NCBI GenBank assembly: GCA_015068165.1
Contig: SVKZ01000011.1
Coordinates: 1 to 35,009, forward strand
Direction of reading: 5' to 3'
Source: Oscillospiraceae bacterium
GTDB lineage: Bacteria; Bacillota; Clostridia; Oscillospirales; Oscillospiraceae
Length of the DNA: 35,009 bases
How positions within the stretch are numbered: the stretch's first letter is position 1; each line of letters starts with the position of its first letter. The notes beneath the pieces were generated by a model, which ran no database searches, had not been told where the DNA came from, and was given only the letters and a program-made list of their open reading frames with translations. The position numbers and the translations under genes are program-made. Shown piece by piece: positions 1-35,009 of this stretch.

Positions 1-20
1 CCAGCTGAGCTACTGGCGCA
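1..20 (-). tRNA. partial tRNA (5' portion only, cut by window edge)
   Basis: Reverse complement TGCGCCAGTAGCTCAGCTGG matches a tRNA 5' acceptor/D-arm; the anticodon lies outside the window. Confidence 0.75.
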
Positions 21-24
21 TCTA

Positions 25-98
25 TGGAGCGGGTGACGGGAATCGGACCCGCGTATCCAGCTTGGAAGGCTGGTGTTCTACCATTGAACTACACCCGC
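25..98 (-). tRNA. tRNA-Gly (anticodon TCC), CCA encoded
   Basis: Reverse complement GCGGGTGTAGTTCAATGGTAGAACACCAGCCTTCCAAGCTGG...GGGTCCGATTCCCGTCACCCGCTCCA; all arms complementary, anticodon loop CTTCCAA. Confidence 0.95.
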
Positions 99-143
99 AA
101 ATCCTGTTCAGCCATAGGATTTTAGCATAAGAAACCGCCTGTG

Positions 144-995
144 TCAAGGCTTTCTTTGCAGAATCTCCGGGATTTTTTCATAAATTACATCGGCAACCGC
201 TCCCGCATCGCAAGGACACACATTTGGGAATCGGTCTGCCACCACACCGTCTGCAGGGCAGAAGGCATAATCCGCACCGCTGAGCATTGTCAAATCATTT
301 TCCGCATCTCCAACACAGACCAGGATTTTCTTTCCCAATCTTTCCTGCAGCTCCCGGGCTGCCCGAAGCTTGGAAACACCCTTTGCGTGAATATCCACCA
401 GCTTATCGCAAGCCCGGAACACATCCACTTTATCCCCATAGAGCCGGTTGATGGTTTCCTCCACCCGGTCAAAATAGGAAAATTCCTCTTTTGTTCCCTG
501 ATAGAGACCCGAAACGGTACAGCTTTCCGTTTCGCCAAAGAGGGTAAACTTCAAAAACGGGCCCATATCCTGCCCGTGTTCCGCCCGGGCATAATCCCAG
601 CCCATATTTTGATAGTAGTTTTCCGCATTCGTCGGGGTGTTCACAAAATAATGGGTATCTGTTGCCTGCACCTCCAGTGTCAGGTCCGGAAACAGCTCCG
701 TCATCTTGTCAAGGGTTTCCCAAACAGGCAAATCAATCTCGTGGCAGTTCACAAGCTTTCCATTTTCCCAGGCCGCGCTGCCATTATAAAGCAGAAGCGG
801 CGCATTCACCGGCACATCCATATGGGCCTTCATCGTGTTGGTACTGCGGCCGGTGTTAATGGTAAATGTTCCGCCGTTTTCTATAAAATAGCGGATCGCA
901 TCTATGTTTCGCTGGGGGATTTTTCCCGCCATATCGGTAAGTGTACGGTCAAAATCCACCGTTAAAAGCACATCGGAATACATTTTTTCACTCAT
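144..995 (-). CDS. HAD-superfamily (Cof-type) hydrolase
   Basis: 283 aa; N-terminal DFDRTLT nucleophile motif and C-terminal VGDAENDLTML motif. Confidence 0.85.
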   Translation of the reverse strand: MSEKMYSDVLLTVDFDRTLTDMAGKIPQRNIDAIRYFIENGGTFTINTGRSTNTMKAHMDVPVNAPLLLYNGSAAWENGKLVNCHEIDLPVWETLDKMTELFPDLTLEVQATDTHYFVNTPTNAENYYQNMGWDYARAEHGQDMGPFLKFTLFGETESCTVSGLYQGTKEEFSYFDRVEETINRLYGDKVDVFRACDKLVDIHAKGVSKLRAARELQERLGKKILVCVGDAENDLTMLSGADYAFCPADGVVADRFPNVCPCDAGAVADVIYEKIPEILQRKP

Positions 996-1920
996 CCAAA
1001 GAAAATCTCTTTTCTAAAATTTCCAAAACCTCCCGGAAATATTCCGGCAGGTCAGCACTTACAATTACAGCCTGTTGATCCCGGGGGTGTCGGAAGCAAA
1101 GAACGCCTGCGTGAAGCACCTGACTGTCCTGCCCCAGCTCCGGCTTTTTTCTGCCGTAAACCATATCTCCCAGGATAGGATGTCCGATAGATGCCATATG
1201 CACCCGAATTTGATGGGTGCGGCCCGTTTCCAAATGGCAGCGGATATGGGTATAGCCCCGGTACCGCTTTATAACCTCCCAATGGGTTACCGCATCTCTG
1301 CCTCCCCGGACGGCAACGGACATTTTCTTCCGGTCAGAGGGATGGCGGCCGATGGGCGCATCCACCGTTCCCTGATCTTCCTTAAAATTTCCGCAGACTA
1401 CCGCTTCATAAGTGCGCGCCATCGTGTGATCCTTTAACTGGGAAGCCAGGATCACGTGGGCAAAGTCGTTTTTCGCCACCGCCAAAAGTCCGGAAGTATC
1501 TTTATCAATTCTGTGGACAATGCCGGGGCGCAGTTCGCCGTTGATGCCGGAAAGCTGATCTCCCAGAGCATACATAAGACCATTGACCAGCGTATCGTCC
1601 TGATGCCCTGCCGCCGGGTGGACAACAAGCCCCTTGGGCTTGTTAATTACCAGCAAATCTTCATCCTCATAGACAATATGCAGGGGCATCTGCCGGGGCT
1701 GAATGTCCGTTTCCTTAGGCTCGGGGACGGTAAGGGAAATCTTCTGACCGACAGCTAAGCGGTCATTTTTCTTTCCCGGCTTGCCATCGAGCAAAACGCA
1801 GCCCTCTTCAATCAGCTTTTGGGCGCCGCTGCGGCTTAAATTCTCTGCGCTGCGGGCTAAAAAGGCATCCAGCCGTTCCCCGTCCATATCCGCAACTAAA
1901 ATCATTTGTTTTCCTTCCAA
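988..1920 (-). CDS. RluA/RluD-family 23S rRNA pseudouridine synthase
   Basis: S4-like N-terminus plus HRIDKDTSGLLAVAK and GRTHQIRVHMASIGHPILGD motifs. Confidence 0.93.
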   Translation of the reverse strand: MEGKQMILVADMDGERLDAFLARSAENLSRSGAQKLIEEGCVLLDGKPGKKNDRLAVGQKISLTVPEPKETDIQPRQMPLHIVYEDEDLLVINKPKGLVVHPAAGHQDDTLVNGLMYALGDQLSGINGELRPGIVHRIDKDTSGLLAVAKNDFAHVILASQLKDHTMARTYEAVVCGNFKEDQGTVDAPIGRHPSDRKKMSVAVRGGRDAVTHWEVIKRYRGYTHIRCHLETGRTHQIRVHMASIGHPILGDMVYGRKKPELGQDSQVLHAGVLCFRHPRDQQAVIVSADLPEYFREVLEILEKRFSLDE

Positions 1921-2375
1921 AATTCGTTGTTAAACACGAGCAGATGAACCATCAGCAAAATGCAGCCACAAGTAATAAAGCAATCCGCCACATTAAAGAT
2001 AGGGAAATCCATAAATTCCAGCCGGATCATATCCACCACATACCCCATTCGGATGCGGTCGATCATATTGCCCAGCCCGCCGCCGAAAATTGCCACCACG
2101 CACCAACGTTCCAGGGTAGTTAAGCCGATTTTCTTTGTAACGAACTCAAAAACCATACCCGCTGCAAAAACCAGGAAAATCAGCACAAACAGCCAGATCA
2201 TTCCCTCCATTGCAGACCACGCAGCACCGGTATTTTGGGTATAAGTCAGGCTAAACAGGCCGGGAATAGCCTCTACACGGCCAAACAGGGGGATATTTTC
2301 CTGAACCAGCCATTTGGTCCACTGGTCCAGCCCCACAATGCCGCCGGCAAACAAGAGCATAAAAAGGTATTGCAT
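1902..2375 (-). CDS. lspA: lipoprotein signal peptidase (signal peptidase II)
   Basis: DQWTKWLV, TQNTGAAWS, GGGLGNMIDRI, FNVADCFI motifs; ATG at 2375 preceded by GGAGG. Confidence 0.93.
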   Translation of the reverse strand: MQYLFMLLFAGGIVGLDQWTKWLVQENIPLFGRVEAIPGLFSLTYTQNTGAAWSAMEGMIWLFVLIFLVFAAGMVFEFVTKKIGLTTLERWCVVAIFGGGLGNMIDRIRMGYVVDMIRLEFMDFPIFNVADCFITCGCILLMVHLLVFNNEFWKENK

Positions 2376-2498
2376 ACCATTTCCTCCAGAGTACAATATC
2401 TTTATTATTCTAACATTTCCTGCATAGTATGTCAAATCAATTAACAATTGTAGGGGACGGGTTTCCCGTCCCGTCGAAACCGCACTTTCGTAAGATAT

Positions 2499-2636
2499 TG
2501 TAGGGCGGGGGCTTGCTCCCGCCGCTGAAAATCAATAGGTTCTCGGATTTTACATAAGCAGATCAATCTGCCCGTCGCTTACGGCAATTTTGTTTTGTAT
2601 TGCAAATCGAACGGCGGGAGCAAGCCCCCGCCCTAC
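2499..2636. repeat. MITE-like inverted-repeat element
   Basis: 25-bp perfect inverted repeat GTAGGGCGGGGGCTTGCTCCCGCCG (2500-2524) / CGGCGGGAGCAAGCCCCCGCCCTAC (2612-2636), bracketed by GATAT on both sides. Confidence 0.75.
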
Positions 2637-2648
2637 GATATAAATGAT

Positions 2649-3698
2649 TTACAAATCCAGTTTCAGATCATTTTCCTTGATCCAGCCCCATTTGCGCAGC
2701 GGCAGGGAAATCAACCAGGTAAGAACAGCAGGCAGAACAAAGCAAATCAGGATAAGTCCCAGCCAATCCATCGCCGTAACCGTTTTATCCGCCCAGCCGG
2801 TAATCACACCGATCTGTCCCACGAAGCCGCAAGTACCCATACCGGAGGAAACCGGCGCGCCGTTCATTTCTAACTTAAAAAGGCAGGTGGCTATCGGGCC
2901 CGTGATGGCAGAAGCCAATATAGGCGGAATCCAGATCTTGGGATTTTTGATGATGTTAGGCATCTGCAGCATACTGGTGCCGATACCCTGTGCGACTAAG
3001 CCGCCCCAGCGGTTTTCCCGGAAGCTCATCACCGCAAAGCCCACCATTTGAGCGCAGCAGCCCGCCACCGCCGCACCGCCGGCAAGGCCGGTAAGACCCA
3101 AAGCCGCACAAATTGCTGCAGAGCTAATAGGCAGTGTCAGCGCAACGCCCACAACCACAGATACCAAAATACCCATAAGCAACGGTTGCAGCTCTGTTGC
3201 CCATTTGATAAAATTGCCCACCGCTGCAGCCGCCTGACCGATGGGTGCGGCAATCAGTGCCGCAAGACCCACACCTATAAGAATGGTCGTCAGCGGTGTA
3301 ACCAAAATATCCACTTTTGTCTCTTTGGACACGGCTTTGCCAAATTCTGCCGCCACAATCGCAATAATCAGTACTGCCAGTGGGCCGCCTGCGCCGCCTA
3401 AGGAGTTAGCCGCATAGCCAACCGTAGCAAGCGAGAACAGCACCAATGCCGGGGCTTTTAGCGCATAGCCGATGGCAACTGCCATTGCCGCGCCGGACAT
3501 AGCCGAGGCAAAATCGCCCACATCTACCAAAAAGGGTAGATTCAGCTGCTGTCCTAAGGTTTTGACGATCGTACCTACCAGCAGTGAGCAAAATAAGCCC
3601 TGTGCCATAGCGCCCAGGGCATCAATGCCGTAGCGTCTGGCGGAAAATACGATGTCTTTGCGTTTGAGGAATTCCTTGATTTTTGCCAAAATAATCAC
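2649..3698 (-). CDS. PTS sugar transporter subunit IIC-like membrane protein (PTS_EIIC_2 type)
   Basis: 349 aa polytopic protein; RRYGIDALGAMAQGLFCSLLVGTI and PISSAAICAALGLTGLAGGAAVAGCCAQMVGFAV resemble this family. Confidence 0.75.
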   Translation of the reverse strand: MIILAKIKEFLKRKDIVFSARRYGIDALGAMAQGLFCSLLVGTIVKTLGQQLNLPFLVDVGDFASAMSGAAMAVAIGYALKAPALVLFSLATVGYAANSLGGAGGPLAVLIIAIVAAEFGKAVSKETKVDILVTPLTTILIGVGLAALIAAPIGQAAAAVGNFIKWATELQPLLMGILVSVVVGVALTLPISSAAICAALGLTGLAGGAAVAGCCAQMVGFAVMSFRENRWGGLVAQGIGTSMLQMPNIIKNPKIWIPPILASAITGPIATCLFKLEMNGAPVSSGMGTCGFVGQIGVITGWADKTVTAMDWLGLILICFVLPAVLTWLISLPLRKWGWIKENDLKLDL

Positions 3699-3730
3699 TT
3701 CTTTCTTAAAAATAAGCCGATTGCGGGAAG

Positions 3731-3873
3731 AAGTGATGCGTCCTTATGTAGACCCTATGCACCCGAAGCGTTCTTTGCGGCAGTTTCTTCCTTTGCCACG
3801 GAGCCGCCTGGTACCTTTGGTGCCGGGCTTTCCTCACAGCCTCTGAAAAGAAAACCCTTTGCCCAAACTTCGC
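3731..3873 (-). promoter_or_regulatory. possible structured 5' leader of the PTS-like gene
   Basis: Non-coding; minus-strand RNA has GCGGC...GCCGC and GGUGC...GCAUC stems and a long-range CGAAG/CUUCG pairing, just upstream of the start codon. Confidence 0.3.
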
Positions 3874-4078
3874 AATCGGTAACAATATACTTATTATAGT
3901 TTTCTTCTTCCCTTTTGTCAACTGCTGCACAATAAGTATATATGGAAAGGCATCAGCCTGCCCTGCCGGAATTACACCGGAGCTACCCAATGATAGAGCC
4001 ATTACTTATGGGCTATGGCTTATTAGAAAGGAGGACATTATGTCCCGTGTGTATACAAAAGGGAATACACGCCCCTGT

Positions 4079-4153
4079 TGGTGGATCATCCAGGGGTCGA
4101 ACCTGGAACGAACCGGTTATGAGCCGGCGGCTCTGCCTTTGAGCTAATGAACC
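4079..4153 (-). tRNA. tRNA with CAT anticodon (Met or Ile2), CCA encoded
   Basis: GGTTCATTAGCTCAAAGGCAGAGCCGCCGGCTCATAACCGGTTCGTTCCAGGTTCGACCCCTGGATGATCCACCA; one T-T mismatch in the acceptor stem. Confidence 0.88.
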
Positions 4154-4241
4154 GTTTATCATTGCACAAAAAAGGAGAGGGCTTTTGTCCCTCTCCTAAG
4201 TATAAAACTAACTAAAAAAGGGACGCATTTCTGCATCCCTT

Positions 4242-4313
4242 TGGCAAGCACCCGGATTTGCACCGGGACCGTGACCGCAGCCGTGTTCTCCTCGTCTTAA
4301 ACTATCACTTACC
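4242..4313 (-). other. tRNA-like element with aberrant anticodon arm
   Basis: Acceptor GGTAAGTG/TGCTTGCC pairs over 8 bp with G-U pairs, T-arm CCCGG-TGCAAAT-CCGGG, D-arm GTTT/GAAC; no normal anticodon stem found. Confidence 0.5.
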
Positions 4314-4694
4314 AATATGGTTGTACCATATTTTCTTCACTCTGTCAACCATCTGCTTTTCTTCGGGCGTTAAATTCGAGGCACCTTTAGGTCCATCATT
4401 CTCAGCGTGTTCGTATCCATGGTGTGTATGGGGCTTCATCCCTTCGTGAGGGTGATCAAGATTTATCTCCTTCGTGCGTTTATTTGCATTGTCAAAATAA
4501 ATCACCTTTAATAGTTCTTCCCCGCCAACAGTAACATAAACACGACCTCTTGTCATAGTTTCCATAAGCGTTTCAGATTGCCTGTTTACCTTGGTAACAA
4601 ACTTAATATTCCCATCTGTCAGTAACGTACGATACTGTGTCCCGTATTTATTGCCGGCTTTTGATATGCCGCTCGATGCGCCCCTACCGCCCAT
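4305..4694 (-). CDS. prophage-associated hypothetical protein (MGGRGASSG N-terminus)
   Basis: 129 aa; MGGRGASSGI leader typical of Firmicute phage proteins, C-terminal DHPHEGMKPHTHHGYEH; overlaps the upstream DUF4417 ORF by 11 bp. Confidence 0.65.
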   Translation of the reverse strand: MGGRGASSGISKAGNKYGTQYRTLLTDGNIKFVTKVNRQSETLMETMTRGRVYVTVGGEELLKVIYFDNANKRTKEINLDHPHEGMKPHTHHGYEHAENDGPKGASNLTPEEKQMVDRVKKIWYNHIGK

Positions 4695-5457
4695 TTAATC
4701 TCCCACGCCCTTCTTTACCGTGTCTTTTGCGGTGTTTCTCCTGTACTGCTTCTGTAATATGGTTTTTATATTCAAAAACAGGTACTCCTTGGTAGTCATA
4801 TTCTACCGCTCCGCCATACAGGAGTATATTCGACGGTCTTACCGTTTTTATCATTTCATCCATGCCCTGCTGCCATATTTTTTGTGCATATTCGTTTCGC
4901 TTTACTCCTATGGTACTTACAGCAACTGTAGCCCCTTCTTCTATTCCATCAAAGCAAAAAGCGAATGTTTCCGGCTCGGCCCACGACACTGTGGGAATAA
5001 CCTCTATCCCGTGATCTTGGTAATACTGGCCTATTAGTCTGCTCCTGTATATGTTCCAGACCTTCATTGCCATAGGCATATCCAGATATAGCGAAAAGTC
5101 CGGGCTTAAAAAGCACTCATACCCCGCTATCGTTTCAATGTACGCATCCGGGTTATTCCAAAGCCGCGCAAACTGGTAGTCATCCACAAAGCAATGGATA
5201 CCCGCCCGCTTGTTTTTGCTGTTGAGGGCATAATTAAAACCTATTAAATCACTCGGTATAAAGCTGCTCTTTCGTATGATCGGCATTTCGTAGAAACCGG
5301 CACATCTGCTTGCGTCGAACATTTCCAGGTTGTACTGCCTGTTTGTCGCCTCTCTGTGCGTTTTCTTTTCCGGGGGTTCTTTCTCCGGCTCGTCCAGCTC
5401 CGGAATAACAAAGCCGTAATCCTCCATATCAAAGTCAAGGATACTCTCGATCTCCAT
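4684..5457 (-). CDS. DUF4417 domain-containing phage-type protein
   Basis: 257 aa; FEMPIIRKSSFIPSDLIGFNYA-like start and YGG...PVFEYKNHI ending fit recalled DUF4417 features; coding-like residues continue upstream of the ATG to a stop. Confidence 0.7.
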   Translation of the reverse strand: MEIESILDFDMEDYGFVIPELDEPEKEPPEKKTHREATNRQYNLEMFDASRCAGFYEMPIIRKSSFIPSDLIGFNYALNSKNKRAGIHCFVDDYQFARLWNNPDAYIETIAGYECFLSPDFSLYLDMPMAMKVWNIYRSRLIGQYYQDHGIEVIPTVSWAEPETFAFCFDGIEEGATVAVSTIGVKRNEYAQKIWQQGMDEMIKTVRPSNILLYGGAVEYDYQGVPVFEYKNHITEAVQEKHRKRHGKEGRGRLNGR

Positions 5458-5554
5458 TGCCAGCGTATCCGGGTCAAAGTCCGTGTTCGTTGCCCGTTAT
5501 GAAATCCCCCCTCAGGGGATTTGCGAAAAGTGTTATTTTATAAGTAAATCGTAA

Positions 5555-5583
5555 TTGACTTTTGCGTCTAAACAGAGTAAAAT
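5555..5583 (+). promoter_or_regulatory. sigmaA-type promoter of cooS operon
   Basis: TTGACT - 17 bp - TAAAAT. Confidence 0.75.
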
Positions 5584-5661
5584 AATACTGATATATTATG
5601 TACTTGTATGCTCTTTTGCCAAAAGTACAATCATTATACTTAAATATAGGAGGAAATCACA

Positions 5662-7566
5662 TTGAAGGATTGGGCATTCACTACGACTGTCGAAGAGATG
5701 GAAGAAGCCACCAACGAATTGCTGGAAAACGGCAAAAAGGTTGGCGCTGACACCTGGCAGCAGCGGGTCAAGAATCAGACCCCCCACTGTGGCTTCGGCG
5801 AAGCAGGCACCTGCTGCCGGATCTGCTCTATGGGTCCCTGCCGCATCACCCCCAAGAGCCCCAGAGGTATTTGTGGCTGCGACGTGCACGGTATTGTCGC
5901 GCGTAACTATCTGCGTTTTACCGTAGGCGGTACAGCTGCACACTCCGACCACGGCCGCGAGATTATGCACACCCTGCACCAGACCAAGGAAGGCGGCAAT
6001 TATCAGGTTAAGGATCCTGAGAAGCTGATCCGCATTGCGAAAGAATGGGGCGTTGAGACCGAAGGCAAGGACATTTATGATTTGGCTCACGAGATGGCTG
6101 AAATCGGTCTGTTGGAGTATGGCTTCCCCTTTGGTACCCAGAAGTTTGCAAAGCGTGCGCCTCAGCACACCCAGGAGCTGTGGGAGGCTGCCGAGATTAC
6201 TCCCCGCGCGATTGACAGAGAAATCGCCACCGCTATGCATATGACCCATATGGGCTGCTCCTCTCTGTCCGAGGCACTGATCCGTCAGTCTCTCCGGGCC
6301 GGTCTTTCCGATGGCTGGGGCGGTTCTATGATGGGCACGGAGTTCTCTGACGTTATGTTTGGCACTCCCAAGCCCATCGATACCGAGGCAAACATCGGCG
6401 TTATGGAGAAGGAAAATGTCAACATCGTTGTTCACGGACACGATCCTTCCCTTTCCGAAATGATCGTTTACTACGCCAACGATCCCGAGATGATCGCATA
6501 TGCCAAGAGTATGGGTGCTAAGGGCATCACCGTTTCCGGTGTCTGCTGTACCTCCAACGAAGTTACTATGCGCCACGGCATTCCTATGGCAGGTAACTTC
6601 CTGAACCAGGAAAACGTTGTACTTACCGGTGCTTGCGAAGCCATTGTTGTGGACGTGCAGTGTATCTTCCCTGCTTTGGGACCCCTCAGCAAGTGCTTCC
6701 ATACCAAGTTTATCACCACCTCTCCCATTGCCCGGATGCCTGACTCCGAGTTCATTCAATTCCACGCTGAGACCGCCGGAGAAAATGCCAAGGCAATCGT
6801 GAAGATGGCCATTGAGAACTTCAAGAACCGGACCCCCGAGCTGGTAAACATCCCCAACCAGAAGCAGAAGGCAAGAGTAGGCTACTCTGTTGAAGCCATT
6901 AAGAAGGTGCTCGACGGCGTTGCAAACTCTCAGCTTGACGAGTTTGGCACCACCAAGCCCCTGATCGAGTGTGTGCACTCCGGTGTTCTCCGCGGTGCTG
7001 TAGCTATGGTTGGCTGTAATAACCCCAAGGTCCGTCCCGACTCCGCCCACATTGGTTTAATGAAGAAGCTGCTGGAAAACGACATCATCCTGATCGTTAC
7101 CGGCTGTTCCGCCCAGGCTGCTGCCAAGGCCGGTCTGATGGATCCCGAACAGGCAAAAGAGTACTGCGGCGCAGGTCTGAAGCGTGTTTGCGAGCTGGCA
7201 GGTATTCCTCCTGTCCTGCATATGGGTTCTTGCGTTGACATTTCCCGTATGATGGTTCTGGCTTCCGATATTGCCAAGGATTGGGGCATCAACATTTCTC
7301 AGGTTCCCGTTGTTGGCTGCGCTCCCGAATGGATGAGTGAAAAAGCTGTTTCCATCGGCAACTACGTTGTCGCTACCGGTATTGAGACCTTCCTGGGCGT
7401 TGATCCCTACTCCAAGGGTTCTACCGAGGTTACCGAGCTGCTCCAGGGTGAAAACGGCATCAACAAGTGGGTTGAGGCTAAGTTTGTTGTGGACACCGAC
7501 ATTGACGCACTGGGCGACAAGATGATTGCCTGCATTGAAGCTAAGCGCGCCGCTTTGGGCATCTAA
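5662..7566 (+). CDS. cooS: anaerobic carbon-monoxide dehydrogenase catalytic subunit
   Basis: 634 aa, TTG start with AGGAGG; cluster-ligand contexts HCGFGEAGTCCRICSMGPC, VHGHDPSLSEM, GVCCTSNE, GACEAIVVDVQC, VGCNNPK, TGCSAQ, GSCVDISR present. Confidence 0.97.
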   Translation: MKDWAFTTTVEEMEEATNELLENGKKVGADTWQQRVKNQTPHCGFGEAGTCCRICSMGPCRITPKSPRGICGCDVHGIVARNYLRFTVGGTAAHSDHGREIMHTLHQTKEGGNYQVKDPEKLIRIAKEWGVETEGKDIYDLAHEMAEIGLLEYGFPFGTQKFAKRAPQHTQELWEAAEITPRAIDREIATAMHMTHMGCSSLSEALIRQSLRAGLSDGWGGSMMGTEFSDVMFGTPKPIDTEANIGVMEKENVNIVVHGHDPSLSEMIVYYANDPEMIAYAKSMGAKGITVSGVCCTSNEVTMRHGIPMAGNFLNQENVVLTGACEAIVVDVQCIFPALGPLSKCFHTKFITTSPIARMPDSEFIQFHAETAGENAKAIVKMAIENFKNRTPELVNIPNQKQKARVGYSVEAIKKVLDGVANSQLDEFGTTKPLIECVHSGVLRGAVAMVGCNNPKVRPDSAHIGLMKKLLENDIILIVTGCSAQAAAKAGLMDPEQAKEYCGAGLKRVCELAGIPPVLHMGSCVDISRMMVLASDIAKDWGINISQVPVVGCAPEWMSEKAVSIGNYVVATGIETFLGVDPYSKGSTEVTELLQGENGINKWVEAKFVVDTDIDALGDKMIACIEAKRAALGI

Positions 7567-7569
7567 TCT

Positions 7570-8334
7570 ATGAAAATTGCCATTACCGGAAAAGGCGGTG
7601 TTGGTAAGACCACCCTTTCTTCTACTCTGGCAAGGCTGTACGCCGATGAAGGCCGTACCGTTCTTGCAGCGGACGTGGACCCGGATGCCAATTTGGGTCT
7701 TGCCTTGGGCCTTTCTCAGGAGGAAGTGGATGCAATCATCCCTATCTCCCGGATGCGGACTTTGGTGGAAGAGAGAACCGGTGCCAACGAAGCCAACAAA
7801 TTCTTCAAGTTAAATCCTTATGTAGCGGACATCCCCGAAAAGTACGCCAAAGAAATCAATGGTGTAAAGCTGTTGGTTATGGGCACGGTGGATGTAGGCG
7901 GCAGTGGCTGTGTCTGTCCCGAGCACGTAATGCTCAAAGCCATTCTCTCCAGCCTTACCTATCGGAAAAATGATGTGGTAATTATGGATATGGAAGCCGG
8001 TCTTGAGCATTTAGCCCGCGGAACAGCCGCCAATATGGATCAGTTCATTGTAGTGATTGAACCCGGTGCAAGATCCGTCCAGACCTACCGCAATGTAAAG
8101 CGGCTGGCAAAGGATTTGGGCATTAAAACCGTCCGGGTGGTTGCCAACAAGGTGCGATCCGAGGACGACGAAGATTATATCCGCTCCGTCATTCCCACAG
8201 AGGACCTGCTGGGCTTTATCCACTACAATAGTGAGGTAATTGAAGCTGACCGTCAGGGTAAATCCCCCTACGATTTCAGCTCCACCGCCATTGAAGAAAT
8301 CCGTAAAATCAAAGCTCACTTGGATCAAGAATAA
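7570..8334 (+). CDS. cooC: CODH nickel-insertion accessory ATPase CooC
   Basis: MKIAITGKGGVGKTTLSS deviant Walker A, VCPEH motif, position directly after cooS. Confidence 0.95.
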   Translation: MKIAITGKGGVGKTTLSSTLARLYADEGRTVLAADVDPDANLGLALGLSQEEVDAIIPISRMRTLVEERTGANEANKFFKLNPYVADIPEKYAKEINGVKLLVMGTVDVGGSGCVCPEHVMLKAILSSLTYRKNDVVIMDMEAGLEHLARGTAANMDQFIVVIEPGARSVQTYRNVKRLAKDLGIKTVRVVANKVRSEDDEDYIRSVIPTEDLLGFIHYNSEVIEADRQGKSPYDFSSTAIEEIRKIKAHLDQE

Positions 8335-8353
8335 TATATAGGAGGAATAAACG

Positions 8354-10489
8354 TTGACACTTTTTGATAGAGTATTCGGCGGTAACGACTATAACTACTC
8401 CCGTACAGTCGCCGCCATTGACGCAGCCATCGCTAAGTTCGGCGAGGCTGAACCCGTAGCATTCCCCAATACCGCTTACAATCTTCCCTGCTACTACTCC
8501 ATCACCGGCAAAAAGATCAATAACCTGGGCGAGCTGAAGGCTGCTCTGGAAAATGACATTAAGCCTATGATGACCCGCAATCCCCGTCTGCAGGACGCTT
8601 TCGACAGCGGTATCGCTTCTGCTCTGTGCGCAGAGTTTTTGGAAGTTCTCAAGTACATCGGCGGAAATGAGCCTTACACCGAGCCTGAAATGGGCTTTTT
8701 GACCGACTCCTTCGTTCGTAACCTGGGCCTGCCTCTGGTTACCGGCGATATTCCCGGTGTTGCTGTTATCATTGGCGGTGCTGAAGACCCCGCTGAGACT
8801 GTAGCTCTGGCTAAGTCCTACCAGGCACAGGGCATCCTGGTTACACTGACCGGTGATTCCATCAAGCACTGCTATGATGCCGGTATGAACCTGGGCGAGG
8901 GTGTGCGTGTTGTGCCTCTGGGCTACGAGATGCAATCCGTCATCCACGTTGTTTCCGTGGCTCTGCGTGCAGCACTGATTTTCGGTGCTATCACCCCCGG
9001 CGACACCAAGGCTCTGTACAAGTACACTATGGACCGCGTTAAGGCATTTGTTAACGCCTACAAGTCCCTCACCGACGAAATTGTTTCTTACGGTGCAGGC
9101 GCTATCTGCCTGGGCTTCCCCGTTATCTCCAACGAGACCGAGAATATGTTCCGTGTTCCCAAGTCCCTGATTCAGCAGCTGGACACCTCCAAGTGGAACG
9201 CAACTTCTCTGGAAGCCCGCGACATTAAGCTCAAGATCACCAAGATCGACATTCCTGTGTCCTACGCCTCCGCATTTGAGGGTGAAATCATCCGTAAGGG
9301 TGATATGCAGGTGGAAGTGGACGGCTCCCGTGTGGACTGCTTCGAGCTGGTTCAGACCAAGGAGATGCAGGAGATCGAGGATCACAAGATCACTGTTATC
9401 GGACCCGAAATCGACGAGATTCCTGTGGGCTCCAAGATTTCCCTCAGCTACACTATTGATGTTGCAGGCAAGGCTATGCAGCCTGACTTTGAGTCCGTTA
9501 TGGAGCGTAAGATCCACGCTTGGCTCAACTGTATCGAAGGCGTTATGCACACCGGTCAGCGTGATATGATCCGTATTCGTATCAACAAAGCCGACTTTGA
9601 GGCTGGCTTCAAGTTCCGCCACCTGGGCGAGGTTCTCTATGCCAAGGTTATGAGCGAGTTCGAGGCTGTTGCTGACAAGTGCCAGGTTACCATCGTAGTA
9701 GATGCTGAACAGAACAAGACTCTGCGCGCCAAGGCCAACGAGATCTTCAACGCCCGTGATGCCCGTCTTGCTTCTATGACCGACGAATCCGTCGATGTGT
9801 TCTACACCTGCATTATGTGCCAGGCCTTCTCCCCCAGCCACGTATGTATCGTTACTCCCGAGCGTCTGGGTCTGTGCGGTGCCGTTTCCTGGCTGGACGC
9901 AAAGGCCACTCAAGAGCTGGATCCCCACGGTCCCTGCCAGCCCATCCTCAAGACCGGCTGCCAGGACGAGCGTCTGGGTCGTTACGATTCTATGGACGAG
10001 GCTGTCAACAAGTACTCCCACGGTGCTGTTGAGAAGATCACTCTGTACTCCCTGTTCCAGGATCCTATGACAAGCTGCGGCTGCTTCGAGTGTATCTGCG
10101 GTGTTGAGCCCTGCTCTATGGGCGTTGTCATTACCTGCCGCGAGCACGCCGGTATGACGCCTCTGGGTATGAGCTTCTCCGATATGGCTTCTATGACCGG
10201 CGGCGGTGTTCAGACTCCCGGCTTTATGGGCCACGGCAAACACTTCATTTCCTCCAAGAAGTTCATCGCAGCCGAAGGCGGCCCCGGCCGTATCGTCTGG
10301 ATGCCCAAGATGCTGAAGGATCAGATGCGTGAGCGTCTGGATGCTACCGTTCTGGAGATGTACGGTGTTGAGAACTTCACCGATATGATCGGCGATGAGA
10401 CCGTCTGCACCGAGGATCCCGAGGAGCTGCTGAACTTCCTGAGCGAAGTCGGCCACCCTGTCCTCTCTATGGAACCCTTCGATATGTAA
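8354..10489 (+). CDS. acsB: acetyl-CoA synthase (CODH/ACS alpha/beta subunit)
   Basis: 711 aa, TTG start after AGGAGG; A-cluster motifs FYTCIMCQAFSPSHVCIVTPERLGLCG and TSCGCFECI intact. Confidence 0.97.
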   Translation: MTLFDRVFGGNDYNYSRTVAAIDAAIAKFGEAEPVAFPNTAYNLPCYYSITGKKINNLGELKAALENDIKPMMTRNPRLQDAFDSGIASALCAEFLEVLKYIGGNEPYTEPEMGFLTDSFVRNLGLPLVTGDIPGVAVIIGGAEDPAETVALAKSYQAQGILVTLTGDSIKHCYDAGMNLGEGVRVVPLGYEMQSVIHVVSVALRAALIFGAITPGDTKALYKYTMDRVKAFVNAYKSLTDEIVSYGAGAICLGFPVISNETENMFRVPKSLIQQLDTSKWNATSLEARDIKLKITKIDIPVSYASAFEGEIIRKGDMQVEVDGSRVDCFELVQTKEMQEIEDHKITVIGPEIDEIPVGSKISLSYTIDVAGKAMQPDFESVMERKIHAWLNCIEGVMHTGQRDMIRIRINKADFEAGFKFRHLGEVLYAKVMSEFEAVADKCQVTIVVDAEQNKTLRAKANEIFNARDARLASMTDESVDVFYTCIMCQAFSPSHVCIVTPERLGLCGAVSWLDAKATQELDPHGPCQPILKTGCQDERLGRYDSMDEAVNKYSHGAVEKITLYSLFQDPMTSCGCFECICGVEPCSMGVVITCREHAGMTPLGMSFSDMASMTGGGVQTPGFMGHGKHFISSKKFIAAEGGPGRIVWMPKMLKDQMRERLDATVLEMYGVENFTDMIGDETVCTEDPEELLNFLSEVGHPVLSMEPFDM

Positions 10490-10500
10490 TTACTTATCAA

Positions 10501-10533
10501 AAATCCCCAACTCAGATGAGTTGGGGATTTTTT
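10501..10533. terminator. bidirectional rho-independent terminator between acsB and capA-like gene
   Basis: AAATCCCCAACTC-AGAT-GAGTTGGGGATTTTTT perfect 13-bp stem. Confidence 0.93.
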
Positions 10534-10534
10534 A

Positions 10535-11722
10535 CTACCCTTTGATACGAGCTTCGATTCGCTTTAGTGCATATGCCATATCTTTATAAACGCTTTCGGG
10601 TACGGCATCCATATACTGATTTTCATAGGCCGCCATCGTCTCTCTAATCCGTATTACCCGCAAGGGTCTGCCTTCCTGCCTGACCGTGAAAATCGGGGTG
10701 TAATCAAAGCCGGAGACCCTGGTTTCGCCGGTTTTGTCGTTTTTCGTAACCTCCAAATGCAAAATCACAGAGTACTCCGACCCTGCTCGGGTAGCATCTC
10801 CAAAGAAATCTCCTAAAGAATAGGCAACAAATGTGCCCTTTTCCTTATCAAAAACCATTTTCTGTACATAGTGGGGGTGGGTACCGATCAGCACATCCGC
10901 GCCCTTTTCCTGAAGCAGTTTGCAGATTTTCTCCTGACTGTCGCTGATGGTGTCGTTAAACTCGCTACCCCAGTGGAGCATTGCCACCACAAGGTCCGGT
11001 TTTGCCCTGCTGACATCGTCCATAATTTTGGAGATGCCTTCTTCGTCCACCTTTTGGTAGGTGCTGTCATAATCCTTATACAGAAGATTGATACAGCCTT
11101 CACTGCCCGCAGGCAATGTCATTCCGTCCATACCTTTGGTAAAAGCCACAAAGGCGATTTTCACACCCTTGACCTCCATTAGCACAAAACCCCGTTCTTT
11201 TCGGGCTTCCTCTGTATTCCGGTAAACGCCCAACGGCTCTAAACCTGCATATTTTACCGTATCAATGGTAGAGACCAAACCGCCGATGCCGCCCCGAAGG
11301 GTACAGGAATTGGCAAGCTGTAAAATATCCACACCGGCTTTTTTCAGCGCTGTTGCCAGAGCCGCGGGAGCAGATTTGCTTTCACTACCGTAAGGTCCGC
11401 CACTAAAAGTGCCTTCCAAATTCAGCGCCGCCAGATCCGCATCGCTGAGCAGGGGGAGGACATCCATAAACGCGCCCTGAAAGCTACCGTCGCTACCGGC
11501 AGCCGCTACCACATCGTCCGTAATATTCAGATCGCCGCCGAAGGATAGGTTTATGACGGTTTTATCCACATCCCCAGGTTCCGTAGGATCCTCGGGTTTT
11601 CCGTTGGTGGCAAAAAACACAACAGCCGCCACACAAACTACTGCAATCAGCACCGGCAGAAATAACCGCCGCTTTTTTGCCCTGCGGGGTCTTCTTCTGC
11701 GTCTTTTGGGTTCATTTTCCAT
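10535..11722 (-). CDS. CapA-family protein (poly-gamma-glutamate biosynthesis-like)
   Basis: N-terminal TM segment; LSFGGDLNI, LNLEGTF, LANSCTLRGG, MLHWGSEF, IGTHPHYVQ motifs; ATG at 11722 with GGAGG. Confidence 0.88.
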   Translation of the reverse strand: MENEPKRRRRRPRRAKKRRLFLPVLIAVVCVAAVVFFATNGKPEDPTEPGDVDKTVINLSFGGDLNITDDVVAAAGSDGSFQGAFMDVLPLLSDADLAALNLEGTFSGGPYGSESKSAPAALATALKKAGVDILQLANSCTLRGGIGGLVSTIDTVKYAGLEPLGVYRNTEEARKERGFVLMEVKGVKIAFVAFTKGMDGMTLPAGSEGCINLLYKDYDSTYQKVDEEGISKIMDDVSRAKPDLVVAMLHWGSEFNDTISDSQEKICKLLQEKGADVLIGTHPHYVQKMVFDKEKGTFVAYSLGDFFGDATRAGSEYSVILHLEVTKNDKTGETRVSGFDYTPIFTVRQEGRPLRVIRIRETMAAYENQYMDAVPESVYKDMAYALKRIEARIKG

Positions 11723-11839
11723 TTTTCTTTCCTCCCCACAGATTGAGATTATTATACTATATCTACTCTTTTTGCACAAGTACTAACTTTACAGACGGGC
11801 GGAACTGTTGTAAAATATTCTTAGAGAGGAGGTGTCGCT

Positions 11840-12766
11840 GTGAACCGTACGCCTGTAGGCCGTTTTGCCCCCACCCCGTCCGGCAGGATGCACTTAGGCA
11901 ACGTCTTTGCCGCCTTGATTGCCTGGCTGTCCGTGCGGAGTAAGCAGGGTTATTTTCTCCTGCGGATGGAGGATTTGGACATCCAGCGCACAAGCCCCGA
12001 ATTTGCGGATATTCTGCGGGAAGACCTTCGGTGGCTGGGTCTAAACTGGGACGAAGAAACCCCTGCCCAAAGTAAGCGCAGTACCGTTTATGACCGATAT
12101 TTCTCGATATTGCGGGAAAAAGGGCTGTTATTCCCCTGCTACTGTACCCGCAGCCAGCTTCACGGTGTGGGCGCCCCTCACGCATCCGACGGCACTTATG
12201 TTTACCCCGGCACTTGCCGGAACTTGACATCTGAACAAATCGCTACCTTTAACAGACCACCTGCTTGGCGTGTCCGTGTGCCGGACAGGGATTACGAAAT
12301 CAACGACCTATGTCAGGGCGTTTACAAAGAAAATCTGCTGACCGATTGCGGCGACTTTGTGGTGCGCCGGGCAGATGAAGTCTATGTTTATCAGCTTGCT
12401 GTTACTGTAGATGACGGGGAATTTGGCGTTACAGAGGTTGTCAGAGGGCAAGACCTGCTCTCCTCCTCTCCCCGGCAGATGTATTTGCAGGCGTTGTTCG
12501 GCTTTTCCCATCCCACCTATGGGCACGTACCGATGCTCCTTGCGCCGGACGGCCGACGGCTGAGCAAACGGGACAAAGATTTGGATTTAGGGTATCTCCG
12601 TCAGCACTTAACCCCGGAAGCTCTCATTGGTACACTGGCATACTCCGCCAATCTGATTGACCGGGAAATTCCAATCTCCGCCCGGGAGCTATCCGGAGAG
12701 TTTTCATGGGAAAAGCTTCAAAAAGGCCCTATTTTTATGACAAACACCCTGTTTTCAGGAAAATAA
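11840..12766 (+). CDS. gluQRS: glutamyl-Q tRNA(Asp) synthetase
   Basis: GRFAPTPSGRMHLGN HIGH-type motif, LSKRD in place of KMSKS, short protein lacking an anticodon-binding domain. Confidence 0.88.
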   Translation: MNRTPVGRFAPTPSGRMHLGNVFAALIAWLSVRSKQGYFLLRMEDLDIQRTSPEFADILREDLRWLGLNWDEETPAQSKRSTVYDRYFSILREKGLLFPCYCTRSQLHGVGAPHASDGTYVYPGTCRNLTSEQIATFNRPPAWRVRVPDRDYEINDLCQGVYKENLLTDCGDFVVRRADEVYVYQLAVTVDDGEFGVTEVVRGQDLLSSSPRQMYLQALFGFSHPTYGHVPMLLAPDGRRLSKRDKDLDLGYLRQHLTPEALIGTLAYSANLIDREIPISARELSGEFSWEKLQKGPIFMTNTLFSGK

Positions 12767-12830
12767 CCTATCTTTTCCTATTTTTTCTGCAACAATAAAG
12801 AAAAAGCAGTAGGAATTTTGTAAAAAACCT

Positions 12831-13475
12831 GTGCTCATAGCGATGGCGGCCGGAATGGGCAGCCGTTACGGCGGACCCAAGCAAATTGACCCCGTAGGCA
12901 GTCAGGACGAGGCAATTTTGGACTTTTCCCTGTTTGACGCTCGGGAGGCCGGCTTTGAAAAAGCGGTCATTATGATTAAAGACGCCATCCGAGAAGACTT
13001 TATGGCGACAGTCGGTAATCGGTTGGAGAAATGCTCCTTAGAAATTGTCTATGCCTATCAGGAGCTACATAAGCTTCCCGCCGGTTTTTCCGCTCCCGAA
13101 GAACGGGTCAAGCCCTGGGGCACTTGCCACGCAGTGCTGTGCGCCCGGGAAGCAATCGACGGTGCGCCTTTCGCGGTGATTAATACCGACGATTACTGCG
13201 GAACAGCCGCTTTTTCGGTCATTTATTCCTACTTAAGCAATCTAACCGATACCAATGAAGGCAAATACTGTATGGTAAGCTACGCTCTCGGTAACACCGT
13301 TACAGAAAACGGCTATGTGGCCCGGAGTGTCTGCCAGGTAAGTGCCGAGGGGTATTTGACTGACATTGTGGAGCGCACACGGGTGGAAACCTACGCAGCC
13401 GACAAACCTGTGGTGGTCGCCGCTCTTGCAGAGCTGACAAAAAAGGGTCTCTACCCCGACGGCCTGTGGAAATAA
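12831..13475 (+). pseudogene. NTP-transferase-type nucleotidyltransferase with internal deletion
   Basis: MAAGMGSRYGGPKQIDPVG start and YAADKPVVVAALAELTKKGLYPDGLWK ending match the family ends, but the protein is about 214 aa versus a recalled ~300 aa; no good ATG/RBS (stop TAG close upstream in frame). Confidence 0.65.
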
Positions 13476-13484
13476 TACAGAACA

Positions 13485-13515
13485 AACCGGAGGTGCGTTG
13501 CACCTCCGGTTTTTA
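13485..13515. terminator. rho-independent terminator
   Basis: AACCGGAGGTGC-GTT-GCACCTCCGGTTTTT hairpin. Confidence 0.9.
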
Positions 13516-14127
13516 ACACCAGAAAAATCTGCCGCGACAGCAAAAAAGCTGACACAGGTAGCAAAGGCAAAGAGAAGTAAACGGGCTTCCCCGGAAAGTA
13601 AAGCCACGGTAAGTATTCGCCTGACGGCGGTACTCCTCGCCGCTTTCCATCCGCCTCAGCATTTCCAAATACTCCGTATTGTCCGGCTCCATAGATACCG
13701 CCCGGCGGATATGCTCCAAAGCGGTAACTTGATTGCCGAGATTTCTGTTGGCAATGGCAGACAGATAATACCACCGGGCAGAACGCTCTGTGGTGGACTG
13801 GAGTATCTGGAGCGCCTGATAGTATTGGTGGTACATAATGTACTGATAGGCCATACCCAGAATTTGGGAATAGGACGCACCCCCCTGCTGTTGACCGTAG
13901 GGGTTATAGTTTCCGTAGGGATTATAAGTCCCCTGGGTCTGCTGAGCCTTTTCGGGGTTCTTAATTTGCTCGTAGGCAGCATTGACTTCCTGCATTTTCT
14001 TTGCCGCTTGGGTATCGCCCGGGTTTCTGTCCGGGTGATACTGCTTTGCAAGCCTTCGGTAAGCCTTTTTGATCTCCTCATCGGAAGCATCCGGGCTTAC
14101 TCCCAGCACTTTATAAGGGTCCGTCAT
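13513..14127 (-). CDS. DnaJ (J-domain) protein
   Basis: [38 protein letters not shown]. Confidence 0.92.
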
Positions 14128-14957
14128 TTTTGTCCTCCCCGGGTCTGCCGCCGTTGCTTGTTGCGATACTGCAGCCAAATCCCGCTGTATAAAATGTTAT
14201 CCAGGATGCCTTTGTCCTGCACCAACGGGAGCTGCTCAAAAAAGAATGTGCAACGCTCCATCTGCAGTACCAAAATATTCTCCCAAGCATCCCAGTCAGG
14301 TGCCATATTTGCGGCAATAAAAGGGTTATACCGCCCTTTTTCCTTGTCTTTTTTATAATCTACTGCCGCATCCGCAAGATAAATAAATCTACCCAAGGCA
14401 TCTCCCAAACCACACAGACGATCTGCCCATATATCTTCACGGTAAACAAACAGCTCTCCTAAAAGCTTGCCGAAGCAGGCCGCTACCCTGTCCGGGTCGG
14501 GGCAGTTTTCTTTTTCCAGTGCGGTCAGCTTTGCCAGATTTTCTTCAATGGCACGGCACTTTTCCGGATGGGCTTCCCGGATTTTTTCCATTTCTCTGCC
14601 AAATATCCGGCTGGCAGCCTTTGCAGAGACCTTACCCTCATCCTCTAAATCGTCCAGGGCATTGTAATAGGCCAGGGCAATATTCATATCTGCGCCGTAG
14701 GCAATATATGCATTATCCACCCAAGGTCTTGGGCTGATGGGATGGAAACCGCAAGCCCGGTTTCCGGCAGTTTCTTCCGGCTCATACAGGCTCATAAGCA
14801 AAACCGAAAGAAAGGCAAGATCGTAGCGCAGTCCCAAACGGGCATAGCCGGAGGAGCGCAAGCGCATCTGCCTGCAGACACCGCAGTAAACCGCATTATA
14901 CCGCGCCTGTTCCTCTTTGGAAAGCTCTTTCATATCTGCCATTACGAAGCCGAACAT
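14124..14957 (-). CDS. DUF5685 family protein
   Basis: [31 protein letters not shown] and DDLEDEGK; overlaps the dnaJ-like gene. Confidence 0.75.
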
Positions 14958-15024
14958 AAAATTCACCCCTTTTTTCCATATATATCCTATCATAACACAG
15001 CTTTGTGAACAAGGGGTAAATTTT

Positions 15025-15831
15025 TTAATCTTTTTTGCTCTTTATAAGATAAACATTCAATGCGCCGCCGTAAAACACAATACTGATACAGCAGTAAAGC
15101 CACAGCATACTCAGCGCAACGCCGTAAACGGAGCCGTAAATGCTGGAATAGATAGCAAAATGCTCCACATAAGCGGAATAAATGTCGGAAAAGACCAGCC
15201 AGCCAGAAGAGGCCAGCAACGCACCGGGCAAGCTGTCCATCAGGCTGTTTCGGCGGTTCGGCAAAACCATAAATACCGCCGTAAACACAGCCGTCTGCAA
15301 GCCCAGCAACAGGAAAAACCGCAAATCAAAAAATCCGTTCAGCAAGTCCATCACCGGAAGTAGGGTCAGGATTTCCGTGCCGAATACATGAAGCGCCATT
15401 GTGGCAATTAGTACCAAAAGAAACAAAAAGGTGTAAATGAGACTAATGGACCGGGTATAAAAATAGCCCCGATTCTCCCGGACACCGTAGATGGTGTTCA
15501 GCCCTGTCAACAGTCCGTAAACCCCCCGGCTGGCAGACCACAGGGCGGTAATAGCGGAAAAGGACAGGATGCCACCGGTAGTTCCCTGATAAGCAAGAAC
15601 CACCAAACGTTTTGCCGCCGGGAACAGGGCCTCCGGAACCACTCCGCGGATCGCCCCAGTAAGAACTTCCACCTCCAAGCCTGCATAGCGCAGTAAGCTC
15701 AAAAGCAAAATCAGAGAGGGAAATGCCGATAAAATTAAGAAATACCCGGCATAGGAAGCATATACCGGCACTTTTAAGGAATTTACATATTGAATTGCCG
15801 CATAAAGCTTTTTGATAAAATCCATTTCCAT
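15025..15831 (-). CDS. YihY/BrkB family inner-membrane protein
   Basis: 268 aa, polytopic; YFLILSAFPSLILLLSLLRYAG and LPNRRNSLMDSLPGALLAS motifs. Confidence 0.88.
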   Translation of the reverse strand: MEMDFIKKLYAAIQYVNSLKVPVYASYAGYFLILSAFPSLILLLSLLRYAGLEVEVLTGAIRGVVPEALFPAAKRLVVLAYQGTTGGILSFSAITALWSASRGVYGLLTGLNTIYGVRENRGYFYTRSISLIYTFLFLLVLIATMALHVFGTEILTLLPVMDLLNGFFDLRFFLLLGLQTAVFTAVFMVLPNRRNSLMDSLPGALLASSGWLVFSDIYSAYVEHFAIYSSIYGSVYGVALSMLWLYCCISIVFYGGALNVYLIKSKKD

Positions 15832-15873
15832 CCCTCCCTGTATATTAACTTCCCCGTTTCTCCAGTCAATAAT

Positions 15874-16019
15874 ACCTTCCCCTTTGGGGAATGTGGCTGC
15901 CCGAACGGGCAGTCGGATGAGGTATAAAATGTCCTTCCTTATTCATAAATGCTTTAGAAAACAAAAGGTTGTGAAACCTCATCCACCGCAAGCGGTCCCC
16001 CTTCCCCAAAGGGGAAGGT
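15874..16019. repeat. inverted pair of intergenic palindromic repeat units
   Basis: ACCTTCCCCTTTGGGGAA...GGATGAGGT at 15874-15923 and its inverted copy at 15976-16019. Confidence 0.8.
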
Positions 16020-16032
16020 TTGCCTTTAACAT

Positions 16033-16067
16033 AAAAACCGACCGACAGAGCGTTCTCTATCGGTCGG
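16033..16067 (-). terminator. terminator downstream of the fakA-like gene
   Basis: Minus strand GCCGACCGATAGAG-AACG-CTCTGTCGGTCGGTTTTT. Confidence 0.88.
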
Positions 16068-16082
16068 CCTGTATTATTTAGT

Positions 16083-17711
16083 TTATTCAGCGGAGATCAG
16101 GTAATAGTACACCGGCTGTCCACCGCAAATAAGATTTACATCTGCATTGGGGCAAATCTGCCGGAACAAATCCGCAGCCTTCTTTGCGTGCTTTTCCTGA
16201 ATGTCCTGGCCATAGTAGATAGTAATGAATTCCTTGCCGGTATCCCGCACCTTTTCCGCCAACGCACGGAGAAGAACCTTAATATCCCGGCTGGTGCCAA
16301 AGAGGGCGCTGCCGTAGATGGCAAGATAGTCGCCTTCGTGGATATCGTGGCCGTCGAAATCGGAATTCCGGGCGGCATAGGTGATCTGCATTGTATCTAC
16401 TGTACCCAGCACTTCATTCATTGCTTCCGTGTTTTCTTCCACAGAACCTTCGGTGTTAAAGGACAGCATTGCCGTTACGCCCTGGGGGACGGTCTTGCTG
16501 GGGATTACGATTACATTCTTGGGAGTCAGAGCGTTTACCTGCTCTGCAGCCATAATAATATTTTTGTTGTTAGGCAGTACGAACACCGTTTCCGCTGGAA
16601 CGGTATTGACGACTTCCAAAATATCCTGGGTGCTGGGGTTCATCGTCTGACCGCCGGAGATCACACCGTCTACGCCCAAATTGGAGAAAACCTCTGCAAG
16701 ACCGGCGCCGGCGCAAACCGTAACCACACCCACAGGCTTTTCCGGCTCAGCGATCTTGGGCGCAAGTTCCTTCTCGCTCATCACCTTTTCGGTATGCTGC
16801 AGGCGCATATTCTCAATTTTTACCGTTACAAAGCTGCCGTAGTCCATTGCTTCGTGGAGCGCCTTGCCGGGATCGTTGGTGTGCACGTGAACCTTGATAA
16901 TTTCCTCATCGTCCACAACTACCAGGCTATCACCGATGCTACTGAGGAATTCCCGGAGCTTATCGGGGTCGTCCTGATTTTCACGGGAGATAATGAACTC
17001 GGTGCAGTAGGTGAAGGTGATGTCCTCGGTATCAAAATCAGAGAAATCCGCCTGCTCCTTGGCGTCTGCCACGCCGCCCTCAGGCGCGATCACATCCTCG
17101 CCCCGCAGCGCTGCGTCCATAGCCTCCAGCGCCAGCAGCCAGCCTTTACCGCCGGCATCCACAACGCCGGCCTTTTTCAGGACAGGGTTCATATTGGTGG
17201 TATTTGCCAGAGCAACCTTGGCTTCTTCAATAGCTGCCTGATGGACAAACTCAATGTGGTTGTTCTCCTGAGCTGCCTGACGCGCCTTGGCAGCAGCCAG
17301 ACGGGCAACGGTCAGAATTGTGCCTTCCGCAGGCTTCATAACTGCCTTATAAGCGGCATCCACGCCTTCCTGCAGTGCATCTGCCCACAGAACACCGTCG
17401 CAATGATCAGCACCTTTGAGTTTCTTGGAAATGCCACGGAACAGCAGAGAAAGGATAACACCTGAGTTACCTCTTGCACCCCGCAGCATTGCGGAAGCCG
17501 CAACAGATGCCACCTTGTCCAAAGAGGGGTCCTCGGTCTTTCTCAGGTCGCTGGCAGCTGCGTTAATGGTCATAGACATATTGGTGCCGGTATCGCCGTC
17601 GGGAACAGGGAAAACGTTCAGCTCGTTAAGCTTCTGCTTGTTTATCTCAATGGATGCTGCTGCGCTGATGATAAGTCTGCGCAGGTCTGCACCGTTAATT
17701 ATCTGTTTCAC
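16083..17711 (-). CDS. fakA: DAK2-domain fatty-acid kinase catalytic subunit (FakA/YloV-like)
   Basis: FPVPDGDTGTNMSMTI, MLRGARGNSGVILSLLFRG, KAGVVDAGGKG; GTG start at 17711 preceded by GGAGG. Confidence 0.9.
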   Translation of the reverse strand: MKQIINGADLRRLIISAAASIEINKQKLNELNVFPVPDGDTGTNMSMTINAAASDLRKTEDPSLDKVASVAASAMLRGARGNSGVILSLLFRGISKKLKGADHCDGVLWADALQEGVDAAYKAVMKPAEGTILTVARLAAAKARQAAQENNHIEFVHQAAIEEAKVALANTTNMNPVLKKAGVVDAGGKGWLLALEAMDAALRGEDVIAPEGGVADAKEQADFSDFDTEDITFTYCTEFIISRENQDDPDKLREFLSSIGDSLVVVDDEEIIKVHVHTNDPGKALHEAMDYGSFVTVKIENMRLQHTEKVMSEKELAPKIAEPEKPVGVVTVCAGAGLAEVFSNLGVDGVISGGQTMNPSTQDILEVVNTVPAETVFVLPNNKNIIMAAEQVNALTPKNVIVIPSKTVPQGVTAMLSFNTEGSVEENTEAMNEVLGTVDTMQITYAARNSDFDGHDIHEGDYLAIYGSALFGTSRDIKVLLRALAEKVRDTGKEFITIYYGQDIQEKHAKKAADLFRQICPNADVNLICGGQPVYYYLISAE

Positions 17712-17728
17712 TGGTAAATACCTCCGTT

Positions 17729-18082
17729 TTATCCGGCCATCATCGAGTCGATGTAGACATTTACATCCCGTACTTCCGTGCCGGTGCATTTATTGACTAC
17801 ATAACGCACCTCGGAAATAATGGATGCGCCCACAGCGGTAAGATTCACACCGCAGTCCACCATAATGTGCAGGTCGATGGAAATGGCGCCATCCTCGTGG
17901 AACTCTACCCGGACGCCCTTGCTCATAGATTCTTTCCGAAGCAGGTGGTACAGTCCGTCGCTGACAGAGCGGGCGACCATACCCTTAACACCGAAGCAGT
18001 TAGATGCGGCTGTGCCGGCAATGTCGGTGTAAACGCTTGTGCTTACGCAGATCTGGCCGTTTTCATTGGTTTGACTGATCAT
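17729..18082 (-). CDS. Asp23/Gls24 family envelope stress response protein
   Basis: 117 aa; immediately upstream of fakA as in many Firmicutes; DLHIMVDCGVNLTAVGASIISEVRYVV. Confidence 0.88.
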   Translation of the reverse strand: MISQTNENGQICVSTSVYTDIAGTAASNCFGVKGMVARSVSDGLYHLLRKESMSKGVRVEFHEDGAISIDLHIMVDCGVNLTAVGASIISEVRYVVNKCTGTEVRDVNVYIDSMMAG

Positions 18083-18115
18083 AGCAATTCCTCCATATAA
18101 AATAAATCGTGGGGG

Positions 18116-19678
18116 TTAGATAATGCTTTCTTCCCAGCAAGCAGGAGCAGCAAGGCCCAGCAGCTTTGCGACAGTAGGTGCCACATTGGCAAGACCGAAG
18201 GCACCATCCTTGACGGAGAAGGTTTTTTCTTTGTCGTAAATGATGAAAGGTACGGCATTGAGGGAGTGGGCAGTACGCACCGCTTCCTTGCCCTTGCTGA
18301 CTTCGATCATCTGATCGGCATTGCCGTGGTCAGCGGTGATCAGCAGCGTATAGCCGTACTTGTCTGCAGCTTCCTTAATCGCCTTCAGGCTGTTATCCAC
18401 GCACTCCATTGCGTAAACAACCGCATCCATCACGCCGGTATGACCAACCATATCACCGTTGGGGAAGTTACAGCGCAGGAACTGATACTTGCCGGAGGCC
18501 ATTGCCTCTACCATCTTTTCCGTAATTTCCTTGGATTTCATAGCCGGTGCCTGCTCAAAGGGAATTACATCGGAGGGAATCTCTTCGTAGGTTTCCAGCG
18601 CCTCGCAAACCTTGCCGGAACGGTTGCCGTTCCAGAAATAGGTAACGTGGCCGTATTTCTGTGTCTCAGACACAGCATACTCAGAAATACCGGCAGCGCA
18701 GAGAACCTCGGTCAGGGTATTGGTAATCACGGGGGGCTGCACCAGGTAATTTTCAGGAATGTTCAAATCGCCGTCGTACTGGAGCATTCCGGCAAACTTT
18801 ACGCCTGTGTAATCGCCACGGTCAAACTTATCGAAATCCTTGCGGTCAAATGCCAAAGAAATCTCCTGGGCGCGGTCGCCGCGGAAGTTGAACAGAATTA
18901 CGCTGTCGCCGTTGCAGATTTTTGCAACGGGCTCGCCGTTTCTCGCCACTACGAATGCAGGCAGGTCCTGGTCGATACAGCCGGTCTCAGCGCGATAGAC
19001 TTCAATAGCTTCTTTGGCAGAAGCGAATTGACGGCCGATACCCTGTACGTGGGTACGCCAGCCCTTTTCCACCATTGCCCAGTTGGCTTCATACCGGTCC
19101 ATGGTTACCTGCATACGGCCGCCGCCGGAAGCAATGGCATAATCACAGCCGTCTTCCCGGAGAGATGCCAGAAGCGTTTCCAGCTGTTCCACATAGGTAA
19201 GGGCGGAGGTAGCAGGTACATCACGACCGTCCAGCAAAATGTGGCAGTAAGCCTTTTTGACGCCCTCTGCCTTTGCCTGCTTCAAAAGTGCCATCAGGTG
19301 GGCAATGTTGGAGTGAACATTGCCGTCGGACAGCAGACCGATAAAGTGCATTGCCCTGCCGTCTTTGGCGTTTGCCACCAGCTCCTTCCAGGTGCTGGAT
19401 GCAAACAGCACGCCATTTTCAATAGACTCGCCTACCAGCTTTGCGCCCTGAGAGTAAACCTGACCGCAGCCGAGGGCATTATGACCAACCTCAGAGTTGC
19501 CCATATCGTCATCAGAGGGCAGGCCTACGGCTGTGCCGTGGGCTTTCAGGTAGGTATGGGGGCAGGTTGCCAAAAGGTTATCCAGCGTAGGGGTTTTTGC
19601 TACGGCAACAGCATCACCTTTGCCGCCATCGCCCTTGCCTACACCGTCCATAATTACAAGTACAATCGGTTTTTCCAT
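18116..19678 (-). CDS. gpmI: 2,3-bisphosphoglycerate-independent phosphoglycerate mutase
   Basis: VLVIMDGVG, MGNSEVGHNALGCGQV, HILLDGRDVPATSAL, ITADHGNADQM. Confidence 0.96.
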   Translation of the reverse strand: MEKPIVLVIMDGVGKGDGGKGDAVAVAKTPTLDNLLATCPHTYLKAHGTAVGLPSDDDMGNSEVGHNALGCGQVYSQGAKLVGESIENGVLFASSTWKELVANAKDGRAMHFIGLLSDGNVHSNIAHLMALLKQAKAEGVKKAYCHILLDGRDVPATSALTYVEQLETLLASLREDGCDYAIASGGGRMQVTMDRYEANWAMVEKGWRTHVQGIGRQFASAKEAIEVYRAETGCIDQDLPAFVVARNGEPVAKICNGDSVILFNFRGDRAQEISLAFDRKDFDKFDRGDYTGVKFAGMLQYDGDLNIPENYLVQPPVITNTLTEVLCAAGISEYAVSETQKYGHVTYFWNGNRSGKVCEALETYEEIPSDVIPFEQAPAMKSKEITEKMVEAMASGKYQFLRCNFPNGDMVGHTGVMDAVVYAMECVDNSLKAIKEAADKYGYTLLITADHGNADQMIEVSKGKEAVRTAHSLNAVPFIIYDKEKTFSVKDGAFGLANVAPTVAKLLGLAAPACWEESII

Positions 19679-19880
19679 AAACGGAGACCTCCAGAATCCT
19701 CTATAGTATATAATGTGCATAGTTTTAATTGTATTATTTTACTACATTTTTATGAAAGTTGCAACTACTGTTTTCCTTTTTTGTCCAATGTAACAAAACA
19801 TTCCCTGCCAAAAAGCAGAATCTTTCCTGCTTTTGACAGAGAATGTTTAAGAAACGTTAAGAAAACCGCTTTAATATACT

Positions 19881-21929
19881 TTAATTCATCGTTCCTTGGC
19901 TGCGGCGGAAAAGTTCCCCGATTCGGCGGCGCAGGGTTTCTGCCTCCGGGGTATCCTCTGTACCCATCTCCTCAATCCACCGGGCAGAAGCCGCCTGGGC
20001 CTGCTTTAGTGTTTTCAGGTCGCAGGCTAAGTTTGCCACCCGGAAAACCGGCAGGCCGGACTGCCGGGAGCCAAAGAAATCCCCTGGTCCCCGCAAACGC
20101 AAATCCTCCTCCGCAATGCGGAAGCCGTCGTTGGTATTACAAAGTGCCTTTAACCGGGCAAGGGTTTCTGGGTTTTTGTTTTGCGATGTGAGGATGCAAT
20201 AGCTTTTCGCACTGCCACGGCCTACCCGGCCCCGCAGCTGATGAAGCTGGGAAAGGCCGAACCGGTCTGCGTCCTCAATGACCATAAGGGTTGCATTGGG
20301 TACATCCACGCCAACCTCAATCACCGTGGTTGCTACCAAAATATCGGCTTTCCCTGCGGCAAAATCTGCCATAACCGCTTCTTTCTGGCCGCTTTTCATC
20401 TGCCCGTGAATAAGAGAAACCCGTAAATCCGGGAAAACCGTCTGTTGCAGGGTCTCTGCCCAAACAGATGCCGCCTTAATATCCAGCTCTTCCGCTTCTT
20501 CCACTGCCGGGCAGACCACAAAGCTCTGGTGGCCTTCCTCTGCCTGTTTGCGGATAAAGGCATTGATCCGGGCGCGCATTTTTTCACTTACCAAAAAAGT
20601 ATCCACCTTCTGCCGACCGGGAGGCAGCTCATCTAAAATGGATACATCCAGATCTCCGTACATAATCAGCGCCAACGTCCTTGGGATCGGCGTTGCAGAC
20701 ATTACCAAAAGGTGGGGTGCTGTTCCCTTTGACGCAAGTGCCGAACGCTGGGCAACGCCAAAGCGGTGCTGTTCATCCGCCACCACAAGCCCCAACCGGG
20801 CAAAAGCGGAGCTTTCTGAAATCAGGGCGTGGGTGCCGATAATTAAATCCGCTCCGCCGGAGGCCATTTCCTCCCGGACTTCTTTTTTCTCCTTAGCGGT
20901 CATTCCGCCGGTAAGAAGCTTTACCCGGACACCCAAAGGCGAAAGGAGCCGGGAAAGACCGGTATAATGCTGTTCCGCCAAAATTTCTGTCGGCGCCATT
21001 AACGCTGCCTGCTGACCGTTTTGTACTGCCAAATAAGCGGCGGCCGCCGCTACCATGGTTTTACCGCTACCCACATCGCCTTGCAGTAATCGGTTCATAG
21101 GCTTTCCGCTTTGCATATCGGAAAGAATTTCTCCAATTGCCCGTTGCTGTGCCCCGGTGAGGGCAAAGGGCAGGGATGTATAAAAAGGCGACAAATCGCC
21201 CTTTTGATAGGGCGCAACCGCTTTTTGCTCCCGGCTGGCGCGCATCAGGCTAAGGCCTGCGGAAAAAACAAAAAATTCTTCAAAAATCAGCCGCCGCTTG
21301 GCAAGCTCCGCTTCTTCCATAGAAGCCGGCATATGGATCGCCTGATAAGCCCGTTCTGCCGGCAAAATCCCATACTGCCGGCGAATTTCCTCCGGAATAA
21401 TTTCCCGGGGCGTATCGCAGACCGCCATTGCCTGCCGGATGGTCTTAATCATCGTGGCATTGGAAATACCTGCCGTCAAAGGATAAATGGGTAGCACCCG
21501 CCGGGTAACCACCGGCGCGCTGTCTATCCTCTCAAACGCAGGAGAGGTCATTTGATATCCGGCATAATCGCCGGTTAGCGTTCCGTAGAAAACATACTCG
21601 CCGCCATACTGCAGCTGTTCGGTAGTAAACTTCTGATTAAAAAAAGTAAGATTCAGCCGACCTGTATGATCCGCCACCTGCACTTTGGTAATATCCAGGC
21701 CTTTGCGGATATGATGGGTGCGGGGGGTGTTCATAACCACCGCCTTGAAGCAGGCAGGCTTATCCACTTCCAAATCCGCAATACTGACAAATCTTGTCCG
21801 ATCCTCATAGCCCCTGGGAAAATGGCAGATGAGGTCCTCCAATGTAAAAATATTCAGCGCCGCTAATTGCTTTGCTTTTGTAGGTCCAACGCCCTTTAAT
21901 ATGGTTACCGGATCAGATAGCCTTGCCAC
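19881..21929 (-). CDS. recG: ATP-dependent DNA helicase RecG
   Basis: LLQGDVGSGKTMVA, DEQHRFGVAQR, MSATPIPRTLALIMYGDLDVS, QLRGRVGRG. Confidence 0.97.
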   Translation of the reverse strand: MARLSDPVTILKGVGPTKAKQLAALNIFTLEDLICHFPRGYEDRTRFVSIADLEVDKPACFKAVVMNTPRTHHIRKGLDITKVQVADHTGRLNLTFFNQKFTTEQLQYGGEYVFYGTLTGDYAGYQMTSPAFERIDSAPVVTRRVLPIYPLTAGISNATMIKTIRQAMAVCDTPREIIPEEIRRQYGILPAERAYQAIHMPASMEEAELAKRRLIFEEFFVFSAGLSLMRASREQKAVAPYQKGDLSPFYTSLPFALTGAQQRAIGEILSDMQSGKPMNRLLQGDVGSGKTMVAAAAAYLAVQNGQQAALMAPTEILAEQHYTGLSRLLSPLGVRVKLLTGGMTAKEKKEVREEMASGGADLIIGTHALISESSAFARLGLVVADEQHRFGVAQRSALASKGTAPHLLVMSATPIPRTLALIMYGDLDVSILDELPPGRQKVDTFLVSEKMRARINAFIRKQAEEGHQSFVVCPAVEEAEELDIKAASVWAETLQQTVFPDLRVSLIHGQMKSGQKEAVMADFAAGKADILVATTVIEVGVDVPNATLMVIEDADRFGLSQLHQLRGRVGRGSAKSYCILTSQNKNPETLARLKALCNTNDGFRIAEEDLRLRGPGDFFGSRQSGLPVFRVANLACDLKTLKQAQAASARWIEEMGTEDTPEAETLRRRIGELFRRSQGTMN

Positions 21930-21980
21930 AGAACCTCACCCCCTTTTTTATATAGTATAACATAGGTATGCAAGAGGTAC

Positions 21981-22100
21981 GAGTTGATAATTGATAGTTG
22001 ATAATTATGGTGTCGGCGATGCCGACATATTCAAAATATAGAGGCGCTTCAATGTCTCACCTGCTAAAATTATCAACTCTCAACTCTCAATTATCAATTC
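21981..22100. repeat. TTGATAATT/AGTTGAG-type inverted repeat element with central hairpin
   Basis: GAGTTGATAATTGATAGTTGATAATTAT facing AAATTATCAACTCTCAACTCTCAATTATCAATTC, with TGTCGGCGATGCCGACA hairpin inside. Confidence 0.65.
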
Positions 22101-22252
22101 AAAGAAGCCCAAGCTACGCTTTATTACAACAAAACATCCGCCGGCAACGAGAGATTTTTGCGCAGATGAAGCAATTGGCCGTAGGCATACTTTGTGTATG
22201 TCAAGGCCAAAATTGCGCACATATGCACAAAAAGATCCGCTGTCAGGGTATG

Positions 22253-22285
22253 AAAAAACGCCTTCCGAATAATGTACGGAAGGCG
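22253..22285 (-). terminator. terminator of rpsT
   Basis: Minus strand CGCCTTCCG...CGGAAGGCGTTTTTT. Confidence 0.9.
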
Positions 22286-22300
22286 ATATTTTCAGAGAAA

Positions 22301-22564
22301 TCAGGCCAGCTTGTTCATCTGCAGAGCCATACTGCTTTTCTTGCGGGCAGCGGTATTCTTGTGCAGAAGACCCTTGTGCTCAGCCTTGTCGACAGCGACA
22401 ACGGCAGCCTTGTAAGCAGCTTCAGCAGCGGCACGATCGCCACCAACCAGAGCAGCCTCAAACTTCTTGATAATCGTCTTAAGCTGGGTCTTATCAGCCT
22501 TGTTCTTCTCGTATGCAACCTTAGACAGTTCCACGCGCTTCTTGGCGGACTTAATATTGGGCAT
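22301..22564 (-). CDS. rpsT: 30S ribosomal protein S20
   Basis: MPNIKSAKKRVELSKVAYEKNKADKTQLKT...GLLHKNTAARKKSSMA. Confidence 0.96.
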   Translation of the reverse strand: MPNIKSAKKRVELSKVAYEKNKADKTQLKTIIKKFEAALVGGDRAAAEAAYKAAVVAVDKAEHKGLLHKNTAARKKSSMALQMNKLA

Positions 22565-22861
22565 TGTTACACCTCCTGTTCTCGTATTCGGTACATGCGC
22601 TTTCCGATTATACTGCCTTTTTTTAATAAAATCAATAGTTTTTTCAATTTTTTTATAATTTTCAAAAAAATCGGTATCTCTAAAAGAAAAATGCGCTAAA
22701 ATATGGAGAAAACTCTCTGTCAAGTACTATTTTTTCCATCTTCTTCGTCATTTTCCCTTTTGTTCGTCAAAATTAAAAAGCGAAAAATGTTGAAACTTGT
22801 CGAATTTACTTATGTAAACCAAACGGAATGTTATTTATACATATATTTTCCCCAAAGCCCT

Positions 22862-22891
22862 TGTGGAAAAGCCTGTGGAAAATGTGGAAAA
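22862..22891 (+). promoter_or_regulatory. cluster of three DnaA-box-like 9-mers
   Basis: TGTGGAAAA at 22862-22870, 22874-22882 and 22883-22891 (reverse complement TTTTCCACA, one mismatch from TTATCCACA). Confidence 0.5.
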
Positions 22892-23138
22892 GTCCTTTGA
22901 TTTCACGGAGGAGACTGGGTCAACCTGCGATTTCCCCCTGTTTTCCCCAATATGCACTCCGGTTGCATAAAGTCCGGTTTTTAGAGATTTCAAAAAATTA
23001 TGTCGCCATTAAATTTCCGGGATTTTTTGAAGAAATTTAAGCAAATTGTTCGGAATTTGGAGATATGAACCAGTTTTACAAGACTGATATCCTTTTTTCT
23101 TCGTGAATTTTTGTGAATTTTTCACAAAAATATCTTGC

Positions 23139-23168
23139 TGTATGTTTTTTCCACCCCGGGGCATAATA
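23139..23168 (+). promoter_or_regulatory. putative SigF/SigG-type promoter of sigG
   Basis: TGTATG - 17 bp - CATAATA, about 50 bp upstream of the sigG ATG. Confidence 0.45.
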
Positions 23169-23218
23169 CCCGGTAGCGGTTTCCTTTTTCACAGACAAAC
23201 AGAATACGGAGGAACACA

Positions 23219-23998
23219 ATGCAGGGAAAAGTAGAGATCTGCGGTGTGAACACCGCCCGACTAAAGGTTTTATCCGCCAAAGAAATGGACAGATTACTGC
23301 TACAGGCCAAGGACGGGGACGAAGATGCACGGGGGCAACTGATTGAAGGGAATCTCCGGCTGGTTCTGTCGGTGATCCAGCGTTTTGAAAAACGGGGCGA
23401 GTGTCCGGACGACCTGTTTCAGGTTGGCTGTATCGGTCTTATGAAGGCCATCAACAATTTCGATCCCACAAAACAGGTAAAATTCTCCACCTACGGCGTG
23501 CCGATGATTGCCGGCGAGGTGCGCCGGTATCTGAGGGACAACGCCGCTATTCGGGTTTCCCGCTCCATCCGGGATGTGGCTTACCGGGTATTGCAATGTA
23601 AAGAGGCGCTCCTATTAAAATTAGGCAGGGACCCCACTTTGGAAGAAATCTCCAAGGAATTAGACCTACCGGAGGCCACCGTTAGCGAAGCGCTGGACGC
23701 CGTCTGTGCGCCGGTGAGCCTGTACGATCCCGTTTACGCCGACGGCGGTGATCCACTGACTGTAATGGACCAGGTGCGGGATACCCGAAACACCGACGAA
23801 AACTGGCTGGAGCGCATTGCGCTCCGGGATGCTTTCCGGGCATTAGGCCCACGGGAAAAAGAAATCCTCTCCCTCCGGTTTTTTGACGGCAAAACCCAAA
23901 TGGAGGTGGCAAACTTGGTGGGCATCTCCCAAGCCCAGGTTTCCCGCTTGGAAAAAGGCGCTATCTCGGCAATGCGGAAGCAAGTATTGCCAAGCTAA
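23219..23998 (+). CDS. sigG: RNA polymerase sporulation sigma factor SigG
   Basis: KVEICGVNTARLKVLS N-terminus, NGNLRLVLSVIQRF-like region, DLFQVGCIGLMKAINNFD, GKTQMEVANLVGISQAQVSRLEK. Confidence 0.95.
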   Translation: MQGKVEICGVNTARLKVLSAKEMDRLLLQAKDGDEDARGQLIEGNLRLVLSVIQRFEKRGECPDDLFQVGCIGLMKAINNFDPTKQVKFSTYGVPMIAGEVRRYLRDNAAIRVSRSIRDVAYRVLQCKEALLLKLGRDPTLEEISKELDLPEATVSEALDAVCAPVSLYDPVYADGGDPLTVMDQVRDTRNTDENWLERIALRDAFRALGPREKEILSLRFFDGKTQMEVANLVGISQAQVSRLEKGAISAMRKQVLPS

Positions 23999-24003
23999 CA
24001 GGC

Positions 24004-24050
24004 AGTTGATAGTTGAGAGTTAATAATTATCAACTATCCATTCTCAATTT
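24004..24050. repeat. short hairpin repeat related to the 21981-22100 family
   Basis: AGTTGATAGTTGAGAGTTAATAATTATCAACTATCCATTCTCAATTT. Confidence 0.55.
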
Positions 24051-24108
24051 GGCATATTCCCCTCCCCGGACGCATATACTCCGGTAGTATCGCCGGGGAG
24101 GTATTGTT

Positions 24109-24387
24109 ATGTCCTGTAAATTTACGGAACTGCACTGCAAAGAGGTCATTTGTATCAGCGACGGACGGCGGCTGGGCTTTGTAACGGATGCGATTGTAAA
24201 GCTCCCGGAGGGGCGGGTGCTGTCTATTTTAGTGCCTGCCGCCCCCCGTTTTCCCCAAATCGGACGGCGGGATGAATTCCTGATTCCCTGGGAATGTATC
24301 CGAAAAATCGGCCCGGACATTATTTTGGTAGACATAAAGCCGGATCAGTGCCGCATTTCCCGCCCCCGATTGGGTTTTCCCTTCTAA
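24109..24387 (+). CDS. YlmC/YmxH family sporulation protein (PRC-barrel)
   Basis: 92 aa; FTELHCKEVICISDGRRLGFVTDAIVKLPEG...IPWECIRKIGPDIILVD; adjacent to sigG. Confidence 0.88.
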   Translation: MSCKFTELHCKEVICISDGRRLGFVTDAIVKLPEGRVLSILVPAAPRFPQIGRRDEFLIPWECIRKIGPDIILVDIKPDQCRISRPRLGFPF

Positions 24388-24433
24388 TTTGCCAAATTTT
24401 ATGAAAAAAAGCTGATTTTTCTTCAAAAAACAC

Positions 24434-24462
24434 TTGAAAAGTGAAAACCTTTGCATTATAAT
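24434..24462 (+). promoter_or_regulatory. sigmaA promoter of rpsB-tsf
   Basis: TTGAAA - 17 bp - TATAAT. Confidence 0.8.
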
Positions 24463-24589
24463 AACTCGGCACGGAAATTTTCCGTAGTATTATTACACCA
24501 CACACCCGGGGACCTGTCGCTCCCGTGTCCGCAAGGACGGGCGGCCGGAATGAACGGGGTGGAGGACAAAACAAAAGGAGAAAACAAAA

Positions 24590-25333
24590 ATGGCTGTCGT
24601 ATCTATGAAACAACTGTTGGAGGCCGGCGTACACTTCGGCCACCAGACCCGTCGCTGGAACCCCAAAATGGCTCCCTACATTTACACCGAGCGTAACGGT
24701 ATCTACATCATCGACCTGCAGAAGACCGTTAAGAAGCTGGAGGAAGCCTACAACTTCGTTCGTGAAACTTCCGCTAACGGCGGCAATCTGCTGTTCGTTG
24801 GTACCAAGAAGCAGGCTCAGGACGCTATCCGTGAAGAAGCTATCCGCTGCGGTGGCTACTATGTCAATGCCCGTTGGCTGGGTGGTATGCTGACCAACTT
24901 CCGCACTATGCGTACCCGTATCGACCGTCTGGCTCAGCTGCGCAAGATGGAAGCTGACGGCACGTTTGCAATGCTGCCCAAGAAGGAAGTTATCAAGCAC
25001 CAGGGCGAGATTGAGAAGCTGGAGAAGTACCTGGGCGGTGTTAAGGAAATGAAAAAGCTGCCTGCAGCTCTGTTCATTGTTGACCCCCGCAAGGAGCGCA
25101 ACGCAATCGCTGAGGCTAAGAAGCTGAACATTCCCATTGTTGCTATCGTTGATACCAACTGCGATCCCGAAGAGATCGATTACGTTATCCCCGGCAATGA
25201 TGACGCTATCCGCGCCATCCGTCTGATCGCTGCTGCTATGGCAAGCGGTGTGATCGAAGGCCGTCAGGGTGAGGACGCTACTGCTGAGGCTGCTGAGGCT
25301 GCCGAGGCTGTAGAAGAGACCGTTGCTGAATAA
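24590..25333 (+). CDS. rpsB: 30S ribosomal protein S2
   Basis: [41 protein letters not shown]. Confidence 0.98.
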
Positions 25334-25353
25334 GAACACAGGAGGATATAAAA

Positions 25354-26280
25354 ATGGCTTTTACTGCTCTTGATGTTAAGAAACTGCGTGAAATGACCAA
25401 TGTCGGTATGATGGACTGCAAGGCTGCTCTTGCTGCTACCGACGGTGATATGGACAAGGCTGTTGACTGGCTCCGTGAAAAGGGTCTGGCTAAGGCTGCC
25501 AAGAAGGCAGACCGCATTGCCGCTGAAGGCGTTGCTTACGCAACTGTTGTTGACGGCGTAGGCGTTGTCATCGAGGTCAACTCCGAGACCGACTTTGCCG
25601 CTAAGACCGACTCCTTCCTGGATCTGGTTAAGAATCTGGCAATTGTTGTTGCCCAGCAGAACCCTGCTGATGTGGAAGCTCTGAAGGCTTGCACCTACCC
25701 CAACTCTAACCTGACCGTTACCGAGATTATGCAGGAGAAGGTTATGTCCATCGGCGAGAATATGCAGATCCGCCGCTTTGACCGCTTCGCTACCGGCACT
25801 TCCGTTGCTTACGTCCATATGGGCGGCACCCACGGTGTTCTGGTAAATCTGGCTGTTGAGGGCGACATCGACGCTACCGAGATCGGCAAGAACGTCGCTA
25901 TGCAGATCGCTGCTATGAACGCCAAGTACTGGGATAAGAGCCTTGTTCCTCAGGCTGAGGTTGACAAGGAAATGTCCGTACAGCTGGCTCTGATGGAGAA
26001 CGACCCCAAGATGGCTTCCAAGCCCGCTCAGGTCAAGGAGAAGATCGCTGCCGGTAAGATTAACGCCTTCTATAAGGATATCTGCCTGCTGCAGCAGGAC
26101 TTCGTCCGCTCCGACCTGTTCCAGGGCGACGTTGCCGGTTATATCGCTGACGCCGGCAAGAAGCTGGGCGGCAAGGTTTCCTTCGTTAACGCTATTCACT
26201 ATGTGAAGGGCGAAGGCATCGAGAAGAAGGAAGAGAACTTCGCTGCTGAAGTTGCTGCACAGATCGCCGGTGCTAAGTAA
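25354..26280 (+). CDS. tsf: translation elongation factor Ts
   Basis: VKKLREMTNVGMMDCKAALAATDGDMDKAVDWLREKGLAKAAKKADRIAAEG. Confidence 0.98.
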   Translation: MAFTALDVKKLREMTNVGMMDCKAALAATDGDMDKAVDWLREKGLAKAAKKADRIAAEGVAYATVVDGVGVVIEVNSETDFAAKTDSFLDLVKNLAIVVAQQNPADVEALKACTYPNSNLTVTEIMQEKVMSIGENMQIRRFDRFATGTSVAYVHMGGTHGVLVNLAVEGDIDATEIGKNVAMQIAAMNAKYWDKSLVPQAEVDKEMSVQLALMENDPKMASKPAQVKEKIAAGKINAFYKDICLLQQDFVRSDLFQGDVAGYIADAGKKLGGKVSFVNAIHYVKGEGIEKKEENFAAEVAAQIAGAK

Positions 26281-26298
26281 TTAAACCTAAATAAATTT

Positions 26299-26329
26299 CC
26301 GGGAGACCAAATTGGTCTCCCGGTTTTTT
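26299..26329. terminator. rho-independent terminator downstream of tsf
   Basis: CCGGGAGACCAA-ATTGGTCTCCCGGTTTTTT. Confidence 0.93.
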
Positions 26330-26332
26330 GTT

Positions 26333-27283
26333 TTATGCTTCCGGCAGAGTAACACCTGTTTTAACAAAGCTGTTGAAATATTCTACAATTTCCCGTGGGG
26401 TGTACTTGCCGCTGACCGAACCTGGATAGAAAAGTCCCATATTTTCCCAGCAGATAATAAAACGGTCAAACTCATCCGTGGTCGCAAGCATCATAGGTTC
26501 TGAAACCTGTGTATCTGGATTATAACCATACACCAGCGTTTGTACAAAAGTCAAGTTGTATTTGTCGACTTCATTCCAATACATTGGTGTACTCTCAGGC
26601 GCTTGCAAAGAAGATAGATTTTTCTTTGACGGCTCTATATCTAAGCAAATAACATCTTTTCCGAAAAGATAATCCCGGTAATATCCGCATACGTCAAGCT
26701 GTACCATTTCAATTGCATACCCTTTGTCGTCCATTCGGGCAGCATCTACGGTCATATCAAAATTAACCGACTCTACATAATCCCATTCTTCCTTATTTTC
26801 TTCAAAATAGGAAACACATTCCTGGGCAGTATATACACCACTGCCGGAGCCAATATAAGAAATCTCTCCCCTGCCTTGTAAAACTACACGGTCAAAATCA
26901 TCTGCAAAGTATAGGCGCATGGTTTCTGTATAGGTGCGGTCTGTGCGCTCGGCTTCAAAATAGACACAGCCTCGCTGTTGCTCTTGAAAATACACAAAGT
27001 TATTTTCTTTTCGCATACGGATATTGGTAAAGCGATCAAAGTCATCTATGCTTAGGTTCCAGACATCCTCTTTTGTACGATAATCCTGATGCTTACCCAC
27101 GATATGAATCTGTACCGTACCGATTTCTTTTCCTTTTGCATCCATTTTTACTGCTTCAAAGGTCAGATCAATCTTCTTCACTTCGGGAGTATCCCTAAAG
27201 CACATATATATTGCCAGCAAAATACTAACCGCGCAGACAAGATACAACAAAAGCTTCCAGTGCCGTTTCATAAAATCTTTCAA
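26333..27283 (-). CDS. membrane-anchored hypothetical protein with two internal repeats
   Basis: N-terminal TM segment (WKLLLYLVCAVSILLAIYMCF) then two similar extracytoplasmic repeats; probable TTG start at 27283 after AAGGAG. Confidence 0.7.
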   Translation of the reverse strand: MKDFMKRHWKLLLYLVCAVSILLAIYMCFRDTPEVKKIDLTFEAVKMDAKGKEIGTVQIHIVGKHQDYRTKEDVWNLSIDDFDRFTNIRMRKENNFVYFQEQQRGCVYFEAERTDRTYTETMRLYFADDFDRVVLQGRGEISYIGSGSGVYTAQECVSYFEENKEEWDYVESVNFDMTVDAARMDDKGYAIEMVQLDVCGYYRDYLFGKDVICLDIEPSKKNLSSLQAPESTPMYWNEVDKYNLTFVQTLVYGYNPDTQVSEPMMLATTDEFDRFIICWENMGLFYPGSVSGKYTPREIVEYFNSFVKTGVTLPEA

Positions 27284-27381
27284 ATGTATCACTCCTTCTA
27301 TAGGTATCGGCGAAGCAGAAATTATTATTAATGGTATCATACCGTTTGGGAATGCACAACCTCTTTCCGTTTCTATCTATT

Positions 27382-27494
27382 GTAACGAAATAGCCACCCC
27401 GATTTTGGACACTTGTTTTCGATTTTTTTGAAAATGCTATAATGAAGAAAATTTTTCTTCCACCTGTCCAAAAATCCCCGCTTTGTTTCGTTAC
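27382..27494. promoter_or_regulatory. two-box dyad upstream of the ECF sigma operon
   Basis: GTAACGAAA-N12-TTTTGGACA (27382-27411) and its inverted copy TGTCCAAAA-N12-TTTCGTTAC (27465-27494), same centre of symmetry at 27438. Confidence 0.6.
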
Positions 27495-27526
27495 TATGGT
27501 AAAGAGCCTATAAAAGGAGGCATTCT

Positions 27527-28045
27527 ATGCTTGTCTATCTGCAAATGATTGAAACACCCCAGCAGCAATCTGCTTTTGAGGAAATCTATCTCGCTTACCG
27601 GGCGCTGATGTTCCATGTTGCCAACAACATTCTCCAAAACGACGAGGATGCGGAGGATGCGGTACACAATGCTTTTATTGTCATCGCGGAAAATATGGAA
27701 AAAATTGAAACGCCGGTTTGTCCAAAAACAAGGGGCTATATCGTTACAATCGTTGAGAGCAAGGCCATTGATATTTACCGCAAAAAGAACCAGCATCCCC
27801 ACCTACCCCTATGCGAAGAGGTAGTAGGAATTGCCGTTGACCCCACCGCCTGCGACGGTATTGCCCGGTGTTTTGCCCGTTTGCCGGTGAAAGACCGCCA
27901 TATTCTGCTGCTAAAATATCGCTACGGCTATACGAACCGGGAACTTGCCCATCTTTTGCAGCTCTCAGAAGCAAATGCCATAAAGCGCGCCCAGCGGGCA
28001 AAGGAAAAGCTGGCGCAGCTTTGCAAAGAGGAGGGAATACGATGA
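27527..28045 (+). CDS. ECF-type RNA polymerase sigma factor
   Basis: NDEDAEDAVHNAFIVIAENMEKI, RGYIVTIVESKAIDIYRKK region 2 and YGYTNRELAHLLQLSEANAIKRAQRAKEKL region 4. Confidence 0.92.
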   Translation: MLVYLQMIETPQQQSAFEEIYLAYRALMFHVANNILQNDEDAEDAVHNAFIVIAENMEKIETPVCPKTRGYIVTIVESKAIDIYRKKNQHPHLPLCEEVVGIAVDPTACDGIARCFARLPVKDRHILLLKYRYGYTNRELAHLLQLSEANAIKRAQRAKEKLAQLCKEEGIR

Positions 28046-28755
28046 TGAATGATGAACTTATTACTTTAGCCGCCACCGAATACGAAAATGCTCTGCTTTC
28101 CGCCCTGTCGGAAACCGAGTGGGAAACCCACAACTTTTCTACCAAATTTGAGGAGAAAATGGAAAAGCTACGCAAAAATGTCCACCGCAAGAGAGACTTT
28201 GCCGCCTTGAAACGGGTCGCAATCATTGCGCTTATTTCCGCGCTCTTGGCAGGGTCTCTTGCGCTGACAAACCCCACCGTTCGCGCTTCTGTTTACGGTT
28301 GGCTCAAAACCCATTTTGAAAGTGTTTTTATCTATATTGACGGCAAACCTTCCCAAAATGTTCCCTGGGAATATGAAATCACCTGGTTCCCGGATGACTA
28401 TACTTTAGCAAGCCAAGAGCCTGCCCCGGACGGACACACCCTCGTCTATACTTGCGCGGGAAAGCCCGATATTGTGTTTACCTATTTTTATAAGAGCCAG
28501 CAAGGCTCGCAGATTATGTTTGATGAACCTGCCCTTATAAAAAATGTTACGGTCTCCGAGCTCCCGGCAGAAATTTATATTTTCGCCGACCCTGAAAAGC
28601 CGAAAGCCATCCTATGGAACACAAGATGGGCCGTTTACCAGTTCCTCATCACTGCGGATGCAGACGAGGAAACGCTGATAGAGCTTGCCGAGAGCATCGT
28701 GATGACAAAGGACAACACCCACAAAAACCCGACCCTTCCCCCAGATGCCGGGTAA
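28042..28755 (+). CDS. anti-sigma factor-like membrane protein (DUF4367-like C-terminus)
   Basis: ATGA overlap with ECF sigma stop; cytoplasmic N-terminus, single TM (VAIIALISALLAGSLAL), extracytoplasmic C-terminus with WFPDDYTL. Confidence 0.8.
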   Translation: MMNDELITLAATEYENALLSALSETEWETHNFSTKFEEKMEKLRKNVHRKRDFAALKRVAIIALISALLAGSLALTNPTVRASVYGWLKTHFESVFIYIDGKPSQNVPWEYEITWFPDDYTLASQEPAPDGHTLVYTCAGKPDIVFTYFYKSQQGSQIMFDEPALIKNVTVSELPAEIYIFADPEKPKAILWNTRWAVYQFLITADADEETLIELAESIVMTKDNTHKNPTLPPDAG

Positions 28756-28796
28756 TACGCAACTTCCCCCGGATTCTCTCGAATCCGGGGGAAAAA

Positions 28797-29000
28797 TGTA
28801 GGGGTCGTCCGGAGGTCGACCCGAAATAAACTCAGCGCTCAATGCGCCGAGTTTATTCTATACGGGAGATTGCCATATCGCCTGTGGCTCCTCGCAATGC
28901 GCAAAAGACGGGTGAGGTTTTACCTCATCCGACCTCGCTTTGCTCGGCCACCTTCCCCAAAGGGGAAGGTTTTGCGGGCGATTCGTGAATCGTCCCTACA
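28797..29000. repeat. composite intergenic palindromic repeat region
   Basis: Terminal TGTAGGGG...CCCTACA, internal AATAAACTC/GAGTTTATT hairpin and an ACCTCATCC...ACCTTCCCCAAAGGGGAAGGT unit. Confidence 0.65.
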
Positions 29001-29005
29001 ATATA

Positions 29006-29776
29006 TTACCCAAACAATTCATCCACCGAGCCAAATGAATAGCCCATACCTTTCCATTTGGTCAGCAGTTCGTCCAAAATTTCTGCGTTTGTTTTCGATG
29101 TAGAGTGGAGCAGCACCACCGCGCCGTTATGGATCCGGGGCAAAAGCTTGGAAAAGGCCTCCTCTTTTGTGGGCTGGGCGTCGTTGTTCCAATCCACATA
29201 AGCAAGGCTCCAAAATACTGTCTTATAGCCCAAATTTTGTGCGTTTTTCAGGTTTTCCAAGCTGTATGTACCCTGAGGTGGGCGGTAATATTTGGGCAGT
29301 TCCTTGCCGGTAATGTTGAAAAACAGCTGTTCCAGCTCCTGCAATTCCTCCGCAAAGGCCGCCGGGTCGGCGATTTTCTCCATATTATAATGGTGCATCG
29401 TGTGATTGCCCACAATATGTCCCTCATTTACCATCCGCCGCACAAGGTCAGGATTGCGCTCCATATAGTTGCCAACTAAGAAAAAGGCCGCAGGCACATT
29501 GTGCTTTTTGAGAATGTCCAAAATTTTTTCTGTACAGCCGTTTTCATAGCCTGCATCAAAGGTCAAATATATCTTCTTTTGACTGGTATCTCCCAAAAAT
29601 ACCGTATCGTATTTTTGAAGCTGTGCCACCCCGGCAGACCCTTCCGGGGGCTCTCCCTCGGTGTGGAAGCGCAAGCCCCAACTCCCTGCGGGCACAGATC
29701 TGCCAAAAAATGTGGCAACAACCCCTATCAGGCAAAACGCCCCTATAGCAATCAGTGTCAGTTTTTTCCTTTTCAT
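29006..29776 (-). CDS. pdaA: polysaccharide deacetylase, PdaA-like (spore cortex muramic delta-lactam)
   Basis: KKIYLTFDAGYENGCTEKILDILKKHNVPAAFFLVGNY, GNHTMHHYNM, RPPQGTYS motifs. Confidence 0.88.
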   Translation of the reverse strand: MKRKKLTLIAIGAFCLIGVVATFFGRSVPAGSWGLRFHTEGEPPEGSAGVAQLQKYDTVFLGDTSQKKIYLTFDAGYENGCTEKILDILKKHNVPAAFFLVGNYMERNPDLVRRMVNEGHIVGNHTMHHYNMEKIADPAAFAEELQELEQLFFNITGKELPKYYRPPQGTYSLENLKNAQNLGYKTVFWSLAYVDWNNDAQPTKEEAFSKLLPRIHNGAVVLLHSTSKTNAEILDELLTKWKGMGYSFGSVDELFG

Positions 29777-29886
29777 ACCATCCCTCCTAAGGACAATCTA
29801 TGGCTTTTCGTAGAAAAATATGCCTATGTGTGCACTTTGCACACATTTGTCCTTGTAATAAAATCACTCTTTGTCCGAAAAAACTA

Positions 29887-29915
29887 TTGCAATCGTTTTT
29901 TGCATTTGTTAAAAT
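29887..29915 (+). promoter_or_regulatory. sigmaA promoter of gdhA
   Basis: TTGCAA - 17 bp - TAAAAT. Confidence 0.65.
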
Positions 29916-29946
29916 AGGAACAGTTTTTTATTAGGAGGCATCCACT

Positions 29947-31284
29947 ATGGGTTATATTGATGAAGTCTTGGAGCTGGTCGCCAAGCAAAATCCCGACCAG
30001 AAAGAATTTCAGCAGGCGGTGAAAGAGGTTTTGCAATCTCTGCGCCCTGTAATTGAAGAGAACGAGGAGAGCTACCGTCGGGAAGCTCTGCTGGAGAAAA
30101 TGGTTACGCCCGAGCGTATTATTATGTTCCGTGTTCCCTGGCTGGACGATAATGGCAATATGCAGATTAACACCGGCTACCGCGTCCAGTTTAACGGTGC
30201 TATCGGCCCCTATAAGGGCGGTCTGCGTTTCCACCCCTCTGTAAATTTGAGCATTATGAAGTTCCTGTCCTTCGAGCAATGCTTCAAGAACTCCCTCACC
30301 GGTCTGCCCATGGGCGGTGCTAAGGGCGGCTCTGACTTTGACCCCAAAGGCAAGTCCGACCGGGAAATCCTCCGTTTCTGCCAGAGCTTTATGACCGAGC
30401 TTGTGAAATACATCGGACCGGATACCGACGTCCCCGCCGGTGATATCGGCGTAGGCGCAAGAGAGATTGGCTATATGTACGGCCAGTACCGCCGGATCCG
30501 CGGTGCATACGAAGGTGGCGCACTCACCGGCAAAGGTCTGACCTACGGTGGCTCTCTGGGTCGTACACAAGCCACCGGTTACGGTCTTCTGTACTTGACA
30601 AAGGAGCTTTTGAAGGCCAACGGTCAGGACATTGCCGGTAAGACCGTAGCTGTCTCCGGTGCAGGCAATGTTGCTATTTATGCCATCGAGAAGGCCACCA
30701 CAATGGGCGCAAAGGTTGTTACCTGCTCCGACTCCACCGGCTGGATTTATGACCCCGAGGGCATTGATGTGGAACTGCTGAAGGACGTTAAGGAAGTTCG
30801 CCGGGTCCGCCTGGATGCTTACGCCGCCGCACGGCCCAGCGCCCAGTATAAAGAAGGTCGGGGTGTGTGGTCCGTCAAGTGCGACGTTGCTCTGCCCTGC
30901 TCTACCCAGAACGAGCTTCTGCTGGACGATGCCAAGATGCTGGTAGCCAACGGCTGCATCGCCGTCTGTGAAGGCGCAAATATGCCCACCACATTGGATG
31001 CTACCCACTACCTGCAGGAAAACGGCGTTCTCTTCTGCCCCGGCAAGGCTGCCAACGCCGGCGGAGTTGCCTGTTCCGGTCTGGAAATGAGCCAGAACTC
31101 CCAGCGCCTGAACTGGAGTGTGGAAGAGGTAGACGAAAAGCTACAGACCATTATGGTCAACATATTCAAAAACCTGGACCAGGCCGCCAAGGACTACGGT
31201 ATGGCAGGCAACTATGTTGCCGGTGCTAATATCGCTGGCTTTAAAAAGCTGGCAGAGGCCATGATCGCCCAGGCTTCTTTCTAA
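29947..31284 (+). CDS. gdhA: NADP-specific glutamate dehydrogenase
   Basis: GPYKGGLRFHPSVNLSIMKFLSFEQCFKNSLTGLPMGGAKGGSDFDPKGKSD; 445 aa. Confidence 0.97.
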   Translation: MGYIDEVLELVAKQNPDQKEFQQAVKEVLQSLRPVIEENEESYRREALLEKMVTPERIIMFRVPWLDDNGNMQINTGYRVQFNGAIGPYKGGLRFHPSVNLSIMKFLSFEQCFKNSLTGLPMGGAKGGSDFDPKGKSDREILRFCQSFMTELVKYIGPDTDVPAGDIGVGAREIGYMYGQYRRIRGAYEGGALTGKGLTYGGSLGRTQATGYGLLYLTKELLKANGQDIAGKTVAVSGAGNVAIYAIEKATTMGAKVVTCSDSTGWIYDPEGIDVELLKDVKEVRRVRLDAYAAARPSAQYKEGRGVWSVKCDVALPCSTQNELLLDDAKMLVANGCIAVCEGANMPTTLDATHYLQENGVLFCPGKAANAGGVACSGLEMSQNSQRLNWSVEEVDEKLQTIMVNIFKNLDQAAKDYGMAGNYVAGANIAGFKKLAEAMIAQASF

Positions 31285-31287
31285 AAC

Positions 31288-31460
31288 GATGTTTGCCCTT
31301 GCGGGCAAGGGATGGCGGCTTCGCCTTGTGATGTTCACTTTGTGCGTGATGTTGTGCCTTCGGCACAGTGGGCAAACATCACATTACTTCAAGCCTTGGC
31401 GAGCAACATCATTATGAGCGAAGCGAATAACATCACTTTTGCGACAGCAAATACATCATA
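31288..31460. repeat. array of short TGATGTT-linked hairpins, two orientations
   Basis: GATGTTTGCCCTTGCGGGCAA, GATGGCGGCTTCGCC, GATGTTCACTTTGTGC, GATGTTGTGCCTTCGGCAC then inverted AACATCA-ended units. Confidence 0.65.
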
Positions 31461-31467
31461 AGCAGAA

Positions 31468-31511
31468 AAAGAGCAAACATACAAGATTTTTGTCTTGCGT
31501 GTTTGCTCTTT
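31468..31511. terminator. hairpin terminator-like structure
   Basis: AAAGAGCAAACA-TACAAGA-TTTTTG-TCTTGCG-TGTTTGCTCTTT. Confidence 0.7.
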
Positions 31512-31636
31512 CTGTCGTTATAAGGGTTTGGGCTTAGCCTATAAAGCAGTTTATCCTTCAAATGCGATGCTCGCACTTAGTGAAATTTTCAAATTCTCCG
31601 CTAAGAACACAAGCCGTTATCGGGTATCCTTTTTTT

Positions 31637-33541
31637 CTATTCTTCCCTTAGTCGTATACAAACCACCGTGGCATCGTCGTCGCCCTGATTTGTGCCGCAG
31701 TCTACAAGGCAACGGGCAAGTATATCCTCCGGCGCACCGGCCTTTTCCCGGCAGATCCGAATGGCCGCTTCTTCTCCCACTCCATCGCTGACCAGAAGCA
31801 GAAGCTCTCCGCACCCTAAATTCACCCGCCGGGCAGGCGCTTGCCAACCGGAGGCAGACAATCCCGGCGGCGGCGTGGGAACGCCGATTTTTTCAACCGT
31901 TCCGTCTGTGATCAGATAGGAGGGTGCAGCGCCCCATTTGTAAAGACTTACAATGCCGGTATCCAGCCGTAGCTCTACCAGATCTACCGTCAATATCCCC
32001 GCTCTGTCCCGGAGGGCGCAAATGCTGTTTAGACTTCCCAGGGCGTGTTCCGTCGGGTAGCCCGCCAAAAGCAACTGCCGCAAAAGATCACAGCCCGTCC
32101 TTGCTTCCTGCGCCGCTTCCGGACCACTGCCCATTCCGTCGCAGAGAATCACATAGTATTTTCCCCCGGTGCCCATAAAGCGCAGACAACGGTCGCCGTT
32201 TTCTACCGCAGGTCGATTACAGTACACCCTTGTCTCTGCGTGGAAATTATTTTCTATGCAGTCTATCTTGTGGGTCAGGGAATCCGAAAGCTCCTGTAAA
32301 TATCCCGACAAAAATCCGTATTGCTGTACCACCGCCGCCCGGTACTCCCGCTGCCGCTGTCGGTCTGCCGCAATGGTTCTGAACTGTTCCTGGCTTTTGT
32401 GAAGCTGCGCCAAAAGCCGGCCGCTTTTCTTACAAATAACAGGCAGCTCCTCCGCATTTTGAAGGGGCTGGTGTAAAAGCGTTCCCGGCATCTGTGCGAC
32501 CCGATTTACATCTTTGCAATTTTTCCGGCAGGTACAGCTGTTGCAAGCCCCTTCCACCGCCCGCTGAATTAGCAAATCCGTATCTATGGGAATTTCCGGA
32601 ATACCGCTTAATAACTGCCTGGTTTGGGTCAACACCCCCGCCGCCAACTCCAAGCGCACTTGGGCAAGGCCGATTTCTCCTCTTTTGTGGGTCTTTGGGG
32701 CTTGGGTTGGTAGATAGACACCCGCCATAGCCCCTAAAAACAAACCGGGAACCGGCGAAAGATCCCAAACGCCGCATATATACATTACGATACTGCTGAC
32801 ACTTACCACGCCAAATCCGCCCAGCCATAGGGGCTGTCGGGGCAAAAACCGTATAAGGTAAGAAAGACATACAATCGCCGTCATCGGCAACGGCGTAATC
32901 CCTGCCAAATCCAAGGCAAGGCCGCTGAGCGCCGCCGCCGGGAATGCCCCCCGTACCACCAGCGCACCGGCGGCGATATAGCCGAGTCCAATATAAGGTA
33001 GCGGCAAGATCTGCGCCAATGCCAGTACCGCAAATCCGCAGGCAAACCAGTCAAAAAGAGGATTTCTCTCCCGTAGCACCCGAAACGACACGCCACAGGA
33101 AGATAGTGCCATCAGTATTCGCAAAAGATAGAGCGCCACCGGGGTTTTATCTCCGGATAACGCCTGAAATAACACGCCCCATAACGCCACCGTCAGCGCC
33201 GCCGCCATGGGAAGCAAGAGGGGGGCTTCCCTGCATATCTGCCTGTCTCCCAGCACAGCAGACAGTAGCAGTGCCGATGCACACCAAGCCACCGGCTGTA
33301 TTCCGCCGCCCCAAAAGAAATAATAACCCAAAGCACCACCAACTGCCGCCGCAACCCCATTTGCCCCGGTGCAGGCGCAGATAAAGCCCATTGCCAGCGG
33401 CAAAAAACCGTTTCCCAGACTGGCGGCACACAGGCAAAATCCTGATAAAAAGTACCCGCACCTTTCCAAAATTGCCGGGAACGGCGGCTGTGTCCAAATG
33501 CGACGTAATGCGCTTTTTTCTTGCCTCTTAAATTCCATCAT
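31637..33541 (-). CDS. spoIIE: stage II sporulation protein E (PP2C-type phosphatase)
   Basis: Polytopic N-terminus then CDGMGSGPEAAQEARTGCDLLRQLL and ILTVDLVELRLDTGIVSLYKWGAAPSYL, ending GDDDATVVCIRL; about 634 aa from the ATG at 33541. Confidence 0.92.
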   Translation of the reverse strand: MMEFKRQEKSALRRIWTQPPFPAILERCGYFLSGFCLCAASLGNGFLPLAMGFICACTGANGVAAAVGGALGYYFFWGGGIQPVAWCASALLLSAVLGDRQICREAPLLLPMAAALTVALWGVLFQALSGDKTPVALYLLRILMALSSCGVSFRVLRERNPLFDWFACGFAVLALAQILPLPYIGLGYIAAGALVVRGAFPAAALSGLALDLAGITPLPMTAIVCLSYLIRFLPRQPLWLGGFGVVSVSSIVMYICGVWDLSPVPGLFLGAMAGVYLPTQAPKTHKRGEIGLAQVRLELAAGVLTQTRQLLSGIPEIPIDTDLLIQRAVEGACNSCTCRKNCKDVNRVAQMPGTLLHQPLQNAEELPVICKKSGRLLAQLHKSQEQFRTIAADRQRQREYRAAVVQQYGFLSGYLQELSDSLTHKIDCIENNFHAETRVYCNRPAVENGDRCLRFMGTGGKYYVILCDGMGSGPEAAQEARTGCDLLRQLLLAGYPTEHALGSLNSICALRDRAGILTVDLVELRLDTGIVSLYKWGAAPSYLITDGTVEKIGVPTPPPGLSASGWQAPARRVNLGCGELLLLVSDGVGEEAAIRICREKAGAPEDILARCLVDCGTNQGDDDATVVCIRLREE

Positions 33542-33626
33542 ATGTACCACACCCTTTCTTTGATACCTGCATCCTATCACGCAAAAGAAAAAATATTTGT
33601 CGTTTGGGTGTAGGGCAGAAAGATTC

Positions 33627-33655
33627 TTGCATTGGATGACAGAAAGATGTATAAT
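33627..33655 (+). promoter_or_regulatory. sigmaA promoter of the CYTH gene
   Basis: TTGCAT - 17 bp - TATAAT. Confidence 0.7.
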
Positions 33656-33677
33656 GAGCAAAAACGGAGGTGGGGTT

Positions 33678-34262
33678 ATGGGTCTGGAATATGAGAAGAA
33701 ATACCGGGCAGATTTTGAAAGTCTTGCTTTGATCAATGCCTCCCTTGCAGAGCCTTCCTTTCTTCTTGAGATGGAAACCACCTATTATGACACACCGGAT
33801 TTAGTTTTGTCCGGGCAAAAAATAACCCTGCGCCGCCGTTTTGAAAACGGAAAGGCCGTCTGCACCTTAAAAACCCCCACCAATACTGCCGCCCGGGGCG
33901 AATTTCAGGTGGAAAAAGCAGATATTGCCGAGGCTATTCCTATTTTATGTAAACTTAGTGGCTTTGAAGAACTGCAAACCCTCACCGCTTGCGGTGTGAT
34001 ACCGGTTTGCGGGGCAAAATTTACCCGTACCGCCCGGAAAGTCTCCTTTGGAAACAGCACCTTAGAGGTTGCTTTGGATCGGGGTGTGCTGACAGGGGGC
34101 GAAAAAGAGCTTCCCCTGTACGAAGTAGAGGTGGAGCTTTTGTCCGGCGACCGGGCAGATGCAGACCTTTACGGTAAGCTCTTAGCCGCAAAATTCTCCC
34201 TCTCAGAAGAAAAACACAGCAAATTCCGCCGGGCGCTTGCGCTGGCAAAAGGAGAAATCTGA
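33678..34262 (+). CDS. CYTH domain protein (inorganic triphosphatase-like)
   Basis: MGLEYEKKYRAD N-terminus, TLRRRFENGKAVCTLKTP, EVEVELLSGD, SKFRRAL. Confidence 0.87.
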   Translation: MGLEYEKKYRADFESLALINASLAEPSFLLEMETTYYDTPDLVLSGQKITLRRRFENGKAVCTLKTPTNTAARGEFQVEKADIAEAIPILCKLSGFEELQTLTACGVIPVCGAKFTRTARKVSFGNSTLEVALDRGVLTGGEKELPLYEVEVELLSGDRADADLYGKLLAAKFSLSEEKHSKFRRALALAKGEI

Positions 34263-34960
34263 TGGCTTTAGACGCATTATTTGAAAAATATGACCGCCTG
34301 TTCCTGTTTGACACAGAAACCACAGGCCTATCCTTCCAGCGGGATGAGATTATTGAATTTGCCGCCATCGTTGTAGAAAAGCAAGGCGGAAAAGTCGTTG
34401 TTACCGAGGAATATGACGAGCTGATTTCTCTCTCCCCCGGAAACACCATCCCCCTGAAAATTCAGCAGCTTACTGGCATAACAAACGAAGATGTACAGGA
34501 AAAAGGCATCTCCAAAGAGCGTGTTTGCAACGATATTGCCCGAATGGTCTCCGGCAACACCTTGCTTCTGGCTTATAACGCCCATTTTGACCTGAGTTTT
34601 CTTTTTTATCTGCTTCTTCGCAACGGCGATCCTGCCATTTTGAAGGGAAAAGATAAGCTGGATCTGCTGACCGTCTATAAAGACCGCCGCAATTATCCCC
34701 ACAAGCTGTGCAACGCCATTGACGCTTACGGTCTCACCGGTAAAGTTGTCAACTCCCACCGGGCAGTGGACGATGTGCTGGCAACTTTAGAAGTAATGAA
34801 AAAAATGGAAGCCGAGCGTCCTGACTTTTTGTGCTATGTAAACTTATTTGGTTACCATCCTACCTACGGTCTTGGCAGCAAACCCATCGGCTCTGTAACC
34901 TATAAACCCCAACCCACACCGGCCTATTCCCCACTTTATAAACAACAGGAGGACTTATGA
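34262..34960 (+). CDS. DnaQ-like 3'-5' exonuclease
   Basis: FLFDTETTGLSFQRDEIIEFAAI (ExoI), AYNAHFDLSFL (ExoII), HRAVDDVLATLEVM (ExoIII). Confidence 0.9.
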   Translation: MALDALFEKYDRLFLFDTETTGLSFQRDEIIEFAAIVVEKQGGKVVVTEEYDELISLSPGNTIPLKIQQLTGITNEDVQEKGISKERVCNDIARMVSGNTLLLAYNAHFDLSFLFYLLLRNGDPAILKGKDKLDLLTVYKDRRNYPHKLCNAIDAYGLTGKVVNSHRAVDDVLATLEVMKKMEAERPDFLCYVNLFGYHPTYGLGSKPIGSVTYKPQPTPAYSPLYKQQEDL

Positions 34961-35009
34961 TAAACGAAAATGCCTATACTTTAGGAACGAAACGTTCCTG
35001 CATTCGGGA
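34957..35009 (+). CDS. partial ORF, probable PLP-dependent aminotransferase N-terminus
   Basis: ATGA overlap with the exonuclease, AGGAGG RBS; MINENAYTLGTKRSCIR resembles the start of class I/II aminotransferases; truncated by window edge. Confidence 0.5.
   Translation, partial: MINENAYTLGTKRSCIR

Follow-up and report, generated by a model that had tools for sequence, protein, structure and literature searches.

The closest precedent for the arrangement described here is the sigH-rshA operon of Corynebacterium glutamicum, in which a SigH-dependent promoter (PrshA) inside sigH drives rshA (PMC3489674). SigH-type promoters lie upstream of rshA in 63 Corynebacterium species, and sigH itself is rarely autoregulated (PMC10012870). 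In sigW-rsiW and other autoregulated ECF operons of Firmicutes, genes for an ECF sigma factor and a membrane anti-sigma factor follow an upstream ECF promoter (PMC3498285). Canonical ECF promoters combine an AAC -35 with a CGT -10 element (reviewed in PMC8103513).

The locus studied here has features of both kinds of operon. It lies in a 35,009-nucleotide stretch of an Oscillospiraceae contig (hereafter the window), and all that we conclude about it is drawn from draft-genome sequence. We are fairly confident that a mirrored pair of boxes in the window represents divergent, outward ECF promoters (-35 TGTCCAAA, -10 TCGTTA), one for the sigma and anti-sigma genes and one for a divergent extracytoplasmic membrane protein. 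Both would be intergenic versions of a promoter that is conserved best within the sigma gene, at codons 65–76, from where the sigma factor would drive its own anti-sigma gene.

The sigma gene (27527–28045, plus strand) encodes a 172-residue ECF factor (Pfam Sigma70_r2 at residues 21–88 and Sigma70_r4_2 at 112–162; NCBIfam sigma70-ECF). A scan of genome contigs with this protein returned only remote ECF factors of other groups. Its stop codon is overlapped by a gene for a putative membrane-anchored anti-sigma factor with a DUF4367 domain (28042–28755, plus), a domain also present in 25 of 25 sampled downstream proteins of homologous operons. The gene has the place and product expected of a cognate anti-sigma factor, namely an adjacent membrane protein with a cytoplasmic N-terminus, and its product presumably inhibits the sigma factor of the locus. 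The divergent gene (26333–27283, minus) encodes a protein with a single transmembrane helix at the N-terminus and two beta-rich extracytoplasmic repeats (model pLDDT 69) that matches no family in Pfam or NCBIfam. Genes that we take to be polysaccharide-deacetylase-like (29006–29776, minus) and SpoIIE-like (31637–33781, minus) flank the region, and a presumed SigG-like sporulation sigma gene (23219–23998, plus) lies nearby.

Between the sigma gene and the divergent gene, the plus strand reads GTAACGAAA (27382–27390), N12, TTTTGGACA (27403–27411) and then TGTCCAAAA (27465–27473), N12, TTTCGTTAC (27486–27494). An earlier note on this DNA described these as inverted two-box pairs with identical spacing and diverged spacers. 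Direct reading bears this out, as does a repeat finder; read outward, the spacers are TCGGGGTGGCTA and ATCCCCGCTTTG, which differ. The two arm pairs share the centre 27438, but such exact symmetry is uninformative by itself because it is automatic for inverted copies with equal internal spacing. The shared unit is longer than the boxes and continues to CGTTAC(A/T)ATxG. We ran the genome-wide search that the note had proposed: exact TGTCCAAAA-N12-TTTCGTTAC occurs only twice in the whole 1.39-Mb genome, both times here, once per strand, and the calculated chance of an exact match to these 18 fixed letters is about 4 × 10−5. Allowing up to three mismatches added just two genome matches, compared with three for a reversed control. 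A pattern search of the same genome for the regulon found only these two sites, a third one described below and a few weak matches.

Related loci show which way the boxes point. The orthologues and paralogues that we examined have -35 TGTC farther from the gene and -10 CGTTA nearer to it, about 16–18 bp apart. In G011, a genome of the same genus, two homologous ECF genes (47–49% identity) are preceded by TGTCTAAAATCGACCCTTTCATTCGTTA and TGTGTCAAATCAAAGCTTTGTTTCGTTA; the start codon follows 33 and 47 nt past the end of the 35-nt site. These orthologues thus carry TGTC(T)AAA..TTCGTTA before the ECF start codon, which supports the proposal that the plus-strand copy autoregulates the sigma operon. 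In a further genome, G006, the copy near an ECF gene points away from it and into a secreted-lipoprotein gene, which supports the minus-strand copy as a driver of the divergent gene. Two boxes at this distance, conserved at orthologous and target loci, are what an ECF promoter should look like, and the orthologues in both genomes argue for promoters of one ECF sigma factor. Applied to the window, the TGTC-to-CGTTA order of the orthologues makes the pair point outward. Most likely, then, the neighbouring ECF sigma factor reads the mirrored boxes as two promoters directed away from each other.

The plus-strand promoter, TGTCCAAAA-N12-TTTCGTTACTATGGT (27465–27500; 32.3 bits), would serve the sigma/anti-sigma operon and has orthologous positions in G011. 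Its minus-strand counterpart, TGTCCAAAA-N12-TTTCGTTACAATAGA (27376–27411; 28.0 bits), is directed toward the divergent membrane-protein gene, its predicted target, in the same architecture as in G006. Both have a TGT-to-CGTTA spacing of 24 nt rather than the commoner 23 nt; 24 is found in 9 of 40 external hits. Transcripts are predicted to start near 27500 (plus) and 27376 (minus), giving the sigma gene a leader of about 26 nt and the divergent gene one of about 92 nt, with no overlap.

The note had drawn the promoters facing each other, with the AAC within GTAACGAAA in the -35. Inward-facing promoters would have GTAAC as the -35, a spacer of some 16 bp, a -10 near TTTTGGACA and long overlapping antisense leaders. 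The sequence is present as described and AAC is common as an ECF -35 core, but the orthologous copies do not read GTAAC to GGACA toward their genes. The single G011 copy before an ECF gene reads TGTC..CGTTA toward that gene; the same order runs toward secreted-protein genes and, inside the sigma gene, toward the anti-sigma gene. Moreover, CGTTA suits known ECF -10 elements, with their CGT core (PMC8103513). The inward reading has the -35 and -10 swapped, so that overlapping leaders do not follow, and we consider it highly improbable. What stands of the note is that the boxes are probably promoters of one ECF sigma factor with both targets; the direction does not stand, and a third, intragenic copy had been overlooked.

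Between the two outward ECF promoters lies a possible sigA promoter, TTGTTT-N19-TATAAT with a TG extended -10 (27413–27443, plus; its -35 is weak and its spacer long). The central TATAAT (27438–27443) is compatible with an additional sigA-type promoter that may provide basal sigma expression, and sigA-like promoters precede many homologous sigma genes. The identical inverted half-sites on either side of this TATAAT could also be taken for an operator, bound by a repressor or activator dimer around a sigA promoter. A separation of about 80 bp would be unusual for one dimer, however, and the copies at other loci are single, without dyad, and close upstream of start codons. A further copy lies within the sigma gene, and its -35 letters match those of other promoters of the same operon. 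We therefore rate an operator as very unlikely, and continue with the outward ECF promoters.

The third copy came to light when a genus-wide motif scan matched the sigma ORF itself at 27719–27746. This putative intragenic ECF promoter, TGTCCAAAAACAAGGGGCTATATCGTTACAATCGT (27719–27753, plus; 32.2 bits), occupies codons 65–76 with a spacing of 23 nt and a predicted start near 27753, about 290 nt before the anti-sigma start codon. As in sigH-rshA, the sigma ORF thus contains, ahead of the anti-sigma gene, a candidate promoter of the sigma factor's own type. We aligned 127 homologous ECF genes from protein searches of the genus and the order; a few of them had first been noticed through the motif scan, yet they were also in the protein search. 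Many have the same DNA at the same codons, TGT NNN AAA ... (A/C/G)TC GTT A(C/T)T AT(A/T) GT; the internal site is absent from about half of the wider family.

The intragenic element is conserved at the DNA level. For 90 homologues, we compared the third base at each of the 172 codons with what the codon usage of each gene would predict. The five most deviating codons are 72, 73, 74, 67 and 65 (chi 51, 51, 32, 28 and 24; median 4.2), all inside the two boxes (hypergeometric chance 5 × 10−9). Cys65 is encoded by TGT in 62 of 67 cases (62:5), compared with 92 of 220 (92:128) for other cysteines of the same ORFs (p = 1 × 10−14). The two boxes are retained or lost jointly (Fisher p = 4 × 10−17). 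Furthermore, 30 internal sites are observed in 111 genes where within-gene synonymous permutation predicts 1.1. In 27 further homologues, a separate set drawn at class level, codons 66, 73 and 72 rank first, with 74 ninth and 67 twelfth. Kinship among the homologues inflates some of these counts; codon permutation, the reversed profile and within-locus pairing control for different parts of this effect, none of them fully.

A profile built from the internal sites gave 56 matches of at least 22 bits in the fetched loci, against none for the reversed profile. The scores of internal sites are partly circular because the profile was trained on them; the permutation, codon and pair-agreement tests are free of this circularity. 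Many external matches precede a sigma gene or the gene directly after an anti-sigma gene. Letters 3–5 of the -35 agree between the internal and external site of a locus at 51 of 57 positions, where shuffled pairs give a mean of 23.5 (p < 5 × 10−5); a few of the external pairs are poor matches in improbable locations. Examples of matched internal/external letters are TGTAAC/TGTAAC (L234), TGTAGT/TGTAGT (L117), TGTATG/TGTATG (L246) and TGTCAC/TGTCAC (L113 and L214). Residue 66 varies accordingly (P, H, S, N, M, K), and the variants of residues 65–67 (CPK, CHK, CSK, CNK, CME) track the letters of the external promoter.

Could the element be kept as an RNA structure, or for the peptide CPKTRGYIVTIV of sigma region 2, with its likeness to the intergenic sites a coincidence? 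It does encode a conserved peptide of the sigma-2 domain. Yet it is the third codon positions that are constrained, whereas residues 65–67 vary in step with the external promoter letters. Moreover, at one locus in another genome (G067, L133:1501-1750) a near-perfect element lies 62 nt before a 64-residue anti-sigma-like ORF, and no sigma gene was found there; this appears to be a decayed operon that has kept the promoter and the start of the anti-sigma gene. An RNA or peptide constraint is accordingly improbable, and a promoter is the reading we retain.

Outside the codons of the site, the -35 letters covary most strongly with residues 153, 77, 149, 152, 156 and 41. Residues 149, 152, 153 and 156 lie on one face (i, i+3, i+4, i+7) of the sigma-4 recognition helix. 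This covariation is only suggestive because the helix as a whole does not reach significance (p = 0.10); the enrichment of the top covarying columns (p = 3 × 10−4) was computed after the ranking was known. We lean towards a general view in which DUF4367-group ECF sigma genes, across much of Clostridia, carry their own target promoter as sigma-2 codons at one fixed place, and in which -35 specificity, the sigma-4 recognition helix and residues 65–67 change together. The element would give negative feedback through the anti-sigma factor and an internal record of each sigma factor's binding site, which would allow its targets to be read off. With such joint change, promoter identity would dictate part of the protein sequence.

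How do internal and upstream copies relate? Among homologues with an internal site, 44 of 48 have no ECF copy upstream of the sigma gene, many of them with a good sigA promoter in its place; the locus in the window is among the few with both. There is no strict either/or over the whole set, in which an upstream copy occurs in eight genes without and four with an internal site. Among the closest relatives the figures are 5 of 13 without and 2 of 28 with an internal site (p = 0.02), which is suggestive only of a tendency for the two copies to exclude each other. We found no consistent internal start for a truncated sigma factor: an in-frame ATG at codons 78–122 occurs in 28 of 48 genes, and the window sigma gene has none there.

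As in sigH-rshA, an ECF promoter in the sigma coding region would drive the anti-sigma gene, the sigma gene itself is mostly under vegetative promoters and the -10 contains GTT (PMC3489674, PMC10012870). The two systems share this logic and differ in sigma group, anti-sigma type, position in the gene, taxonomic depth and coding consequences. Transcription in sigH-rshA starts 62–66 nt before rshA, whereas the site here spans codons 65–76, about 290 nt ahead of the anti-sigma gene. The anti-sigma factor there is of the zinc type (HxxxCxxC), and here it is a DUF4367 protein. A further difference from sigH-rshA is that the sigma protein is constrained by the site, whose -35 letters change along with those of the other promoters in the operon. 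The operon shares with sigW-rsiW an ECF sigma factor, a membrane anti-sigma factor and, in the plus-strand copy, an upstream ECF promoter (PMC3498285); most members with an internal copy, by contrast, lack the upstream one. The CGT within CGTTA and a spacing in the usual range are canonical, and TGTC(N)NAAA differs from the canonical AAC core (PMC8103513). A literature search of open papers found none that joins DUF4367 with sigma factors or describes the element, which is weak evidence of novelty.

Promoter-like sites within genes can cause pausing or stay silent, as discussed in PMC10771440. The holoenzyme might then mainly pause or block transcription at the intragenic element, with no role in making anti-sigma mRNA. 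We think this very unlikely, since the element sits just ahead of the anti-sigma gene and the comparable PrshA promoter of C. glutamicum is active (PMC3489674).

An intragenic promoter for the anti-sigma gene suggests the following mechanism. Basal sigma factor would be made from a sigA promoter and set free when the DUF4367 membrane anti-sigma factor is inactivated. Free sigma factor would initiate inside its own gene, yielding anti-sigma mRNA without more sigma factor, and hence negative feedback; it would also initiate at the promoters of genes for secreted or envelope proteins. The organism of the window would gain, through its additional divergent pair, positive autoregulation of the sigma gene and a new, divergent envelope-protein target. 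With the same promoter in the sigma coding sequence ahead of the inhibitor gene, in many related Clostridia-type bacteria, the regulator probably turns on its own inhibitor. The sequence itself shows the three sites, their DNA-level conservation, the within-locus -35 match and the gene order; initiation at the sites by sigma–RNA polymerase, anti-sigma mRNA as its product and the role of the divergent gene as a target are what we infer.

Homologues of the divergent protein elsewhere have no convincing ECF promoter of this kind upstream, so that its place as a target rests mainly on the window genome and the analogous layout in G006. The G006 lipoprotein is unrelated, which suggests that a divergent extracytoplasmic gene was recruited more than once. 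G006 has four copies of a near-identical ECF-type promoter (L116:663-690, L154:940-967, L155:1806-1833 and L157:2287-2314). Three precede copies of the lipoprotein gene (MKAKAVLCLFLTALLGLSACQATPEKV...) and the contig of the fourth ends before any such gene, which suggests recent gene amplification within this regulon.

Here, a probable promoter has been maintained within a conserved coding domain across a wide range of taxa, and the protein sequence follows the promoter letters. For many uncharacterised Clostridia ECF factors, the sigma gene itself could reveal the promoter motif, which could then serve in searches for targets. Beside Corynebacterium, the group would also offer another, independent example of anti-sigma feedback that arises within a sigma gene.

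Many of the operons encode, after the anti-sigma gene, a secreted protein of 116–146 residues (L158:4183-4533, L185:402-752, L113:1548-1985 and others). This family has no entry in Pfam or NCBIfam. It is confidently predicted to form a 7-strand beta sandwich (AlphaFold pLDDT 88) whose nearest PDB folds are generic Ig-like domains, and it is the probable main target of DUF4367-group sigma factors. In promoters of the gene after the anti-sigma gene, the -35/-10 spacer is often complementary to that gene's own ribosome-binding site, for example GACCTCCTTCAT and ATGAAGGAGGT (L158:4121-4533, L208:2400-2434, L213:2744-3239, L217:274-764, L220:2738-3373, L115:4218-4252 and similar loci). In about 15 of 21 such sites this complementarity exceeds that of shuffled spacers (p < 0.05), and no sigma-gene promoter that we tested shows the same excess. 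The ribosome-binding site would be hidden in read-through mRNA but not in mRNA from the ECF promoter. The motif also precedes genes for large secreted proteins in G078 (L150:1-2281) and G121 (L151:1-2018), with 697 and 608 residues in open frame, and for one of 1013 residues at L151:7390. In two of these cases the motif lies about 150 nt upstream, and the large secreted proteins are possible further targets of the sigma factors.
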